This document shows, one piece after another, positions 1 to 64,000 of a stretch of DNA of 64,000 nucleotides (positions within the stretch are counted from its first letter, which is position 1; the number at the start of each line of letters is the position of its first letter). A program made the position numbers and the translations under genes. The stretch is taken from positions 62,001 to 126,000 of the forward strand of contig NZ_LQZQ01000051.1 of the NCBI RefSeq assembly GCF_001593005.1, in the 5' to 3' direction. The notes under the pieces are model-generated. The model saw nothing but the letters and a program-made list of their open reading frames with translations, had not been told where the DNA came from and searched no databases. Source of the stretch: Roseivirga ehrenbergii. GTDB taxonomy: Bacteria > Bacteroidota > Bacteroidia > Cytophagales > Cyclobacteriaceae.

Positions 1-2275
1 GATTGAATTTAAAATCGGCACCTGACGATAGAGTAATTGGATCGCTTGGATCATCAGGCGCTTCGGTGTCACGGAATTTCCACACATTGCCAGCATCTAC
101 AAAGAAAGCCCAGTCTAAAAAGCCAACAATATTAGCCCTGTATTCGGCATTCATTTCTAAAAGTATTTCTCCCGGCTGTTCAAATTGATAACTGTCTTTC
201 GAGCGGTCGGCCACTAGATTTCCTTCTGAATCTTTTACGTTGTTACCATTATCATCTAGTAAATAAGGGAATGCAGAGCCAGGTCCCAATCGTCTTGGTG
301 TCCAAGCCCGGTTGCTATTACTTCCGCCAGAGAAAAAATATTTTTCATAAGGTAAATCTGCTCCATTGTAAGGGTCAGCAATGCCCATATTGCCCCTGAA
401 TACTAAAGCCCTTTCTCTACTTAACGGGTAATATCTTCGATAATCCACCTGAAATTTGAGGAACTGATAATTAGTTAAAGCATTGTTTCGCAGTAGACCT
501 GTGCCAGTAACGTTCAGTAAACTTCCTCCTGCTTCAACAAAATAGCGAAAGAATGAAGAGGGCGAATTGGCGTTTGAGTAATCATTATTCAATGTAGCAT
601 TAAAGGAGGTACTACTCACAAAAGAGGGCTCAAATGCAAGGTTCAATGTATTTCCTTGTGCTTCGAGTCGGTCAAGTAAAGCAATAAATTCCTCACTTCT
701 GAATGGAGTGTAAATCAAATTGACGTCTGCTAGGGTAAGCGTATAGTTCTTGCTACCCTTAAGGTTTTGCCAGTTGTAAGATAAATTTCCATTAATATTT
801 TCTCGTTTGTACTGTGTTCTATCGGTGTAAGAATAACCCAAAGACACAGTAGTTCGGGGGTTAAAGGTTCCTAAGTTTAATTCCCGCGAAGGGAAAGGAG
901 TGATGAATCTCGGGAAGCTCAGTGATAGGTTGCCGCCATACTGAAGGTTAGAGTTTGAAGATTCAGATGAATTTGATTTTGCGATTCCTTCTATTCCAAC
1001 AAAAGCATTGAGTTCTAGTATTTCTAAACCTCCGAAAACATTCCTGTCTTTTAAAGATAGGTTATAAAATGGCCCTGGATAACTCGATTGAGTGTTGTTG
1101 GTTACATTTAAACCTAGCTCTTGGGTAAGTTGATATTTCTTGAGCGGAGCGGTATAGAAGTTGGTCACCATTTTACCAGGAACTAAGGTGGTGTCAAAAT
1201 TAATATTGACATAGCGAAACATGTCGACTGCTAATAGTTGCCGCTGCGTATTGATTACGCTGGTATAGTTGTATAATTCGCCTTTTCTAAAAATTAGACG
1301 CGTGTCGATTACTTTAGGAGAGTAGTAATTTAACCCTGAAACATAACTTACGTTTTCATATTCAGTGGTGTCGGTAGGTATGTCGCTACCGTTACTATTG
1401 AATATAATTGAGTCCATTTGATAGATTTGATGCTTAGGCTTATCAGATGGCTTGTTGATAACTGTTGAAACCCATAAGTCAAGTTCATTTGGTTTAAAAA
1501 ATACATCGAACTCGATAAAGCCCTTGGTAAAATTAAAATAGCCATTGTCTTTCATTAAAGATTCAATTCTCTCTCTTTCTTGGTCGATTTTATCTTTGCT
1601 GTAAGGGTCGCCAATTTTCAGGAAGGACTTTGTTTGGGTAGCGTTGATTAGGTTACTTAATGTTGAATCCCCTGTTCTTAAAGTAAGGCTATCGATGTAG
1701 CTGCGTGGGCCTTCATCCACAATGAATTTTTGATGAACCTTTCTTCGTTTCTCTTTTACTTCAATATCGATTTCCGCTTTCAAAAAACCATTGAAATTTA
1801 GGTAAGTGAGCATACGCTCCTTTGAATTGGCTATGGCTAGGCTGTCATATACAGCCAAAGGGGTTCCTGTACGCATGGGCAAATTACCGTTTCGTAATTT
1901 GTTTTCATACCTCTCAAGTTTTCTCTTTTTATTGGTTTCAAGCCGTGAAGTTGATTTTCCATCTTCTTCTCTTGTTGAAATTTTTTTATCCATCTTCTCA
2001 ATGTATTCTCGTCTGTCTTGATTGATTTTTGCGGTGTCATAACTGTTTTCACCAAGTTCATAGATTGCCGCGCCAAGTGGACCCAGAAGTGGAATTCTAG
2101 TGTTCGGAGTAAGGGTTATTTGTTCAGAAAGTGCATCTTTGTTGGCTTTTTCAACACCTACAATGCTTTGTTTGTATAGAAGTTTTTCGCCATCTTCCAG
2201 ATGTCTGACGCCTGTACAACCATTGATTAGGATGGTGAAAAAAAGAATTAAGAATATTAGATTTCCCGACTTCAC
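1..2275 (-). CDS. tamL: BamA/TamA-family outer membrane protein, TamL-type lipoprotein (C-terminus cut by window edge)
   Basis: Frame open from a GTG at 2273-2275 to the left window edge, about 758 codons, no stop reached. An in-frame TAG lies eight codons upstream, and GTG is the only start codon between it and the signal peptide. The N-terminus is a lipoprotein signal with lipobox I-N-G-C, followed by charged, POTRA-like sequence. The second half is rich in alternating beta-strand segments, and near its C-terminal end has the FFSGGSNSNRAWTPRRLGPG segment typical of the Omp85 barrel, followed by LDWAFFVDAGNVWKF. In Bacteroidota, TamL is the lipidated TamA counterpart in the outer membrane, working with TamB in inserting or transporting outer-membrane components. 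It is divergent from the rRNA methyltransferase, with only 14 bp between the two starts. The family call is firm; TamL versus another Omp85 member rests on the lipobox. Confidence 0.85.
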   Translation of the reverse strand, partial: MKSGNLIFLILFFTILINGCTGVRHLEDGEKLLYKQSIVGVEKANKDALSEQITLTPNTRIPLLGPLGAAIYELGENSYDTAKINQDRREYIEKMDKKISTREEDGKSTSRLETNKKRKLERYENKLRNGNLPMRTGTPLAVYDSLAIANSKERMLTYLNFNGFLKAEIDIEVKEKRRKVHQKFIVDEGPRSYIDSLTLRTGDSTLSNLINATQTKSFLKIGDPYSKDKIDQERERIESLMKDNGYFNFTKGFIEFDVFFKPNELDLWVSTVINKPSDKPKHQIYQMDSIIFNSNGSDIPTDTTEYENVSYVSGLNYYSPKVIDTRLIFRKGELYNYTSVINTQRQLLAVDMFRYVNINFDTTLVPGKMVTNFYTAPLKKYQLTQELGLNVTNNTQSSYPGPFYNLSLKDRNVFGGLEILELNAFVGIEGIAKSNSSESSNSNLQYGGNLSLSFPRFITPFPSRELNLGTFNPRTTVSLGYSYTDRTQYKRENINGNLSYNWQNLKGSKNYTLTLADVNLIYTPFRSEEFIALLDRLEAQGNTLNLAFEPSFVSSTSFNATLNNDYSNANSPSSFFRYFVEAGGSLLNVTGTGLLRNNALTNYQFLKFQVDYRRYYPLSRERALVFRGNMGIADPYNGADLPYEKYFFSGGSNSNRAWTPRRLGPGSAFPYLLDDNGNNVKDSEGNLVADRSKDSYQFEQPGEILLEMNAEYRANIVGFLDWAFFVDAGNVWKFRDTEAPDDPSDPITLSSGADFKFN

Positions 2276-2289
2276 AAATAGCTTTCGAT

Positions 2290-3027
2290 ATGCTTTCTAA
2301 ACGATTGATAAAGTACTTTAAATCTCTTCAATTAAAAAAATATAGACATCAAGAACGTAAGTTTATTGTGGAGGGGGCAAAAGGGGTTTCTGAAGTTCTA
2401 GCATCTGATTTAGCCATAGATTTTCTTTTAACGACAAAAGTCTACGCTGAATTGTTACCCACAGACCAGTTATCGAAGGTAAAGGAAGTGATTGAAGTGA
2501 CGGAAAGCGAATTGAAAGCGGTAGGCACATTTCAAACCAATAGTGCGGCTTTAGCGGTTGTTTCGATGGAAGAAAAGCATGACTTTCTACTCCCTAATGA
2601 CCGACTGGTTCTCGCACTTGATGATGTTCGCGACCCGGGTAATTTGGGTACAATTATTCGAATTGCAGATTGGTATGGAATTGACACCATTATATGCTCT
2701 TTGGAATCGGCAGACTTTTACAACCCTAAAGTGATTAACGCTAGTATGGGGTCATTTACACGAATTAAGGTGTATTATAAAGACCTAAAGGAAGTTTTTA
2801 CAGCGACTGAATTGCCTGTTTATGGAGCCTTACTTTCTGGCGAAAACATCTATAAATCTCAATTGACCAACATAGGGATTCTGTTAATGGGGAATGAATC
2901 ACAAGGAATTAACTCCGATTTGGAACAATACATTTCCCACTCGTTACATATTCCAAGAAGAGGAGGGGCGGAGTCATTAAATGTGGCTATTGCTACGGCT
3001 GTTATTTTAGATAACTTCTTTCGTTAA
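2290..3027 (+). CDS. TrmH/SpoU-family RNA 2'-O-methyltransferase
   Basis: A 245-residue SPOUT-class enzyme that uses SAM to methylate a ribose 2'-OH, probably on 23S rRNA or a tRNA. The N-terminal substrate-binding domain is visible (RKFIVEGAKGVSEVL, residues about 23-37). The knotted catalytic domain then shows all three SpoU motifs: DPGNLGTIIRIADWYGID, the GNESQGI loop, and IPRRGGAESLNVAIATAVIL at the C-terminus. The start MLSKRLIKYFKSLQ fits the usual N-terminus of the family in Bacteroidota. The start codon sits 14 bp from the divergent tamL start, so its promoter must overlap tamL coding DNA. The 3' end overlaps the convergent yhhQ gene by 4 bp. The specific target nucleotide cannot be read from sequence. 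Confidence 0.9.
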   Translation: MLSKRLIKYFKSLQLKKYRHQERKFIVEGAKGVSEVLASDLAIDFLLTTKVYAELLPTDQLSKVKEVIEVTESELKAVGTFQTNSAALAVVSMEEKHDFLLPNDRLVLALDDVRDPGNLGTIIRIADWYGIDTIICSLESADFYNPKVINASMGSFTRIKVYYKDLKEVFTATELPVYGALLSGENIYKSQLTNIGILLMGNESQGINSDLEQYISHSLHIPRRGGAESLNVAIATAVILDNFFR

Positions 3028-3824
3028 AAGATTTTATCTCCACTTTCTAAACTTGCTTCTTCTTGAAGCTGTTCCGAAATTTCTTTCCCTAAGTACCGAT
3101 CAATAAAGAAATGAGCAACATAAAGCAAAGGAGTGAGCGCAATTGCAATTAGAAATTTGTAGATGTAATTGGTTACACCCACCGCTAAAACTTGTTCTAT
3201 TGGCCAAGAGCCAAGGAAATAGAAGGCCACGAAAAGCACAACAAAGCTATCGATAAGCTGAGAAATTAAGGTTGAGCCCGTAGCACGAAGCCAGATTTTA
3301 TTTTGCCCTGTGATTTTTCTTAGCTTATGAAAAACGTAAACATCTACAAACTGACCAATTAGAAAGGCCACAAGTGATGCGAAAATAATATTCAACCCTT
3401 GTGAGAATACCTTTTGAAATGCTTCATCAATATTGAATGGGTTGCCTTGAGCATCTGTAGCAAATACTCCTAGCCAGAAGTCTGCAGGCACAAGTTTGAT
3501 GGCTAAATATATTACCAGAAAGGCATAAGCAATAAGTCCAACAGTAATGTATGTAATTCGCTTTACGCCTCTTTTGCCAAAGTATTCATTAATAATATCT
3601 GTAGTAATAAAAACTACGGGCCAAAGTAATACGCCAGCTGTTAGGTTAAACTGAAGCATAAAATCTCCCATCAAGGAGATGTCTAAAGGCTCAAAACCTA
3701 ATGTTTTTTCGAAAGAGAAAATTTTTCCGCCAATGAGCTCAGCAATCAGAGCATTTGTGATGAAAATACCAGCTAATACAATGAAGAGGTTGGTCTTTTT
3801 ATTCTTCAGAATCGACTCGCCCAT
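3024..3824 (-). CDS. yhhQ: Queuosine precursor transporter (YhhQ/VUT family)
   Basis: A 266-residue integral membrane protein with about six hydrophobic segments. It carries the family signature VVFITTDIINEYFGKRGVKR. Members import preQ0/preQ1-type precursors for tRNA queuosine synthesis (family knowledge). The C-terminal 25 residues are hydrophilic and acidic. It is the last gene of a tightly packed minus-strand run purC-STAS-rnz-yhhQ, starting 11 bp after the rnz stop. No other queuosine gene is next to it, so the tRNA link here comes only from the family and perhaps from rnz, which processes tRNA 3' ends. Confidence 0.88.
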   Translation of the reverse strand: MGESILKNKKTNLFIVLAGIFITNALIAELIGGKIFSFEKTLGFEPLDISLMGDFMLQFNLTAGVLLWPVVFITTDIINEYFGKRGVKRITYITVGLIAYAFLVIYLAIKLVPADFWLGVFATDAQGNPFNIDEAFQKVFSQGLNIIFASLVAFLIGQFVDVYVFHKLRKITGQNKIWLRATGSTLISQLIDSFVVLFVAFYFLGSWPIEQVLAVGVTNYIYKFLIAIALTPLLYVAHFFIDRYLGKEISEQLQEEASLESGDKIF

Positions 3825-3835
3825 GGGTTATGGAT

Positions 3836-4759
3836 TTAAGAAATATCGTCTAAGATAAAGTCTTCTCCTTCAATGGCAAGGTGAGAATTCGGGAAAATGG
3901 ACTGGGCTTCGTATTTCAAGGGCTCTAACTCTTTATACCGAATGGAAAAATGTCCCATTAGAAGCATTCCAACATTGGCTTTTTTTGCAATGGTAGCGGC
4001 CTGCTTCGTAGTTGAGTGATAAGTGTTTGCTGCTCTATCTTCATGTTCCTCCATAAAAGTAGTTTCGTGATAGAGCATATCCGCATCTTGAATGATGGGG
4101 ATAATGGACTCGTCATACTTGGTGTCGGAACAGAATGCGTACTTATAAACCCGTTTTGGAGGTAAAGTCATTTGAGTGTGATGATAAATAATGTTACCAT
4201 CGCCATCATAGATGTCTTCACCATTCTTGAGTTTAATGATATTCTTGACAGAAAAACCTTCGGGTATTTTATCCTTTATGATTCTTCTCTTCTTTGGTTT
4301 CTCAGCAAAAAGAAAACCAGCGCAAGGGATTCTGTGGTTTAGCGGGATAGTGTAAACCCTAATAAAGTCATCTTCATGAATGAGTTTATTGGCCTTTGTA
4401 TCTACAGGGTGAAAGTTTACCTGATAATTAAATACAGTTTCGGAGTATTTAAGCTGTAAGGTGATGATTTCGGACAAACCTGGAGGTCCATAAAGATTAA
4501 GAGGCTTTTTTCTACCCATCAAATGCATGGTAGATAAAAGCCCCATAATTCCTAAATAATGGTCTCCGTGTAAATGAGAGATAAAGATATTATTGATGCG
4601 CTGAATAGGTACTCTATATCGTTTTAATTGAAGTTGAGTACCTTCTCCACAGTCCATCAGATAGAGATGTCCCTCAATAGTAAGCAACTGAGAAGTTTGG
4701 TTACGCTTATGGGCTGGAGCTGCAGAATTAGAGCCTAATATCTTTACTTTTATACTCAA
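3836..4759 (-). CDS. rnz: Ribonuclease Z (tRNA 3'-endonuclease)
   Basis: A 307-residue metallo-beta-lactamase-fold nuclease that cleaves pre-tRNA 3' trailers. The zinc motif HLHGDHYLGI lies near residue 65, with SNSAAPAHKRNQTS at the N-terminus as in short-form RNase Z. Further metal ligands are plausible at AFCSDT, in YHETTF (about residue 230) and in MGHFSIRY near the C-terminus. Length matches the short RNase Z (ElaC) form. It starts 9 bp after the STAS gene, so the two are probably co-transcribed. The encoded CCA on the tRNA-like gene near 62.8 kb is relevant, since RNase Z is normally inhibited by a CCA end. Confidence 0.93.
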   Translation of the reverse strand: MSIKVKILGSNSAAPAHKRNQTSQLLTIEGHLYLMDCGEGTQLQLKRYRVPIQRINNIFISHLHGDHYLGIMGLLSTMHLMGRKKPLNLYGPPGLSEIITLQLKYSETVFNYQVNFHPVDTKANKLIHEDDFIRVYTIPLNHRIPCAGFLFAEKPKKRRIIKDKIPEGFSVKNIIKLKNGEDIYDGDGNIIYHHTQMTLPPKRVYKYAFCSDTKYDESIIPIIQDADMLYHETTFMEEHEDRAANTYHSTTKQAATIAKKANVGMLLMGHFSIRYKELEPLKYEAQSIFPNSHLAIEGEDFILDDIS

Positions 4760-4768
4760 ATCGCTGAA

Positions 4769-5152
4769 TTAAGCTTCGCCTTCTTCAGCTCCCAATTCCT
4801 TTTTAATCTCTGTCATCGTAATAAATTCGATGGCTTCGTTTGAGCTAGGGAGGATGTCTAAAATTTTGTGTAGCTGAGAAAGCTCAATCAGTTTCTGAAC
4901 CATTGGTTGCAAACCGCTTAATACAAGCTTGCCTTCATTTTCTGTACAAATTCTATTTCCTGTAAGAATAGCGCTTAGACCAGAAGAATCGCAATATTTG
5001 GTGGCAGAAAGATCTAAAACTATATTGATAACACCCTGAGTACTTAGGTTTACAAACTCTGACTTCAACCCTGGAGCAATAGTAGCATCGAGTTTATCTT
5101 CGTCTAGTTTTAAGAGTGTGTATTTTTCTTGTTTATCTACTGTAAATTTCAT
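4769..5152 (-). CDS. STAS-domain protein (anti-sigma factor antagonist-like)
   Basis: A single STAS domain of 127 residues. The phospho-switch segment TKYCDSSGLSAILTGN (about residues 51-66) has the conserved Ser in the D-S-S-G loop where SpoIIAA/RsbV-type proteins are phosphorylated by a cognate HPK-like kinase. The C-terminus is a short acidic tail. No RsbW-like kinase or PP2C phosphatase gene is adjacent, so its partner must be elsewhere. It lies between purC (4-bp gap) and rnz (9-bp gap). Anti-sigma antagonist is the default family reading; it may act in another partner-switching circuit. Confidence 0.85.
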   Translation of the reverse strand: MKFTVDKQEKYTLLKLDEDKLDATIAPGLKSEFVNLSTQGVINIVLDLSATKYCDSSGLSAILTGNRICTENEGKLVLSGLQPMVQKLIELSQLHKILDILPSSNEAIEFITMTEIKKELGAEEGEA

Positions 5153-5156
5153 CGTC

Positions 5157-6101
5157 TTATTTTTTATTTAGGTATCCGAGGATATTATTTTCAATTCTTT
5201 TTTCGATTTCTTGAGTGGGGTGCTTTACAAACTTATCACCGGTTACTTTTTCGAAAAGTTCAATATACCTGTCTGAGATTGATTTAACAACCTCGTCAGA
5301 CATCTCCGGAATTTGTTGTCCTTCTTTGCCTTGAAAACCGTTTTCAATTAGCCACTGTCTTACAAACTCCTTAGAAAGCTGTTTTTGTTTTTCGTTATTT
5401 CGTTGCCTTTCTTCATAGCCTTCTTTGTAAAAATACCTTGAAGAATCTGGTGTATGGATTTCATCAATGAGATAAATTTCTCCGTCTTTATGGCCGAATT
5501 CGTATTTGGTATCTACCAAAATTAACCCCTGATCATCTGCTAGTTCTGTTCCTCTTTTAAATATGGCTTGAGTATATTTTTCAAGTTGCTTGTATTCTCG
5601 TTCCGACACAAGCCCCTGTTTCAATATTTCTTCCCTTGAAATATCTTCATCGTGACCTTCTTTGGCCTTGGTGGTTGGGGTAATAATAGGGAAGGGGAGT
5701 TTGTCATTTTCCTTTAAGCCATCAGGAAACTCTACTCCGCAAAGTTGTCTTTTCCCAGCACGATATTCGCGCCAAGCATGCCCAGCTAAATAACCACGAA
5801 TCACCATTTCAACTGGATAGGTTTCGCACTTTAAGCCAATGCTCACATTGGGGTCTGGAGTAGCTTGAATCCAATTTGGAACAATATCTTCCGTAGCTTT
5901 TAAAAACTTAGAAGCAATTTGGTTTAAAACCTGCCCTTTATAGGGGATTGCTCTCGGGAGCACCACGTCAAAAGCAGAAATTCTATCTGAGGCCACCATG
6001 GCAAGAAAATCGCTAAAGAAATAAATGTCTCTAACCTTTCCTCTGTAGAAATCGGATTGGTTTGGGAAGTTGAAGTTGGTTTCTTTAATACCTTGGATCA
6101 T
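5157..6101 (-). CDS. purC: SAICAR synthase (phosphoribosylaminoimidazole-succinocarboxamide synthase)
   Basis: A 314-residue purine-biosynthesis enzyme that ligates aspartate to CAIR with ATP. Visible family blocks are [58 protein letters not shown] and [14 protein letters not shown]. Length and order match the longer PurC form common in Bacteroidota. It heads a four-gene minus-strand operon with the STAS gene, rnz and yhhQ. A perfect -7 element (TATTTTTG on the minus strand, 6106-6113) lies just upstream, implying a very short or absent leader. Confidence 0.95.
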
Positions 6102-6105
6102 TTGG

Positions 6106-6113
6106 CAAAAATA
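6106..6113 (-). promoter_or_regulatory. Bacteroidota -7 promoter element for the purC operon
   Basis: The minus strand reads TATTTTTG, an exact match to TAnnTTTG, five bases before the purC start codon. A second, one-base-longer variant lies at 6116-6124 and would give a leader of several bases. No clear -33 TTG was identified. Confidence 0.4.
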
Positions 6114-6143
6114 GTCAAAAAATAGTCTTGCTTAATGATTGGT

Positions 6144-7460
6144 TTAGTTTTCTGACGAACTGATTAATTTACCTCTAGAATAGACTTCTTTTTTGGTTAC
6201 CACGCCATTTTCGTTGTAGTATTGCCAAGTGCCTTCACGCATGTCGTAACGATGATTCCCTTTGATTTTCACCTTTTTTCCATCAAAGTATTCTGTGTAA
6301 TTTCCAGACTTAGACCCGTTGACATAGCTGGTCTCACTTTTTACTTTTCCATTAGGAAAGAATATGGTTTGAATACCTGTATTTCGTCCGTACTGATAAG
6401 GCGATTGTTTTTCTAAGTAACCGTCTTTGTTGTACTCTTTATAAAAACCGTTCACAGTTCCGTTGCTGTAAGGTGTTTCTGTCTTTTTTTGTCCATTTTC
6501 AAAAAACTCAACCCAAGTTTTGTTTGGAGAAGCGTTTATGTAGAACTGAGTCTTCTTTAGATTTCCGTTTTCATAATATTCCTGAATGTTTACATCTTGC
6601 GTTACGCGAGTGTAATCTTCAATTTTCTTTATTTTCCCACTTTCATAGTAAGTGTAATTTTTACCCACTTTAGCTCCTTTATCATAGGTGAATTTTTCTT
6701 TCAGAGAACCGTCTAAATAATAGCTTTTTACTTCACCTACATAAATACCGTCAACATATTGGCCTTCATCTAATAGGCTTCCATCTCCATCAAATCGCTT
6801 GAAAGGGCCATTTTTATAACCACCAACATATTGGTATTGCCATTCAACTTGACCATTCTTATAGTAGGTCAGGTATTTGCCTTCAATTACTCCTTGCTTA
6901 TAAGTGAATTTGGAAGACACTTCTCCTGTTTGGTAGTAGGTTTTGGCTGGTCCGTGTTGGGTGCCGTTGTTGTATTGAAATTCTGACTTTAAACCTCCTG
7001 AAGGAAAATATTCTTTTGCCCAACCAATAGGGGTGCTGTCATTAAATTGTGTTTCAGTTTTTTTTGTGCCGTCTTCGTAATAAGAAGTGACCAAGCCATT
7101 GAGTTCTCCATTCTTGTAGCCTCCGTCTTGAATGGGTTTTCCTGAACGAGATAAAATTTGAAAAGGGCCTGTTTTCTCTCCGTGGTCAAAAGTAATGGTG
7201 CTTAACTTCTTTCCGTTCTCATAATATTCATTGAATACTCCGTTGGGTTTTCCGTTTTCGAATTTGCCTTTCATGGCTATACCGCCTTCTTCGTAGTATT
7301 TAACATACTCACCATGTATTTTGGTGGTGTCGTTATTCAGAATGTAGTATTCTTCTTTGACGATTTTATTTTCTGGCGGATAATATTTTACCACCTTCTG
7401 CTGACCCAATAGAGAAATGGAGCCACTGATTATCAGGATGAATGAGAATAGGTGTTTCAT
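6144..7460 (-). CDS. Secreted YwqK/MORN-repeat protein
   Basis: A 438-residue protein with an N-terminal signal peptide (MKHLFSFILIISGSISLLGQ) followed by about 17 copies of a 22-24 residue repeat of the form G-x-Y-x-x-G-x-x-x-x-x-x-Y-Y-x-x-G-x-x-K. This is the MORN-2/YwqK repeat, expected to form an elongated beta-hairpin array. It ends with a short Ser/Glu tail and has no C-terminal sorting domain. Databases often label it 'toxin-antitoxin system YwqK family antitoxin'; nothing here (no toxin partner, presence of an export signal) supports that. Export to the periplasm or surface is likely; function is unknown. Its start codon directly abuts a terminator-like hairpin of the upstream thiolase gene. 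Confidence 0.85.
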   Translation of the reverse strand: MKHLFSFILIISGSISLLGQQKVVKYYPPENKIVKEEYYILNNDTTKIHGEYVKYYEEGGIAMKGKFENGKPNGVFNEYYENGKKLSTITFDHGEKTGPFQILSRSGKPIQDGGYKNGELNGLVTSYYEDGTKKTETQFNDSTPIGWAKEYFPSGGLKSEFQYNNGTQHGPAKTYYQTGEVSSKFTYKQGVIEGKYLTYYKNGQVEWQYQYVGGYKNGPFKRFDGDGSLLDEGQYVDGIYVGEVKSYYLDGSLKEKFTYDKGAKVGKNYTYYESGKIKKIEDYTRVTQDVNIQEYYENGNLKKTQFYINASPNKTWVEFFENGQKKTETPYSNGTVNGFYKEYNKDGYLEKQSPYQYGRNTGIQTIFFPNGKVKSETSYVNGSKSGNYTEYFDGKKVKIKGNHRYDMREGTWQYYNENGVVTKKEVYSRGKLISSSEN

Positions 7461-7462
7461 AA

Positions 7463-7497
7463 AAAAAGCCTTACGTAAAGTTACGAAAGGCTTTTTG
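7463..7497 (-). terminator. Terminator-like hairpin after thiolase, abutting the next start codon
   Basis: On the minus strand an AAAAAGCCTT arm pairs with AAGGCTTTTT across a loop of about 13 nt, and the U-run leads straight into the ATG of the YwqK-repeat gene (7458-7460). It looks like a Rho-independent terminator for the thiolase gene. It leaves no space for a separate promoter downstream, so it may also work as an attenuator. Confidence 0.7.
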
Positions 7498-7514
7498 GTT
7501 TAGTATAATTGATA

Positions 7515-8693
7515 TTATAATTTTTCAATAACCATGGCTGAAGCACCACCGCCACCATTACAAATGCCAGCAACTCCAATGCTGCCTCCTTTTTGGTGGA
7601 GCACAGAAGTTAGTGTAGTCACAATTCTACATCCTGAAGCACCTAGCGGATGTCCCATGGCTACCGCACCACCAAATACGTTTACCTTTTCAGGGTCTAA
7701 GCCGAGTTCAATGTTGTTGGCTAACGCTACAGCTGAAAATGCCTCATTAATTTCATAATAATCTACTTGCGACTTATCTACTCCAGCCATTGCCATTGCT
7801 TTAGGGATGGCTTTTGAAGGAGCTGTGGTAAACCATAGTGGATCTTGAGCAGCATCTGCAAAACCTATAATTCTAGCGATTGGCTTAATGCCCAATTCGT
7901 CTGCTTTTTTCTTGCTCATCAAAACCATTGCAGATGCTCCATCATTAATGGTAGAAGCGTTGGCGGCAGTAACGGTTCCTTCTTTACTAAAAACAGGTCT
8001 CAAAGATGGGATTTTTTCGAAAATCACATTGTGAAATTCTTCATCTTCATCCATAATTATTGGGTCGCCTTTTCTTTGTGGAATTGCAACTGGAATAATT
8101 TCGTTTTTGAAATGACCTGCAGCAGTTGAAGCGGCTACTTTTTTATAAGAATTGATGGCAAACTCATCTTGTTGCTCTCTGGTAATTCCCATTTCCTTTG
8201 CGGTATTATCAGCACAATTTCCCATTGGGAATTGATTGTATACCTCCCAAAGACCATCGTGCAACAAGCCATCTATTAATTCTCCATTACCATATTTGTA
8301 GCCATAACGTGCCTTTGGAATATAGTAAGGAACATTGCTCATGCTTTCCATTCCTCCTGCTACAATTACATCTTGAGCTCCAATCATAATCGACTGAGCG
8401 GCAAACATTGCGGCTTTCATTCCAGAGGCGCATACTTTGTTGATGGTGGTACAAGGAACTTCATTGCTGAGCCCAGCACCTATTGCAGCTTGTCTTGCTG
8501 GAGCTTGACCTAAACCAGCTGAAATTACATTGCCCATAAAAACCTCTTGGACATGTTTCGGGTCTAAGCCAGCTTTTTCTAAAGCGCCTTTAATGGCAGA
8601 CGATCCTAGTTGTGTGGCAGAGAAGCCTGCTAATTTACCTCCAAAACTTCCTATTGGTGTTCTGGCTGCTGATACTATATAAACTTCATTCAT
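7515..8693 (-). CDS. Acetyl-CoA C-acyltransferase (thiolase)
   Basis: A 392-residue thiolase, which cleaves 3-ketoacyl-CoA or condenses two acyl-CoAs. The nucleophilic Cys88 is in the NKVCASGMKA motif. The second half has the NEAFSAVALAN block, the GGAVAMGHPLGASGCRI segment with catalytic His, and a C-terminal CNGGGGASAMVIE with the second catalytic Cys. Length and motifs match the acetyl-CoA acetyltransferase (AtoB/PhaA) branch or FadA; these cannot be separated by eye. The gene stands alone with its own promoter (8727-8734) and terminator. A fadD is 54 kb away, so no local beta-oxidation cluster is seen. Confidence 0.93.
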   Translation of the reverse strand: MNEVYIVSAARTPIGSFGGKLAGFSATQLGSSAIKGALEKAGLDPKHVQEVFMGNVISAGLGQAPARQAAIGAGLSNEVPCTTINKVCASGMKAAMFAAQSIMIGAQDVIVAGGMESMSNVPYYIPKARYGYKYGNGELIDGLLHDGLWEVYNQFPMGNCADNTAKEMGITREQQDEFAINSYKKVAASTAAGHFKNEIIPVAIPQRKGDPIIMDEDEEFHNVIFEKIPSLRPVFSKEGTVTAANASTINDGASAMVLMSKKKADELGIKPIARIIGFADAAQDPLWFTTAPSKAIPKAMAMAGVDKSQVDYYEINEAFSAVALANNIELGLDPEKVNVFGGAVAMGHPLGASGCRIVTTLTSVLHQKGGSIGVAGICNGGGGASAMVIEKL

Positions 8694-8726
8694 ATTGAAT
8701 TATTTAATTTACCTAACGAGTGTTAG

Positions 8727-8734
8727 CAAATGTA
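8727..8734 (-). promoter_or_regulatory. -7 promoter element for thiolase
   Basis: The minus strand reads TACATTTG, an exact TAnnTTTG match, predicting transcription start near 8720 and a leader of about 27 nt. Confidence 0.55.
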
Positions 8735-8866
8735 AGAAATACTGAGCCAAATAGGAAAAGAAATGCCTGATGATAAAACCGTGACTTCAGTTTTGTGATA
8801 AGCTTTAGTTTATAATTTGTTTGGCTATTATGATGAAATGTTGGGATAAACTCTTAAATTAATGAC

Positions 8867-8881
8867 TAGGTGTTTTACCTA
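8867..8881. promoter_or_regulatory. Palindromic operator candidate TAGGT-N5-ACCTA
   Basis: A perfect palindrome TAGGT-gtttt-ACCTA upstream of the multi-PAS kinase gene. The same 15-bp architecture recurs at 14217-14231. The half-site fits the TRGGT recognition core known for GerE/LuxR-type helix-turn-helix regulators, and the cognate regulator gene (13554) is in the same operon. A further pair in inverted outward order (ACCTA 8920-8924, TAGGT 8936-8940) lies downstream. Confidence 0.55.
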
Positions 8882-8966
8882 ATTTACTAAAAACGAATTC
8901 AATCATATTTGACGGTTCCACCTAGGCCACTCTTTTAGGTGTTTTTCAATAAGTGGATATATCCTC

Positions 8967-8990
8967 TTTTCAATCTTATTAGATTGAAAA
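8967..8990. promoter_or_regulatory. Perfect 10-bp inverted repeat upstream of kinase gene
   Basis: TTTTCAATCT and AGATTGAAAA are exact reverse complements separated by the 4-nt loop TATT, ending 32 bp before the kinase start. It could be a protein-binding palindrome or an mRNA hairpin in the 5' leader. No U-run follows, so a terminator is unlikely. Confidence 0.45.
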
Positions 8991-9022
8991 ATAATTAACT
9001 GAGCCATAAGGAAATTGCAATA

Positions 9023-12000
9023 ATGAAAGGTAAGAAAGTAGATGGAGGCGACAACTGGCGCTATGAGCGGGAACAGTTATATGATGCGATTGGGGCTAAT
9101 AAGCCTTTGATTAACTCATTATTAGAAGCAAATAATAATGGAGTCACACTGTCAAGCGAAACGGGCAATCTACTGGTGGCGAATGAGCAGTTTATTAAAC
9201 TGATAGGGTACTCATCAGACCAAATAGAAGGGAGAAAATTGGTTGATTTTGTTGAGCCGAAATTCAGGAAGTCTTTTGAAAAGAACCGTCAGAGGGCATT
9301 TGAGGGTGAACTGGTCGAGTCGATAGAGTATGAATTCATTACAAATTCGGGATCGGTTATAGAGGCATCCGAGACAATACAAATTATTAGTATTGGTAGC
9401 AGTCAATATTTGCTGTCGAGTATCAAAAGCATTACTGAAGAGAGGGAAAACCAACAAGAACTAAACAGTTTATATGCCGCTATTAATAAGTCTTCCAATG
9501 CTATTGCAATCACCGATACGGCAGGAACCACTCTTTTTGTAAATGATATTCATGAGAGTTTTACCGGGTTTAAACGAGAGGAATCTTTAGGTAAATTGGT
9601 TACTCTTTTCGATCCTCGTTTTATAGAGCCTGAAATTGTTGAAGAAATCAAGCAAAAGTTAAACGAAGGCAAACAATGGAAAGGTAAATATACTTCTCAG
9701 CGTAAGAGCGGAATGTTCTTCGATATTCAAATTACGGTGTCGCCTGTAATAAACGATAATGGTGAAACAGAGGCGTTTTTGTTTTATACAGAAAACATTG
9801 GTATTGAGGAGTATATACACGACCGTAAAATAAAGGAGCTCGATTTGATGAATACCAAAGAGCTTTTGTCACGAACTGAAAAAATTGGAGGAATAGGTTC
9901 TTTTAAAATGAACCTTAAAACAGATAAAATTGTATGGTCCGACAATATTTATAATCTCTTAGGGATGCCAATTTCAGAAGGACCTTCACTGCGTTTCTTC
10001 CATAAAATAATTAAAGAAGATAGGTATGTTATTCAGTTGACCCTCGACTTAAAATCTGGAGAAAGAACCAACTTCAATTTTAGAATGAATATTGAAGGTG
10101 AGGTTAGGCATTTGTACTGCGAATTAGAGCGAAACGGGGAAGATTTGACGGGGATGCTGAGGGATGTAACAAGTGAGATGCTCTCGAATTTGGCGCTGAA
10201 GGAAAGTGAGGAAAAGTATAGGTTTCAATCAGAGGCATTGCCTCATATCCTGTGGCTCGTTGATGCTCAGGGTAGCTTGACTTATTTAAACAACAGAGGA
10301 AGAGCTTACTTTGGGATTCACGATCATTCGTTTTTCGGTTCTAAGTGGTTGGATTTTGTCCACCCTGATGATATTCTTTTGATAAAGACAAAATGGAAGG
10401 AGACAAATCGAAATAAAACTACTTTTTCTGAACAAGTACGAATTAAAAACTCAACAGGAATTTATAGGTGGTTTATGGTTTCTGTATCTCCTATGTTAGA
10501 TGAAGCTGGGAATATTACCTCTCTTATCGGTATCTCAACAGATGTTCATGATCAGTACCTAATTCAGGCGAACTTAAAAGAAAATGAACAGAAGTTTCGA
10601 ACCATTTTTGAGCAGAGTAATGACGCTATGGTCATTTTAAAAGATGGTTTCTGCCTAGATTGTAATACGAATGTTAAAGCAATTTTTGGTATAGCAGAAG
10701 AGCAGCTTAAAAATGAAAAACTTTGGAGGTTTACTCCAGAATATCAAACCAATGGACGTCTTTCTGAAGAATTTGTCGCGGAACAAATTGAGAGTGTCTT
10801 GAAAAACGGTCAGGCAAATTTTTTCTGGGATGTAAAGAAGAGCAATAGTAAGATCATTTTCTGCGAGGTAAATCTAAGTAGAATTATGATAGACGGGGAT
10901 GTTTTCATCTTTGCTGTTTTTAGAGATGTTACTGGCCGAATTAAAGCCGAAAAGGAGTTGTTAGATAGCAAGCAAAAAATGATGCTAGCCATCGAATCTG
11001 CCAGAATTGGAACATGGGAATTGAACCTGAAAACTGGCAAGACCCGATTCAATGAATATTACGCAGAAATGTTGGGTTATGATTTCGATGAGATTGTTCA
11101 TGAACAAGCTTTTTTTAATGAACGTGTTCACCCAAACGACTTAGAAAGAATCAATACTGGTTTGTATGGAGAGGAAGTTAACAATAGCGGAGAGTTTGAG
11201 TTATTGATCCGAATAAAAGGGAAAGATGAAAAGTGGAGATGGGTGCTAGATAGAGGTAAAATTATTGAAAGAGACAAAGATGGTAAGCCGCTCATAATCT
11301 ACGGTACTCATATAGATTTTACCGAATATAAAGAAAAAGAGAAGGCAATTGTAAATGCAAACCTTAAGTATGAGTTAGCCGCTACTACGGCAAAAACCGG
11401 GGTTTGGGAATGGGATATGGTTTCCGATTATCTGGTTTGGGATAAGGGGATGGCTTCCATTCATGAAAGGAAACTTCCGGAGGATAATCAAATTAAAATT
11501 TCTGACTGGCTAGAATATGTTCAGCCAAGCCACAAGGATATCCTGACTCTAAACTTAGGCTCTTTAGTGAAAAATAGAGGGGTATTTGATGCCGAATATG
11601 AGATTAAGACCGAATCTGGAAAGATAAAACGAGTGCGATCAACAGCCAAGATTTTTCGAATCAACGATGAGGAGGGGGATAAGGTAATTGGGTTGAATTT
11701 AGATATTACTGATTCATATCTCAAAGATCAGGAATTATTAGAAAATGAAGAGAGGTTAAAGCTTGCATTTGATGGAGCCAATATGGCTCTAATGGACTGG
11801 GATTTGGAAACCAACACTGTGAGTGTAAGTGATAATTATCTAGAAATTATAGGTCAGGAAAAGGGTAAATACGACCCTTCCAAAGATCAATTTATGGATT
11901 CTGTGCTTCATCCTGACGATAGTGAGAAAGTGCGGACGCTCTTTAGTAAACTCAAGGTAGGAAAACTTAGGCATTACGAGCTTGAGTATAGAGTGCTTAC

Positions 12001-13567
12001 TCAGAACCATGAATTGCGCTGGCTTAGATCTAAAGGAAAAACTTTTCTTGATACAAATGGCAGACTAAGGGTGATTGGTTTGACAATGAATGTGACTGCC
12101 ACGCGGATTGCTCAAGAACAGCTTATGGAAAGCCAAAGGGTTTTAAACCTAGCTATTTCGGGCACAAAGCAAATAATTCTAGATTGGGATATTAAGAACG
12201 ATGTACTGGAGTGGAATGAAAATTATTACGAACTCATAGGAAGGTCAAAATATGATTTTGAGAATGATACATCAGACTATGTCAAGAAAAGTGTTTTTGC
12301 CGAGGATGTAGAGTTAGTTTGTGATTTGGCTACAAAGCTTAAATCCGGAGAGGTTAATGAAATCGATGTTTTAGTGAGGCTAGTGACAAATGTTGGAGAT
12401 GTAAAGTGGATGAGAGCCTTAGGTAAAAATGTAGAGTTTGATAAAAATCGACTTCCTATAAGGCATGTCTGTACATTAATGGATGTGACCAAAGAAAGAA
12501 AGCTCACCCTTGACCTAGAAAAATCTTATGCTCAATACCAATCATTGGTAGAGGATATTCCAGGGCTTGTATATAGTGCCAAATACCCTACTAAGGAGTT
12601 TATTTATGTAAACGCATATTGCCTTGAGTTAACCGGATTTACTGCCGATGAGCTGATAAAAATAGATCCTTTACAATACCAAAAACAAATTCATCCAGAC
12701 GATAAAAGGTTTGTCGAATCTAGTTTGAAGACAGCAATAAGTAACAAGCAGCCTTATCGATTAAGCTACCGAATTCTTGACAGAGAAGGGAAAATAAAGT
12801 GGCTCTCGGAATTTGGGCATGGTATTTTTGACCAAAATGGAGTTCCTTTATTTATCGAAGCTTCTGTTTTTGATATAACAGATAGAATAAGGTCAGAAGA
12901 AAAAGTATTGGCGGCCATTTTAGATGCCGCAGATCATGAGCGTAGCCGTATTTCTCGCGAGATTCATGACAGTTTGCAACAAACTTTAACTATTGCTTCG
13001 CTCAACTTAGAGTTTGTTAAAAAAGAAAAACACCTCTTAAGCCCGAAGGTGTTGGAACGATACGAACGGGGCTGGCAAAACCTAAGAAAGTCTCTAGATC
13101 AAACTCGTGAAATTGCCCATAGGTTAATGCCAAAAGCCATCGAAGATTTTGGATTAACAGAAGTTGTTAAAGACTTAGTAGATGAATTGAATGCTACTTC
13201 TTCGGTGAATTTCGAATTCATTACTAACTTAGAGGAAGAACGACTTAATGTTAGTACTGAAACTAGCTTCTATAAGATTATCCAAGAGTCAATAACCAAT
13301 ATTATTAAGCATGCTCAAGCGGAGACTGTTTCAATACAATTGATTAAACTTTCCGAAAGCATTCAGCTTATAATTGAAGACGATGGGCAGGGCTTCGACA
13401 TGGATAATATAAACTTTAATACTTCTGGCTTTGGCTTAGCAAGTATGAAAAATAGAGCTAGTGCTCTTTCAGGTGAATTTATTCTTGATTCTTTCCCAGG
13501 AAAAGGAACCTCATTAATTTTAAATGTACCATTGGATAACTCAAAAATAGCATATGAAAACGATTAA
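9023..13567 (+). CDS. Soluble multi-PAS sensor histidine kinase (about ten PAS domains, HisKA_3)
   Basis: A 1514-residue kinase with no signal peptide and no membrane segment, hence probably cytoplasmic. About ten PAS/PAC units follow one another: residues about 36-145, 150-270, 290-395, 400-520, 522-645, 650-775, 780-905, 910-1035, 1040-1155 and 1165-1295. Several end in the DVT/DIT-x-x PAC signature. The kinase core is of the NarX/DesK class: SREIHDSLQQT with phospho-acceptor His1315, then an HATPase domain with NIIKHAQA (N box), EDDGQGFD (G1) and GFGLASMKNR (G2). The frame overlaps the LuxR-type regulator by 14 bp, so the two form a translationally coupled two-component pair. No GAF or haem motif was recognised; the ligands of the PAS domains are unknown. 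Inverted repeats upstream suggest autoregulation. Confidence 0.93.
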   Translation: MKGKKVDGGDNWRYEREQLYDAIGANKPLINSLLEANNNGVTLSSETGNLLVANEQFIKLIGYSSDQIEGRKLVDFVEPKFRKSFEKNRQRAFEGELVESIEYEFITNSGSVIEASETIQIISIGSSQYLLSSIKSITEERENQQELNSLYAAINKSSNAIAITDTAGTTLFVNDIHESFTGFKREESLGKLVTLFDPRFIEPEIVEEIKQKLNEGKQWKGKYTSQRKSGMFFDIQITVSPVINDNGETEAFLFYTENIGIEEYIHDRKIKELDLMNTKELLSRTEKIGGIGSFKMNLKTDKIVWSDNIYNLLGMPISEGPSLRFFHKIIKEDRYVIQLTLDLKSGERTNFNFRMNIEGEVRHLYCELERNGEDLTGMLRDVTSEMLSNLALKESEEKYRFQSEALPHILWLVDAQGSLTYLNNRGRAYFGIHDHSFFGSKWLDFVHPDDILLIKTKWKETNRNKTTFSEQVRIKNSTGIYRWFMVSVSPMLDEAGNITSLIGISTDVHDQYLIQANLKENEQKFRTIFEQSNDAMVILKDGFCLDCNTNVKAIFGIAEEQLKNEKLWRFTPEYQTNGRLSEEFVAEQIESVLKNGQANFFWDVKKSNSKIIFCEVNLSRIMIDGDVFIFAVFRDVTGRIKAEKELLDSKQKMMLAIESARIGTWELNLKTGKTRFNEYYAEMLGYDFDEIVHEQAFFNERVHPNDLERINTGLYGEEVNNSGEFELLIRIKGKDEKWRWVLDRGKIIERDKDGKPLIIYGTHIDFTEYKEKEKAIVNANLKYELAATTAKTGVWEWDMVSDYLVWDKGMASIHERKLPEDNQIKISDWLEYVQPSHKDILTLNLGSLVKNRGVFDAEYEIKTESGKIKRVRSTAKIFRINDEEGDKVIGLNLDITDSYLKDQELLENEERLKLAFDGANMALMDWDLETNTVSVSDNYLEIIGQEKGKYDPSKDQFMDSVLHPDDSEKVRTLFSKLKVGKLRHYELEYRVLTQNHELRWLRSKGKTFLDTNGRLRVIGLTMNVTATRIAQEQLMESQRVLNLAISGTKQIILDWDIKNDVLEWNENYYELIGRSKYDFENDTSDYVKKSVFAEDVELVCDLATKLKSGEVNEIDVLVRLVTNVGDVKWMRALGKNVEFDKNRLPIRHVCTLMDVTKERKLTLDLEKSYAQYQSLVEDIPGLVYSAKYPTKEFIYVNAYCLELTGFTADELIKIDPLQYQKQIHPDDKRFVESSLKTAISNKQPYRLSYRILDREGKIKWLSEFGHGIFDQNGVPLFIEASVFDITDRIRSEEKVLAAILDAADHERSRISREIHDSLQQTLTIASLNLEFVKKEKHLLSPKVLERYERGWQNLRKSLDQTREIAHRLMPKAIEDFGLTEVVKDLVDELNATSSVNFEFITNLEEERLNVSTETSFYKIIQESITNIIKHAQAETVSIQLIKLSESIQLIIEDDGQGFDMDNINFNTSGFGLASMKNRASALSGEFILDSFPGKGTSLILNVPLDNSKIAYEND

Positions 13568-14216
13568 AATATTTCTCGTTGACGACCATAAAATGATTCG
13601 TGATGGCATTAAATTTTACCTAGACGAGGATGAGAGGTTTGAGATTGTTGGCGAAGCCAATAACGGGCAGGAAGCTTTATCTATGATTAGCAAAAATGGC
13701 AATTTCGATGTGCTTGTAACTGATATTGTAATGCCCTCAATGGACGGGATCGAGCTCGTAAAAAACTTGATTCAAGGAGCAACTATTGAGTTTAAGATAT
13801 TGGCCCTTACTATGTTGAGCGAAACCCAACACATAAAGAAAATGCTCAATTATGGCATTCAAGGCTATATTTTGAAGAGCAGTGGGGAGGAAGAGATAAA
13901 GCGGGCAATCACTGAAGTAGCTGCCGGCAATACGTATTACTCACAAGAGGTTACAACCATAATTATGAACAACCTCAGGGGCGATAAATCTAGAGGTTCT
14001 AGAATGGCCGTTGATATTCCGTTGACCAAAAGAGAGCGAGAGGTACTTCATCTAATTGTTAAAGAGTATTCCAATCAGGAAATTGCAGATGAATTGTTCA
14101 TTTCTGTTCGTACTGTAGATGCTCACAAGCGAAACCTTCTTGAAAAAACAGGCGCTAAGAATATGGCCGGACTAGCGGTTTATGCTTTAGAGAAAAGGCT
14201 TTTTGATGACATTTAA
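13554..14216 (+). CDS. LuxR/NarL-family response regulator
   Basis: 220 residues: an N-terminal receiver domain with acidic pair D10/D11, phospho-acceptor Asp57 (VLVTDIVMPS), Thr at LALTM and Lys at YILKSS, then a C-terminal GerE-type helix-turn-helix at about 155-215 (PLTKREREVLHLI... EIADELFISVRTVDAHKRN). It starts inside the end of the kinase gene (14-bp overlap) and is the obvious partner of that HisKA_3 kinase. Immediately after its stop codon a perfect TAGGT-N5-ACCTA palindrome begins at 14217. TAGGT fits the TRGGT core known for GerE-type regulators, so this protein is the best candidate reader of the boxes spread over 8.7-19.6 kb. Confidence 0.95.
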   Translation: MKTIKIFLVDDHKMIRDGIKFYLDEDERFEIVGEANNGQEALSMISKNGNFDVLVTDIVMPSMDGIELVKNLIQGATIEFKILALTMLSETQHIKKMLNYGIQGYILKSSGEEEIKRAITEVAAGNTYYSQEVTTIIMNNLRGDKSRGSRMAVDIPLTKREREVLHLIVKEYSNQEIADELFISVRTVDAHKRNLLEKTGAKNMAGLAVYALEKRLFDDI

Positions 14217-14241
14217 TAGGTGAGTTACCTATTTTTTAGGT
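14217..14241. promoter_or_regulatory. Operator candidate: TAGGT-N5-ACCTA plus a third TAGGT
   Basis: TAGGT-gagtt-ACCTA occupies 14217-14231, directly after the regulator's stop codon, and a further TAGGT lies at 14237-14241, 20 bp from the first (about two helical turns). It is 140-160 bp upstream of the degenerate kinase gene. Another ACCTA lies at 14371-14375, four bases before that gene's start codon. Confidence 0.55.
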
Positions 14242-14379
14242 GATATTAGTATTTCTTGTGTGTAGGCAATCAATTCATGCTTTTCACTCTGATTCTTGGT
14301 TAAATTTATAGCTAAGAACAACCGCAGAGATTGATCTTTTCAAGAAGAGAGACCCTTGACCTGCACTTTCACCTAAAGT

Positions 14380-15165
14380 ATGGACATTAAGAATCAGAAG
14401 GCGAATGACAGCCTTTCCTTTTCAAGCACCCAGTTTCAACCATTCAACTTTGATCTTTCAAATATTTTGAGCCGTAATTTTACTGGGCCGATTTCTGCAA
14501 TAAAGCTCAATACGGAACTTATAAATAGAATGGCTGGAGGTTGTGGTTTGAATGAAGGAGCCATGAAGGGGAGGGTTCGTAAAATCCTAAATCAAGCAAA
14601 TAATATTGAGAGTATATTAGAGGATTTACTTCTGCTCTTGAGGATTGAGCAAGGAATGCTTGAAAAGTCTAAACTGGATTATAAAATTCTAGATTTAGAG
14701 GATCAGTTGAGTGTTTGTTTTGAAGAATATTCTGCGTGTAGACAACATAGGATTGAAGACTATCTTAAAGATGTATATGTTAATACAGATTTAGAAAAGA
14801 CAGTTTTAGCATTTGAAAGACTAATTGATCTGATGAAGGATTTTTCTAGCGGAGAGAAACCGGAACTTATCGTGAGGTTAGGTGATGATTTCGTTAATGT
14901 GAATATTACTATGGCATATAACGAAAAAAAGGATTTCTCTGAGTGGGAGTCGTTCTTTTCACATCGTGTTAATTTTGATGATAATGAAAGAGCAAGTATG
15001 CTTTCTCTTCGGCTCTATATAATAAAGAAACTTTTTAATTTGGCGGACTGCCAAATAGTGGCGTCAAAGCTAAGTAATCAGGTTACTTTTATGATAGCCA
15101 TACCTATGGCTCAAAGTATGATGCAACGCAAGCCTGACAGTGCCAATCCAGACGCTGCTGCCTAA
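14380..15165 (+). CDS. Degenerate histidine-kinase-like protein (pseudokinase)
   Basis: 261 residues. Residues 28-110 look like a HisKA dimerisation helix pair: NILSRNFTGPISAIKLN aligns with the usual F-S-H-E-x-R-T-P-L-T-x-I, but the phospho-acceptor His is Arg32 and the following acid is Asn33, while Pro37 is kept. A typical second helix follows (ILEDLLLLLRIEQG). The C-terminal part resembles an HATPase fold whose ATP-binding boxes are lost: SLRLYIIKKLFNLADCQIV stands where G-L-G-L-x-I-V-K is expected, and no N or G1 box is visible. There is no membrane segment. It follows the two-component pair and an operator-like site, so a role as a non-catalytic partner or phosphotransfer modulator is plausible; this is inference. 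It ends 4 bp from the convergent batC-like gene. Confidence 0.75.
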   Translation: MDIKNQKANDSLSFSSTQFQPFNFDLSNILSRNFTGPISAIKLNTELINRMAGGCGLNEGAMKGRVRKILNQANNIESILEDLLLLLRIEQGMLEKSKLDYKILDLEDQLSVCFEEYSACRQHRIEDYLKDVYVNTDLEKTVLAFERLIDLMKDFSSGEKPELIVRLGDDFVNVNITMAYNEKKDFSEWESFFSHRVNFDDNERASMLSLRLYIIKKLFNLADCQIVASKLSNQVTFMIAIPMAQSMMQRKPDSANPDAAA

Positions 15166-15169
15166 GTGT

Positions 15170-16126
15170 TTACCAGTCAGGTTTACTTGAATCCTTTTTC
15201 TTAGTGGCTTTTCTTTTGTTTTGCTGAACATACTGAATTTCGTTGTTCTTCATGGCCTCTAAAATCATCTGAGCCTTTTCTGGGCTCATATTCATCTCTT
15301 CAAGCTTTTCTTTTAATTTCTCAAGAGGGTCTTTTTCTTGAGGTTTTTCTTCATTGGGATCTTGCTCTTCATCGTTTTGTTGCTGATCCTTCTTCTCTTG
15401 TTCTTGGTCTTTCTTTTCTTGATCGTTTTTCTCTTGATCTTTCTTTTCCTGCTCGTTTTCCTCTTCCTGATCTTTCTTTTCTTGTTCTTGATCTTTCTTT
15501 TCCTGATCCTTTTTCTCCTCTTGATCTTTGTTGTCTTCGTTGTTCTGCTCTTGCTGTTCTTGTTCTCTGATCAGTTTTTTCAGAAGCTCATAATTGTATC
15601 TGGCAGATTCGTTTTCAGGGTTTTTGCGTAATGAGTTCTTAAAATCATTTAAAGCTTGGTCGGTAAGAGACTTCTTCTCTTCGGCTTTAGCGGCCTCGCT
15701 TCTTTTGTAAGCGATAATTCCCTTTTGATTAAAAGCATTTGAGGCAATGACTTTATTTTTAGCATTGGCAGATAGTTCGTCATAATTATTGCTTGCAATA
15801 CTAGCGTACTTTAGTCCTTCGCTTGCCAGTTCTACTTTGCTTTCGTCAAGCTCGTCTGGATTTTCTGAGGCTTCGTTTAAAACACCCAGAAGCTCTTTGT
15901 CGCCATAGGCTAACAAGTAGGCGGCATTAGCCATGTTTAGTCTGGCATCTTCATCCTCAACCAGCATAGAGTCTAATAGTCTTCCGTAGCTGGTAATGGC
16001 TTGCTCATAATTCTTCTCGTCATAAAAAGCTTTGGCATCCTTCTTCAGAGCATTAGACTTAGCAATTTTCGTTACGGGGTCGGTTATGCTAGTAAAAACT
16101 AAAATGAGCGTAATTAAATATTTCAT
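15170..16126 (-). CDS. BatC-like TPR protein with low-complexity charged tail
   Basis: 318 residues with an N-terminal signal sequence (MKYLITLILVFTSI), a TPR region (about 25-190; NYEQAITSYGRLLD and LNDFKNSLRKNPENESARYN are clear TPR helices), then about 75 residues made almost only of E, K, D, Q and N in irregular repeats, ending in a short helical and basic segment. This is the architecture of BatC (aerotolerance operon) proteins, which pair with VWA-domain membrane proteins. Its start overlaps the VWA gene's end by 4 bp. The charged tract is encoded by imperfect DNA repeats between about 15360 and 15570. Confidence 0.82.
   Translation of the reverse strand: MKYLITLILVFTSITDPVTKIAKSNALKKDAKAFYDEKNYEQAITSYGRLLDSMLVEDEDARLNMANAAYLLAYGDKELLGVLNEASENPDELDESKVELASEGLKYASIASNNYDELSANAKNKVIASNAFNQKGIIAYKRSEAAKAEEKKSLTDQALNDFKNSLRKNPENESARYNYELLKKLIREQEQQEQNNEDNKDQEEKKDQEKKDQEQEKKDQEEENEQEKKDQEKNDQEKKDQEQEKKDQQQNDEEQDPNEEKPQEKDPLEKLKEKLEEMNMSPEKAQMILEAMKNNEIQYVQQNKRKATKKKDSSKPDW
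15360..15570. repeat. Imperfect short tandem repeats encoding an E/K/D/Q tract
   Basis: Pyrimidine-rich units of roughly 15-18 bp with cores such as GATCTTTCTTTTCCTG recur on the plus strand and encode DQEKK-type units on the minus strand. Such tracts often vary in copy number through slippage. Confidence 0.7.
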
Positions 16127-17094
16127 AGTCGTAATGTCTTTCTTCTAATTAATGCATCTAAGATGAGCAGTAAAATGGCTGCTCCTAGAAAGTAATAGAA
16201 TTTATTGGCTGAAGCATCAATTTGGCGAGTGTCGCGCACTTCGCCTTCTACTTCATTGATAGCTCTAATCAGTCTTTTTACATCATTTTGATCTTGGTTG
16301 ATTTCAAAATAATTTCCACCTGTATCTGCGGCCAACTTCCTTAACGATTCAGAGTTGAGCTTTGTTATTACTTCTTGCCCGTTTCTGTCTCGTTTGAAAG
16401 AACGTCCCTCAGGAATTTTTGCTCCCTTTTCTGTGCCTACACCCAGTGTGAAAAGCTTAACTCCAGTGTTTACTACTTTCTTAGCTGCTTTGTCAGTTTC
16501 ATCCCCAAAATCTTCCCCATCGCTAATCATTAAAATGATTTTTGATTTCTGCTGGGTTATTGGTCCCTCGGCTGCCAATTCAAGTTTTTCCATCGCAATG
16601 TTTAAAGGGGCGCTAAAGTCGGTTCCCGCATTGGGTACTAAATCCGTTTTGAGTGTACTAATAAACAAGTTGATAGCGCTTTGATCATAAGTAAGCGGGC
16701 ATTGAATAAATGCTTCAGAAGAGAATATGATTAAGCCGATTCTGTCTGAGCTAAAGGCTTGAACAATATTGTTGAGCTCGTATTTGATTTTCGATAATCT
16801 AGATGGCTCAACATCTTCCGCATTCATAGATTGAGACAAGTCCACAGCAATATAAATGTCTTTACCTTCTGATTTTACTTCTTTAGTAGTTTCTCCAAAA
16901 GATGGCCCCATTAGTGAGAAGATGATGAGCGCGAATGCCAAAGTACGAATCAATACTTTGAGCAGCAATGGCCTAAAACTGGTTTGCAGTCTTTTAGCAA
17001 TTGTGGCTAACCTAAAAATATATGCAAGATAGGCAGCAATAAAAAGCCCTATAAATATGGCTTCTGTTGTTCCTATAGATTTAAACCAAGTCAT
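16123..17094 (-). CDS. VWA-domain membrane protein, BatA/BatB type
   Basis: 323 residues with two N-terminal hydrophobic segments (about 11-30 and 45-63), a von Willebrand A domain and a C-terminal membrane helix (about 300-317). The metal-ion-dependent adhesion site is intact: D85-x-S87-x-S89 (AVDLSQSM), a Thr in QCPLTYD, and SDGEDFGDET. Such proteins are anchored in the inner membrane with the VWA domain in the periplasm and occur in moxR-bat operons linked to oxygen or stress tolerance. Only this gene and the TPR gene are present: no moxR, DUF58 or batD gene is adjacent. A perfect -7 element lies at 17114-17121. Confidence 0.88.
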   Translation of the reverse strand: MTWFKSIGTTEAIFIGLFIAAYLAYIFRLATIAKRLQTSFRPLLLKVLIRTLAFALIIFSLMGPSFGETTKEVKSEGKDIYIAVDLSQSMNAEDVEPSRLSKIKYELNNIVQAFSSDRIGLIIFSSEAFIQCPLTYDQSAINLFISTLKTDLVPNAGTDFSAPLNIAMEKLELAAEGPITQQKSKIILMISDGEDFGDETDKAAKKVVNTGVKLFTLGVGTEKGAKIPEGRSFKRDRNGQEVITKLNSESLRKLAADTGGNYFEINQDQNDVKRLIRAINEVEGEVRDTRQIDASANKFYYFLGAAILLLILDALIRRKTLRL

Positions 17095-17113
17095 GTGTTT
17101 TTTAACTAATCGA

Positions 17114-17121
17114 CAAAGATA
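17114..17121 (-). promoter_or_regulatory. -7 promoter element for the bat operon
   Basis: The minus strand reads TATCTTTG, an exact TAnnTTTG match, 20 bp before the VWA gene start; predicted leader about 13 nt. Confidence 0.6.
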
Positions 17122-17212
17122 GCAATCCTTTAACGTCTAGGTTAACCGTTTGTAAAGCGCTTTCTAAAAAATCGCTGTTAAAGATTGTTAAATGGACTCG
17201 AAAAACATTTTC

Positions 17213-17278
17213 TAGGTGAATTACTCAGTTGCTAAAACTACTAAAATCGAGTAGGTAAATTTCTAATTGTTGGTAGGT
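17213..17278. promoter_or_regulatory. Cluster of three TAGGT operator-like boxes
   Basis: TAGGT at 17213-17217 (followed after 5 bp by ACTCA, a two-mismatch palindrome), 17252-17256 and 17274-17278. The last two are 22 bp apart, about two helical turns. They lie 140-205 bp upstream of the predicted start of the secreted-protein transcript. Confidence 0.45.
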
Positions 17279-17441
17279 TAAAAACTATATGGTTTTACCA
17301 CATATTGCCTAATGATAATGATTACTCATATTCCCCATTCCATTAAGCGTAATCAACATTTTTCATATTAGGGAACAAGCCCAGAAGATCGGCCGGCCAA
17401 TCAATGACCTTTGGAATACAGAACAATTAAATCTAAAAGTC

Positions 17442-17897
17442 ATGAAAAAGTTAATGATCATCGCAATCCTGCTATTAGTTAGCAACGCAGTTTTTTCTCA
17501 AACTCATTATTACAAGGCAAAATACGAAAAGCCGTTCACCTTTCAAGTGGCTCCCACTTATTTCAATTATGGAGGTGATTTATTTGGGTATCAAATTGGT
17601 GTCAATTTTAAAGAAGTTTTCAACTTAAGTTATTTCCATACTAGAGATTATGACTTTGGCGAACGATACATGGACGATCGTTTTGCTGGAATTCAAAGTA
17701 GTGTAATGCTGCCAGTTGGAGAGTACATGCAAGTAGGGCCTTCTGTAAGGCTCGCAACATACAATACCGAGTTACAAAAAGTATTTATAGCTGCCGAAGT
17801 AAGATTCGATCTAAGTGATGCTTGGAAACTCGGTTTAGAGTATGGGGCTGGTGACGAGAAGGGCTTTGGTTTGAAGTTTATCTGGAACATGTATTAA
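17442..17897 (+). CDS. Small secreted protein, barrel-like, unknown function
   Basis: 151 residues with a clear signal peptide (MKKLMIIAILLLVSNAVFSQ). The mature part has alternating aromatic/polar strands (FTFQVAPTYFNYGG, LFGYQIGVNFKEVFNLSYF, WKLGLEYGAGDEKGFGLKFIW) and ends in an aromatic-rich strand, suggesting a small outer-membrane-type beta-barrel or beta-sandwich. It resembles the protein encoded at 19092-19553 in length, signal peptide, strand pattern and a G-x-x-x-G-F-x-F/L-x-F/L-x-W ending, so the two look like distant paralogues. I do not recognise a named family. Upstream TAGGT boxes suggest control by the neighbouring LuxR-type regulator. Confidence 0.75.
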   Translation: MKKLMIIAILLLVSNAVFSQTHYYKAKYEKPFTFQVAPTYFNYGGDLFGYQIGVNFKEVFNLSYFHTRDYDFGERYMDDRFAGIQSSVMLPVGEYMQVGPSVRLATYNTELQKVFIAAEVRFDLSDAWKLGLEYGAGDEKGFGLKFIWNMY

Positions 17898-17907
17898 TAA
17901 TGAAATC

Positions 17908-18276
17908 ATGGGACAGCACAACAGATTATATTTCCAGTCCGATTTTTTAGGGCTTGGTGGAATAGATAGAACAGACAAAAGCAGTATTGGTGAAGAGCAC
18001 TCACCGTCCAATGATGGTAGAGTAGGGTATAGGCTGATATTTGACTTGCCTCCTCGAATGAATGCGGTAAGTAACTCAAACGAGCAGTCGAAAAAAAGTC
18101 CTGTTAATGCAAATGTTGAAGAAGAGTTTTATCTAAAACAAAGAAAGCGATCTTCTAAAGAACACACGGAGATTGAGGCTGAGCCTAGGTGCAATGGCCT
18201 ACTTTCCGCAAAGCGGAATCCGCTCAATGGTTTCTTGCGCGATGTAATGGCATGTGTTAAACCTAAAGTTCAGTAA
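17908..18276 (+). CDS. Hypothetical protein, 122 residues
   Basis: A hydrophilic protein with no signal peptide, membrane segment or known motif. The C-terminal half is basic and ends in FLRDVMACVKPKVQ. It begins 10 bp after the preceding secreted-protein gene, and its stop codon is one base before the next gene's ATG at 18278, so its placement inside an apparent operon favours a real gene. Composition (many Ser, Asn, Lys, Glu) suggests a partly disordered protein. Whether it is translated is uncertain. Confidence 0.5.
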   Translation: MGQHNRLYFQSDFLGLGGIDRTDKSSIGEEHSPSNDGRVGYRLIFDLPPRMNAVSNSNEQSKKSPVNANVEEEFYLKQRKRSSKEHTEIEAEPRCNGLLSAKRNPLNGFLRDVMACVKPKVQ

Positions 18277-18277
18277 G

Positions 18278-18868
18278 ATGAAAGGAGTATTAGCATTTGT
18301 AATATTGCTCATCGGCTTGAGTTCGTGTTCAGATATTTATGAGCAACATGAGGTAGAATATCTTATGCAAAAGGGGCAACATACCAGTAGAAAGATAGGA
18401 GGCTTGCCAGGTGAAAAGCTAGGAACCTTAAAGTCAGATATGTTGGCTTTTACCGCAAGGTTTGATGAAACCGTACGATACGATTTAGGAAATAAGAACC
18501 AAGAAGATATTAACAAGCTAATGGGTTTTTCTGACTGCAACAGTTTGCATCATGAAAACAGTGTAAGGTTTGGCTGGAGGTATAGTGTAGAAAAGGACTT
18601 GGTTGAAATATTTTCATATGCCTACACCAGTGGGGTTGTGAGTTACCATCACATGGGTGATGTAGCTATTGATGAAACAGCATACTATCAAATTCAAATT
18701 GTAGACGATAAGTTTTATTTACTATTGAATGGAGAGATAGAACAGGAGGTTGATCGTGGAGCTAATTGCGATACTGGCTTGTACTATAAGCTCTACCCAT
18801 ACTTTGGAGGAGACGAAACAGCACCACACGATATATCAGTGTATATCAAAGAAATATTGAACCAATAA
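18278..18868 (+). CDS. Lipoprotein of unknown function
   Basis: 196 residues from the ATG at 18278, chosen because it gives a proper lipoprotein signal: MKGVLAFVILLIGLSSCSD, lipobox L-S-S-C. An in-frame ATG at 18254 would add eight residues before the signal and overlap the previous gene. The mature part has beta-strand-like sequence (ETAYYQIQIVDDKFYLLLNG) and a short segment around FSDCNSLHHENSVRFGWRY reminiscent of a jelly-roll or lectin-like sandwich, but I cannot assign a family. A terminator at 18912-18948 follows, closing the unit that starts at 17442. Confidence 0.78.
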   Translation: MKGVLAFVILLIGLSSCSDIYEQHEVEYLMQKGQHTSRKIGGLPGEKLGTLKSDMLAFTARFDETVRYDLGNKNQEDINKLMGFSDCNSLHHENSVRFGWRYSVEKDLVEIFSYAYTSGVVSYHHMGDVAIDETAYYQIQIVDDKFYLLLNGEIEQEVDRGANCDTGLYYKLYPYFGGDETAPHDISVYIKEILNQ

Positions 18869-18911
18869 AGATTATCGGTGAGCGTTCATGGCTCATTGGT
18901 TAGTTGTTCTG

Positions 18912-18948
18912 AAGGAGGTCGATCTAGGATTGGCCTCCATTTTTTTTG
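18912..18948 (+). terminator. Rho-independent terminator
   Basis: A GGAGG / CCTCC stem with flanking weaker pairs, followed by a run of eight T. It ends the transcript of the three small genes upstream. Confidence 0.7.
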
Positions 18949-18983
18949 GAATTTGAGTGAAGAAGGACGTGTTTAAGGAAAAT

Positions 18984-19009
18984 ACCTAGAGGCTTGAGGG
19001 TTAAACCTA
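18984..19009. promoter_or_regulatory. Two ACCTA boxes, 21 bp apart
   Basis: ACCTA at 18984-18988 and 19005-19009, same face of the helix, 45-70 bp upstream of the predicted start (near 19054) set by the near-match -7 element TCTCTTTG. The position suits an activator site. Confidence 0.45.
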
Positions 19010-19091
19010 AATTTTTCAATTCGTTTTTCTCATATCTTATCTCTTTGGTTATCAGCTACTTTTATGTTACAGAATAACAACAACCAAAACC

Positions 19092-19553
19092 ATGAAAACT
19101 GTAATCATTTTAGTACTGAGCTTAATCTGCCTAGAAGCCACCTCTCAATCGCTTTATAAAAGAGCAAAGACTCCCAATTATACTTTAGAGGTATCACCTT
19201 CTGCAAATCGTACGATTTATGGATGGAAATATGGGGTCAGGCTTGGAGTAGATTATAAATCACGAATAAAAGCGGGGTATACTAGATTGGAGAGTTTCGA
19301 TAATTCAGAGAAAGGCCAAAAAACATTCTCCGGAACATATTTTCAGTACGCCCTAAATCCTAAATCTAAATTCACGCTACTCCCTAGTCTCAAGGTGGGT
19401 TTATATGATGGTCGCTTTTTAGCAATTCAGCCTACTATTGAAGGTTCTTTTATAATGAAGGAAAACTTGTCAGTCAATGCAGGTATTGGAAAGGTAGATG
19501 GTTTTGCAAGTTTTGATTTTGGGCTGAAATGGAAATTAGATCTGTCTAGGTAA
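19092..19553 (+). CDS. Small secreted barrel-like protein, unknown function
   Basis: 153 residues with signal peptide MKTVIILVLSLICLEATSQ. The mature region has amphipathic strands (YTLEVSPSANRTIYGWKYG, RLGVDYKSRIKAGYTRLE, SFDFGLKWKLDL) and ends in an aromatic strand, much like the product at 17442-17897. The two share size, a Y-K-x-A-K segment shortly after the signal peptide, and a repeated G-x-x-x-G-F-x-x-F/D-F-x-L-K-W ending. Likely located in the outer membrane or periplasm. No named family recognised. A TAGGT box overlaps the stop codon. Confidence 0.75.
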   Translation: MKTVIILVLSLICLEATSQSLYKRAKTPNYTLEVSPSANRTIYGWKYGVRLGVDYKSRIKAGYTRLESFDNSEKGQKTFSGTYFQYALNPKSKFTLLPSLKVGLYDGRFLAIQPTIEGSFIMKENLSVNAGIGKVDGFASFDFGLKWKLDLSR

Positions 19554-19582
19554 AACTCTTAGACGGCTTAAGGATTTACCTA
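19547..19582. promoter_or_regulatory. TAGGT and ACCTA boxes upstream of FISUMP gene
   Basis: TAGGT at 19547-19551 (overlapping the stop codon of the preceding gene) and ACCTA at 19578-19582, 63-98 bp upstream of the transcription start predicted from CAACTTTG near 19637, a one-mismatch -7 element. Confidence 0.45.
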
Positions 19583-19652
19583 AAGTTGATTTTACGAATT
19601 ACCACAACGAATGAGGGTATAAGATTCTTCAACTTTGATTTAAATAAACATT

Positions 19653-20216
19653 ATGAAAATACGTCAGATACTTTTCGCACTAGCATTCATCACTCCGTTG
19701 ATGACATTACCTATAAAAGGTTTTTTCAATTCTCCGGAAGAATTTGTGATGTTGAGTCCAGAAATAAATAATGATTGGACTCCTGGGGTTGATTGGGTGG
19801 ACTGGAGGAATGGTATGACTTACTCCACTGAAGAGTTTGATGGTGTAGTTTGGATGACGGCTAACTTTATGGGCGCTTCTAAACAAATGTCTTACAAAGA
19901 GGCTGAAACAACAGCTCCAGAAGGCTGGAGAATCCCAACGATTAACGAATGGAACAAGCTCCTTGAAAAGACAGGTTTTTCGTCTGACCCAAATCAAATT
20001 ATTCCTGATGACTATTACTTGTTCAATTTTGAATCTGAAGGATATCAGGATCCTCTGATGGGGGAAATAGGAGTCAACCAAGTTGGTTTCTTTTGGACTC
20101 AGTCTTCTGACAATGAAAATGGTAACTATATCTCTATTCCGAATAGAGAGTTAAATTATAATCACGGTAAAATCTCGACAATGGCTAAAATGGCCGTTCG
20201 ATATGTGAAAGATTAA
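19653..20216 (+). CDS. FISUMP-domain secreted protein
   Basis: 187 residues with an N-terminal signal sequence (MKIRQILFALAFITPLMTL). The rest is a Fibrobacter succinogenes major paralogous (FISUMP) domain: DGVVWMTANF, then APEGWRIPTINEWNKLLEKT, then VGFFWTQSS near the C-terminus, with a final VRYVKD. In Bacteroidota these domains occur on secreted or surface proteins of unknown function, related to a C-type-lectin-like fold. Here the domain stands alone. It has its own terminator at 20249-20276 and TAGGT/ACCTA boxes upstream. Confidence 0.82.
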   Translation: MKIRQILFALAFITPLMTLPIKGFFNSPEEFVMLSPEINNDWTPGVDWVDWRNGMTYSTEEFDGVVWMTANFMGASKQMSYKEAETTAPEGWRIPTINEWNKLLEKTGFSSDPNQIIPDDYYLFNFESEGYQDPLMGEIGVNQVGFFWTQSSDNENGNYISIPNRELNYNHGKISTMAKMAVRYVKD

Positions 20217-20248
20217 TTGAGTACACACACACAAATGTTTTGGTTAAA

Positions 20249-20276
20249 GGGGCTTTCAGACGGGAAGCCCTTTTTT
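20249..20276 (+). terminator. Rho-independent terminator after FISUMP gene
   Basis: GGGCTT pairs with AAGCCC across a 9-nt loop and is followed by six T. Confidence 0.75.
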
Positions 20277-20766
20277 ATATGTAAAGCGTTCGTAGTCAAT
20301 GTGCTCAGTCCTATCACTTATTAACCACCACACAGCTTTTTGTTTCCCCCAATATAAGTTCTCTATTTTCTACGGTCGATAAAGTTGAGAATTCAAGCCT
20401 GCGGATGTTATCCTGTGTAAAAGTGTATTTAATCGGACTTTTAATGAGTTTATGTTCGCTTTTCCCAATATGTAATGGTAATCTATAACGGATTGATAGT
20501 TAAGGGGTAATGAGTTTATTCCTTCGTATAGTACAGCGATGAAATAATATAATGTAGATATAAGTGTCTGTATTTTTCTTATTATGCTTAATAATTAAAT
20601 ATCAAATAAGATAAGTATAAATATGTGCCATAGTGACGCCTTTTGTGTCAATTTAAAAACCATCATATTCTGAAAGTATTGACGGATACTTAAGAATAAT
20701 ATACTTTGAAAAGCTTTTTTTTGGCCAAAAAATATGGTGAGGTTTTTCTTTGACAGTATTTTATTT

Positions 20767-20774
20767 TACATTTG
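20767..20774 (+). promoter_or_regulatory. -7 promoter element for susC
   Basis: TACATTTG, an exact TAnnTTTG match, with a TTTG at 20749-20752 upstream (short spacing). Predicted start near 20781. This supports translation from 20828, since an alternative in-frame start at 20750 would be upstream of the promoter. Confidence 0.6.
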
Positions 20775-20827
20775 ATAATTCAATCGAATTATTTACTAAA
20801 ATAATTTTTTTACTAAAACTACTAACT

Positions 20828-23800
20828 ATGAAGAGAGTATTACTGACTTTCATGATGTCAGTGCTTGTCTCCCTGTCTGCTGTTGCGCAAGATCGTGACA
20901 TCAAGGGAAAAGTAACTGATGAAACTGGCCAGGGGCTTCCTGGTGTTAACGTATTAATTAAGGGCACCACAAATGGTGTTGCGACAAATCCAGATGGTAC
21001 ATACCAACTGTCGGCTCCAGCAAATGGAGTTCTCGTCTTTAGATTCTTGGGGTATGTTACTCAAGAAGTTCAAATTGGATCACAGACAACAATCGATATT
21101 CGATTAAACCCAGATGCTACTGATTTGGGAGAAATCGTAGTTTCGGGTGTGGCTGCTGGTACTCCTAGAAAGAAACTAACGGTTACTGTAGCTAAAATTG
21201 ACTCAGAGCGTTTGAGTTTAGCTCCGGCAACTTCTGCAGGTAATGCTCTCGCGGGTAAAGTTGCAGGTGTTAGAATTTCTCAAGCTGGAGGTACTCCAGG
21301 TAACGATGCAAGTGTTCAGTTAAGAGCTGATAACAACTTGGGTGTAGGGTCTAGCCCAATGGTGGTTATTGATGGAGTTATTATTGAAGGTGGACTTTCT
21401 GACCTTAACGTAGATGATATCGAGTCTTATGAAGTGATTAAAGGAGCTTCTGCTGCTTCACTATATGGATCTAGAGCTGGTAATGGTGTAATTATTATTA
21501 CTTCTAAGCGTGGTCAGAACCAAAATATTGGAACTACCAATATTACTGTAAGAAATGAGATTGGATGGCAACAGCTTGAGCGAACTATTGATCTTGCTGA
21601 ACACCATGCATTTACATTAGCACCTGATTATGCAAGCTTTGATAAGTTTACTAAATATGACGGAGTTACATACCCTGCAGGATATGTAGGTGGATTTAGC
21701 CCTGATATTGTTGGAAATAGAAGTTTTGATGCCGATCACTATATGGACAATCCTTTCGGAAGAAACATCGATCAGCAAGAGGCTTTCTTTAGAACTGGAA
21801 CTAACCATACAAACTATGTGGCGGTTTCTACTCGTAACGCTACCACTAATGCTTTTATGTCGTTTGAGAACAATGCGCAAACAGGTATTATTCCTAATAC
21901 GGATGGTTTTTCTCGTCAGAACATTAGATTGAATATTGATCATCAAATTAACGATTGGTTGAAGTTTTCTGCATCGAATTTGATTGCAAACTCTTCACAA
22001 AATAACCCAGGTGGTGGGGGAGGTATATTCTTCAACATTGTATTGGCGGAACCAGATAATGATTTGTTTTTACCAAACCCTGATGGACAGCCTTATTATT
22101 ACAGACACAACCATTGGTCTAATGAGTCTAACCCTCTTTACAGTACATATAAAACTGAAAATAGAAACGAAGAGAAAAGAATCATTGGTAACTACCGTTT
22201 GAATTTTGATTTAGCTTCATGGGTTAATTTTGAAGCAAGTTATTCTACTGAGTTTAGAGAAATCAGCTCAGGCTCATATTCTCCTTATGACACTTGGACT
22301 TTGGGTGGAACAGATCCGCTAGGTATTACTTACTCTTTAGGTTCACTTAGTGAAAACACTTCTGAAAGAAACGTTCAGCAAGTACAAACTACAATGAATC
22401 TTAATGGAAGATTTGGTGATGTTACAGCAAAGGGTAAAATCTCTTACTTATATGAGAACAGCAAAATTCACAACGTAAATACAAGTGGTTTTGACTTCGG
22501 TATTAGAGACTTACCTACTTTGTCAGCTATTCCTACGGCTAATATACAATCTTCTAATTATCAGCAAGAAGTAATCGCGTCTAACTATTTCTTCATTGGT
22601 TCTTTGGATTACAAAGACAAGATTTTGTTTGATGGTATGTTCCGTATTGATGGTTCTTCTCTGTTTGGTGAAAACGAAAGATGGAATAACTATTATAGAC
22701 TTTCTGGTGGATACAGAATTACTGAAGATATAGATATTCCTAACGTTCAGGAATTGAAGATTAGAGGAGCATATGGTGTTGCTGGTATCAGACCTGGTTT
22801 TGATTGGCAATATGAAACTTACAGTGTAAGTAATGGTATTGCTTCTGCTTCAACTTTGGGTAACAAAAACCTTAAGCCGTCAAGAACTGCTGAGACTGAA
22901 GTAGCTATTAACGCGGAGTTTTTAAACAGATTTACTTTAGAGGCTATTTATGCTAATTCAGTAACTTCTGATCAGTTCTTGAGTGTAAGATTACTTCCGA
23001 TCGCTGGTGGTTTTAGTAGCCAATACCAAAATGCAGGTTCAATTGAGTCAAATACATTCGAGCTTAATTTAGGTGCTAACATCATTAAAAATGAAAACCT
23101 AACTTGGGACGCTAACCTTGTTTTCTCAAGAACAAGACAAACTGTAACTGAGCTTCCTATTGCACCTTACACTTACGGAACAGACGGATTATTCTATGTG
23201 AAAGAAGGAGAGACTTATGGTTCAATTTACGGGAACACCTGGGTTAAATCATTAGACCAAATGGCAAAGCAATTACCAGAAGGTGAGAGCATTTCTGATT
23301 ATGAAGTAAACAATGAAGGTTATGTCGTGCCAGCAGGTTCTCAAGGAACTACAAGTGAGGCACCTATTAAATTAAAAGACGAAAATGGTCTTGATGCTTT
23401 CGTTAAAATTGGTGATGGGAACCCTGATTTCTACGCTGGTTTCTCTAATACTATCAGATACAAAGGTTTTACAGCATATGTATTGTTAGATATTAAAGAA
23501 GGTGGAGACGCTTATAACAGAAAATCTCAATGGTTAACTAGAGATGATAGAAATGGTATCATGGATCAATTCGGTAAAGCTGATTCTGAGAAAAAAGCAC
23601 TTGAGTATTACAAAGGATTTTATGATGTAAACTCAAACAACTCTTACTGGGTTGAAGATGCTAGCTTCGTTAAAGTGAGAGAAGTGGCTTTAGGTTATAC
23701 TTTCTCTGCTACTCAATTACAAAACCTCTTCGGGTTTGACGCCTTTAAAGGTGCTTCTTTGAGAGCTATTGGACGTAACTTGTTTACTTTCACTGGATAT

Positions 23801-23905
23801 TCTGGGTATGATCCAGAAGTTGGTTCTATTAGAAACCCAGTGGATGGTACAGGTACTTATCCTAACTTCAGAAATTATGCTTTATCTCTATCACTTAATT
23901 TCTAA
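20828..23905 (+). CDS. susC: SusC/RagA-family TonB-linked outer membrane transporter
   Basis: 1025 residues from the ATG at 20828, which begins the signal peptide MKRVLLTFMMSVLVSLSAVAQ. A CarboxypepD_reg-like domain follows (DIKGKVTDETGQGLPGVNVL through YVTQEVQIGS), then a plug domain (KLTVTVAKIDSERLSLAPAT, VVIDGVIIEGGLSDLNVDDI, YEVIKGASAASLYGSRAGNG) and a long barrel ending in NYALSLSLNF. This protein forms the TonB-powered pore under a SusD lid in the outer membrane and imports glycans, peptides or other ligands. It is followed 12 bp later by susD. No anti-sigma, hybrid kinase or SusR-like regulator sits beside it, so its substrate is not revealed; the GH64-like gene 2.4 kb downstream is a hint at beta-1,3-glucan. 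Confidence 0.96.
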   Translation: MKRVLLTFMMSVLVSLSAVAQDRDIKGKVTDETGQGLPGVNVLIKGTTNGVATNPDGTYQLSAPANGVLVFRFLGYVTQEVQIGSQTTIDIRLNPDATDLGEIVVSGVAAGTPRKKLTVTVAKIDSERLSLAPATSAGNALAGKVAGVRISQAGGTPGNDASVQLRADNNLGVGSSPMVVIDGVIIEGGLSDLNVDDIESYEVIKGASAASLYGSRAGNGVIIITSKRGQNQNIGTTNITVRNEIGWQQLERTIDLAEHHAFTLAPDYASFDKFTKYDGVTYPAGYVGGFSPDIVGNRSFDADHYMDNPFGRNIDQQEAFFRTGTNHTNYVAVSTRNATTNAFMSFENNAQTGIIPNTDGFSRQNIRLNIDHQINDWLKFSASNLIANSSQNNPGGGGGIFFNIVLAEPDNDLFLPNPDGQPYYYRHNHWSNESNPLYSTYKTENRNEEKRIIGNYRLNFDLASWVNFEASYSTEFREISSGSYSPYDTWTLGGTDPLGITYSLGSLSENTSERNVQQVQTTMNLNGRFGDVTAKGKISYLYENSKIHNVNTSGFDFGIRDLPTLSAIPTANIQSSNYQQEVIASNYFFIGSLDYKDKILFDGMFRIDGSSLFGENERWNNYYRLSGGYRITEDIDIPNVQELKIRGAYGVAGIRPGFDWQYETYSVSNGIASASTLGNKNLKPSRTAETEVAINAEFLNRFTLEAIYANSVTSDQFLSVRLLPIAGGFSSQYQNAGSIESNTFELNLGANIIKNENLTWDANLVFSRTRQTVTELPIAPYTYGTDGLFYVKEGETYGSIYGNTWVKSLDQMAKQLPEGESISDYEVNNEGYVVPAGSQGTTSEAPIKLKDENGLDAFVKIGDGNPDFYAGFSNTIRYKGFTAYVLLDIKEGGDAYNRKSQWLTRDDRNGIMDQFGKADSEKKALEYYKGFYDVNSNNSYWVEDASFVKVREVALGYTFSATQLQNLFGFDAFKGASLRAIGRNLFTFTGYSGYDPEVGSIRNPVDGTGTYPNFRNYALSLSLNF

Positions 23906-23917
23906 AACTAAACTGAT

Positions 23918-25405
23918 ATGAAAAAAATAATATATAAAGGATTCTTATTAGCCTTTCTTTTAGTCAGTGGCGTTGCTTGCCACGACTTGGAAGTCGAGAA
24001 CTTAAACAACCCAGATACGGCAAAAGTATTGGCGTCTGATTCAGACGTTAAGACACTTGCTGGAGGTATGTTTATTACATGGTATGCCCCAACTCACTGG
24101 ACAAATGGTATATCTCATATGCTTTCAGCCGCTGCGGATAACTTAACTTGTTCTTGGGGTAACTTTGGTATGAGAGATCAGTCATGGGAGCCTAGAAAAG
24201 CTTGGGATAACCAGCCAGCTTATAGCTATGCTTCAAACTCTAACTATATGTTTACTAATCTGTATGAAGCTGTTTCTACAGCCAATACAGTACTTCAAGT
24301 AATGGACGGAGGTCTAGATATTGGGACTAACGGTGAGGATAATAACTTAGTTAGAGCTTGGTCTAAGTTTATGCAGGGTATCGGACTCGGTTATATTGGT
24401 TTGAACTATGATAAAGGATTTATTGTGGACGAAAACAGTACTCCAGAAGAGATTGCTGCGGCAGAATTCTTTCCTTATGATCAAGTTCTTGATGTTGCTT
24501 TAACCAAACTGGATGAGGCCATAGCACTATCTGGAAATTCATTCACTATTCCTGCAGCATGGATGAATACTGCGGAGGATTTGAGTAATGATGATTTCAA
24601 AAAGTTAATCAACTCTTTTGCAGCGCGTTTAGTGGCTTATGCTCCAAGAAATGCAGCTGAAGATGCTGCGGCTGACTGGACAAGAGCTAAAAACTATGCG
24701 GATAACGGTATCACAGAAGATTTCATTATTCAAGGTGATGGTTACGTAAGATGGATTAATGAGCACTGGGTATATTCAGTGTACCCAGGTTGGGGACAAA
24801 CTGATATGAGAGTGATTCACATGATGGATGATGATCAGCCAGAGCATTGGGATGATGATCCAAACTTCCCTTTCCCACCAGAGTCAACTACTCCTGAGGA
24901 TCAAAGGTTAGTAACGGATTTCCAATACAAGTCTTCTGTTCCGTTCCGTGTAGAAAGAGGTTACTACCACTTCTCTAACTACAGATTTAGCAGATACGAT
25001 TACCTTCTTTCTGGATGGTTTGGTGATATGCCAGAGATCTTATTGTCTGAGAACGATTTGATCAGAGCTGAAGCAAGAGCTAACCTTGGTGATTTACCAG
25101 GTGCTGCACTTATCATTAATGCGGGTACTCGTGTAACTAGAGGTAATTTACCTCCAGTAGCACCAACCTTAGCTGCAATTAAGGATGCTATTCATCATGA
25201 AAGACACGTAGAATTAATGGCAACTAGTCTTGGTATTCAGTTCTATGAAATGAGAAAGAGAGATTTACTTCAGTATGGTACTTTCCTTCACTTACCAGTT
25301 GCTCCTCAAATTTTGGAGACAATGGGTACTGCTCGTCCGTTCTACACTTATGGTGGTCCTGATGCTGCCGATGGTGTGAATGCATCGAATGGAGGTTGGA
25401 GATAA
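23918..25405 (+). CDS. susD: SusD/RagB-family nutrient-binding lipoprotein
   Basis: 495 residues. Lipoprotein signal MKKIIYKGFLLAFLLVSGVAC with lipid-acceptor Cys21, then EVENLNNPDTAKVLAS, a typical SusD opening. The TPR-like alpha-helical scaffold is visible, and the C-terminal RagB domain contains ENDLIRAEARANLGD and HHERHVELMATSLGIQFYEMRKR. It forms the ligand-binding lid on the SusC barrel. Translation starts 12 bp after susC, and a strong terminator follows, so the transcription unit is just susC-susD. Confidence 0.95.
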   Translation: MKKIIYKGFLLAFLLVSGVACHDLEVENLNNPDTAKVLASDSDVKTLAGGMFITWYAPTHWTNGISHMLSAAADNLTCSWGNFGMRDQSWEPRKAWDNQPAYSYASNSNYMFTNLYEAVSTANTVLQVMDGGLDIGTNGEDNNLVRAWSKFMQGIGLGYIGLNYDKGFIVDENSTPEEIAAAEFFPYDQVLDVALTKLDEAIALSGNSFTIPAAWMNTAEDLSNDDFKKLINSFAARLVAYAPRNAAEDAAADWTRAKNYADNGITEDFIIQGDGYVRWINEHWVYSVYPGWGQTDMRVIHMMDDDQPEHWDDDPNFPFPPESTTPEDQRLVTDFQYKSSVPFRVERGYYHFSNYRFSRYDYLLSGWFGDMPEILLSENDLIRAEARANLGDLPGAALIINAGTRVTRGNLPPVAPTLAAIKDAIHHERHVELMATSLGIQFYEMRKRDLLQYGTFLHLPVAPQILETMGTARPFYTYGGPDAADGVNASNGGWR

Positions 25406-25428
25406 TCCAAAATTTTAAAATACATTTA

Positions 25429-25457
25429 AAGGCCGCTCATTGAGCGGCCTTTTTTTA
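25429..25457 (+). terminator. Strong terminator of the susCD unit
   Basis: A GC-rich stem GGCCGCT / AGCGGCC with a 5-nt loop, followed by seven T. Confidence 0.88.
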
Positions 25458-25475
25458 TGCCTTTATACTTATCAG

Positions 25476-26195
25476 TTATGAGTTCACTTCTTCACTAAGA
25501 ATTTTTTCAATTACGAATTGCATTTGCTCAAATTCGGTATACCCGTGATTGATTTGAAAGAGTTGATTTCCACTTTTGAAAAGCACCGTAGGATAACCCT
25601 TTACACCCCACTGGCGATTAAGTTGAAACTCTTGATGAGTGTTGTATTTTGTTTCATCACTTTCGAATATCTGTTTGAACGGTTCAAAAGGAATATCAAA
25701 TTCCTGACAAATTGATCTATAGAATTCTGGCTCACTAGGGTCTTCATTATCTACATAAAATTTTCTTGAAACTGACTCAAAGAATTGGAGCTCATTTTCT
25801 CCCATCCATTTTCTTGAGGCAACAACTGCTCTACAAGGAGGTTCTGTATCATAGTTGAAACTTTCCTTATCAAATAATGAATAACCAAATGGTTGTCCGC
25901 TTCTTTTCGTTACTTCTTCCCAATGGTGTTTTAAAAACTCCTTCATTTCATCATCCCAAGCTTCTCCACCTCCAGGGCGCAAACCACCTACAACAATCGA
26001 AAATTTAAATTGTGGGTATTCAGATTTCAAAGTTTTTAAATGATTTGAAATTCCCCAGCACCAAGAGCACATTGGGTCACCAACATATATGATTTCATTA
26101 TTGATATCTTTTTTGGTTTGATGTTTTAACTCTCCCAATTCGGAAGGGCTGCACTCACCAGTTTCAGGGTCGCAAAATGATTTCTCTTCTTTCAT
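25476..26195 (-). CDS. DsbA-family thioredoxin-fold oxidoreductase (FrnE-like)
   Basis: 239 residues from the ATG at 26193-26195. The redox motif is C43-S-W-C46 (GDPMCSWCWGI), the form typical of FrnE/DsbA-like proteins, followed by a helical insertion, and a cis-Pro loop at WGVKGYPTVLF. There is no signal peptide, so it is probably cytosolic. The N-terminus carries an extra pair of cysteines (FCDPETGEC), perhaps a second redox or metal-binding pair. A longer frame from 26234 would add 13 residues; the shorter start is preferred because the Cys-rich opening looks complete. It is transcribed opposite to its neighbours. Confidence 0.85.
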   Translation of the reverse strand: MKEEKSFCDPETGECSPSELGELKHQTKKDINNEIIYVGDPMCSWCWGISNHLKTLKSEYPQFKFSIVVGGLRPGGGEAWDDEMKEFLKHHWEEVTKRSGQPFGYSLFDKESFNYDTEPPCRAVVASRKWMGENELQFFESVSRKFYVDNEDPSEPEFYRSICQEFDIPFEPFKQIFESDETKYNTHQEFQLNRQWGVKGYPTVLFKSGNQLFQINHGYTEFEQMQFVIEKILSEEVNS

Positions 26196-26352
26196 ATCAA
26201 AAATCCCAACAGTTTGGGGGTACAGTAAGTTCAACGGTTAGTGAAATGCTTTTGGTTATTAATTAGTAAAGAGAGAGTAATACTTTAGGGGTATGAAATA
26301 CGGAGATTAAGGGTCTACATTGTCCATTATTTTAAATCTAACCCAACCAATA

Positions 26353-27855
26353 ATGAGTACTACTATTAAAATCGAAAACCTAAGAGGTGCGTCTTCTTTG
26401 CTGGCGAATCAATCTTCTCCAGATCCAAGTAAAGCCCTTTATGTATTATTAACAGCCGATGCTTCATCTGGAGTTTCTGGAATAACCGTGGGGGCTGTGA
26501 CTCCTTTGACGGAGAACATGGCCATCACCTTTGATACAATCAAAAGTGGTCGTTTGTACGTTGGCTATGGTCAATACCCAAACCCACCGTTACCTCAGGG
26601 GCCTGATTATTATGGATGGATTGAGTTTTCACGAACTAGCACTGATACTGCGGTATGGATAAATCTATCTAACGTTGATATTCTTGGACTGCCTCTAACG
26701 CTTGAAGGAACTGATTCCGCAGGTGCCGCATTCTCTTTGGGCTACAAAACCCCAATGGTAGCAGCCAAAGCTTCTGACTCAATCGTTGGCCAAGTAAAAG
26801 CCGTGCTGGTCAATAGCTCTGCAGCGGTAATAAAGACCAATACTGGTCAGGATAAAATTCTTGCGCCTAATCATGTACCTGCTAGTTATAGGTCTTATGA
26901 TACTTATTTGAAAAGTTTAACCGATACCACAGCTGCCAATTACCCAGCTTCCTTGAGTATACTGTCGGATACTCCAAAAGATGGAAGTCCGGTTCAAATG
27001 ACGGGGAGTTTTAAAAATGCTTCAACGGGTTCCGATAACATTATTGAGCTTACAAGTACTGATGGTAAGCAAGTTTGTCACATCACCAAGGTAAATTTAA
27101 CCTCACAAATCATTTATGAATGTGATGGTGGTTATATGAATTGGTCCACTGATAGTGGAAATACTTTTAAAGCGATTCATCAGAATAGAACTGCTATAAA
27201 TGATCCGTCAAGCACGCTGGCGGAAAGGACAATTACCAATTCTGTATTTAGAGAAATTATGATTGGTATTAATGAGGGATATTTTTCAATGGCCAACCCT
27301 GCAAATAATAGTAATGCCATGTTTCCAGGTTTAGTGCCATTTGCTACTGGTGATGGCAACCAATATGCGCAGGTGATTCATGAGAACTCAAACTCTTATG
27401 GGTTTCCATATGCAGATTCAAATCTTAAGGTTTTAGTAACTTCTAAACTAGGAGCGGACCTTACCCTGAATGTAATTGCTGATGATGCTACAAAGGATTA
27501 TTCAGCGCCATCAGATAACAGCAGTAATCAGCCGCAATCTGGTACTTATCAATTTGGTATAGGAACAGGAAGCCAAGGTTTAGGTGTGATAAGAATTGGG
27601 AACTGGCGATATCTTCCTAATTCAGCCGGAGCCTATGGTGGATTCCTTCCCGACTTGCCAAATTGGACAAAAATGGAATTTAGCGGACTTGGTGCCAATA
27701 AATATATATGGGTTAAAAATAACCAAGTAGCGGAGGGGAGCGGATCAACCCAATGCCTTACCCAAGCTTGTGTTATAAATAATAAAGTCCTTGTTTGGGG
27801 GGCTGGTCTAGCTTGGAACGGTAGTGTGGCCGCTCCAGCGAAACCAACAAACTAA
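26353..27855 (+). CDS. GH64-like beta-1,3-glucanase (thaumatin-like fold), no signal peptide
   Basis: About 500 residues from the ATG at 26353 (an in-frame ATG at 26320 would add 11). Family resemblance: RLYVGYGQ and YYGWIEFSR near residues 65-90, VWINLSNVDILGLPLTL, and QYAQVIHENSNSYGFPYAD, matching the GH64 pattern in which a His/Asn-rich segment precedes an A/G-F-P-Y-D/A-D loop. GH64 enzymes release laminari-oligosaccharides from beta-1,3-glucan. I could not place the catalytic carboxylates with certainty. No export signal or T9SS tail is visible, unusual for a polysaccharidase. It lies beyond the DsbA gene from susCD and has its own terminators. It could instead be a non-catalytic thaumatin-like relative. 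Confidence 0.7.
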   Translation: MSTTIKIENLRGASSLLANQSSPDPSKALYVLLTADASSGVSGITVGAVTPLTENMAITFDTIKSGRLYVGYGQYPNPPLPQGPDYYGWIEFSRTSTDTAVWINLSNVDILGLPLTLEGTDSAGAAFSLGYKTPMVAAKASDSIVGQVKAVLVNSSAAVIKTNTGQDKILAPNHVPASYRSYDTYLKSLTDTTAANYPASLSILSDTPKDGSPVQMTGSFKNASTGSDNIIELTSTDGKQVCHITKVNLTSQIIYECDGGYMNWSTDSGNTFKAIHQNRTAINDPSSTLAERTITNSVFREIMIGINEGYFSMANPANNSNAMFPGLVPFATGDGNQYAQVIHENSNSYGFPYADSNLKVLVTSKLGADLTLNVIADDATKDYSAPSDNSSNQPQSGTYQFGIGTGSQGLGVIRIGNWRYLPNSAGAYGGFLPDLPNWTKMEFSGLGANKYIWVKNNQVAEGSGSTQCLTQACVINNKVLVWGAGLAWNGSVAAPAKPTN

Positions 27856-27866
27856 GGATAATAGAA

Positions 27867-27904
27867 AGTTGTCAGTTGTGGGACTGTCAACTGTCTAATT
27901 TTTT
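27867..27904 (+). terminator. Terminator-like hairpin after GH64 gene
   Basis: AGTTGTCAG pairs with CTGTCAACT with one mismatch, followed within a few bases by a T-rich run. Confidence 0.5.
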
Positions 27905-27913
27905 CAACTTTAC

Positions 27914-27947
27914 AAAGGTGCTTCAATATGAAGTGCCTTTGTTTTTT
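27914..27947 (+). terminator. Second terminator after GH64 gene
   Basis: An 11-bp stem (AAAGGTGCTTC / GAAGTGCCTTT, two G-T pairs) with a 5-nt loop and a following T-run. It overlaps the 3' end of the convergent VLRF1 gene. Confidence 0.7.
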
Positions 27948-28606
27948 AACTCATCAAACTGCTCAAAAAATGCATCGTCATATACCAGCTCGGCTTTGTT
28001 GAGGTATTTTTGCATGCCGAGCATAACCTCGAAATTGGGTTGATGCAAGTGTTTTGGGATTCTATAAAGGCGATCGTCTTTTTTATCGAAGGGAGTGCTT
28101 TCTTTCGACCCAAATAAGTAGGGTATTAGAATTTTAGAACAGCTCAAGGCAATTCTATCAAATTCGTATTCTTTGAAATGATCCTGAAGCCTGAGGTTAA
28201 TGTTTTCGAAAAACTCTAAAGTACTGGCCAAGCGTACTCGAGAACCAGCTCTTGATTTCCCTTTGGTTTTGAGATGTTTGATCTGGCTTTTTCCCTGCTT
28301 CTTTCTAACCATGTAGGCACCGAATACTTTGTGCGCTAAGCATTTTTCTCCTTTAAACACGCCTACAGACGCACTGCCCGATTGCACCAAAAGCATTAGG
28401 TAGTTTACTTCTTTTTCAAAATCTAAAACTAGATTTTGATTGCAGGTCAAAGTTAGGGGCAAACGTAGATAAGCTTCACGATCTTGTCCTTCCAAACCAA
28501 GTTCAACTCTGTGTTTATTGAAATCATATTGGGTTTCAAAGTTTAAGTCTCTGATTTTATCCAGAATCTCAGGCACTTCGGAACGATCAAAGAAAATGCT
28601 TTTCAT
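27923..28606 (-). CDS. Bacterial Vms1-like release factor (VLRF1 domain)
   Basis: 227 residues. The whole central region resembles the VLRF1 domain of eukaryotic Vms1/ANKZF1: LVQSGSASVGVFKGEKCLAH, then KVFGAYMVRKKQGKSQIKHL, then AGSRVRLASTLEFFENINLR, and a C-terminal DDRLYRIPKHLHQPNFEVML. The loop KQGKSQ holds Gln108 at the position of the catalytic Gln of the Vms1 GSQ motif. Vms1 cleaves peptidyl-tRNA on stalled 60S subunits during ribosome quality control, and the domain belongs to the eRF1 domain-2 superfamily. There is no zinc finger, ankyrin or VIM part, so this is a stand-alone domain with a short N-terminal extension. It is divergent from PBP1A; no ribosome-rescue gene is adjacent. Function on bacterial ribosomes is inferred. 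Confidence 0.82.
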   Translation of the reverse strand: MKSIFFDRSEVPEILDKIRDLNFETQYDFNKHRVELGLEGQDREAYLRLPLTLTCNQNLVLDFEKEVNYLMLLVQSGSASVGVFKGEKCLAHKVFGAYMVRKKQGKSQIKHLKTKGKSRAGSRVRLASTLEFFENINLRLQDHFKEYEFDRIALSCSKILIPYLFGSKESTPFDKKDDRLYRIPKHLHQPNFEVMLGMQKYLNKAELVYDDAFFEQFDELKNKGTSY

Positions 28607-28782
28607 TCCGAATACTAAAAAAAGGAAACGCTATCATCAAACCTTTCTTTCAAATCGAGAAAACTTTTTTCAAAATGAAAATTTAGGTCGGGAAAAAAGT
28701 TGTTATTCAGTGCAATAATATTGGTTCAGATGAAGTTGGAAGGCATATTAAAAAAGATGATGTTTTCGGCATGGCAAGTGCA

Positions 28783-28790
28783 TATTTTTG
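28783..28790 (+). promoter_or_regulatory. -7 promoter element for PBP1A
   Basis: TATTTTTG, an exact TAnnTTTG match, predicting a start near 28797 and a leader of about 14 nt. Confidence 0.6.
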
Positions 28791-28810
28791 CTGAACCACA
28801 ATAGACACAA

Positions 28811-31159
28811 ATGACTAGATCACGCAAGCCAAAACGTAAGTTCTTAAAATGGACTTTGAGAATTACTTTGTTTGGTGTCCTCTCAATTCTACTTTTTTAC
28901 CTCAGTGTTTATTTGCAAGTATGGGGGCCACTTCCAAATCAGAATCAACTTACAGAAATTAGGCAGAGCAAAGCTTCTGAAGTATATGCCTCTAACGGAA
29001 AGCTCATTGGTAAATTCTATATTTTCGATCGGCAGCCGATAGGTTATGATGAAATTCCTAAACACTTGATTGATGCACTAATTGCAACTGAGGATGCAAG
29101 GTTCTATGATCATGATGGAATTGACAACCGCAGTTTGTTAAGGGTGATTTTCAAGAGTTTGCTGCTGCAAGATGAATCGTCCGGGGGAGGAAGTACGATT
29201 TCTCAGCAGTTGGCTAAAAATCTCTTCCCCAGAAAGAACCACGGTATATTTAGTATGCCCGTTAATAAAACACGGGAAGCTATCATTGCTACTCGTTTAG
29301 AAAAAGCTTATACCAAAGAAGAAATCATTACGCTTTATTTAAATACGGTTCCGTTTGGTGATAATACTTTTGGTATTGAGAGCGCTGCGGGTAAGTTTTA
29401 TAGTAAAAAAGCACGTGAATTAACCCTTACAGAGTCTGCCGTTTTAATAGGGATGCTTAAAGCTTCGCACCTCTATAACCCGAGGATTTTCCCTGAAAGG
29501 AGCAAAACCAGAAGGGATGTTGTGTTGAACCAAATGTCGCGCTATGGCTATTTAACAGCTGAAGAAGTTGCAATAGCCAAGAAGGAAAAACTACAGCTTT
29601 CATATAGAGGGTTTAGTCATGAAGATGGACTAGCGCCTTATTTTAGAGAGCAGGTAAGAAAGACTTTGGAAGAATGGACAAAGCATAATAAGGATGAAAA
29701 AGGTGATAAGTATAATCTGTATACCAGTGGTTTGAAAATCTATACCACTTTGGACTACGACATGCAAAGAATGGCTGAGGAGGCCATGACGGAGCATATG
29801 AGTAAGCTTCAAACGGATTTTGAAGAAAGCTATGGAAAGAATGCACCTTGGTTGAAAAATGCTTCTTTGATCGAAAGTACAATAGAGAGACTCCCCAAAT
29901 ACAAAGCGCTAAAAGCTTCTGGGAGAACCAAAAAGCAAATCATGGATTCATTAGCTGTAAAGTATGAAATGGAGCTTTTTGATTGGTCGGGAAAAAAGGT
30001 AGTGAAAGCCAGTCCGATTGATAGTGCCGTTCATTATTTAAAGTTTTTGAACACAGGAATGTTGTCCATTGACCCCAGATCGGGTGCAGTAAAAAGCTGG
30101 ATTGGCGGAATTGACTTCGAGCATTTTCAATACGACCATGTGAGTCAGGCCAAAAGGCAGGTGGGTTCTACATTTAAGCCCATTGTTTATACTGCGGCTT
30201 TAGAAGCAGGGGTTGACCCGTGTAAACACTATTCTGCCCAGCAGGTAACTTATACCAATTACAACAATTGGACACCTACAAACTCTGGTGACGAAGGAAA
30301 TTACGACCTCAATTACTCAATGAAGGGAGCCCTGAGTAATTCTGTCAATACTGTAGCGGTGAAAGTGCTAGAAGATGCAGGTTTACAGAATGTAATAGGG
30401 CAAGCGCAAAGAATGGGGATTACATCTAATATGCCTCAAGTACCCTCCATTGCTCTTGGAACTGCCGAAATTAGTCTGATAGAAATGATTGAGGCTTATT
30501 CAAGCTATGTCAATTCATCTAGAACAGTAAAACCGTATTTCATTACAAGCATTGAAGATAGTAGAGGAGAATTAATTGCAGAATTCAAACCAGAAGTAAG
30601 TGAAGACCCTGCTTTCTCTGAAACAACTCGCGAGGCTATTATCGAAATGCTAAAAGCTACTGTCGATGAAGGTACCGCTTCTCGTTTGCGATGGAAGTAT
30701 GGATTGAGCAATGACATTGCAGGTAAAACGGGTACCACACAATCGAATAAAGACGGCTGGTTTGTAGGGATTACTCCAAAGCTATTGACTATTACTTGGG
30801 TAGGAGTTGACGACCATAGAATTGGCTTTAAAACCACCAGTATGGGGCAGGGGGCGAATTCTGCATTGCCTATTTATGGTTTAATGATGCAGAAAATGAA
30901 TGGAGATAAAAATTTCAATTCCATTACAAGGGCAAAATTTCCGCCACCATCAATCGAGGTGCTCAATCAAATGGGGTGTAAGCCGGTGGAAGAAGATGGT
31001 TTTCTGAAACGGATTTTCACCAATGATGAAAAACCTAAGCCTATGGAGTTTGATACCAAAACTGAGGAAGAGAAGGAAGGGATATTTTCAAAAATTGGAA
31101 ACCTATTTAAGCGAAAAGATAAAAAGGAGAAGAAGAAAAGTGGCGGAGGCCAAAATTGA
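28811..31159 (+). CDS. pbpA: Penicillin-binding protein 1A (bifunctional transglycosylase/transpeptidase)
   Basis: 782 residues. A short basic N-terminus and one membrane anchor (about 16-34) precede a GT51 domain (IATEDARFYDHDGID with the catalytic Glu, GGSTISQQLAKNLFPRK, TKEEIITLYLNTVPFG) and a transpeptidase domain with Ser453 in RQVGSTFKP (SxxK), SNSVN (SxN) and AGKTGTTQSNKDGWFVG (KTG). The C-terminal tail is Lys/Glu rich. It polymerises and cross-links peptidoglycan in the periplasm. Monocistronic, with promoter just upstream and a bidirectional terminator at 31164. The symbol is a general one for class A PBPs. Confidence 0.95.
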   Translation: MTRSRKPKRKFLKWTLRITLFGVLSILLFYLSVYLQVWGPLPNQNQLTEIRQSKASEVYASNGKLIGKFYIFDRQPIGYDEIPKHLIDALIATEDARFYDHDGIDNRSLLRVIFKSLLLQDESSGGGSTISQQLAKNLFPRKNHGIFSMPVNKTREAIIATRLEKAYTKEEIITLYLNTVPFGDNTFGIESAAGKFYSKKARELTLTESAVLIGMLKASHLYNPRIFPERSKTRRDVVLNQMSRYGYLTAEEVAIAKKEKLQLSYRGFSHEDGLAPYFREQVRKTLEEWTKHNKDEKGDKYNLYTSGLKIYTTLDYDMQRMAEEAMTEHMSKLQTDFEESYGKNAPWLKNASLIESTIERLPKYKALKASGRTKKQIMDSLAVKYEMELFDWSGKKVVKASPIDSAVHYLKFLNTGMLSIDPRSGAVKSWIGGIDFEHFQYDHVSQAKRQVGSTFKPIVYTAALEAGVDPCKHYSAQQVTYTNYNNWTPTNSGDEGNYDLNYSMKGALSNSVNTVAVKVLEDAGLQNVIGQAQRMGITSNMPQVPSIALGTAEISLIEMIEAYSSYVNSSRTVKPYFITSIEDSRGELIAEFKPEVSEDPAFSETTREAIIEMLKATVDEGTASRLRWKYGLSNDIAGKTGTTQSNKDGWFVGITPKLLTITWVGVDDHRIGFKTTSMGQGANSALPIYGLMMQKMNGDKNFNSITRAKFPPPSIEVLNQMGCKPVEEDGFLKRIFTNDEKPKPMEFDTKTEEEKEGIFSKIGNLFKRKDKKEKKKSGGGQN

Positions 31160-31163
31160 AATG

Positions 31164-31202
31164 AAAAAAGGCCAGTAGATGTATAAATCAACTGGCCTTT
31201 TT
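31164..31202. terminator. Bidirectional terminator between PBP1A and the saccharopine dehydrogenase-like gene
   Basis: GGCCAGT pairs with ACTGGCC across about 14 nt, with an A-run on the left and a T-run on the right, serving both convergent genes. Confidence 0.85.
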
Positions 31203-31216
31203 AGTTTGGAATGCAC

Positions 31217-32557
31217 TTAATCTAAATCAACCTCTTCCTCAATAAAGTGGAAACCTAACTCATCGAGTTCATTCAAAATAGGTTCGTAGAATTCTGGAGT
31301 AATCGGAATAACCACACCACGGGCTTCGATTTTTCCTTGCAGCAGCAATTTAGTAGCAACTCCTAGAGGGAAACCTACTGTTTTTGCCATAGCAGTTTCA
31401 TTGGCATTTTCTCCATTAGCTACCATGGCGGAACGAATACGTTTTGTCTTCCCATTTTCAACGTAGTCGAATAAATGCCACATCACTATTTGGTCTTTTT
31501 CGTCAGGTCCAATCGTCCATTTCTTTTTTAGTATATGCTCTAGAATTTGCGCTGGAGTTCCTTTCTGAAGTCCAACAGGCGTTTCTTCAAACATATCTAA
31601 CCACCTTAGTTTATGCATTTCTGGGCCATCCAGTTCTAAACCTAAATAATGGGCTAGTTTTAATTCAACAGAGTCATTTGGGTTATAAGAAAGAAAAGAA
31701 TTGATAAATTGACGATGTGTCATTTGATTTACTCCATCCATTTGATAAGTATCGTCTGTAGCCCCTAACTGCACAAAAACGTCCCAGCCCTTGCAATAGC
31801 CAGGCCTTCTCAGTGTTCCTCTAAACAGCGTTTGGATATTATGGAGGTTATAAACGTCCATATACATTAATGAATCACGGTTGGCGTAGCCCTCAAAATA
31901 GCCATGTCCAGGAATATGGATCATCTCTGTTCTTCTAAAAAGCTTATGGTAAGGAATGAACTTAAATTTTCCTTCCTGAATAAATTTCACTGTGCCTTGG
32001 CCCGCCAGTACTACGTTTCGAGGGTTCCAAGTAAAACCATACTCCCAAGGGTTATCGTCATTTGGATTGGGCATCAAAAGTCCGCCAGTAAACGATTCAA
32101 AAGCGCGGAGTTCTAAGCCCTTGCTTCTCACTTTGTCTATCACCTTCATGGCCGACATATGGTCGATTCCTGGATCGAGGCCGCACTCATTCAAAAAGAG
32201 TAATCCCTTTGCTTTTGCTTGCTCATTTAAAGCCCGCATATCGTCTGATACATACGAGGCGGTGAGCAAGTGCTTGCCTAAGTTAAGACAGGTTTCGGCC
32301 ACTGTAGGATGGAAGGATGCTGGTAACATCGAAATCACCACATCTGCTTCTGATATTACTTTAATTCTTTCTTGCTCTTCTCTAACATTAAAAGCAATTG
32401 CGTTTCCTCTTTCACTATTTTTTACCTTTTCTTCGGCAAGCTGAAGGGCGTAATCGCCAACAGTTACATGCCAATCATTTTCTTCGGCAGCAGATAGTAA
32501 ATAGTTAATTAATGAAGTTGCAGAGCGTCCAGCCCCAAGAATTAATATGCGATTCAT
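31217..32557 (-). CDS. Saccharopine dehydrogenase family protein
   Basis: 446 residues from the ATG at 32555-32557. This start is chosen because MNRILILGAGRSATSLINYL opens directly with the Rossmann nucleotide-binding motif G-A-G-R-S, and because the promoter at 32606-32613 lies between this start and the longer frame's start at 32647. Other family blocks: ADVVISMLPASFHPTVAETC, NECGLDPGIDHMSAM, and TGGLLMPNPNDDNPWEYGF. The fold is that of saccharopine reductase (lysine/2-aminoadipate metabolism), or the related enzymes that make carboxynorspermidine-like products. The exact substrate cannot be told from sequence. It stands alone. Confidence 0.88.
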   Translation of the reverse strand: MNRILILGAGRSATSLINYLLSAAEENDWHVTVGDYALQLAEEKVKNSERGNAIAFNVREEQERIKVISEADVVISMLPASFHPTVAETCLNLGKHLLTASYVSDDMRALNEQAKAKGLLFLNECGLDPGIDHMSAMKVIDKVRSKGLELRAFESFTGGLLMPNPNDDNPWEYGFTWNPRNVVLAGQGTVKFIQEGKFKFIPYHKLFRRTEMIHIPGHGYFEGYANRDSLMYMDVYNLHNIQTLFRGTLRRPGYCKGWDVFVQLGATDDTYQMDGVNQMTHRQFINSFLSYNPNDSVELKLAHYLGLELDGPEMHKLRWLDMFEETPVGLQKGTPAQILEHILKKKWTIGPDEKDQIVMWHLFDYVENGKTKRIRSAMVANGENANETAMAKTVGFPLGVATKLLLQGKIEARGVVIPITPEFYEPILNELDELGFHFIEEEVDLD

Positions 32558-32605
32558 AGGTTCATTAGGTTTGGCCGCCAAGCTGTCATTTTTTTTTGTG
32601 CCGCC

Positions 32606-32613
32606 CAAACATA
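32606..32613 (-). promoter_or_regulatory. -7 promoter element for the saccharopine dehydrogenase-like gene
   Basis: The minus strand reads TATGTTTG, an exact TAnnTTTG match; predicted start near 32599 with a 42-nt leader. It decides the translation start in favour of 32557. Confidence 0.6.
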
Positions 32614-32621
32614 TTCCAACA

Positions 32622-32655
32622 AATCCTGATTCAAGCATCTGAATCAAAAAGGATT
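32622..32655. promoter_or_regulatory. Two-tier inverted repeat in the divergent promoter region
   Basis: Inner arms TGATTCA (32627-32633) and TGAATCA (32640-32646) with a 6-nt loop, plus outer arms AATCC (32622-32626) and GGATT (32651-32655). It lies between the saccharopine dehydrogenase-like promoter and the cdd start. It could be an operator or a leader hairpin for cdd. Confidence 0.4.
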
Positions 32656-32688
32656 CGTATATTCCAAGCGCACATCAAGAAAAAATTA

Positions 32689-33177
32689 ATGCCTAGGATA
32701 ATTAAAAAGGAAGTGTCACTAACACAATATGAAGCGGATGAGCTTGATGAAGTGACACAAGACTTAATAGAAACAGCCAAACAATCTGCACTGAAAGCTT
32801 ATGCGCCCTATTCTAATTTTCAAGTAGGGGCTGCCTTACTTTTAGATAATGGCAAAATCATTTCAGGAAACAATCAAGAGAATGCCTGTTATCCGGCTGG
32901 GCTTTGCGCTGAACGTGTTGCCTTCTTTTCAGCGAAGTCGCAGTTTCCAGATTGTCAAATTCTTAAAGTGGCCATAGTGGCTAAGCCTGCGAGTCAAGAA
33001 CAATTTAAAATGGCTACGCCTTGCGGAAGTTGCCGTCAGGTAATGAGTGAATACGAAAATAATCAGGAGCAGCATATTAAAGTCTATTTGCCAGCAACGG
33101 ATGGCAGTGTTTACGAGTCCGATTCAGTTGATAACTTTCTTCCTTTTAAGTTTTCGAACAAAGATCTTAATTCATAA
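32689..33177 (+). CDS. cdd: Cytidine deaminase
   Basis: 162 residues from the ATG at 32689; a longer frame from 32596 would run through the divergent promoter and is rejected. Zinc ligands Cys73 (GLCAER, with catalytic Glu75), Cys112 and Cys115 (PCGSCRQ) are all present, as are YSNFQVGAAL and ENACYPAGL. It deaminates cytidine and deoxycytidine in pyrimidine salvage. The stop codon TAA shares its last base with the ATG of the next gene, so translation is coupled to the esterase. Confidence 0.94.
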   Translation: MPRIIKKEVSLTQYEADELDEVTQDLIETAKQSALKAYAPYSNFQVGAALLLDNGKIISGNNQENACYPAGLCAERVAFFSAKSQFPDCQILKVAIVAKPASQEQFKMATPCGSCRQVMSEYENNQEQHIKVYLPATDGSVYESDSVDNFLPFKFSNKDLNS

Positions 33178-33818
33178 TGGAGCACAAGATAAGCTTTGAG
33201 TTCAATGCTAGATTTCACACCTTAGGTCAGGTTTCAGATGAAATTGAACAACTTTGGTTCGTGTGTCATGGCCACGGTCAACTGGCTAAGTATTTTATTA
33301 GAAAGTTCGAAGTGTTGAACGATGGGAAAGCTTTAATAGTAGCTCCAGAAGGGCTTTCGCGATATTATTTAGAAGGATTTACCGGAAGAGTAGGGGCTAC
33401 TTGGATGACCAAAGAAGATCGACTTTCGGACATAGAAAATTACCTAACCTATTTAGATCGGGTTTTTAATTCGGTAAAAAGCCAGTTAAAACCTGGTGTA
33501 CAGGTGAACCTTTTAGGCTTTTCGCAAGGCGCAGCTACCATTTCGCGTTTTGCTACCCAAACCAATGTTCACTTTGATAAACTTATTCTTTGGGCGGGCA
33601 TTTTCCCTCCTGATTTACCTCCACTAGAAAGCATAGAGCGACTAAAGGGAAAAAAGGTGTATTGGGTATATGGAACCGATGACCAATATCTTTCCGCTGG
33701 GGTAATGGAAGAGCAAGAGACCATTGCTAATCATTTGGATATAAAGCCAAGAGTAAAAACCTTTAAAGGCTTACACGAACTTTCAGGTGAGGTATTGCTT
33801 GAAATTGCGGCAGAATAG
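33177..33818 (+). CDS. Alpha/beta-hydrolase, phospholipase/carboxylesterase type
   Basis: 213 residues, no signal peptide. The nucleophile elbow is GFSQG with Ser116. The oxyanion region is VCHGHGQ at about 29-35. The acid is likely Asp in YGTDDQYLSAG and the His in FKGLHELSGEVL. Size and motif fit the small serine esterase family (YpfH/carboxylesterase 2-like). It overlaps the cdd stop by one base and is co-transcribed with it; a metabolic link is not obvious. Confidence 0.87.
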   Translation: MEHKISFEFNARFHTLGQVSDEIEQLWFVCHGHGQLAKYFIRKFEVLNDGKALIVAPEGLSRYYLEGFTGRVGATWMTKEDRLSDIENYLTYLDRVFNSVKSQLKPGVQVNLLGFSQGAATISRFATQTNVHFDKLILWAGIFPPDLPPLESIERLKGKKVYWVYGTDDQYLSAGVMEEQETIANHLDIKPRVKTFKGLHELSGEVLLEIAAE

Positions 33819-33946
33819 CCTTGATTAAGTAGTTTTTTGTGATGAATTAAGTGCTTGGTGTTTAATGAGATGGCTGCTTTTTTTGTGGTGGTGACTTTCC
33901 TAAAATACAATCTTTTACTTTCGTGTGGTTTTTTATTGGAATTGCC

Positions 33947-33954
33947 TATCTTTG
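33947..33954 (+). promoter_or_regulatory. -7 promoter element for rpsF-rpsR-rplI
   Basis: TATCTTTG followed by CAGCCCG, the form common at strong Bacteroidota ribosomal promoters; predicted start near 33961, with a leader of about 20 nt. Confidence 0.75.
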
Positions 33955-33980
33955 CAGCCCGAAATAATTAAATCATTAAC

Positions 33981-34340
33981 ATGAACAATTACGAAACAGT
34001 ATTCATTTTAAATCCCGTTTTGTCTGATGATCAGATGAAGGATGCTGTCGGAAGTTTTGAAACTTTGCTTAAAAACAATGGAGCAGAGATAATAAACGTA
34101 GAGAAGTGGGGCTTGAAGAAATTGGCTTATCCAATTCAACACAAGTCTACTGGTTTCTACAATTTGATTGAATTCAAAGCCGACCCAAGCCTAATCAAAA
34201 CTTTAGAAGTAGAGTTTAAAAGAGACGAAAAGGTAATGAGATTCTTGACCACAGCTTTGAACAAGCACGCGATAGAGTACAACGAAAAAAGAAGAAAAGG
34301 CGCATTCAACAAATCTAAAAAAGAGGAGGCAGCAGCATGA
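33981..34340 (+). CDS. rpsF: 30S ribosomal protein S6
   Basis: 119 residues; opens [18 protein letters not shown] and contains [20 protein letters not shown] and [14 protein letters not shown], clear bS6 signatures. It binds the central domain of 16S rRNA as a heterodimer with S18, encoded next with a 4-bp ATGA overlap. First gene of a three-gene ribosomal operon with a strong promoter. Confidence 0.98.
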
Positions 34341-34588
34341 CACTCGTAAACGAACCAGTAAACAGAGATCAACAGAAGAAAAAATATTGCCGATTCAAAA
34401 AGAGCGGTATTAAGTACGTTGATTACAAAAACCCTGATTTCCTTTTAAAGTTTGTAAACGAACAAGGTAAACTTCTTCCTAGAAGATTAACTGGAACAAG
34501 CTTAAAGTATCAGAAGAAAGTAGCTCAGGCAGTTAAAAGAGCAAGACACATTGCGCTTTTACCTTACGTAACTGATTCTTTGAAATAA
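34337..34588 (+). CDS. rpsR: 30S ribosomal protein S18
   Basis: 83 residues; [19 protein letters not shown] and [17 protein letters not shown]-type blocks followed by [11 protein letters not shown] identify bS18. The Cys in KYCRFK is the common type. Overlaps rpsF by 4 bp. Confidence 0.98.
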
Positions 34589-34613
34589 TTTGAACCCTTA
34601 AAAGTAGAGCAGA

Positions 34614-35060
34614 ATGGAAGTAATATTAAAGACTGATATCAAGGGCTTAGGTTATAAAAACGATATTGTTGCTGTAAAGCCAGGATACGGAAGAAACTAC
34701 CTTATTCCACAAGGATTTGCTGTTATCGCTAGTGTATCTAACAAGAAGCACACTGAAGAAACAGTAAAGCAAATGGCACACAAAGCTGAAAAGATCATGG
34801 CAGACGCTCAAGCAATTGCTGATGCAATTGGAGATACTGTACTTGAAATTAAAGCAAAAGCTGGTGATAGCGGAAAGATTTTTGGAGCGGTAACTACCCT
34901 ACAAATTTCTGATGCTTTGAAAGCTGCCAAAGGTGTGGAAGTTGACAGAAAGAAAATTTCTTTCAAAGGTGAAGTAAAAATGATTGGTGAGTACGAGGCT
35001 GAAATCGATTTACATAAGTCGGTGAAGAAAGACGTTAAATTCAACGTTGTAGCTGAGTAA
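34614..35060 (+). CDS. rplI: 50S ribosomal protein L9
   Basis: 148 residues; the N-terminal domain MEVILKTDIKGLGYKNDIV and GYGRNYLIPQGFAVIAS is the bL9 signature, followed by the long connecting helix and the C-terminal domain (SGKIFGAVTTLQISDAL). It closes the operon, followed by a strong terminator. Confidence 0.98.
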   Translation: MEVILKTDIKGLGYKNDIVAVKPGYGRNYLIPQGFAVIASVSNKKHTEETVKQMAHKAEKIMADAQAIADAIGDTVLEIKAKAGDSGKIFGAVTTLQISDALKAAKGVEVDRKKISFKGEVKMIGEYEAEIDLHKSVKKDVKFNVVAE

Positions 35061-35080
35061 TCCCTTAGGATATAGAATTG

Positions 35081-35117
35081 AAAAGCGGCTGAATCACTGA
35101 TTCAGCCGCTTTTTTTA
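35081..35117 (+). terminator. Terminator of the ribosomal operon
   Basis: AGCGGCTGAATCA pairs with TGATTCAGCCGCT, followed by seven T. Confidence 0.92.
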
Positions 35118-35211
35118 TGTTTTTAACTTTAGCAGAACCCTTCAAAAGTTAAAGCCATTATTTTGTTGAAAGACAAGTCGAGTACTTTGGGAGGGCATTA
35201 CTGCTCTGAGC

Positions 35212-35955
35212 TTATTCCTTTTCAGCCGCATACATGGCTGCCCCAACGATGCCCGAATTATTGAGCTTGGCCGATACAGAGTAGGGGGTGTTAAGTTTGA
35301 TGTGCTTTTCGAGCTTATGTATTTTCTTACTCAAACCACCGCCAATAATAATATGGTCGGGTGAACAGATTCTTTCTATATGCTTCAGAAAGAAATTAAA
35401 ACGTTTTCCGTATTCTTTAAAGCTTAAGTCTTCTCTAGTTTTTGCAGAACCTGCTGCATAATGCTCAATTACATTTCCATCAGTGCCATAAATACGGCCT
35501 AGTTCAAAATTAGGAATAAGCTGACCGTTATAGAAAACACCGCTGCCTAGTCCTGTGCCAATGGTAATAGTAATCACTAGGCCATTAAGTCCTTTTCCTG
35601 CGCCAAACCGCATTTCTGCAATGCCAGCCGCATCAGCATCATTAATTGCGGTGAATTTTAGTCCATTACAATATTTACTGAACGTTTCATCGATTTGTGT
35701 GCCCACCCAAGAATCGTCTAGATTGCTACTATAAATGGCCTTACCATTAATAACCACAGTAGGGAATGCGCAACCCACTTTACCTTCCCATTCGAAATGG
35801 TCTATCAGTTTTTTAACCGTTTTGGCCAAGGATTCTGGGGTGGAAGGCTGTGGAGTGTCTAGCCTGTACCTTTCCGAAACCATTTCTCCCGTAATTGTAT
35901 CTACAACAGCACCTTTAATTCCAGTGCCACCAATGTCAATTCCTAAAACTTGCAT
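35212..35955 (-). CDS. ppgK: Polyphosphate glucokinase (ROK family)
   Basis: 247 residues. The phosphate-binding motif GIDIGGTGIKGAVVD opens the protein; VGCAFPTVV and INDADAAGIAEM (catalytic Asp) follow, then TITIGTGLGSGVF. The short length, the GxPxxV-like segment and the absence of the HTH domain fit polyphosphate-dependent glucokinases, which phosphorylate glucose with polyphosphate or ATP. The classical ROK zinc motif is not evident. Monocistronic on the minus strand. Confidence 0.88.
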   Translation of the reverse strand: MQVLGIDIGGTGIKGAVVDTITGEMVSERYRLDTPQPSTPESLAKTVKKLIDHFEWEGKVGCAFPTVVINGKAIYSSNLDDSWVGTQIDETFSKYCNGLKFTAINDADAAGIAEMRFGAGKGLNGLVITITIGTGLGSGVFYNGQLIPNFELGRIYGTDGNVIEHYAAGSAKTREDLSFKEYGKRFNFFLKHIERICSPDHIIIGGGLSKKIHKLEKHIKLNTPYSVSAKLNNSGIVGAAMYAAEKE

Positions 35956-36035
35956 ATTTTCTATCAGGTAATGGGAGTGAAGATATTCAGATAAATTAGG
36001 CTGTGCAACATTTGCAACTCATACACAAAACCTGT

Positions 36036-36755
36036 TTATAAGTGAAGATAATAGTCCTTCAGTAAGCTAATAAACTGGTCGGTATAAGTGCTATTATTTT
36101 CTTTAATTAAAAACTTCTCTACTGTAATATGCTTTGGCTGTATTCGCGAAAAGGATTTAATCCTTCTGAATATTGGCTTATCAATTTGATTATGAATCTG
36201 GATGTCTACTAGTTCATAAAAACCTCTTTCTTCCATTTTCTTTTTGAAGATCTCCATTTCATATTCAGGATAAAGCACCGAAACAATACCTGTTTCAGGC
36301 TTCAAAAGTCTGGAAATATTCGCAGCCAAATCATCAAAAGTGAGGTTTGAATTATGGATGGCTTGATTTTTTTGGCGATTGCTGCCAAGCTGATTGTCCT
36401 GAAAAAATGGGGGGTTGCAGATGATATGATCGTAGAGGCGGTTTGGTTCGAATTCGAGTAAATCTGTATGAAATGCAGATAAACGATTGGACCAAAGAGA
36501 GTTCTCAAAGTTTGATTTCGCTTGTTTAAAAGCCGTCTCATCAATTTCTACTGCATCAATAAGGCCTTCAGTTTGTTGGGCTTTCATTAGTGCCAAAAGC
36601 CCGGTTCCCGTTCCAATATCTAGAATTCGCTTAGGTTTGAATGTACTAGGTGTTAGCCTAAGTGCACCAAACAAACAACCTTCTGTGGTTACTTTCATTC
36701 CACAATTGCCCTGCTCTATTCTGAACTGCTTAAACTGAAAGAATGAGTTGGCCAT
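36036..36755 (-). CDS. trmN6: tRNA1(Val) (adenine-37-N6)-methyltransferase
   Basis: 239 residues. It opens FFQFKQFRIEQGNCGMKVTT as in YfiC/TrmN6, then SAM motif DIGTGTGLLALM and the N6-adenine catalytic motif NPPF (IICNPPFF). YfiC-type enzymes methylate A37 of tRNA-Val. Length matches. Single gene between ppgK and rnhA. Confidence 0.9.
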   Translation of the reverse strand: MANSFFQFKQFRIEQGNCGMKVTTEGCLFGALRLTPSTFKPKRILDIGTGTGLLALMKAQQTEGLIDAVEIDETAFKQAKSNFENSLWSNRLSAFHTDLLEFEPNRLYDHIICNPPFFQDNQLGSNRQKNQAIHNSNLTFDDLAANISRLLKPETGIVSVLYPEYEMEIFKKKMEERGFYELVDIQIHNQIDKPIFRRIKSFSRIQPKHITVEKFLIKENNSTYTDQFISLLKDYYLHL

Positions 36756-36832
36756 TGTGAAGCTTAGAATTTAGATTTACGAATTGGGAATTATCAATTC
36801 CGGGTACTCAGATAAAATATGACTCTTTTAGT

Positions 36833-37294
36833 TTAAAAGTCGTTGATGCCATTTTCAAACTCGGTGTCAACTTTTAAATCACTTCCCATAGCTGCTTCTA
36901 CCGCTAACTCATCACACCTTTCATTTTCAATATTACCCGCATGGCCTTTCACCCATTGAAAAGTGACACGGTGTTTTTTATACACTTCGGCAAAACGCAG
37001 CCAAAGGTCCTTATTCTTCTTTCCTTTAAAGCCTTTCTTTATCCAGCCCCAAAGCCAACCTTTTTCAACAGAGTCGATTACATATTTGGAATCTGAATAA
37101 ACGGTTACAGGAGCATTGGGTACATTGATGGCTTCTAAACCCATTATCACGGCCAGCAACTCCATTCGGTTGTTGGTGGTTTTTCTAAAGCCTTCTGAAA
37201 GTTCTTTTCGGTGTTCTTTGTACTTAAGTACTGTGCCATAACCTCCAGGGCCAGGGTTTCCACGAGAAGAGCCGTCAGTATAGATAATAATCAT
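36833..37294 (-). CDS. rnhA: Ribonuclease HI
   Basis: 153 residues; catalytic acids in IYTDGSSRGNPGPGG, NNRMELLAVI and VYSDSKYVID, and the C-terminal KGHAGNIENERCDELA. It degrades the RNA of RNA-DNA hybrids. The start overlaps the end of marC by 4 bp (ATGA), so the two are coupled. Confidence 0.96.
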   Translation of the reverse strand: MIIIYTDGSSRGNPGPGGYGTVLKYKEHRKELSEGFRKTTNNRMELLAVIMGLEAINVPNAPVTVYSDSKYVIDSVEKGWLWGWIKKGFKGKKNKDLWLRFAEVYKKHRVTFQWVKGHAGNIENERCDELAVEAAMGSDLKVDTEFENGINDF

Positions 37295-37869
37295 AGATTA
37301 ATAATGTTGTCTTTGAAAAGTTTGATGGCGATTGATAGAAGAATAATACCGAATACTTTTTGCAAAACACTGATTCCACCTGCACCTATTTTTTTCTCTA
37401 GCCAGTTGGTAGATTTTAATACTAAGTAAACAAAGGCCAAGTTAACAACGATTCCGACCAAGATATTAAGTTCACTGTATTCTGCTTTGATAGAAACAAT
37501 AGTGGTTAGTGTTCCTGCTCCAGCAATGAGAGGAAAGGCAATCGGGACAATAGATGAAGTGTTGTTTGCACCTTCAACTGGTTCATTTTTAAAGAAACTT
37601 CTGCCCAAAATCATTTCCATTCCAATAATGAACATGATGATAGCTCCGGCTATAGCAAAAGAACCCACATCAATTCCAAATAAGCCGAGAAGGTTATCGC
37701 CTACAAAAAGGAAGAGGATCATTAAGATACCGGCTACCAAAGTGGCTTTTCCAGACTGAACATGACCCACTTTTTTTCTCAGGTCGATAACAATCGGAAT
37801 GGAACCCAGAATATCGATAACTGAAAATAAGATCAGGGTTACCGAAAGAATTTCCTTGAAATTGAACAT
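37291..37869 (-). CDS. MarC-family integral membrane protein
   Basis: 192 residues, about six membrane segments. Family blocks: LILFSVIDILGSIPIVIDL, FAIAGAIIMFIIGMEMILG and IVPIAFPLIAGAGTLTTIVS. MarC/SnatA proteins are a membrane family of poorly defined, possibly amino-acid, transport function; the old link to multiple antibiotic resistance has not held up. It heads an operon with rnhA, with a perfect -7 element at 37883-37890. Confidence 0.9.
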   Translation of the reverse strand: MFNFKEILSVTLILFSVIDILGSIPIVIDLRKKVGHVQSGKATLVAGILMILFLFVGDNLLGLFGIDVGSFAIAGAIIMFIIGMEMILGRSFFKNEPVEGANNTSSIVPIAFPLIAGAGTLTTIVSIKAEYSELNILVGIVVNLAFVYLVLKSTNWLEKKIGAGGISVLQKVFGIILLSIAIKLFKDNIINL

Positions 37870-37882
37870 CGCTTTTTTTTGA

Positions 37883-37890
37883 CAAAGCTA
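37883..37890 (-). promoter_or_regulatory. -7 promoter element for marC-rnhA
   Basis: The minus strand reads TAGCTTTG, an exact TAnnTTTG match; predicted leader of about 7 nt. Confidence 0.5.
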
Positions 37891-38087
37891 GGAAATTGAA
37901 AGTTGAATTGACCAGTAAATGATGAGTAAAAACTGTAAACGAATTATTAAATCTTAAATACACAATTGAATTTTAGAATCGTAAACCTCAGAATTGCTTA
38001 CCGTTTATAAATTCATTTTGTACGCTTAGCAAATTGATTATAGATTGCTTTTGGCTTAATGAGTACTCAACTAAATATTTACAAAAC

Positions 38088-40043
38088 GTGAAGTATAGGC
38101 TTGTCATTGGTCTTGTTGCTCTATTTACTTTTTTTGCAGACTCGGTTAATGTATATGCTCAAGTGGGTAACTCATCAAACCCTGAATACAGTATTCACTA
38201 TATTGTTGATAGTGCAGGCAAATTATCCATTGATGAGATACAACAGGCCGAAGTGCAACTTGCTTTTGATGCAAACCCTCTTAAGTCGCCAAACTTCGGG
38301 TTTGATCATAGGCCTTATTGGTTTCGAGTTGAACTGACCCATCCGCCATCAGAACCTTTGGTGCTAGAGATTAATCAACCTTCTTTGGATTACATTAGTG
38401 TTTTCACAAAGGTTTCTACAGACTCATTGTGGAATGAGCAAAAGGCCGGACACGCTTATTCCCCAAGGTCGAACGATTATGGAGGAATTGTTTATGCCTT
38501 TGCAATCAAGCCTGATATAGAGAATCAAACAATCTATATTCGAGTAGAGACTATTGTGAGTATGGCCGTGCCTATTTTAATCAAGCCAAAATCAGAATAC
38601 AATACCCATCAAATGACCAGGATGCTCTTACTAGGAGTGTTTTTTGGTTTGATGTTCATAATGGCCTCTTATAACTTTCTGTTATATCTGTTTTTAAAAG
38701 ATACTTCTTACCTCTTTTATGTGGGAGCTACCATTATGGGATTGTGCGCATCGTTGGTGCTAAATGGATTTGGTTATTATTTTATTTGGCCAAACAACCC
38801 AGCCCTCGATCAACACATTTATCTAACATTCGGAAGCCTCAGTATAGTTTTTTCAAGCCGATTTGCAGCTAATTTCTTGAACTTGAAAAAGTTCGACCCA
38901 AAAATGAATGATTTTTTATGGGGCATTTGTTTTGCCAGTTTACTACTGGCCATTCTAACCCTTTTTTATACGGCTACCGACTTGCTTTTGTACGGTAGGT
39001 TATTGGTTATCATTACGTTTCCTTCTTATATAATCATTGGTCTGAGAACCTATTTTAAAGGGTACACCACTGCCATTTATTATGTTATTGCATGGATTCC
39101 CTATATGTTGGGTATCGTGTTAATGACCTTTCGTGGAGCAGGCCTTATAGGTGAACATTGGGTAACCGCCTATGGGATTGAGTTTGGAGGTGCTATTGAG
39201 GTAGTACTACTTTCTTTTGCCCTAGCAGCCAGAATTAAAGGAATGCGTAAGGAAATTGCTGAAAAGGAGCTGGAAAAGGAGCAGTTTAAAACTAGACTTT
39301 TGGAGGAACAAAAAGTGGTATTGGAAAAGCGTGTAGACGAGAGAACAAAGGAACTATCTGAGGCCAATGATACTAAGGATAAGTTCTTTTCCATCATTGC
39401 GCATGATCTACGTAGCCCAATGATTGCTTTGCAAGGAGTAGGGCAAAAACTAGAATACTTTATAAGAAAGAATAAACAAGAAAAACTGTTAGAAATTGGA
39501 GGTAAGATCGACCAATCAATCGATCAGTTGAATCATTTGCTAAACAATTTACTCAATTGGGCTACATCGCAAACAGGCGGAGTACCTCATCATCCTACTA
39601 AGCTAGACTTATCCATCTTGGTAAAGGAAAACATTGAACTCTATCGGTCTTTGGCTGAATCTAAGGGTATCAATATAGTATGCAATATATCCGAAAAGTT
39701 TGTTTTTGCAGATATAAATACTACCTCTACTATTATCCGAAACTTGTTGAGTAATGCACTGAAATTCACCAAAGATGGAGGAGAAATTAAGATTTCAACT
39801 CAGAAAAAAGCTGGCTTGGTAGAAATAGAAATTGAAGATCAGGGTATTGGCATAGATAAGCAGACTTTAGCCCAACTGTTTAATTCAAATGTAAAAGGCC
39901 ACATAGGGCAGAGGGGCGAAAAGGGTTTTGGCTTAGGTTTGAAGCTTTGTAATGAATTTGTAAAGATGAATGGAGGGCAAATTGCTGTAAAGAGTAAGCA
40001 AAACATAGGCACAACGTTTACCGTGACTTTGCCAACAGCTTAA
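38088..40043 (+). CDS. 7TM-DISM sensor histidine kinase
   Basis: 651 residues from a GTG at 38088, chosen because it yields a clean signal peptide (VKYRLVIGLVALFTFFADSVNVYAQ); the only longer start is a TTG at 38034, and no ATG fits. An extracytoplasmic 7TMR-DISMED2-type beta domain (about 30-165; FGFDHRPYWFRVEL) is followed by seven membrane helices (about 178-375), a coiled coil (about 385-430; EKELEKEQFKTRLLEEQK), HisKA with His439 (FFSIIAHDLRSPMIALQG) and HATPase (NLLSNALKFTKDGG, IEDQGIGID, GFGLGLKLCNEF). The sensed signal is probably a carbohydrate-like or small ligand (family inference). Its partner is probably the LytTR regulator 129 bp downstream. Confidence 0.92.
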   Translation: MKYRLVIGLVALFTFFADSVNVYAQVGNSSNPEYSIHYIVDSAGKLSIDEIQQAEVQLAFDANPLKSPNFGFDHRPYWFRVELTHPPSEPLVLEINQPSLDYISVFTKVSTDSLWNEQKAGHAYSPRSNDYGGIVYAFAIKPDIENQTIYIRVETIVSMAVPILIKPKSEYNTHQMTRMLLLGVFFGLMFIMASYNFLLYLFLKDTSYLFYVGATIMGLCASLVLNGFGYYFIWPNNPALDQHIYLTFGSLSIVFSSRFAANFLNLKKFDPKMNDFLWGICFASLLLAILTLFYTATDLLLYGRLLVIITFPSYIIIGLRTYFKGYTTAIYYVIAWIPYMLGIVLMTFRGAGLIGEHWVTAYGIEFGGAIEVVLLSFALAARIKGMRKEIAEKELEKEQFKTRLLEEQKVVLEKRVDERTKELSEANDTKDKFFSIIAHDLRSPMIALQGVGQKLEYFIRKNKQEKLLEIGGKIDQSIDQLNHLLNNLLNWATSQTGGVPHHPTKLDLSILVKENIELYRSLAESKGINIVCNISEKFVFADINTTSTIIRNLLSNALKFTKDGGEIKISTQKKAGLVEIEIEDQGIGIDKQTLAQLFNSNVKGHIGQRGEKGFGLGLKLCNEFVKMNGGQIAVKSKQNIGTTFTVTLPTA

Positions 40044-40109
40044 TTCGTAGAAATTAGAGATGTTCGGATTTCTGTTGTACTTATAATGGATTTATTTAAA
40101 AGTTGTTCG

Positions 40110-40156
40110 AAAAGCAACTCAAAGTAAAGAGTTATACTTTACTTTGAGTTGCTTTT
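40110..40156. terminator. Perfect 20-bp inverted repeat between kinase and LytTR regulator
   Basis: The arms at 40110-40129 and 40137-40156 are exact 20-nt reverse complements with the 7-nt loop AGTTATA; the right arm ends in TTTT. As a terminator it would work in both directions. It ends only 16 nt before the regulator start codon, so it would also form in any read-through mRNA and could block or regulate translation of the regulator. Confidence 0.8.
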
Positions 40157-40172
40157 AACCTTAACCAAAAGT

Positions 40173-40901
40173 ATGAACGTCCTTATAGTTGAAGACGAAC
40201 CCAACTACTCCGATACCCTTGAAATGTTCATTGACGAACTTGGGTATCAGGTTATTGGTGTTGCCCAAGAAGGAAGAACAGCCCTGAACTTATTCAAGAC
40301 AAGCAAGCCTGATATTGTTCTAATGGACATTAACCTCAATGGGGAAATGACAGGGATTGATGTAGCAAAGGAGTTTCAATCCATTCAACCCACCCCAATT
40401 ATATTTATTACTTCATTTGACGATAAAGAGACTTTCGAAAAGGCCAAAGAAACCGCACCACATGCTTATTTAATTAAACCTTTTGATCCAGAAACGCTTG
40501 AGCGGAGTATTGAGTTAGCATTGCAGAGGGCTCATACTGAAGATACCAAAGTTTTTGATGAGGAATCGAATGTAGTGCTCGCTAAGAATTCCTTTTTTGT
40601 AAAGGAGCGAAATCGATTAATTAAGGTAGATATTGATGATGTTTTTTGGGTAGAAGTAGAAGATAAATATAGCATACTTCATGTGGCTGATAAAAAGTAT
40701 GTTTTAAGACAATCTCTGAAAGATGTTGCCGAAAAGCTCGACCCTTCCGTTTTTGTACAAACCCATAGGTCTCATATTGTGAATGCTTCAAAAATTGAAG
40801 ATATAGATTTACATCTGTTTGTGGTTCGAATCAATGGGAATGAAATTCCCTTAGGAAAATCATATAAAGACGTTTTAATCAAACGCTTGCAAATGCTGTA
40901 A
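40173..40901 (+). CDS. LytTR-family response regulator
   Basis: 242 residues from the ATG at 40173; the eight extra codons of a longer TTG frame would fall inside the hairpin. Receiver domain with D/E pair at E7-D8, phospho-acceptor Asp52 (LMDINL), Thr/Ser at FITSF and Lys at LIKPF. LytTR DNA-binding domain at about 140-240 (DVFWVEVEDKYSILHVADKK, FVQTHRSHIVNASKIE). LytTR proteins bind direct repeats and often control surface or extracellular factors. It follows the 7TM-DISM kinase; the two are probably a pair despite the hairpin between them. Confidence 0.93.
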   Translation: MNVLIVEDEPNYSDTLEMFIDELGYQVIGVAQEGRTALNLFKTSKPDIVLMDINLNGEMTGIDVAKEFQSIQPTPIIFITSFDDKETFEKAKETAPHAYLIKPFDPETLERSIELALQRAHTEDTKVFDEESNVVLAKNSFFVKERNRLIKVDIDDVFWVEVEDKYSILHVADKKYVLRQSLKDVAEKLDPSVFVQTHRSHIVNASKIEDIDLHLFVVRINGNEIPLGKSYKDVLIKRLQML

Positions 40902-41011
40902 ACTTCTTTCACTCCTCATACTCTAATGTTTACGCCTTTAATTGGGTAACTGACGCACAAAATCTTGAGCCAATTTTTATAAGAAATATATTAAGGCTTA
41001 ATTCAAATAAC

Positions 41012-41887
41012 ATGAAGGTATTAAGGCAATCCGATCTTGAAATTGGAGACATTCTCATTTTCGAAAATCAAGACTTTAACTATGTTAAATTATTAGATGA
41101 ATTAAGGAAGGATTATTTTGAAGAGGATCCTAAAAAACGAATGCATGCGGCATTTTATCTGCTGTTATATATGATTCCATGGTTCGACCCCGGAAAGGAA
41201 GGCAAAGACTACAAGAATATCTACCATGCAGCTATTTGGGGAAATGTAAACATTTATAGGGGAGAGAATAGAGAACCCAAGAATGAGCACCGTATAGTAC
41301 AAGCAGGAACTCATGGCATCGGACAAGCAGCACTGGAAGCTACACTAGAAGGAGAAGGTGTAAAGAATATTTACGTCTATAGAAAAACAACTCGCTCTGT
41401 AGACTTTGAAGACAAGGTTAATAATGCCATTTGGGCTTTTTATGATGATGCAAGTTTGCCATATTCTTATGAAACAGCCTGGCTATTGGCTGTTATTTGC
41501 TCAATGAGATATACAGATGGCGCTTTGCGCGAAATGCTAGAGAAGCATTTAGGCGAATGGGGAGCGAGTAAAATGATTGAGATAATACTATCGCTGATCA
41601 ATCAATACAATGATGATCACCAAGATAAAATGATAGCATGTTCAACATTGGTGGCAATGATATACAAGAATGCAGGCTTTGAATTGGATATTTTGCCTAT
41701 GGAAACGAACCCCGTTTTGAGTTTACCAAATGAGCTAAAACTTAGCACTGATTTCTTCCATCAAACCTTTACCGCATCAGTGCCATTAAAACCTTTACAA
41801 GTAAAAGAGACAGTTGTGACGCCTCGTCAGTTGGCTGAATCTCCAGATGTGGAATTGGTTGGCATCTTACCTCATGTTCATAGTTAA
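41012..41887 (+). CDS. Permuted papain-like (YiiX/NlpC-P60 superfamily) protein
   Basis: 291 residues, no signal peptide. The order of motifs is that of circularly permuted NlpC/P60 or YiiX-type proteins: an opening DLEIGDILIFEN strand, then His72 in YHAAIWGN, then the nucleophile candidate Cys210 in MIACSTLVAMIY. Between them a helical insertion of about 130 residues is present, longer than in YiiX. Related enzymes hydrolyse lipid-thioester or peptidoglycan-type amide bonds; substrate here is unknown. The C-terminal 45 residues are Pro/Val rich and lack a known domain. It stands alone, ahead of the adhesin gene. Confidence 0.68.
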   Translation: MKVLRQSDLEIGDILIFENQDFNYVKLLDELRKDYFEEDPKKRMHAAFYLLLYMIPWFDPGKEGKDYKNIYHAAIWGNVNIYRGENREPKNEHRIVQAGTHGIGQAALEATLEGEGVKNIYVYRKTTRSVDFEDKVNNAIWAFYDDASLPYSYETAWLLAVICSMRYTDGALREMLEKHLGEWGASKMIEIILSLINQYNDDHQDKMIACSTLVAMIYKNAGFELDILPMETNPVLSLPNELKLSTDFFHQTFTASVPLKPLQVKETVVTPRQLAESPDVELVGILPHVHS

Positions 41888-42184
41888 CTCCAAAACCTGA
41901 AGTACCAGATTCCATGCACTAAATTCTAAAACGACTGTTTACAAACTAAACAATCCACAAATCAACCAATTCCTTTGGGCACCGAAGCCTTGGCAAAGGT
42001 GACCCCAATTCCCCAAACTTCGCACCCCCAGCATTGTCATAACAAAATGACCATTGTCCATTGACCAATGACCCCGTAACCAATTCCCCCAACGTTCACG
42101 CCCAAAAAACTGCAGTTCACGCACATTTCCCATTTCTACGCAATAAATGGCCGCATTTTCATATTGAATTAAACTTCGATAGCA
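41888..42184. other. C-rich intergenic region upstream of the giant adhesin
   Basis: 297 bp with an extreme excess of C over G on the plus strand between about 41960 and 42140, unlike every other intergenic region here. It contains iterated CCATTG / CAATG words around 42045-42070. A one-mismatch -7 element TTCCTTTG lies at 41970-41977 and would give a 5' leader of about 200 nt. No RNA family was recognised. Confidence 0.5.
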
Positions 42185-45100
42185 ATGCGAGCCTTGTCAA
42201 CCAAACTCATTGAATCTATTCTCAGCAAAAGGGGGGGCTTATGGGCATTACTTTTAATAGTCTTTATACAGACTGCAGGTTTTGCCCAGATTAAGTTCTC
42301 AATCTATGGCGAATCAACCTCTGCAACTACACTTACAGTCGTTGGCTCCGGTTCTGCGACTACTAATGACAATGGTGCTTCATGGACTGCCGGTAATGGT
42401 GTTAATCAGATATTCGGAAACTCTTCATTTAACTACACCAATTCAAATATTAATTTTAAAACATTTAATCTTTCAGGAGATTTGACTTTAAGCGATGGGG
42501 TTACACCTATTGTCTTCAGTGCGATTGTCATGGACGATGACACCGATCCGGATTACGATGATATTGCCTTCGATGTGAGTTCTATTAAGAGTATGGCAGC
42601 AAACACATCCTATAGTTTATCGGGGAGGGCAACATTTACTTTGAGTGGTGCCACATTTGGAGACCTGACAACCGGAACCTATGCTGGCACTTTTGATGGG
42701 GTTCAGGCTGGGTTTTCAAATTTTAGTACTTCAGATATCGTAATTGAAATTATTGAAGGTTCTCCAAGTGCCTTACCTGTGGCTTCTAATGTCACTTTCT
42801 CAGGAACAATGTCTATTGGAGAAGAACTAACAGGGGTATACACTTATAGTCATGACGATGAAAATCCAGAAATCGGTTCTACTTTCAAATGGTATCGGGC
42901 AGATAATGCTTCGGGAAGTAACAGGACTGCTATAGCAGGAGCTACTTCAAAAACATATACTCTTACAAACAATGATATAAATAAATACATCAGTTTTGAA
43001 GTAACTCCAAGTGATGGTACAGATGTCGGAGGAGCAAGTGAAAGTACTTTGTCTGGGCCTGTTTTAGGTCCTCTCATAATTCAAGAGATAGCAAGACAAA
43101 ATCCAACTGACCAAACTATTTCGGCATCTGAGGTAACCTTTAGAGTGACCTTTAACGGAAATGCTACCAATGTAACCTCAGATGATTTCTCTCTTAACTC
43201 TACAGTGGGAGGAACCATTTCCTCTGTGAGCGAAGTGACTGCTAGTGTATACGATGTAACGGTAAACAATATCAACAATGTAGATGGAACCCTAGCACTT
43301 CAAATTAAAGGGGTAGATGGAGCTAGTGGTTCCAACGAGATTAAAAGTGCCATTTTTGGAACGGGAACGAAAACGATCAGTCAAACTGATGTAAATGATT
43401 ACTTGAACCAAGCGAAACTTGGTCAGACTTTTACCGCCACTACCGACAATTATCTAACAGCATATACAATCTACCCCAAATCAGGAAACCACAGCTTTAA
43501 TGGAACTGCAGACCTGAAAATTTACAGTGGCAATGAGCTTGCCGGAGACGCAACATTGATTGGATCACAGACTATCAATATAAGCAATAGCACCGATGCA
43601 GCAGGACAAACCTTTACTATCGAAAACCCTGTTTCGCTCACTCAGGGTGAAGTGTATAGCATTGTAATGGAGAATTTTTCCGGTAGTGGCTCTCACGCTT
43701 TAGAATCAAGCACTTCAGGAAACTATAATGATGGTAGGGTGATTTTTACTGGAACCAGTACCAGTAATCACACTGACTTCGATCTGAAAATTGATATTTA
43801 TGAAGGAACAGTCACGGCAGGTAATGCACTGAGTACAGATGCAGCTCAAACTAACGAGAGTTATATACTGGAAGCTATAAACTTAGCCCCTACGGTTAGC
43901 AATGTAACTTTTACGGGAACACTGGAGTTGGATGAGGTGCTTACAGGTTCTTATACTTATGCTGACAGTGAGAACGATGCCGAGAGTGGTACTACCTTTA
44001 AATGGTATCGTTCAGATGATAATTCTGGAACTAATAAGACTGCCATTTCAGGGGCTACAGCTCAAACTTATACCTTGGTAGCCGATGACCTTGGTAAATA
44101 CATCAGCTTTGAGGTAACTCCGAATGATGGTAACGTTGCAGGAACGGCTGTAGAGAGTGCTTTGTCATTCATATCACCAGTCAATGTTAGTTCAATTGTC
44201 CGTCAAACACCCACAGATGCCACTACAAATGCCGATGAAGTAACCTTTAGGGTGACCTTCAGTGATGATGTTCGCTTGGTTACAACAGGTGATTTTGTTT
44301 TGAGCGGGACTGCCGCTGCAGATGGAACAGTGTCTTCAGTTACATCTATTTCTTCAAGCGTTTATGATATAAGAGTCACGGGCATTACTAATTCTAGTGG
44401 AACCATCAACCTCGACTTGAAAGGAGTAGATGGATCAGGAAGTAATGATATTGCCAAAATCCCATCTCAATTAGATGCCAACTCTACGGCCGATCTCCAG
44501 ATCACTGACTCACCGGTTTTTGGTCAGTCTTTCAAGCCCAATAACTCAGGACTTTTGTTAGATGTAGTATTGAAAAACGGTGTAGGTCATAGTTACAGTG
44601 GAGCGGGTACGCTAGAACTAATTTCAGGCGAAGGCTATGGAGGAACGGTGTTGGCCACAGAAAACATACAAATCACTTCCGCACAGACCGAGAAGACCTA
44701 TTCATTCAGTAGCCCAGCAAGTGTAACGGCTGGAACAACCTATACTCTGAGGGTCAATATCCCAGGAGCTCCAGCAAACAGTACAGCATTTTCAGCCCAA
44801 GTAGAGGCAGGTTATTCAGGCGGAATTCTTTATCAGGCATCCGCTTTTTCAAATGCAGATTTATATTTCAAACTCTTTGTTTCTTCTGGCCCGAGTGAAG
44901 CACTTGGTAGCACACTACCTGCCACTGATGAAACTTATACCATCTCTAATCCTCCGGTAGCCAGCAATGTTGCCATTACTGGAACATTAAATGTAGGTCA
45001 GCAATTGACAGGTACCTATGATTTTAGCGACCCTCAGTCAGATACTGAAAGCGGTTCCATATTTAAGTGGTATAGGGCAGATAATGCTTCAGGTACCAAT

Positions 45101-48100
45101 AAGGCAGCAATTGCTGAGGCTACTACTAAAACCTATACTCTGGTTTTGGCCGATGCAGGTAAGTTCATCAGTTTTGAGGTTACTCCTTCCGATGGAACTA
45201 ATACTGGCGATGCTGTTGAAAGTACTGCTCAGCAAATCAACAATATTATTACTGTTCAGTCAATAGCTAGGCAAACACCTACCGATGCCACCATTAACTC
45301 GAACACCTCTCCGGTATTTCGGGTAATATTTAGTGAAAATGTAAAGAATGTAAGTAGTGATGACTTCTCTGTAAGCTCTACTGTTGGAGGTTCCGTTTCC
45401 AATGTTAGTCAAGTTGATGCCAGTACTTACGAGGTGACAGTCAATAACCTTAACCATGTAGATGGTACGCTATCATTGAAGTTAAAAGGTATTGACGGAA
45501 CCGCTGGTAGCAACGACATTGTTGGCATTAGTTATTCAAATGGAGCAGCTGCGCACCAACAAACCACAGAGAATGACTACCTAAATCAGGCTTTGATTGG
45601 TCAGACCTTTACTGCTGGAAGCAATAATTTTCTTACTGCCTTTACTTTATTCGCGAAATCTGGTAACCATACTTTTTCCGGTACTGCAAGATTAAGAATT
45701 TACCAAGACGATGCTTCCAATTCATCAGTGTTGAACGATGGTAATGCTATTCTCTCCGAAGAGACAGTGAACATTTCAAGTAGCACTGACGCTTCTGGAC
45801 AAACTTTTACGATTTCAAATCCTTCTCAGTTAACTTCAGGCTCAGTATATAGTATCACACTAGATAATTTTATTGGTTCGGGAAATCGTGCATTCTATGC
45901 CCATACATCTGGAAGCCTAGCAGGTGGCAGAGCATTTTTTACCAACTCGAATAATAGTAACCATGCGGCCTTCGATTTTAAGATTGATATATTCGAAGGC
46001 ACTCAAACAGACGGTGAAGCCCTTTTCGATCAAGCTCCGGGAACGGAAGAAAGCTATACGGTAGAAGTTGACAATACGCCACCAACTGTTACTATTACTA
46101 GTAGTTCGAACCCGACCAGCGGAGCCTTTACAGCAACCTTCACTTTTAGCGAAGATGTTTCCGGTTTTGCTTCAGAAGATATTTCAGTATCGAATGCAGC
46201 CGTAAGCAACTTTAATACTACCAGCGCTAAAATTTACACCGCTACGATGACTCCATTGGCCGATGGCGATGTAGATATCGATGTACTTGCCAATAAGGTA
46301 ACTGATGCTGCAGGTAATAACAACACAGCGGCCACCCAACTAAGCGTGACTAATGATGAAACTGCTCCAGCAGCTCCAATTGTAGCAAGTATTTCAACGG
46401 ATGCTGGAAGCAGTGCCACTGATAACTTAACCAATGATCAAACCCTGGAAATTAGTGGTACGGCCGAGGCCAATGCATCAATAGAAGTGTTTATTGGTGG
46501 AAACAGCATAGGGAATACCACAGCCAATGGTTCAGGAGATTGGACTTATGACCATACTGGATCATCTCTTACTGAAACCACTCACAGCATTACTGCAAAG
46601 GCTACTGATGCTGCTGGCAATGAGTCAGCTCTTTCAGGTACGCTTAATATTACGATAGATACCAGCGCTCCATCGGTTTCTACAGGTACCATTGTAGGTA
46701 AAACTTATGGCCTGACAGAAAACGTAGATGTTACCTATGTATTTAGCGAAACAGTATTTGTAGATGAAACCAATGGCACACCAAGTGTTATTATCGCCAT
46801 GGGTGGGCAGAATAGAGTTGCAGCATATCATAGTGGTTCAGGCACAAACACGTTGGTGTTCAGATACACAACAGTTGCTGGTGATATTGATGGCAATGGT
46901 GTGTCTGTTTCAAGCATTGGCCTTAACGGAGGAACAATCCAAGATGCAGCGGGTAATGATGCCAGCACTTCTATTAGTGTTGCTGGTGCTGCTGATGTAA
47001 GAGTTGATACATCAGCACCATACATGTCAATTACCAGTTCTTCCAATACAGTAAGCGGAGCCTTTACGGCCACCTTTACCTTCAACGAAGATGTTTCTGG
47101 GTTTGATGTGAGCGATATTTCAGTAGGTAATGGAGTAGCGAGTAACTTTAATACTACAAGTGCGAAGATTTATACCGCCACCATCACACCATCGGCTGAT
47201 GGAAATGTAACTGTAAATGTTGCTGCCAATAAGGTACAGGATGCAGGTGGCAATGGAAATTCGGCTGCATCAGAACTGAGAATAGTCAATGATGAAATTG
47301 CTCCGTCAGCTCCGATTGTGGCAAGCATTTCAACAGATTCGGGAAGTAGTGCTAAGGATAATCTGACCAATGATCAAACCTTGGAAATCAGCGGTACGGC
47401 CGAGGCCAATGCTTCTGTAGAAGTGTTTATTGCTGGAAACAGCGTAGGGAATACCACAGCAGATGGTTCTGGTGACTGGACTTTCGATCATACGGGTTCA
47501 ACGCTTACTGAGGCTACCCATAGCATTACTGCTAGGGCTACAGATGCTGCTGGTAATGAGTCTGCCGAGTCAATCGCTTTAAGTGTGGAGATTGATATCA
47601 CTGCTCCAAATGCTCCGGTGGTAACGGGTATTGGCAATGATACTGGTATTAGCGATTCTGATGGTTTGACCAATGATGTTGGAATTGAAATATACGGTAC
47701 GGCTGAAGCCAACAGCAGTGTGGAAATATTTATTGACAACGCCAGTGTTGGAACCACCAATGCTGATGCCAACGGTGACTGGACATTAGACCGTTCTAGG
47801 GATGCCTTGACAGAAGATACCTATGACATTACTGCAAAAGCAACGGACTTAGCAGGTAATGAGTCGGTAGCTTCTTCAGTTTTCGATTTGCAAATCGATC
47901 TTACTGGCCCAGCTTCGGCACCAAGTGTAGGAGCAGTCGGTAATGATAATGGACCTTCTAATTCTGACTTTATCACCAACGACCAAACTTTGATTATTGG
48001 AGGAAATGCCAGTTTCAATAGTAGAGTAGAGGTATTTATAGATGGAATGAGCACTGGGATTGCTGCTACTAATGCCCAAGGAACCTGGTTGTTCGACCAT

Positions 48101-51100
48101 GAAGGAACAACCTTGCAAGCAGGTACTTATTCAATCACCGCCAAGGAATTGGATGATGCCGGAAATCATTCACCAGCATCAGCAGCCAAAACATTGGTGA
48201 TTGATTTGGTGCAGCCAACTGTAACCATTACAAGCAACGCCAATGATCCGCACAATGGAGAGTTTACTGCCATCTTTACTTTCTCAGAAGATGTCTCAGG
48301 TTTTGATGTAAGTGACATCAACGTTGGCAATGGAGCAGCAAGTAATTTTGCTACAACCAGTGCCTCTATTTACACAGCTACCATAACTCCGGCAACTGAT
48401 GGAGAGGTTACTTTAGATGTTGCAGGTGGAGCCGCTCAGGATGTGGCTGGGAACAACAATTCTGCAGCAACACAATTCAGCATAACCAATGATGAGACCG
48501 CTCCAACGGTTCTAGAAGTGACTTCAAATGTGAATAATACTTCCTTCAAAATTGGAGATCAGGTCAATATATATGTGCAATACAGCGAAGAGGTTTTTGT
48601 GACAGGAACACCGCAGTTGGAGCTTGAAACAGGAGACACAGATCGAACCATCGACTATGTAGATAGAAGTTCTTCTACGTTAAGGTTTGTTTATACAGTT
48701 CAGACAGGAGATGTAAGTGAAGACCTAGATGTGACCAGTACTTCGGCCTTATCATTAAACGGTGGAACAATTGTAGATGCAGTCAATATCAATGCAGATT
48801 TAGATGTTCAACAAGGAGATGTTGGCGGTTCATTAACCTCAAAAAACATTGTGATTGACGGTGTGGCACCTGGTTTAGCAATCACCAGTGATGCAAATGA
48901 TCCGCAAAGTGGAGCATTTACGGCCACCTTTACTTTCTCAGAAAGTGTCACAGGCTTCGATGCAAGCGATATCTCTGTCGGAAATGGGGCTGCTAGTAAT
49001 TTTAGCGCTACTAGTGCAACTCTTTACACTGCTACCATTACACCTTCATCTGATGGAGAAGTAACAGTAGATGTAGCTGCCGGTAAAGCTACCGACATAG
49101 CGGGTAATGGTAATACAGCAGCAACGCAGCTAAGTGTTACCAATGATGAAACAGCACCTACAGTGACGATCAGTAGTAGCGCAGATCCGACTAGTGGACT
49201 ATTCACGGCCACTTTCACCTTCTCTGAAGAAATATTTGGCTTTGATTTGAATGATATTACTGTTGGTAACGGTACTAAAGGCAATTTGAATTTATTCAGT
49301 GCCAGTGTTTATACTGCCACCATTACGCCTACAGTAGAGGGAGAAGTGACAATCGATGTAGCTGCCGATGTGGCGCAAGATGATGCAGGAAACAACAATG
49401 TTGCTGCTACTCAGCATAGTGTGGCTTATGATGCAACCGAACCAAGCTTGGTAAGTGCATTAAAAGATAGCGACACCAAGATTACGTTAACCTTTAATGA
49501 AGCCGTTAAAACGTTGGGAGCCCATCCAACGGATTTCACTGTAACGGATGGAAATAGTACCAATTTTACGGTTCAAACCATTTTAGATGGTACAGCAGAA
49601 GACAATGATTTGGTTTTAACATTCGCAGACTTAAGTACTGCCAAATTGAGTCTAGAGATTTTCTATACCAATAACAATGGCGAGGTATCGGATTTAGCAG
49701 GTAATCAAATGAGTTCTACCAGAGGGGGAGTTATTATTTCTCTGAACACCCCTCCAACAGCTACCAATGTAGATTTCTCAGGAAACTTGATCGTTGGTGA
49801 AACATTGACAGGTGCTTATACCTATTCAGATGAAGATAATGATGCTGAAGATGGCACTACCTTCCAATGGTATAGATCGGACGATGCCAACGGAACCAAT
49901 AAAGCAGCTATTGCTGATGCCACTTCTAAAACTTATGCTCTAACCAGTGCAGATGTAGACAAATACACCAGCTTTGAGGTAACTCCTCATGATGGAAACA
50001 ATGCAGGAAATGCGGTTGAAAGTAGCCTGAAAGGTGCTGTGAGTAAGATCGATCAAACCATCACGTTTGAACCTTTAACTGCCAAAACTTATGGCGATGC
50101 CACCTTTACTCTTTCGGCTACAGCATCCTCTAACTTGGGAGTGACTTATACCAGTTCAAACACTAGTGTAGCCACTGTCAATGGAAGTACTGTAACCATA
50201 ATTGGAGCAGGAGAGACCACCATTACCGCCTCGCAGGCAGGAGATGTCAGCTACGCTGTTGCAACCAATGCAACCCAATTGTTAACCGTCAACAAAGCAG
50301 TGCTAACTGCGACAGCCGATGATAAGTCGAAGACCTACGGGGAAGCCAATCCTACATTCACCATCAGCTACACTGGTTTTGTGAATGGCGATGATGCAAA
50401 TGCTATCACCACGGAGCCAACGGCCTCAACTTTGGCAGATGCTACCGCAGGAGTAGGTACTTACGATATCGACCTGACAGGAGGGGTTGCTGATAACTAC
50501 AGCTTCAACTTGAGTAGTGGAACGCTTACTATCGGCAAAGCAGTGCTAACAGCAACTGCTGATGATAAGTCGAAAACTTATGGCGAAGTGAATCCGACTT
50601 TCACAATTACTTATACAGGTTTTGTAAATGGCGATGATGCAAATGCTATCACTACCGAGCCGACTGCATCAACTTTGGCAGTTGCAACATCAGGAGTAGG
50701 AACCTATGATATCAACCTGGCAGGAGGGGCTGCTGATAACTATAGTTTCAACTTAGGTAGAGGAGCGCTTACTATCAACAAAGCAACTTTGACCGCCACA
50801 GCCGATGATAGGTCGAAAACTTATGGAGAAGCCAATCCTGAATTGACCATCAGCTATGCAGGCTTTGTCAATGGTGATGATGAAACAGTCATAACAATGG
50901 AGCCGACTGCATCAACTTTGGCAGATGCAACATCAGGAGTAGGTACTTACGATATCGACTTGGCTGGAGGAACAGCGGATAACTATAGCTTCAGCCTGAC
51001 TAGTGGAACGCTTACTGTCAACAAAGCAGTGCTAACCGCAACTGCCGATGATAAGTCGAAGACCTACGGGGAAGCCAATCCTACATTCACCATCAGCTAC

Positions 51101-53575
51101 ACTGGTTTTGTAAATGGCGATGATGCAAATGCTATCACCACTGAGCCAACGGCTTCAACAGTGGCAGATGCTACTACAGGAGTAGGTGCTTACGATATCG
51201 ACTTGGCTGGAGGAACAGCAGATAACTACAGCTTCACCCTGGCTAGTGGAACGCTTACTATCAACAAAGCAGTGCTAACCGCAACTGCCGATGATAAGTC
51301 GAAAACTTATGGTGAAGCCAATCCTGAATTCACAATCAGTTATACAGGCTTCGTGAACGGAGATCAGGAAAGTGATATCACTGAACCAACCACCAGTTCT
51401 ACTACAGATGTGACAAGTGATGCGGGAACTTATGAGATCACATTGTCTGCTGGCTTGGCCAATAACTATTCAATTATAATGAATAACGGTACGCTGACTA
51501 TTGGAAAAGCTACGCTAACTGCCACTGCGGAAGACAAGCAAAGGGCAGTGGGGCAGGCCAATCCGGCATTTACCATCAGCTATACAGGCTTTGTAAATGG
51601 AGATGAAAAGTCGGTGATCGATTCAGAGCCAATAGCTTCGACAACGGCAGATGAAACCACGGTGGCAGGAACGGCAGCCATTACCTTGAGCGGGGGCAGC
51701 GACAATAACTACGCCTTCGACTTTGTGAATGGAACGCTGACCATTGTGGAGGCATCATTTGTCACCTCTGTTTCTGTTCCAGATGACGGTACTTACGCCA
51801 TTGGCGATGAGATGAGCTTTACTGTGAACTTTGCACTGCCTGTTACCATTACAGGGGCGCCTAGTTTGCCATTGACCATTGGTTCTAGTATTGTAGCTGC
51901 AAGCCTGAAAGGCTCCATAACTGATGCCACCACAGCTACCTTCAGTTATACTGTGGAAGAAGGTGATCTGGATTCTGATGGTTTAGTATTGGGCAGCTCA
52001 ATCGAACTAAACGGAGGAAGTATTCGAGATGAATTTGGCACCGATGCCATACTTGCCCTAAACAATGTGCCTAGTACAGCGGGTGTTTTGGTAGATGCAG
52101 TAGCACCAGCAGTAACGCTGACCACCGCTGTAGGGGCATTGACGAATACCAAATTTGAAGTGAATATTAGATTTGATGAAGTGGTAACAGGCTTTGCTTT
52201 AAGTGATATTCAAGTGTCAAATGGTACAGCCAGTAATTTGGTAGAGGTAATAGCAGGAAAACAATGGACAGTAGAAATTACTCCAGGAAAAGACGGTACA
52301 GTGACGGTGGGTCTTCCAGCCAATAAGGTCACTGATACCCCTGGAAATGCCAACAAAGCGGGCAATACAATAAGTAGCACCTTTGATGGTACTGCGCCAA
52401 GGGTAACTTCGATCACAAGAAAAACCGCTAATCCACTTTTAACGGCCATTGCAAGCTTTAGAGCAATCTTTTCAGAAGATGTAACAGGCGTAGACCTGAC
52501 TGATTTTGAAGTAATCTTTACAGGTACAGCCACAGGAAGACTGAGTACCATTACCCAAGTAAATGCAAAAACCTATGATGTGAATATCGAAGGCATTTCA
52601 GGAGAAGGTACCATCGGTCTCAATATAAAAAATGATCAATCCATTTTAGATGCGGCAAATAATCCATTGGAAGGGGCGCATACAGGAGAAGTCTATAAGA
52701 CGAACCAGTCACCAACTGAGATTACCATAAATGCATCGAGTATTGCGGAGAACAATCAAGTAGCAGCTGTGATAGGAAGTTTCACTACAATAGATGCAGA
52801 CCAACTTGATGGGTACACTTACAGTTTGGTAACGGGAACAGGAAGTGTAGATAATGATCATTTCTTTATTGACGGTTCAACCCTAAAAGCAGCTTCAGTT
52901 TTTGATTACGAGACTAAATCGAGCTATAGTATCCGAGTAAAAACAGACGATGGTAGAGGGGGGGCATTTGAAAAAGTGTTTAAGATAACAGTCACTAATG
53001 TAGCAGAACCAAAACTTCGAATTACTTCCGATATCGACATTCCAGCTACCGCACTAGGACTGACGAGCAATTTTGATATCACTGTTCATAATGACGGAGA
53101 AGCAGCATTGATTGTCAACAGTGTGCTATTCCCCGAAGGGTTTATTGGAGCAGTTACAGGGATCATAGTAAATCCAGGGGAAAGCAGAACCATCGCCTTC
53201 GGGTTTAAACCAACCGAAGTGAAGATCTACACTGGCACAATTCAGTTCATTACCAATGCTGGTACCGTTTCAGTAAATGTATCAGGTGAAGGGGCAATAA
53301 TCACAGGAGTAGATGACGGAGCGATCAATCCTGAGACTATCAGTATATTCCCTAACCCAGCAAGTAAAATACTGAACATTGATTTATCTGATTTGGGAGG
53401 CAAAAAGCTGGACATTGACATAACAAATGCTTCAGGTACGCCATTGTTCAGTAGAAAGTCCTTTACAGAGAAAATCCTTCAACTCAGCGTCTCAGGTTAT
53501 ACCAGCGGTATTTATATTATTCAGATTACGGACGGAAAATCTGTGGTAAGGAAAAAAGTGATGATCAAGAGATAA
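42185..53575 (+). CDS. Giant multi-domain T9SS-secreted adhesin (3796 residues)
   Basis: Signal peptide at 1-35 (ending QTAGFAQ). An N-terminal domain of about 160 residues is followed by alternating modules: Ig-like 'WYR' domains at about 200-282, 568-655, 923-1015 and 2522-2617 (FKWYRADNASG type), each of the first three paired with a second Ig-like module (RQTPTDAT...) and a jelly-roll-like module (about 386-549, 756-906, 1116-1279). Then come Big-type domains (FTATFTFSEDVSGF, at about 1300, 1614, 2012, 2232, 2326, with a divergent one at 3312) and GTAEANASVEVF modules (about 1397, 1709, 1809, 1909). Six MBG repeats lie at about 2704-3186, a cadherin-like domain at 3507-3607, an anchor-type Ig domain at 3610-3706, and a T9SS type A sorting domain at 3718-3796 (SIFPNPASKILNI...). 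The protein should cross the outer membrane through type IX secretion and be attached or released at the surface. No catalytic domain is visible; an adhesive or biofilm role is inferred. Confidence 0.92.
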   Translation: MRALSTKLIESILSKRGGLWALLLIVFIQTAGFAQIKFSIYGESTSATTLTVVGSGSATTNDNGASWTAGNGVNQIFGNSSFNYTNSNINFKTFNLSGDLTLSDGVTPIVFSAIVMDDDTDPDYDDIAFDVSSIKSMAANTSYSLSGRATFTLSGATFGDLTTGTYAGTFDGVQAGFSNFSTSDIVIEIIEGSPSALPVASNVTFSGTMSIGEELTGVYTYSHDDENPEIGSTFKWYRADNASGSNRTAIAGATSKTYTLTNNDINKYISFEVTPSDGTDVGGASESTLSGPVLGPLIIQEIARQNPTDQTISASEVTFRVTFNGNATNVTSDDFSLNSTVGGTISSVSEVTASVYDVTVNNINNVDGTLALQIKGVDGASGSNEIKSAIFGTGTKTISQTDVNDYLNQAKLGQTFTATTDNYLTAYTIYPKSGNHSFNGTADLKIYSGNELAGDATLIGSQTINISNSTDAAGQTFTIENPVSLTQGEVYSIVMENFSGSGSHALESSTSGNYNDGRVIFTGTSTSNHTDFDLKIDIYEGTVTAGNALSTDAAQTNESYILEAINLAPTVSNVTFTGTLELDEVLTGSYTYADSENDAESGTTFKWYRSDDNSGTNKTAISGATAQTYTLVADDLGKYISFEVTPNDGNVAGTAVESALSFISPVNVSSIVRQTPTDATTNADEVTFRVTFSDDVRLVTTGDFVLSGTAAADGTVSSVTSISSSVYDIRVTGITNSSGTINLDLKGVDGSGSNDIAKIPSQLDANSTADLQITDSPVFGQSFKPNNSGLLLDVVLKNGVGHSYSGAGTLELISGEGYGGTVLATENIQITSAQTEKTYSFSSPASVTAGTTYTLRVNIPGAPANSTAFSAQVEAGYSGGILYQASAFSNADLYFKLFVSSGPSEALGSTLPATDETYTISNPPVASNVAITGTLNVGQQLTGTYDFSDPQSDTESGSIFKWYRADNASGTNKAAIAEATTKTYTLVLADAGKFISFEVTPSDGTNTGDAVESTAQQINNIITVQSIARQTPTDATINSNTSPVFRVIFSENVKNVSSDDFSVSSTVGGSVSNVSQVDASTYEVTVNNLNHVDGTLSLKLKGIDGTAGSNDIVGISYSNGAAAHQQTTENDYLNQALIGQTFTAGSNNFLTAFTLFAKSGNHTFSGTARLRIYQDDASNSSVLNDGNAILSEETVNISSSTDASGQTFTISNPSQLTSGSVYSITLDNFIGSGNRAFYAHTSGSLAGGRAFFTNSNNSNHAAFDFKIDIFEGTQTDGEALFDQAPGTEESYTVEVDNTPPTVTITSSSNPTSGAFTATFTFSEDVSGFASEDISVSNAAVSNFNTTSAKIYTATMTPLADGDVDIDVLANKVTDAAGNNNTAATQLSVTNDETAPAAPIVASISTDAGSSATDNLTNDQTLEISGTAEANASIEVFIGGNSIGNTTANGSGDWTYDHTGSSLTETTHSITAKATDAAGNESALSGTLNITIDTSAPSVSTGTIVGKTYGLTENVDVTYVFSETVFVDETNGTPSVIIAMGGQNRVAAYHSGSGTNTLVFRYTTVAGDIDGNGVSVSSIGLNGGTIQDAAGNDASTSISVAGAADVRVDTSAPYMSITSSSNTVSGAFTATFTFNEDVSGFDVSDISVGNGVASNFNTTSAKIYTATITPSADGNVTVNVAANKVQDAGGNGNSAASELRIVNDEIAPSAPIVASISTDSGSSAKDNLTNDQTLEISGTAEANASVEVFIAGNSVGNTTADGSGDWTFDHTGSTLTEATHSITARATDAAGNESAESIALSVEIDITAPNAPVVTGIGNDTGISDSDGLTNDVGIEIYGTAEANSSVEIFIDNASVGTTNADANGDWTLDRSRDALTEDTYDITAKATDLAGNESVASSVFDLQIDLTGPASAPSVGAVGNDNGPSNSDFITNDQTLIIGGNASFNSRVEVFIDGMSTGIAATNAQGTWLFDHEGTTLQAGTYSITAKELDDAGNHSPASAAKTLVIDLVQPTVTITSNANDPHNGEFTAIFTFSEDVSGFDVSDINVGNGAASNFATTSASIYTATITPATDGEVTLDVAGGAAQDVAGNNNSAATQFSITNDETAPTVLEVTSNVNNTSFKIGDQVNIYVQYSEEVFVTGTPQLELETGDTDRTIDYVDRSSSTLRFVYTVQTGDVSEDLDVTSTSALSLNGGTIVDAVNINADLDVQQGDVGGSLTSKNIVIDGVAPGLAITSDANDPQSGAFTATFTFSESVTGFDASDISVGNGAASNFSATSATLYTATITPSSDGEVTVDVAAGKATDIAGNGNTAATQLSVTNDETAPTVTISSSADPTSGLFTATFTFSEEIFGFDLNDITVGNGTKGNLNLFSASVYTATITPTVEGEVTIDVAADVAQDDAGNNNVAATQHSVAYDATEPSLVSALKDSDTKITLTFNEAVKTLGAHPTDFTVTDGNSTNFTVQTILDGTAEDNDLVLTFADLSTAKLSLEIFYTNNNGEVSDLAGNQMSSTRGGVIISLNTPPTATNVDFSGNLIVGETLTGAYTYSDEDNDAEDGTTFQWYRSDDANGTNKAAIADATSKTYALTSADVDKYTSFEVTPHDGNNAGNAVESSLKGAVSKIDQTITFEPLTAKTYGDATFTLSATASSNLGVTYTSSNTSVATVNGSTVTIIGAGETTITASQAGDVSYAVATNATQLLTVNKAVLTATADDKSKTYGEANPTFTISYTGFVNGDDANAITTEPTASTLADATAGVGTYDIDLTGGVADNYSFNLSSGTLTIGKAVLTATADDKSKTYGEVNPTFTITYTGFVNGDDANAITTEPTASTLAVATSGVGTYDINLAGGAADNYSFNLGRGALTINKATLTATADDRSKTYGEANPELTISYAGFVNGDDETVITMEPTASTLADATSGVGTYDIDLAGGTADNYSFSLTSGTLTVNKAVLTATADDKSKTYGEANPTFTISYTGFVNGDDANAITTEPTASTVADATTGVGAYDIDLAGGTADNYSFTLASGTLTINKAVLTATADDKSKTYGEANPEFTISYTGFVNGDQESDITEPTTSSTTDVTSDAGTYEITLSAGLANNYSIIMNNGTLTIGKATLTATAEDKQRAVGQANPAFTISYTGFVNGDEKSVIDSEPIASTTADETTVAGTAAITLSGGSDNNYAFDFVNGTLTIVEASFVTSVSVPDDGTYAIGDEMSFTVNFALPVTITGAPSLPLTIGSSIVAASLKGSITDATTATFSYTVEEGDLDSDGLVLGSSIELNGGSIRDEFGTDAILALNNVPSTAGVLVDAVAPAVTLTTAVGALTNTKFEVNIRFDEVVTGFALSDIQVSNGTASNLVEVIAGKQWTVEITPGKDGTVTVGLPANKVTDTPGNANKAGNTISSTFDGTAPRVTSITRKTANPLLTAIASFRAIFSEDVTGVDLTDFEVIFTGTATGRLSTITQVNAKTYDVNIEGISGEGTIGLNIKNDQSILDAANNPLEGAHTGEVYKTNQSPTEITINASSIAENNQVAAVIGSFTTIDADQLDGYTYSLVTGTGSVDNDHFFIDGSTLKAASVFDYETKSSYSIRVKTDDGRGGAFEKVFKITVTNVAEPKLRITSDIDIPATALGLTSNFDITVHNDGEAALIVNSVLFPEGFIGAVTGIIVNPGESRTIAFGFKPTEVKIYTGTIQFITNAGTVSVNVSGEGAIITGVDDGAINPETISIFPNPASKILNIDLSDLGGKKLDIDITNASGTPLFSRKSFTEKILQLSVSGYTSGIYIIQITDGKSVVRKKVMIKR
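50294..51745 (+). repeat. Six tandem 243-bp MBG repeats within the adhesin
   Basis: Units begin at 50294, 50537, 50780, 51023, 51266 and 51506, spacing 243 bp except the fifth (240 bp). Each encodes 80-81 residues with the signature ADDKSKTYGEANPTFTISY. Units 1 and 4 are almost identical over their first 120 bp, more alike than either is to its neighbours. Confidence 0.92.
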
Positions 53576-53581
53576 TAAACC

Positions 53582-54010
53582 ATGAACACAAATAGAATAA
53601 AGAATATCGTATTAGTACTTTTTGTTGGCTTAATCATAGGTTGTGAACCAGATGATCCAATTGGGCCGACAAATAAGGAATTGGCCTTTGAAAAGCTAGC
53701 AGGTACCTGGAAGTACGGTACCAATGGTAAGATTATATTAGATGGTCAGGATGTGAGTCTAAATTATCCGGGCTTCACCTTGTCGTTCACGGATGGCACT
53801 TACACCACCACCAATGGAGGTGACCTTTTTCGTGCCACGGGTACATGGGCTTGGGTTAACGAAGCAGCAGGAAGTGTTAATTTAGATACAGGTGAGGAGG
53901 TGATAATCCTAGAATTGAGCCTTACACACTTTAAGTTCAGTTTTACTCATACAGGTGGAGGAGTAGCAGCCGGGACTTCCGGAAATTATACAGTGAGTTT
54001 AGAGAAGTAA
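53582..54010 (+). CDS. Small lipoprotein, lipocalin-like
   Basis: 142 residues. Lipoprotein signal MNTNRIKNIVLVLFVGLIIGCE with lipobox I-I-G-C. The mature part opens KLAGTWKYG, the W-K/Y motif typical of the lipocalin-like (DUF5004/DUF4923-type) domains of Bacteroidota, and continues as beta-strands (TLSFTDGTYTTTNG, ELSLTHFKFSFTHTGGG, SGNYTVSLEK). It starts 6 bp after the adhesin stop and is surely co-transcribed, suggesting a surface or periplasmic partner of the adhesin; that link is inference. A terminator follows. Confidence 0.82.
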   Translation: MNTNRIKNIVLVLFVGLIIGCEPDDPIGPTNKELAFEKLAGTWKYGTNGKIILDGQDVSLNYPGFTLSFTDGTYTTTNGGDLFRATGTWAWVNEAAGSVNLDTGEEVIILELSLTHFKFSFTHTGGGVAAGTSGNYTVSLEK

Positions 54011-54059
54011 GAGAGAATTCAATTTAATAAAGATTACTATTTTGTGTTGAGAGGGAGTG

Positions 54060-54081
54060 TTTGAAAACTTAAGTTTTCAAA
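54060..54081. promoter_or_regulatory. Perfect 22-bp palindrome
   Basis: TTTGAAAACTTAAGTTTTCA followed by AA: a perfect self-complementary sequence centred on CTTAAG, just before the terminator. It may be part of a compound terminator or a protein-binding site. Confidence 0.4.
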
Positions 54082-54087
54082 TTCGAT

Positions 54088-54117
54088 AAAGAGCCTATGG
54101 AGATAGGCTCTTTTTTT
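54088..54117 (+). terminator. Terminator of the adhesin-lipoprotein unit
   Basis: GAGCCTA pairs with TAGGCTC across a 6-nt loop, followed by seven T. Confidence 0.88.
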
Positions 54118-54188
54118 GTTTTTGAACTTAATCAGTCCTTTGTCGGACGATTCAAATCTATTAAAGTTTCACTGTGACACTTTCGAAC

Positions 54189-54199
54189 AAAAGTGTACG
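54189..54199 (+). promoter_or_regulatory. Conserved upstream box, copy 1
   Basis: AAAAGTGTACG, 165 bp before the start of the first paralogue; the identical 11-mer lies 163 bp before the second. Confidence 0.45.
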
Positions 54200-54303
54200 C
54201 TTGTGAACAAATATTTACCTGTGTTTTTTGTTATAAATTTTATTAAAACGTTGAAATACAGATAGATGTCTTTATTGGCACAAGCGTTGTCATAAGGAGG
54301 TAG

Positions 54304-54330
54304 GTCAGCTGCTTTGGTCGGCAGCAATGT
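54304..54330 (+). promoter_or_regulatory. Conserved leader hairpin element, copy 1
   Basis: GTCAGCTGCTTT begins the element; GCTGC pairs with GCAGC, then AATGTT follows. The second gene has GTCAGCTGCTTT too, with a different loop but a preserved GCTG/CAGC stem, 48-50 nt before each start codon. Confidence 0.5.
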
Positions 54331-54353
54331 TAAACTTAAAAACAACAAAGGTC

Positions 54354-54746
54354 ATGAACTCAATAAACAACACAATCGACATTTTAAGGAGAAGGATTTC
54401 TTTAATGATTTGCCTTTTGATAGGTATCAGTACCATTTCAATGGCTTCAGAAATTGCTGATGAAAAATTAACAAGAGAAGAAGCCATTGAATTGATTTCT
54501 GAAGTAAAGCACGACTTGAGCTTAGGTAAAAATTGCGAATTGGATTTCGTAATTGATGATGAAGGTAATGTCAAGCCTTCACCGATTAAAATCATCAAGA
54601 TTTACGATAAGGACAATGAGTTGCTTTTAGAAGCTCCGATTCATACGGTAGAACAAATGAGCAACAAGGAATTAAGAAGGTTAGTAAATTCAAGTGATTT
54701 CCTAATTGCATCTTATAACACCTTCTATTATCGATTAGATTTATAA
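54354..54746 (+). CDS. Small secreted protein, paralogue 1 of tandem pair
   Basis: 130 residues from the ATG at 54354, chosen because MNSINN matches the start of the downstream paralogue; nine codons of a longer frame fall in the conserved leader. N-terminal RRRISLMICLLIGISTISMAS is a signal sequence. The mature part has LDFVIDDEGNVKPSPIKIIKIYD and LLLEAPIHTVEQMSNKELRR, both shared with the paralogue. No Cys at a lipobox, so it is probably periplasmic or secreted. I know no named family. Own terminator at 54769. Confidence 0.75.
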   Translation: MNSINNTIDILRRRISLMICLLIGISTISMASEIADEKLTREEAIELISEVKHDLSLGKNCELDFVIDDEGNVKPSPIKIIKIYDKDNELLLEAPIHTVEQMSNKELRRLVNSSDFLIASYNTFYYRLDL

Positions 54747-54768
54747 TTTGTACCATTAGTAGTAAAGC

Positions 54769-54804
54769 AAAGAGGCTGTTTCATCTGAAATTAGCCTCTT
54801 TTTT
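54769..54804 (+). terminator. Terminator of small secreted paralogue 1
   Basis: AAGAGGCT pairs with AGCCTCTT across a loop of about 15 nt, followed by a T-run. Confidence 0.8.
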
Positions 54805-54859
54805 GTATTGAATCTAATAGGTATCAAGTCATTAAAATGAATGTTGTAGTCGATTAATT

Positions 54860-54870
54860 AAAAGTGTACG
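54860..54870 (+). promoter_or_regulatory. Conserved upstream box, copy 2
   Basis: AAAAGTGTACG, identical to the box at 54189-54199 and at nearly the same distance from its gene. Confidence 0.45.
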
Positions 54871-54974
54871 AATATGGACGGTTTCAGGGTTAGTTTTCTT
54901 AATATATGTTAAATCAAGTGTTTGCTATTCAGTGCGTTAAACTAACGGAGGTATGTGTTGTCAAAAACATGTAA

Positions 54975-55002
54975 GTCAGCTGCTTTTAACAGCTACAATG
55001 TT
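54975..55002 (+). promoter_or_regulatory. Conserved leader hairpin element, copy 2
   Basis: GTCAGCTGCTTT then a loop and CAGCT; followed by ACAATGTTCAAC as in copy 1 (GCAATGTTAAAC). A 6-codon frame ATG-TTC-AAC-ACA-AAA-ATA-TAA sits here; in copy 1 the same ATG runs in frame into the gene, so it is unlikely to be a conserved peptide. Confidence 0.5.
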
Positions 55003-55022
55003 CAACACAAAAATATAAGGTC

Positions 55023-55400
55023 ATGAACTCAATAAACAATTTAAGAAGAAGAATCCCATTAATGATTTTCCTTTTCATAGGAATAAGCACAATGTCAATT
55101 GCACAAGAATCTAGCAATGAAAGATTTATAAAAGAAGAGGCTTTTGAGCTGATTTCTGAATTAAAACAAGAATTAAGCTTTACTGATCCAGCGCTAGATT
55201 TTGTAATTGATGATGAGGGTAACGTAAAACTCGAAATGATCAAAATGATCATGATTTACGATAAGGATAACAATCTATTGCTAGAGGCACCAATTCATAC
55301 TTTGGAACAAATGGCTAATAAGAAGTTGAGAACGGTTGTAAATGCGTGTGATTTCTTAGCGCAATCAAACAATGTTCTAATCTATAGATTGGATTTCTAA
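55023..55400 (+). CDS. Small secreted protein, paralogue 2 of tandem pair
   Basis: 125 residues. Signal sequence LRRRIPLMIFLFIGISTMSIAQ. Shared blocks with paralogue 1: MNSINN, EAFELISELKQELS, LDFVIDDEGNVK, MIYDKDNNLLLEAPIHTLEQM and a final YRLDF. The 3' halves and 5' leaders are both conserved, so the whole gene with its promoter was duplicated. Function unknown; the acidic, EF-loop-like stretch IDDEGN is short and is not a complete calcium-binding motif. Confidence 0.75.
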   Translation: MNSINNLRRRIPLMIFLFIGISTMSIAQESSNERFIKEEAFELISELKQELSFTDPALDFVIDDEGNVKLEMIKMIMIYDKDNNLLLEAPIHTLEQMANKKLRTVVNACDFLAQSNNVLIYRLDF

Positions 55401-55414
55401 TTCAATTTGTACCA

Positions 55415-55455
55415 TAAAAAAAGGGTCGATTTCGTGAGAAGTCGACCCTTTTTTA
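55415..55455. terminator. Bidirectional terminator between secreted paralogue 2 and the suf operon end
   Basis: AAGGGTCGA pairs with TCGACCCTT across a 12-nt loop, with A-run on the left and T-run on the right, serving both convergent units. Confidence 0.9.
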
Positions 55456-55468
55456 TCAAATTTCAGTA

Positions 55469-55885
55469 CTAGCAGTACTCTTCGAAAACGTCAGCCAAAT
55501 GGCCACCAATCATGTCTGCAGTTCTGCCTTCAATGTGATGTCTTTCAACAAAGTGTACCAATTCACCATCTTTGAAAAGCGCAACAGATGGAGAAGAAGG
55601 AGGGTAAGGCATATGGAACTCTCTTACTTTAGCAGTTGCCTCGATGTCACCACCAGCAAAAACAGTCATAAGATGATCCGGTTTTTTATCAGCTAGTTTT
55701 AAAGCCATTTTAACACCTGGTCTTGCTGTTCCAGCTGCACAACCACAAACTGAATTGATCACGACCAAAGAAGTGCCTTTTTGGTTTTTTAAATGATCTT
55801 CAACAGCCTCAGCAGTCTTTAGTTCTGTAAAACCCGCTTCAGTCAATTCTTGTCTGAATGGGACGAGTAAATGTTCAGGATACAT
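55469..55885 (-). CDS. BrxA/BrxB-type bacilliredoxin
   Basis: 138 residues, thioredoxin-like. The redox motif is C47-G-C49 ([16 protein letters not shown]), the hallmark of the YphP/YqiW bacilliredoxin family, with [20 protein letters not shown] downstream. In Bacillus these remove bacillithiol from proteins; in Bacteroidota, which often make bacillithiol, a similar role is plausible. It is the last gene of the suf operon run, 50 bp after the DUF59 gene, consistent with a role in thiol or cluster homeostasis. Confidence 0.92.
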
Positions 55886-55935
55886 ATTTCTTAATTTTAT
55901 TTCGTTTCTAAATCGTAAATGCCTTGTGGCTATTC

Positions 55936-56244
55936 TTACATAAAACCAAGTTCTAGCTTGGCCGCTTCCGACATCATGTCTTGTGTAAATGGCGGGTCGA
56001 ATGTCAATTCAACTTCAACATCATTTACACTTTCTATGGCCTGAATTTTTTGTTTTACTTCTTCTGGTATCACTTCTGCCGCAGGGCAGGAAGGAGAAGT
56101 TAATGTCATTAATACGTAAACATTATTCACTGGAAAGACATTGATTTCATAAATCAAACCCAACTCATATACATCTACTGGTATTTCAGGGTCATAAACT
56201 GTCTTAATTGCAGCTACTACCTGATCTCTTAAGTTATCTTCCAT
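55936..56244 (-). CDS. MIP18/DUF59-family Fe-S assembly protein (SufT-like)
   Basis: 102 residues. Family blocks VKQKIQ preceded by [15 protein letters not shown], with the conserved Cys, and [22 protein letters not shown]59 proteins assist Fe-S cluster maturation. In the operon it follows the four-helix-bundle gene by 91 bp. Confidence 0.93.
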
Positions 56245-56335
56245 AATTCAACTTCAAATTATCAAATCTCAAAAAGCAAATCACAAAACTCAACATTCAG
56301 TCCTAGTTAGTAATGAATACTTCGAGCTCAATTAT

Positions 56336-56683
56336 CTAAACCTTATTTATTATTGCTGATAAGATTTTCAACAATTCGGTGGCTTCTTGTTCTAGCCTAA
56401 TTCTTACTTGTTCAACTTCTTTATTTCCTAAGGTATCAATTAACCTAAGCCAGTACCTTGACTCTTTCGCTTCTTTTCTAGCGATTTTAGCCCTGAACTT
56501 AAAGTCTTTATCACCTAACTTTTCATTGGCTTCAATGTAATTAGCTCCGACTGATCCAGATGATCTTGTGAGCTGTTTTGAATCCTCGTAATTCGATAAA
56601 TCTAATGTCAATGACCTTATAAACTTCCTAACGTCTTTGGCGAACTGTTCTGTTCTTTGCTCAAGGTCATAATTGCTCGCCAC
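56336..56683 (-). CDS. Four-helix-bundle protein (S23/23S rRNA intervening-sequence protein family)
   Basis: 115 residues. LEQRTEQFAKDVRKFIRSL, then RSSGSVGANYIEANEKLG, then AKIARKEAKESRYWLRLIDT are the defining blocks of the S23 family, which forms a pentameric four-helix bundle. The family was first seen inside rRNA intervening sequences but is frequent as free genes in Bacteroidota; function unknown. Here it sits inside the suf operon, with 32 bp to sufE and 91 bp to the DUF59 gene, on the same strand. Confidence 0.92.
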   Translation of the reverse strand: MASNYDLEQRTEQFAKDVRKFIRSLTLDLSNYEDSKQLTRSSGSVGANYIEANEKLGDKDFKFRAKIARKEAKESRYWLRLIDTLGNKEVEQVRIRLEQEATELLKILSAIINKV

Positions 56684-56715
56684 CGCTTTGATATTTGTCT
56701 TTTGTTTTTTGAGTT

Positions 56716-57147
56716 TTATTCGGCCTTCGCAGAATAAGCTAACCCATATATTTTTATTTGTTTCATCATAGCGCCCAATCCGTTAGATCTTTGTGTGCCG
56801 ATGAATCTATTTAAACCAATTTTGTCAACAAAGTAGAGGTCCGCATCAACGATTTCTTGAGGCGTACGACCTGAAAGAATTCTCACCAAAATACTCACTA
56901 ACCCTTTTGTGATGGCAGTATTGCTATCGGCTTCTAAATATATTTTTCCATCTTTTGCTTCGGCATTCAGCCAAACTTTGGATTGACAGCCTTTGACGAT
57001 GTTGTCTTCATTTTTGAGTGCTTCAGCCATTTCTGGCAGTTGCTGTCCCAATTCCATAATATATTCAATGGTCATTTCCATGTCGGAATCCAACATTGAA
57101 AACTCTTCGATGATCTCGTTTTGAATATCGTTTATGGTTTCGCTCAT
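56716..57147 (-). CDS. sufE: Sulfur acceptor protein SufE
   Basis: 143 residues; active Cys54 in NIVKGCQSKVWL, and DADLYFVDKIGLNRFIG near the C-terminus. It accepts persulfide sulfur from SufS and hands it to the SufBCD scaffold. Start overlaps the sufS end by 4 bp. Confidence 0.95.
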   Translation of the reverse strand: MSETINDIQNEIIEEFSMLDSDMEMTIEYIMELGQQLPEMAEALKNEDNIVKGCQSKVWLNAEAKDGKIYLEADSNTAITKGLVSILVRILSGRTPQEIVDADLYFVDKIGLNRFIGTQRSNGLGAMMKQIKIYGLAYSAKAE

Positions 57148-58388
57148 TTCTTGAATTTGCTGATTGTGCTTTTTAAGGCTTCAATAAAAGCGTCTATTTC
57201 TTCAATTGTGTTGTAAACAGAGAATGACGCACGAACAGTTCCTTCAATACAATAATGATCCATCAAAGGTTGAGTACAGTGGTGGCCTGTTCTTACGGCA
57301 ACACCTTTAGCATCGAGCCACATGCCTAAATCAAAGTGATGGATTCCTTCTACTTCGAAAGAAAGTACACTCACTTTTTCTTTGGCCGTACCAATAAGTC
57401 TCACGCCTTCTATTTGGCTGATCTTATCAGTAGCATAAGCCAATAGCTCATTTTCGTAAGCGGCAATATTCTCTTTGCCCAATTCATTAATAAAAAGAAT
57501 GGCTTCGTTGAAAGCAATTACATTCGCAATATCTGGAGTGCCTGCTTCAAATTTGTAAGGAATGTCGTTGTAAGTGGTTTTACCAAAACTCACTTCTTTA
57601 ATCATTTCTCCACCGCCTTGATAAGGAGGGGTTTTTTCGAGAATATCACGCTTACCGTACAGCACGCCCAAACCTGTTGGACCATACATTTTGTGAGCAG
57701 AGAAAGCATAGAAATCTGCATTCAATGCTTGAACGTCAACAGCGAGGTGAGAGGAGGCTTGTGCGCCATCTACCAAAACTTTAGCGCCAACGGCATGTGC
57801 TTTGTCGATAATGTGTTTTACTGGGTTGATGGTACCCAAAGAATTGGAAGCATGGTTAAATGCGACCATCTTGGTTTTCTCTGTGATCAACTCATCAAGT
57901 GCTTCTATAATAATTTCACCAGCTTCGTTAATGGGTATCACCTTAAGTTCTGCTCCGCGCTCTTCGCAAATCATTTGCCAAGGCACAATGTTGGAGTGAT
58001 GCTCTAAGGTTGAAATCAATACTTCGTCTCCTGGGTTCAAAAACTTTCGACCCCAACTTGAAGCAACTAAGTTGATACTTTCAGAAGTCCCTTTTGTGAA
58101 AATGATCTCTTCGGGCTCATTGGCATTGATAAATTTTTGTACGGAAACACGTGTATTTTCAAATGCTTCTGTAGCACGAGCGGCCAAGGCATGCGCTCCT
58201 CTATGGATGTTCGCATTGTCATGTTCATAATACTTCACCAAAGCATCAATCACCCTTTTAGGTTTTTGATTTGTGGCCGCATTATCGAAATAAATCAAAG
58301 GCTTACCGTTCACTTCTTGATGAAGCACGGGAAACTGAGCCCTGATTTTCTGAATGTCCAATGTGTGTTTTTCCAAAGTCTGAGCCAT
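57144..58388 (-). CDS. sufS: Cysteine desulfurase SufS
   Basis: 414 residues, PLP-dependent class V aminotransferase fold. PLP-binding Lys in SAHKMYGPTGLGVLYG, catalytic Cys in RTGHHCTQPLM, plus YFDNAATNQKP and FTKGTSESINLVA. It releases sulfur from cysteine to SufE for cluster building. Between sufD (3-bp gap) and sufE (overlap). Confidence 0.97.
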   Translation of the reverse strand: MAQTLEKHTLDIQKIRAQFPVLHQEVNGKPLIYFDNAATNQKPKRVIDALVKYYEHDNANIHRGAHALAARATEAFENTRVSVQKFINANEPEEIIFTKGTSESINLVASSWGRKFLNPGDEVLISTLEHHSNIVPWQMICEERGAELKVIPINEAGEIIIEALDELITEKTKMVAFNHASNSLGTINPVKHIIDKAHAVGAKVLVDGAQASSHLAVDVQALNADFYAFSAHKMYGPTGLGVLYGKRDILEKTPPYQGGGEMIKEVSFGKTTYNDIPYKFEAGTPDIANVIAFNEAILFINELGKENIAAYENELLAYATDKISQIEGVRLIGTAKEKVSVLSFEVEGIHHFDLGMWLDAKGVAVRTGHHCTQPLMDHYCIEGTVRASFSVYNTIEEIDAFIEALKSTISKFKK

Positions 58389-58391
58389 GGT

Positions 58392-59717
58392 TTATTTTTC
58401 CAACCTCTTTTCTATAATTGCAGCGAGATAATCTTTGATCGCTTCGTTTTCAACGGTTTCTAATACATCGTTAGCGAAGGCCTTTAATAGAATGGCCCGT
58501 GCTTTATCTTTCTGAATTCCTCTTGCTTGTAAGTAGAAGAGTGCGTCCATATCCAATTGGCCAGTAGTACAGCCGTGCGAACAAGAAACATCGTCTGCCC
58601 AAATTTCTAATTGAGGCTTGGTGTTTACAGTCGCCTTGTCAGAAATCAGGATGTTTTTATTTGACTGGAATGCGTTGGTTTTTTGTGCGTCAGGGCGAAC
58701 AAAGATTTTTCCATTGAAAACACCTTTTGAGCTACCATCCATTATGCCTTTATACAATTCGTTTGAATAGCAATTTGGCATCATATGATCAGCAACGGTG
58801 TGGTTATCTACATGCGTTTTTCCGTCTAATAAATAGAGTCCATTCATGTAGGTTTCAATACCTTCGGCCTGAAGTTTAATGTTCAGGTTATTACGAATCA
58901 TCGCTCCATTTAGCGAGAAGGTAAAGGCTTTGAAATTACTGTTTGCTCCTTGAGAGGCGTGTATGTTTGAGATGTGATAAGCTTGCTCTGTATCGTTTTC
59001 AATTTTGAAAAAACGAAGATGGGCACTATCGCTTACACTGATTTCATTTACAGAAGTAGTAAAGCTTTTGTGTTCACCAACGGTATCGAATTTCTCAATA
59101 ATGGTGGCTTGAGAAAACTTACCTGCCACCACAATATTTCTGATGTGGTATGAAAGTTCTGCTGTTGAGCTATCACCAATAAAGTAAAGTACAATTGGTT
59201 TTTCAATTACCGCTTTGTCCGCGATCTCAATCGTAACCCCATGCTGACTGAAAGCTGTGTTCAAGGCTACAAAAGCGTCTTCTGTGAAGTTGGCTTTAGT
59301 ACCAAAATTCGATTGAGCCAACGCTGAATTGGCTTTGAAGCCTTCCGCAAGTGATTCAACTTTTAGACCTTCCACCTGAATGTTATCAGATAGTTCACTT
59401 GAATAAATGCCGTTTAAGAATACGATTTTATGCGCATCCAATCCTTCGATTTGAGTAGCCGAAATTTGAGCTTCAGTTAATCCAAAATCAGCATTTGTTC
59501 CATTCAGTTCAAAGTTCTTTTCAACGGCTCTGGTAAAGTTGGTGAACTTATATTCCTCGTTTTTTGGACCAGGAAAGCCAGAGTTCATCAAGCTAGAGAA
59601 AGCCTCTTTTCTTACAGCATGCGCTGCCGATTTACTTTGACCATTCAAGCTTTTTTCAAACGCCTCAAATTGAGTTTCAAGCGAATTTAAAATCGATTGT
59701 CCTGCAATTTTTTCCAT
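58392..59717 (-). CDS. sufD: Fe-S assembly scaffold protein SufD
   Basis: 441 residues; typical SufD features are NEEYKFTNFTRAVEKNF near the N-terminus and, in the C-terminal beta-helix, GIMDGSSKGVFNGKIFVRPD, QKTNAFQSNKNILISDKA and DVSCSHGCTTGQLD. It forms the SufBC2D complex. Eleven base pairs after sufC. Confidence 0.96.
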   Translation of the reverse strand: MEKIAGQSILNSLETQFEAFEKSLNGQSKSAAHAVRKEAFSSLMNSGFPGPKNEEYKFTNFTRAVEKNFELNGTNADFGLTEAQISATQIEGLDAHKIVFLNGIYSSELSDNIQVEGLKVESLAEGFKANSALAQSNFGTKANFTEDAFVALNTAFSQHGVTIEIADKAVIEKPIVLYFIGDSSTAELSYHIRNIVVAGKFSQATIIEKFDTVGEHKSFTTSVNEISVSDSAHLRFFKIENDTEQAYHISNIHASQGANSNFKAFTFSLNGAMIRNNLNIKLQAEGIETYMNGLYLLDGKTHVDNHTVADHMMPNCYSNELYKGIMDGSSKGVFNGKIFVRPDAQKTNAFQSNKNILISDKATVNTKPQLEIWADDVSCSHGCTTGQLDMDALFYLQARGIQKDKARAILLKAFANDVLETVENEAIKDYLAAIIEKRLEK

Positions 59718-59728
59718 AAAATATCTGC

Positions 59729-60487
59729 TTAAGCGGTTGCGTCTGCTTCTTCCTTAATCCAATCGTAACCTCTGGCTTCTAGCTCTAAGGCTAACTCTTT
59801 AGTGCCTGACTTTACAATTCTTCCATTATAAAGAACATGTACAAAATCAGGAACTATGTAATCCAAAAGTCTTTGGTAGTGAGTTACCACAATTGTGGCG
59901 TTATCTTTGTTTTTCAGGGTGTTAACACCATGCGCTACAATTTTGAGTGCATCAATATCAAGGCCTGAATCGGTTTCATCAAGAATGGCCAGCTTTGGTT
60001 CAAGCATCGCCATTTGGAAGATTTCGTTGCGTTTCTTTTCACCGCCTGAGAAACCTTCATTTAAAGAACGGCTCAATAAAGCTTGGTCGATTTCAACCAA
60101 CTTCATTTTCTCTTTCATTAGTTTCAAGAAAGAAACCGCATCAAGTGCTTTTTCTCCATGATGCTCTCTGATTTGATTGACAGCCGTTTTCATAAAGTTA
60201 GTGGTGCTAACTCCTGGTATCTCGATTGGGTACTGAAATGCCAAGAAAACACCTTCTCTAGCACGAACATCAGCTTCCATTTCAAGCAAATCTTTGCCTA
60301 AAAACTCTACCGATCCGCCAGTTACTTCGTAATCTTCTCTTCCTGCAAGCACAGAAGCCAAAGTACTTTTTCCAGAACCATTTGGTCCCATAATCGCGTG
60401 CACTTCGCCTGGTTTGATTTCTAGGTTGATTCCTTTCAGGATTTCCTTTTCCTCAATTCTGGCTTGTAAATTTTTTATTGATAACAT
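59729..60487 (-). CDS. sufC: Fe-S assembly ATPase SufC
   Basis: 252 residues, ABC-type ATPase: Walker A GPNGSGKSTLASVLAG, signature SGGEKKRNEIFQMA, Walker B LAILDETDSGLD, switch His in VVTHYQRLLDY. It powers the SufBC2D scaffold. The gap to sufB is 67 bp, the largest among the core suf genes. Confidence 0.97.
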   Translation of the reverse strand: MLSIKNLQARIEEKEILKGINLEIKPGEVHAIMGPNGSGKSTLASVLAGREDYEVTGGSVEFLGKDLLEMEADVRAREGVFLAFQYPIEIPGVSTTNFMKTAVNQIREHHGEKALDAVSFLKLMKEKMKLVEIDQALLSRSLNEGFSGGEKKRNEIFQMAMLEPKLAILDETDSGLDIDALKIVAHGVNTLKNKDNATIVVTHYQRLLDYIVPDFVHVLYNGRIVKSGTKELALELEARGYDWIKEEADATA

Positions 60488-60554
60488 GTTATGTTGAATG
60501 TTTTCTTTTGTGGTTTATTCGCTCTAATTCTACTTGATAACTTGAAGAAGATGG

Positions 60555-62000
60555 TTAACCCACCGACCCTTCTAGAGTAAGTGCCAGTAGTTTTTGCGCC
60601 TCTACGGCAAATTCCATTGGCAATTGCTTAAGCACTTCTTTGGCGTATCCGTTTACGATAAGTGCCACAGCAGTTTCTGCGTCAATTCCTCTTTGCTGAC
60701 AATAGAAGATTTGATCTTCTCCAATTTTAGAAGTAGTCGCTTCATGTTCTACTTGTGCCGATTGGTTTTCGATGTCGATGTAAGGGAATGTATGCGCTCC
60801 ACATTTATCGCCCATCAAAAGCGAATCGCACTGTGAGAAGTTTCGGGCGTTGGTCGCGCGTTTCATTACATGCACTTGACCTCGGTAACTGTTTTGTGAT
60901 TTTCCAGCAGAAATACCTTTTGATACGATTCTCGACTTGGTGTTTTTACCAATGTGAATCATTTTGGTTCCGGTATCGGCTTGTTGGTAATTATTGGTTA
61001 CGGCTACGGAATAGAATTCACCAATTGAATAATCACCTTTCAGAATACATGAAGGGTATTTCCATGTTACTGCCGAACCAGTTTCTACTTGTGTCCAAGA
61101 GATTTTAGAGTGGTCGCCTTCGCAAATACCACGCTTGGTTACGAAGTTGTAAATACCACCTTTTCCTTCTTTGTTTCCTGGGTACCAGTTTTGAACTGTT
61201 GAGTATTTTACCTCAGCGTTTTTGGCTGCTTTGATTTCTACTACGGCAGCGTGCAATTGGTTTTCGTCACGCATAGGAGCGGTACAGCCTTCGAGGTAAC
61301 TTACATAAGATCCTTCTTCGGCCACAATCAGGGTTCTTTCAAACTGACCTGTATTGGCGGCATTGATTCTAAAATAGGTGGAAAGCTCCATAGGGCATCT
61401 TACACCTTTTGGAATAAAGCAGAATGAGCCATCAGAGAAAACCGCTGCGTTTAGTGCTGCATAGTAATTATCGTTGGCAGGTACTACAGAACCCATGTGC
61501 TTTTTAATCAGCTCAGGGTGTTCGCGCACTGCTTCCGAAAATGAGCAAAATATAATGCCCAGTTCACCTAAAGTTTCTTTGAAAGTAGTGGCTACCGAAA
61601 CTGAATCGATAACAGCATCTACAGCAACACCAGTAAGCCTTTTTTGCTCTGTAAGCGAAATCCCAAGTCTTTCAAAAGTAGCGATCATTTCCGGATCAAC
61701 TTCATCCAAGGAATTAACCTTCTTTTTCTTCTTTGGTGCTGAATAATATATGAGGTCTTGAAAATCTACTTTTGGGTAGTGAACATTGGCCCACTCTGGT
61801 TCTTTCATTTTCTGCCATGCATGAAAAGCTTCAAGCCTCCATTCTAGCATCCATTGCGGTTCTTCCTTTTTTGCAGAAATAAACCGAATGATATCATCGT
61901 TCAAACCTTTGGGAGCTTCATCTGCTTCAAAGTCTACTGTCCATCCGAACTCGTATTCTTTGGAGGTGAACTCTTCTAATATCTGATCGTCTTTGCTCAT
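60555..62000 (-). CDS. sufB: Fe-S assembly scaffold protein SufB
   Basis: 481 residues; SufB blocks [80 protein letters not shown] and [20 protein letters not shown]. First gene of the suf operon sufBCDSE-(S23)-DUF59-brx, with a perfect -7 element at 62029-62036. No IscR/SufR-type regulator lies next to it. Confidence 0.97.
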
Positions 62001-62028
62001 TCCTAGTTATTTAGAATCGTTTTAAATA

Positions 62029-62036
62029 CAAAGGTA
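62029..62036 (-). promoter_or_regulatory. -7 promoter element for the suf operon
   Basis: The minus strand reads TACCTTTG, an exact TAnnTTTG match; predicted start near 62022 and a leader of about 22 nt. Confidence 0.65.
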
Positions 62037-62125
62037 CAACTTATAGATTAAAGGATTGGTTTCCTTAATTCCTTTTTTCAATAAACTATTACTAAAAGCT
62101 ATTATGAGTTTAGAAATCCCTTGAA

Positions 62126-62593
62126 TCAACTATCCAACTGAATGCTTCGGGTTAAAGTTTCTTCAAGTATGATAAAGGTTTCTGTACGTTCAATGCCGTC
62201 TACTTTCTGAATTTTATCGTGGAGAATATCCTTCAAGTGATCGGTTCCTTTGGCGTAAATTCTCACAAACATGGAGTAATTCCCCGTAGTGTAGTGAATA
62301 CTAGTAATCTCATGTATTTTTTTCAGTTGTGTGGCTACTTTTTCGTACAGGGAACTTTTAGAAAGGAAGACCCCCAAAAAGGCAGAGACATTATAACCAA
62401 GTTTAGCAAGGTTTAAATCGAGTGAAGCGCCTTTTACTACACCCATTTTTTCAAGCTTGCTCATTCTTACATGTACAGTCCCGCTAGAAACAAATGCTTG
62501 TTTGGCTACTTCGGTATAGGGCTTTTTTGCGTTATGCTGAAGAATAGAGAGGATTTTCAAATCCACATTATCGATTTCGTAATTATCGGCCAT
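62126..62593 (-). CDS. Lrp/AsnC-family transcriptional regulator
   Basis: 155 residues: an N-terminal winged helix-turn-helix (VDLKILSILQHNAKKPYTEV, FVSSGTVHVRMSKLEKMGVV) and the RAM/AsnC ligand-binding domain (GTDHLKDILHDKIQKVDGIE and RTETFIILEE). Such regulators sense amino acids. Its 5' leader carries a 17-nt palindrome (62608-62624), a candidate autoregulation site. It is divergent from the tRNA-like RNA gene. Confidence 0.94.
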   Translation of the reverse strand: MADNYEIDNVDLKILSILQHNAKKPYTEVAKQAFVSSGTVHVRMSKLEKMGVVKGASLDLNLAKLGYNVSAFLGVFLSKSSLYEKVATQLKKIHEITSIHYTTGNYSMFVRIYAKGTDHLKDILHDKIQKVDGIERTETFIILEETLTRSIQLDS

Positions 62594-62607
62594 GATTTTT
62601 GGTTAAA

Positions 62608-62624
62608 ATTATTGATTCAATAAT
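62608..62624. promoter_or_regulatory. 17-nt palindrome in the lrp leader
   Basis: ATTATTGA-T-TCAATAAT is a perfect palindrome with a 1-nt centre, 15 bp before the lrp-type gene start. AT-rich palindromes of this size are typical binding sites of Lrp/AsnC proteins. Confidence 0.45.
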
Positions 62625-62703
62625 AAATATATTGGAAAAATAATTTATCTCTAAATATTTGGTCATTACGTTGCTGATATTTTAATGAATCAACTGTTTC
62701 TAT

Positions 62704-62711
62704 TACCTTTG
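62704..62711 (+). promoter_or_regulatory. -7 promoter element for the tRNA-like RNA
   Basis: TACCTTTG, an exact TAnnTTTG match, predicting transcription start near 62718, about 22 nt before the acceptor stem. No good -33 TTTG was found. Confidence 0.55.
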
Positions 62712-62739
62712 AAACAGTTTCAAAAGAGAAGCTATACAC

Positions 62740-62859
62740 TGTAGGGTGATGAAACAGGCAGCCATGCCCTCCTTTCTCGAGGGTGGAGAAAAAGAAATAA
62801 ATCTGAACTACCTGACGACTAATCTCTCCGTGAAGGTTCGACTCCTTCCCCTACAGCCA
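62740..62859 (+). ncRNA. tRNA-like RNA with oversized variable region
   Basis: A cloverleaf is readable directly. Acceptor stem TGTAGGG (62740-62746) with CCCTACA (62849-62855), discriminator G62856, encoded CCA (62857-62859); C62739 can add an eighth pair with the discriminator. D arm ATG/CAT (62749-62751, 62763-62765) with a loop holding GG at the 18-19 positions, similar to tRNA-Leu D arms. Anticodon arm CCCTC/GAGGG (62767-62771, 62779-62783) with 7-nt loop CTTTCTC: T33 is kept and the formal anticodon is TTC, but position 37 is T rather than a purine. The variable region is 48 nt (62784-62831) with a GGAGA/TCTCC stem and a 35-nt loop. T arm GAAGG/CCTTC with loop TTCGACT. A terminator follows at 62913. 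It is not tmRNA-like in length or layout. Confidence 0.75.
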
Positions 62860-62912
62860 TTCACATTGAATATTAGTTTGGAAACGTATTCAGTTTGTTT
62901 TTTCTTAGATTG

Positions 62913-62946
62913 AAAGGAGGCTTGTTTGTTAGCCTCCTTTTTTTTT
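62913..62946 (+). terminator. Terminator of the tRNA-like RNA gene
   Basis: AAAGGAGGCT pairs with AGCCTCCTTT across an 8-nt loop, running into nine T. Confidence 0.92.
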
Positions 62947-62959
62947 GGTAATTCATCTT

Positions 62960-62967
62960 TATATTTG
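62960..62967 (+). promoter_or_regulatory. -7 promoter element for fadD
   Basis: TATATTTG, an exact TAnnTTTG match; predicted start near 62974 and a leader of about 15 nt. Confidence 0.6.
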
Positions 62968-62988
62968 ATGATAGCCAAATTTTAATAC

Positions 62989-64000
62989 ATGAGTACTTTC
63001 CCCTGGATTGCGCATTACCCAAAGGGTGTTCCCGCAGAAATTGAAGATCAACGTCCTAAAAACCTTCTAGAACTTTATCAAAACGCCTTTAATCAGTTTG
63101 GCAGCCGCGAGGCTTTCGAGAACATGGGCGGAGTGCTTACTTTTCAGGAGGTAGATCAGCTTTCGACCAACTTTGCGGCCTATTTGCAAAATGAATTAGG
63201 CATGGTAAAAGGAGATAGAATAGCTATCCAAATGCCCAATTGTTTGCAATACCCTGTGGTGCTGATTGGTGCTATTAAAGCGGGTTGCACTGTGGTTAAT
63301 ACAAATCCGCTGTATACACATCGCGAAATGGAGCATCAGTTTAATGATGCTGGCATAAAAGCCATTGTGATTATGGCCAATTTCGCCAAAAGTTTAGAGG
63401 AGGCAATGCCAAATCTTTCTGTTGAAAATATCATTGTTACCGAACTGGGCGATATGCTTGGAGGCCTGAAAGGTAAGATTGTCAATTTTGTGGTGAAGCA
63501 CATTAAGAAGATGGTGCCTGCATTTAAACTTCCTAACACAACTTCTTTCAAGAGTGCTATGGCAAAGGGTGCTCGAATGAAATACACCAAACCAGAAATT
63601 GAAAGTGATGATATTGCCTTTCTTCAATATACTGGTGGAACTACAGGTGTATCGAAAGGCGCTATGCTTTCTCATGATAATGTAGTGGCTCATACACTTA
63701 TTATTACCCGAGTTTTTACACCGCTTTTAAAGAAAGGCCAAAAAGACATTATGATTACGGCCATTCCGCTCTATCATATTTTTGCGCTAAATGTGAACTG
63801 CACATTTATGATGCATATTGGCGCTAAAAACGTGCTAATTACTAACCCGCGCGATATGCCAGGTTTTGTCAAGGAATTAAAGAAACATCCGTTTACTTTA
63901 TTTACAGGCGTTAATACACTATTTAATGGATTGCTGAATCAGCCTAATTTTAAGGAAATTGATTTTACACATTTGAAGGTTTCGATAGGAGGAGGAATGG
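62989..64000 (+). CDS. fadD: Long-chain fatty acid-CoA ligase (C-terminus cut by window edge)
   Basis: 337 codons from the ATG at 62989 to the window edge. It opens MSTFPWIAHYPKGVPAEIED, typical of the FadD branch of AMP-forming ligases. LTFQEVDQLSTNFAAYLQN, ATP-binding loop YTGGTTGVSKGAMLSH and the following PLYHIFALNVNC segment are present. The enzyme activates fatty acids to acyl-CoA via an acyl-adenylate. The gene has its own promoter after the tRNA-like gene's terminator. Confidence 0.93.
   Translation, partial: MSTFPWIAHYPKGVPAEIEDQRPKNLLELYQNAFNQFGSREAFENMGGVLTFQEVDQLSTNFAAYLQNELGMVKGDRIAIQMPNCLQYPVVLIGAIKAGCTVVNTNPLYTHREMEHQFNDAGIKAIVIMANFAKSLEEAMPNLSVENIIVTELGDMLGGLKGKIVNFVVKHIKKMVPAFKLPNTTSFKSAMAKGARMKYTKPEIESDDIAFLQYTGGTTGVSKGAMLSHDNVVAHTLIITRVFTPLLKKGQKDIMITAIPLYHIFALNVNCTFMMHIGAKNVLITNPRDMPGFVKELKKHPFTLFTGVNTLFNGLLNQPNFKEIDFTHLKVSIGGGM

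Follow-up and report, generated by a model that had tools for sequence, protein, structure and literature searches.

When a ribosome jams in a eukaryotic cell, Vms1 is the protein that cuts the unfinished chain away. In bacterial ribosome quality control (RQC), the release step has long been without a known factor, and the candidate proposed so far is a general enzyme, Pth. Our interest was drawn to an open reading frame in a 64,000-nucleotide stretch of the Roseivirga ehrenbergii genome (the window), which had been read from its letters as a stand-alone, zinc-finger-free bacterial relative of Vms1 with the catalytic glutamine conserved and with a possible role in bacterial RQC. The locus raises two questions: whether its product truly belongs with Vms1, and whether it acts only as a partner of the RQC factor RqcH.

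Family assignment and gene neighbourhood

The open reading frame is a real bVLRF1-encoding gene. Its coordinates, as given in the sequence-only reading, proved exact (Table 1), and comparison with two Roseivirga species gave dN/dS values of 0.094 and 0.073, indicating purifying selection. The protein matches the Pfam family PF18826 (bVLRF1, 'Bacteroidetes VLRF1 release factor') far above chance, with an E value of 3.2e-30 and a domain score of 105.4 bits against a curated cut-off of 27 bits, over profile positions 2-142 of 145. No Pfam domain besides PF18826 was found in the 227 residues, and the gene shows no link or fusion to RQC genes. The protein also carries the GxuQ motif as G105-K-S-Q108, with a small residue (Ser) ahead of the glutamine and with both Gly and Gln invariant in the loci read. 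No NCBIfam model scored above its cut-off. The model of acVLRF1 (NF041024), the actinobacterial and Chloroflexi family of the same clade, gave a marginal 14.1 bits (E 0.028), far under its cut-off of 125 bits; acVLRF1 likewise has a Gln-bearing loop, with the motif reported as GGxSQ (PMC6514570). A defence-system library returned no match to the protein. A search of genome contigs confirmed 199 relatives, the best 80 of which were retained for locus comparison; among these 80, the nearest named relative is that of Roseivirga seohaensis (97% identity).

Table 1. Coordinates of the bVLRF1 gene, its parts and associated features (window positions unless a contig handle is given)
Feature	Position	Strand	Details
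bVLRF1 CDS	27923-28606	minus	227 aa; ATG start at 28606; stop codon 27923-27925
VLRF1 domain (eRF1 domain-2-like, RNase H-fold)	27986..28399	minus	residues 70-207; PF18826 match
Catalytic-loop motif R101-KKQGKS-Q108 (GxuQ)	28283..28306	minus	R101, G105, Q108 opposite yeast Vms1 R288, G292, Q295
Extended loop RKKQGKSQIKHLKTKGKSRAGSRVRLA	28226..28306	minus	residues 101-127; near-invariant across bVLRF1; low-confidence (flexible) in AlphaFold model
N-terminal extension	28421..28603	minus	residues 2-62; inside model stretch 2-211 aligned to Vms1 13-397
Terminator-like hairpin of convergent glucanase gene	27912..27942	+	consensus scan only
Beta-1,3-glucanase-like gene (GH64, PF16483)	26320-27855	+	E 9.5e-12; convergent with bVLRF1
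RqcH-type gene	L118:503-2065 (own genome)		521 aa; NFACT-N + NFACT-R domains

These results identify the protein as a stand-alone bVLRF1, a member of the bacterial sister family of the Vms1/ANKZF1 catalytic core. In their 2019 description of the family, Burroughs & Aravind noted its stand-alone architecture, its GxuQ motif and its closeness to eukaryotic Vms1 (PMC6514570). The homology claimed from the sequence was right, and the family, the motif and the proposed role are already published, which limits the surprise. The Roseivirga protein is like the described family in sequence, domain extent, GxuQ motif, stand-alone architecture and occurrence in Bacteroidota, with no qualitative difference. 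Full-text literature searched by family name yielded that description and a domain survey unrelated to it, and no biochemical or genetic work on any bVLRF1 protein. New here are a residue-level test on divergent members (including Asn or Phe before the catalytic Gln), a narrow distribution that is patchy at order level, the absence of a conserved neighbourhood, and evidence for an RqcH-independent role through retention of the gene without RqcH.

The absence of an adjacent rescue gene, remarked on in the sequence-only reading, is correct for the window. The neighbouring genes encode a GH64-type glucanase, a DsbA-like thioredoxin, a saccharopine dehydrogenase, a cytidine deaminase, ribosomal protein S6 and a divergently transcribed PBP1A-type transglycosylase/transpeptidase. 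Across 81 loci no neighbour of bVLRF1 is conserved, and the genes named here are not retained from one genus to another. Within 8 kb, the largest shared cluster of genes occurs in 28 of the 81, and the immediate neighbours vary by genus. Operon structure and synteny were dropped as clues to function on these grounds. The adjoining PBP1A gene is an arrangement of Roseivirga only, and a glucanase homologue adjoins bVLRF1 in few other loci. In a consensus scan, a hairpin of 14 pairs followed by a T run (plus strand) was seen to overlap the last codons and stop codon of the bVLRF1 gene. The isolation of the gene agrees with the statement that prokaryotic VLRF-1 proteins are found apart from other RQC components (PMC6514570).

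Resemblance to Vms1 and the catalytic loop

The alignment with the Vms1 core, originally made by eye, was reproduced by profile comparison. Searched as a single sequence with phmmer, the protein gave Vms1 as its first but weak match (E 0.06), while a profile built from 49 homologues and compared with the PDB gave yeast Vms1 as its sole match (E 5.8e-5). This profile aligned R101-K-K-Q-G-K-S-Q108 with R288-R-K-Q-G-G-S-Q295 of Vms1, placing Q108 opposite yeast Q295. The AlphaFold (AF2) model (pLDDT 86.8, pTM 0.81, with the catalytic loop at low confidence) predicts an eRF1-domain-2/Vms1-like fold, as the sequence-only reading required. Its top Foldseek match was the Vms1-60S complex 6r84 (E 3.6e-5), and VIA-align against Vms1 6r87 gave a Z score of 11.6 and an rmsd of 5.0 over 172 residues. 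This match spans model residues 2-211 and thus includes the N-terminal extension, which is described as common to bVLRF-1 and the eukaryotic VLRF1/Vms1 family (PMC6514570). The structural alignments to eRF1 and Vms1 both cover residues 64-203, the VLRF1 domain region, and the matches to eRF1 (Z about 10), Pelota and Balon are confined to about these residues.

Yeast Vms1 and human ANKZF1 (eVLRF1) have in common with the Roseivirga protein the VLRF1 core fold, the N-terminal extension and the catalytic residues equivalent to R288, G292 and Q295. The loop signature K-Q-G-x-S-Q...KGK...AGS (AGSxxR) of Vms1 is likewise common to the bVLRF1 loop. Vms1 also carries a zinc finger, ankyrin repeats, a coiled coil and a VIM motif, whereas the Roseivirga protein, roughly as large as the common core, has no sequence left for these parts; it is the core only, and its description as zinc-finger-free is borne out. 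Bacteria are not expected to have a Cdc48/Ltn1 pathway. Domain 2 of eRF1/aRF1 is alike in its RNase H-like fold with a Gln-bearing loop, but the Roseivirga protein lacks a stop-codon-recognition or eRF3-binding domain, has GxxQ in place of GGQ and has a longer loop.

The residues conserved in the bVLRF1 loop are those on which Vms1 depends. Yeast Vms1 mutants at R288, G292 and Q295 are nonfunctional in vivo, and alanine is tolerated at H279, H283, R284 and T286 (PMC5989216). R101, G105 and Q108 show no variation among the 80 named loci (the best 80 of 199 relatives) or among 49 further loci, 35-58% identical, that include the lowest-scoring members found, some species being represented in both sets. 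The conservation of Gln108 on which the sequence-only reading relied is thereby upheld. Spacing between G105 and Q108 is constant across the loci read, and in divergent members Gln104 may be replaced by Arg or missing and Ser107 may be replaced by Ala, Asn or Phe. Since Gln104 varies and Gln108 does not, only the latter of the motif's two glutamines is essential to the family pattern. At two of these loci (L128 and L138, in genomes G441 and G684), the catalytic Gln is preceded by Asn or Phe in place of a small residue, against the published GxuQ rule.

Balon is a bacterial hibernation factor with a non-catalytic role, and the fold is common to the non-catalytic factors Dom34/Pelota and Balon, so the fold alone does not demonstrate activity. 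If bVLRF1 were likewise a non-catalytic ribosome binder, for instance one that occupies the A site or takes part in hibernation, the bacterial origin of Balon, its aeRF1-superfamily fold and its rank as second Foldseek match (8rd8, E 4.5e-5) would be in keeping. However, Balon belongs to a different family and aligns with a lower score over a shorter overlap (Z 9.4 over 104 residues) than Vms1, which also covers the N-terminal extension. This lower rank is compatible with a role in common. In addition, families presumed inactive have lost the Gln and differ in loop length (PMC6514570), whereas the three loop residues and the spacing between G105 and Q108 are fixed in bVLRF1. We consider a purely binding role improbable.

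Occurrence of bVLRF1 with and without RqcH

The R. ehrenbergii genome also encodes an RqcH-type protein (Table 1), tmRNA, ArfB (139 aa) and two full-length proteins with an RF-1 domain whose size is that of RF1/RF2. To tmRNA, ArfB and the RqcH type, bVLRF1 would add an accessory fourth route. Its occurrence is narrow: 6 of 395 sampled Bacteroidota species, all from the family Cyclobacteriaceae to which R. ehrenbergii belongs, 57 of 231 genomes of the order Cytophagales (eight families), and about half of the genomes of the family (93/196). Owing to this rarity, bVLRF1 can only be accessory. NFACT/RqcH-type genes were found in 289/395 of the phylum sample, 174/231 of the order and 183/196 of the family. 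The phylum rate, which counts NFACT_N, is far above the 404 of 1956 FCB genomes reported to carry rqcH in a survey with its own profile (PMC11633108), and genomes of other orders listed under the same class (f4-f10) are mostly without NFACT_N.

Conceivably, bVLRF1 serves RqcH-dependent RQC as its dedicated terminator, which would stop alanine tailing and release the tailed chain in the way that Vms1 acts with Rqc2. Such a role would follow the eukaryotic precedent, where Vms1 competes with and ends Rqc2 tailing (PMC12868832), and would suit both the RqcH homologue of the own genome, with its two NFACT domains, and the frequency of RqcH in the order that carries bVLRF1. Against it, RqcH-type genes are far more widespread in the phylum sample than bVLRF1, and the two genes share no neighbourhood and show no association in the family, where RqcH is present in 87 of 93 genomes with bVLRF1 and 96 of 103 without it (Fisher P = 1). 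Moreover, in B. subtilis Pth can release tailed chains, according to Svetlov et al. as cited in PMC11317155. At order level, RqcH was counted by hand in 52 of 57 bVLRF1 genomes and 122 of 174 others, a co-occurrence that is confounded by reduced genomes of about 1-1.6 Mb and was left unused. A third RF-1-domain protein, probably ArfB, occurs in 71 of 93 bVLRF1 genomes and 50 of 103 without bVLRF1 (P = 7e-5, uncorrected for phylogeny); as the statistic ignores phylogeny, no weight was given to this association.

The genus Roseivirga also supplies evidence against an obligate partnership. Among its 19 genomes, 16 carry bVLRF1 and 10 carry RqcH, and in eight bVLRF1-bearing genomes, all of them drafts and one about 80% complete, no RqcH was detected by a six-frame search with a congeneric 521-residue query. 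The same query recovers orthologues of 46-48% identity at E values below 1e-146. On the bVLRF1 tree, which has low support at several forks, the eight genomes fall in one half of the genus, and their distribution implies a minimum of two to three state changes. In two sister pairs without RqcH (G594/G588 and G584/G557), the loop is intact and synonymous sites are saturated, with nonsynonymous divergence at only 0.10-0.12 per site. Barring very recent and separate losses of RqcH in each of these lineages, selection has acted on bVLRF1 in the absence of RqcH. The eight genomes and the family-wide Fisher test together indicate that bVLRF1 does not occur only together with RqcH. We regard a dedicated RqcH-terminating role as unlikely, and the role in bacterial RQC proposed from the sequence finds no support in the form of an obligate RqcH partnership.

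Counting all 19 Roseivirga genomes, an RqcH-type gene is undetectable in nine, which cluster in one part of the bVLRF1 tree and form a natural RqcH-loss group. In another assembly, G430 (about 1300 contigs), two bVLRF1 matches lie at contig ends (G430:C757:10-360 and G430:C777:10-360; L123 and L124), perhaps an assembly split of near copies and not a true duplication.

A predicted route for clearing obstructed 50S subunits

From the sequence comparisons and the structural model, we consider it probable (roughly 0.6) that bVLRF1 acts as a single-component, RqcH-independent factor that cleaves peptidyl-tRNA on obstructed 50S subunits, and not as an obligate last step of the RqcH pathway. At 227 residues the protein has no space for a domain that reads stop codons or binds a GTPase, nor for the Vms1 zinc finger, which makes an mRNA-free 50S subunit its natural presumptive target. 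bVLRF1 would bind the 50S subunit carrying peptidyl-tRNA once the 30S subunit has departed and would reach into the vacant A site with its long basic loop. Gln108, together with Arg101 and Gly105, would then cleave the peptidyl-tRNA within the peptidyl-transferase centre or beside it, the target being the ester bond or a position immediately upstream of CCA, and so free both chain and subunit. No RqcH tailing would be needed, and the route would be partly redundant with several others, those of tmRNA, ArfB and, in genomes that have it, RqcH. We infer the binding to ribosomes, the preference for 50S, the catalysis and the choice of bond. Pth and ArfB have proposed or known roles in nascent-chain release in bacteria, as is proposed for bVLRF1, and their folds are unrelated to it.

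A Vms1-core protein that has all the catalytic residues, occurs in culturable hosts and works independently of RqcH would offer a minimal system for Vms1 chemistry and for the origin of the eukaryotic pathway. Transfer of bVLRF-1 from Bacteroidetes has been proposed as a source of eukaryotic Vms1 (PMC6514570). More tentatively, and at somewhat less than even odds, bVLRF1 may be a dedicated, RqcH-independent clearer of peptidyl-tRNA from split 50S subunits, using Vms1-type cleavage (possibly with removal of CCA). It would then be the first such bacterial factor and a relic of the step that gave rise to eukaryotic Vms1.

The term peptidyl-tRNA hydrolase, used in the sequence-only reading, covers just one of the two candidate chemistries. 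Vms1/ANKZF1 is called an endonuclease that removes the CCA end of tRNA (PMC11317155, PMC12868832), and the likeness of bVLRF1 to Vms1 extends along the whole loop, from K-Q-G-x-S-Q through KGK to AGSxxR, and is not limited to a GGQ. bVLRF1 might by this token remove the 3' CCA with the attached chain and not hydrolyse the peptidyl ester. Peptidyl hydrolysis has, on the other side, been argued, with GxuQ held comparable to GGQ (PMC6514570). We judge the endonuclease alternative to be evenly balanced; it concerns the chemistry only and is compatible with a single-component factor that clears the 50S subunit.

Follow-up and report, generated by a model that had tools for sequence, protein, structure and literature searches.

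A tRNA may be kept only as an amino acid donor outside translation, as is the staphylococcal non-proteinogenic tRNA-Gly for peptidoglycan, and the RNA described here resembles it in principle while differing in amino acid, pathway, and structure. Nearest to the role that we propose are the systems of tRNA-dependent asparagine synthesis known from Deinococcus, Thermus, Bdellovibrio, Legionella, and S. aureus, in which a non-discriminating AspRS places aspartate on tRNA-Asn, an RNA with U1:A72, and GatCAB amidates it (PMC4206432). AsnRS is present in these systems and asparagine synthetase often absent (PMC4206432), as in the genomes discussed below. Their carrier is the translating tRNA-Asn, whereas the carrier proposed here is a separate RNA that is apparently unable to decode; a discriminating AspRS would suffice here, because this separate RNA has the Asp anticodon determinants. 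A survey listed 18 genera, Bacteroidetes among them, that possess AsnRS, GlnRS, and GatCAB while lacking asparagine synthetase, and its suggestion was that AspRS must mischarge tRNA-Asn (PMC4206432). The aspartate identity set consists of G73, G34, U35, C36, and C38, with G2-C71 being a minor element (PMC9976931). GatCAB amidates Asp-tRNA in response to U1-A72, and G1-C72 and U20a prevent this reaction (PMC9976931; PMC4206432).

The RNA was found in a 64,000-nt stretch of Roseivirga ehrenbergii DNA, here called the window. A blastn search of 59 relatives detected it in 41, often in tandem copies, and 24 of these copies were aligned (alignment A1) and used to build the covariance model R1. The features of the locus, in window coordinates and with the evidence for each, are the following.

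62739 to 62859, plus strand: whole tRNA-like RNA, from position -1 to the encoded CCA (R1 match of 129.8 bits; covariation)
62740 to 62746, plus strand: acceptor 5' strand TGTAGGG, pairing with CCCTACA over 7 bp
62749 to 62765, plus strand: tRNA-Leu-like D arm, ATG-loop-CAT with GG, loop AAACAGGCAGC, A at 20a (covarying D stem; comparison with native tRNA-Leu)
62767 to 62783, plus strand: anticodon arm CCCTC-CTTTCTC-GAGGG (covariation; sequence)
62774 to 62776, plus strand: anticodon triplet TTC (U34 U35 C36), followed by a pyrimidine at 37 and C38 (GUC in most family copies)
62785 to 62829, plus strand: extended variable arm with a GGAG/CTCC stem, an inner stem of 2 to 3 bp, the internal loop AUAAA/CUAA, and a variable hairpin
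62832 to 62848, plus strand: T arm GAAGG-TTCGACT-CCTTC (covariation; conserved bases)
62849 to 62857, plus strand: acceptor 3' strand, discriminator G73, and C74 (G73 and C74 in 239/239 copies)
62704 to 62711, plus strand: promoter -7 element TAnnTTTG of the Bacteroidota type, TACCTTTG (sequence)
62913 to 62946, plus strand: intrinsic terminator hairpin AAAGGAGGCT/AGCCTCCTTT with a T run (sequence)
62126 to 62593, minus strand: AsnC-type regulator of the Lrp/AsnC family, divergent from the RNA gene (Pfam, NCBIfam, comparison with E. coli AsnC)

Every part of a tRNA cloverleaf is present in the 120 nt from 62740 to 62859, including T8 and G9 between the acceptor and the D arm, and the C at 62739 could form an extra pair with G73. 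The original prediction, made from the window alone, had described a complete cloverleaf with intact stems, a variable region of 48 nt (62784 to 62831), and a -7 element and terminator of its own, all of which we find as described. The TAnnTTTG motif occurs within the last 60 nt upstream in 104 of 243 copies, compared with 7 in shuffles. Two further claims are true of the window copy and do not extend to the family: CCA is encoded here but only in 36 of 239 copies, and the gene is single in the window but often occurs elsewhere as tandem arrays of one to five copies.

ARAGORN calls no tRNA at the window locus or at 14 diverse homologous loci, and none of the 4227 Rfam models has a threshold match over the RNA in the window or at 20 diverse loci, the window matches being at chance level. 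The case for the RNA rests on comparison, since folding the window copy by itself gives a result only slightly better than that of shuffles (z of -1.8). In the 24 homologues of A1, 94.5% of the cells pair, against about 50% with slid partners, and 13 pairs change on both sides, while 0 of 500 shuffles reach any of these measures. Among 109 distinct copies outside the model building, 95.6% of the cells pair, against 51 to 57% with slid partners, and 22 of 32 pairs change on both sides, although this alignment was fitted to R1 and hence leans towards it. Helices 4 to 6, those of the variable arm, covary in both alignments, and T8 G9, GG, and TTCGA, the bases of a canonical D-T elbow, are conserved.

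The R1 matches within the phylum fall into two groups, the family itself at about 90 to 130 bits and at least 110 nt, and short tRNA-Leu-like class II tRNA genes at 50 to 66 bits and 85 to 91 nt, which are the only other matches. The RNA shares its D arm and class II body with tRNA-Leu, the class II body of the original prediction being supported as a Leu-like one, but it differs from tRNA-Leu in having G73 rather than A73, an Asp-type loop, mostly a pyrimidine at 37, and a variable arm of 34 to 128 nt across the family. Allo-tRNAs and tRNA-Sec-like RNAs also combine a long variable arm with unexpected anticodons, including GUC, but they are serine acceptors with an 8/4 or 9/3 branch, whereas the RNA has a 7/5 branch (7-bp acceptor, 5-bp T stem, 7-nt T loop) and Asp-type invariant bases. 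With YrlA and the bacterial Y RNAs it has tRNA mimicry and the D-T elbow in common. Unlike YrlA, it has a free acceptor end, and its genome lacks the TROVE domain protein Rsr, which is present in only 9 of the 59 relatives; membership in the Y RNAs was rejected for this reason.

Several other candidates were rejected as well. A decaying tRNA is excluded by the covariation and the phylum-wide conservation, in line with the claim that this is a functional non-canonical tRNA and not a product of random decay; the conservation at the lrp locus and the compensatory changes in relatives, which had been proposed as a check, are both found. There is no match to tmRNA or any known Rfam family, and an origin from a phage or plasmid was discarded for want of a match in either sequence collection. 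Mimicry of an anti-Shine-Dalgarno sequence by CCCTCCTTTC in the anticodon arm was discarded because neither the stem nor the loop is constant across other lineages, and an alternative pairing of TCTC in the loop with GAGA in the variable arm is not conserved.

The RNA family is conserved across much of the phylum Bacteroidota. The covariance model yielded 239 distinct complete copies from Cytophagales, Sphingobacteriales, Chitinophagales/Saprospirales, and one Ignavibacteria genus. A DNA pattern search of GTDB genomes matched at least 120 stretches, and among the matches listed are Cytophagales, Sphingobacteriales (Pedobacter, Mucilaginibacter), Chitinophagales, Saprospirales, and a few Ignavibacteria assemblies. 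In the Ignavibacteria genus (g170; loci L046, L049, and L165), several tandem copies lie beside the same divergent AsnC-type gene, and these copies from outside the class may be either ancestral or transferred.

The invariant bases, counted over the 239 distinct complete copies, point to two enzymes at once. The aspartate set G73, G34, U35, C36, and C38 is found in 239, 211 (88%), 239, 239, and 239 copies, respectively, and G2:C71 is kept in all 239. At the same time, G1:C72 is replaced by U1:A72 in 237 copies, followed by U3:A70 in 236, and position 20a is A in 238 of 238 readable copies and never U, so that the signal for GatCAB is present without the base that would block it. The U35 C36 C38 combination occurs in the own genome only in native tRNA-Asp, and the commonest family loop, CUGUC-U-C, differs from that of native tRNA-Asp, CUGUC-A-C, solely at position 37. 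The positions that matter for decoding, where an elongator tRNA has U33 and a purine (A or G) at 37, seem to have been released: U33 is found in only 204 copies, and position 37 is T in 192, C in 35, G in 12, and never A, for which reason the RNA should not decode. There is also no decoding gap to fill, as the own genome has an ordinary tRNA set that includes tRNA-Glu(UUC), tRNA-Asp(GUC), and four tRNA-Leu. Judged by its bases, the RNA thus combines an anticodon side bearing the AspRS set with an acceptor side bearing the signal for GatCAB. In the window genome, almost every native tRNA gene encodes the discriminator and C74 without CCA; the 3' end of the RNA follows this local rule, from which we infer that CCA is added to it.

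Two points are difficult for charging by AspRS. G1:C72 is an aid to the positioning of the acceptor end in bacterial AspRS, and its loss is a point against charging, although the same loss is required for GatCAB. The window copy has U34, which should weaken recognition by AspRS and is a real difficulty. The formal Glu anticodon that the original prediction read from this base is nearly confined to the window genus, the family loop being Y-N-G-U-C-Y-C with GUC and C38. U34 together with U35, C36, and C38 is seen in the window (62774) and at loci L001 to L018 and L071, where L012 and L014 belong to other genera and the remainder of L001 to L018 to the window genus. Genome G048 has a compact 80-nt form that keeps the acceptor and loop bases of the family but has no variable arm (L268, G048:C23:55335-55414, minus strand), its variable region being of the short class I type; genome G222 of the same genus has a full-length copy.

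The AspRS of the own genome is single and of the bacterial type (TIGR00459, 729 bits), and its scores for the archaeal non-discriminating type stay below the cut-offs. In the N-terminal region that binds the anticodon it resembles the Flavobacteriaceae enzyme, which must be discriminating because Flavobacteriaceae are without GatB; this likeness is an argument that the own enzyme would be discriminating too.

The neighborhood of the RNA suggests a link to asparagine. A gene belonging to a single Lrp/AsnC cluster is present at 79 of the 119 loci that were examined and is divergent from the RNA in 78 of these, at a distance of 39 to 244 nt, the remaining one being an over-extended reading frame; the other 40 have no Lrp/AsnC gene within the stretch examined. 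The window regulator matches Pfam AsnC_trans_reg and an HTH_AsnC-type domain, has AsnC as its best NCBIfam model (153 bits, below the cut-off of 227), and aligns gap-free with E. coli AsnC along 150 residues at 41% identity. The E. coli asnC gene and asnA, which encodes asparagine synthetase A, are divergent across a gap of about 152 nt, and in the window the gap between the AsnC-type gene and the RNA is about 146 nt. In an RNA-negative relative (G111), the divergent neighbor of the AsnC-like gene is AsnB-like (491.8 bits; cut-off 499). The RNA therefore occupies the place of asparagine synthetase in other bacteria, the AsnC-type gene being divergent in each case. The regulator is probably asparagine sensing.

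A link with GatCAB was predicted from the invariant bases and the AsnC neighbor, and the search for GatB, taken as the marker of GatCAB, came after; prediction and search result were written down together. In a set of 66 genomes, all of which have AsnRS, GatB is found in 30 of the 30 RNA-positive genomes scored first and also in two that were added later, G048 and G148, the latter carrying a full-length RNA on inspection of the locus, which brings the RNA-positive genomes to 32. Within the class, genomes with both GlnRS and AsnRS have GatB in 27/27 RNA-positive and 0/20 RNA-negative cases (p of about 1e-13, phylogeny being ignored). The sole class genome of the set with GatB and without the RNA, G099, lacks GlnRS and hence needs GatCAB for glutamine. 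The joint absence of RNA and GatB recurs within f22 and f23, in the Flavobacteriaceae-like families f24, f25, and f29, and in f28, suggesting several independent events, as judged by family labels rather than by a tree. In a sample of 247 class genomes scored for RNA and GatB, all 26 further RNA-positive genomes have GatB, where the base rate of GatB is 192/247 and most GatB-positive genomes are RNA negative; one of the 26, G489, has an RNA copy that looks degenerate. Outside the class the link fails, as G088, G203, G235, and G244 have GatB and GlnRS and no RNA.

As a separate observation, genomes G402, G461, and G488 of f82 and G473 and G500 of f121 have GatB_N matches of only 1e-40 to 1e-44, which would suit a GatE-like protein or another paralogue rather than GatB.

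The RNA-positive genomes are mostly without AsnA and without AsnB of the E. coli type. AsnA is found in 3 of the first 30 RNA-positive genomes, or 4 of 32 when G048 is included, and E. coli-type AsnB is seen solely in RNA-negative genomes: with the AsnB model (cut-off 499), eight AsnB-like proteins of RNA-positive genomes fail at 229 to 312 bits, whereas the two tested proteins of RNA-negative relatives pass at 886 and 903 bits. AsnA or E. coli-type AsnB is present in 17 of the 20 class genomes without RNA and GatB, counting G111, whose protein lies just under the cut-off. The RNA-positive genomes have AsnB-like paralogues above the broad TIGR01536 cut-off, which might be an alternative source of asparagine.

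We propose, with a probability of roughly 0.7, that the RNA is a dedicated non-decoding tRNA serving as carrier for tRNA-dependent asparagine synthesis, its charging and amidation being deduced from its bases and their company. The original prediction had left the choice between a functional tRNA, a regulatory mimic, and a decaying tRNA; the evidence points to the first in the special form of a non-decoding amino acid carrier for GatCAB. The RNA would be transcribed from its own promoter, divergently from the AsnC-type regulator, and would be matured and given CCA like the tRNAs of the cell. The single bacterial-type AspRS would load aspartate by way of G73, the anticodon, and C38, and GatCAB, which requires U1:A72, would convert Asp-RNA to Asn-RNA. 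The product would be barred from translation by its large variable arm and by the altered loop, in which U33 is not kept and position 37 is mostly a pyrimidine; this matters because an Asn-charged RNA with a GUC anticodon would put asparagine at Asp codons. Asparagine would then be freed for AsnRS and other uses, with AsnC adjusting its supply. We also consider it fairly likely that the whole family is a widespread group of non-coding tRNAs solely for amino acid biosynthesis, which, through a hybrid AspRS/GatCAB identity, turn Asp into Asn off the ribosome and at the place of asparagine synthetase, and that this explains why many Bacteroidota keep GatCAB beside GlnRS and AsnRS.

It is unlikely, though deserving of some weight, that the Asp- and then Asn-charged RNA acts mainly as a sensor or riboregulator, the charging reporting on the supply of Asp, Asn, and Gln and the variable arm being the regulatory output. 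The AsnC neighbor, the conserved AUAAA/CUAA internal loop, and a lineage-specific UUGACCA motif do suggest a wider role, but amino acids are already sensed by AsnC, the compact form of G048 does without the arm, and synthesis accounts better for genomes that keep GatCAB and have lost AsnA and AsnB. The same compact form, having lost the arm and kept the loop and acceptor bases, speaks against charging by SerRS with serine for a serine-dependent process outside translation. Such an allo-tRNA-like function is conceivable, because a long variable arm and G73 are what SerRS recognizes, and GUC anticodons are known among the 8/4 allo-tRNAs (PMC7609411). As SerRS ignores the anticodon, however, the invariant U35, C36, and C38 would have no explanation, nor would the link with GatB, and the D arm resembles that of tRNA-Leu and not that of tRNA-Ser; we regard serine charging as improbable.

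The identity elements would equally be retained if the RNA bound AspRS or GatCAB unproductively as a decoy or scaffold tuning their activity, and the U34 of the window genus would then matter less. We hold this to be quite improbable, since discriminator and C74 follow the native 3' end rule throughout the 239 copies, which suits an RNA that receives CCA and makes use of it, and since a decoy does not explain why class genomes with GlnRS and AsnRS have GatB only when they have the RNA. For the window genus alone, U34 U35 C36 being the Glu anticodon, the RNA could be a glutamate acceptor on which GatCAB makes Gln-RNA, given that Glu-tRNA is also amidated by GatCAB (PMC4206432). This is very improbable indeed: G1-C72, U2-A71, A37, and other needs of GluRS (PMC9976931) are absent, the Asp element C38 is kept, and the genome has its own GlnRS.

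Asparagine synthesis on a separate carrier would answer the puzzle of the surveyed genera that have AsnRS, GlnRS, and GatCAB but no asparagine synthetase. If true, a non-decoding carrier would permit a discriminating AspRS with no risk of asparagine at Asp codons, and an entire RNA family would be maintained to produce an amino acid instead of protein. The RNA apparently occurs in many genomes that are already sequenced, yet goes uncalled by ARAGORN and Rfam; no description of it or its neighborhood was found in the open-licence literature, which does not in itself prove novelty.

The variable arm and the surroundings of the RNA show some further peculiarities. AAA...CTAA of the internal loop is found in 209 of 239 copies. 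About 68 of the 239, among them many Chitinophagaceae-like, Cyclobacteriaceae, and Pedobacter copies (e.g., L053, L047, and L050), have the motif GGRUUGACCAC within the variable hairpin, a possible binding site for a protein or RNA. Mucilaginibacter copies (e.g., L104, L155, and L159) carry a conserved trailer, TTCTCATAATTTAGGTTTATAATTGGTTAGTAAA, before the terminator, which is longer than the terminator requires. Locus L220 (G000:C45:482800-483600, minus strand) has two weak tRNA-model matches of 46.9 and 31.7 bits that ARAGORN does not call, in surroundings that look like a mobile-element tRNA array. Near the Pedobacter-type locus L050, a match to the Flavo-1 RNA (RF01705) at 634 to 701 lies just below the gathering score.
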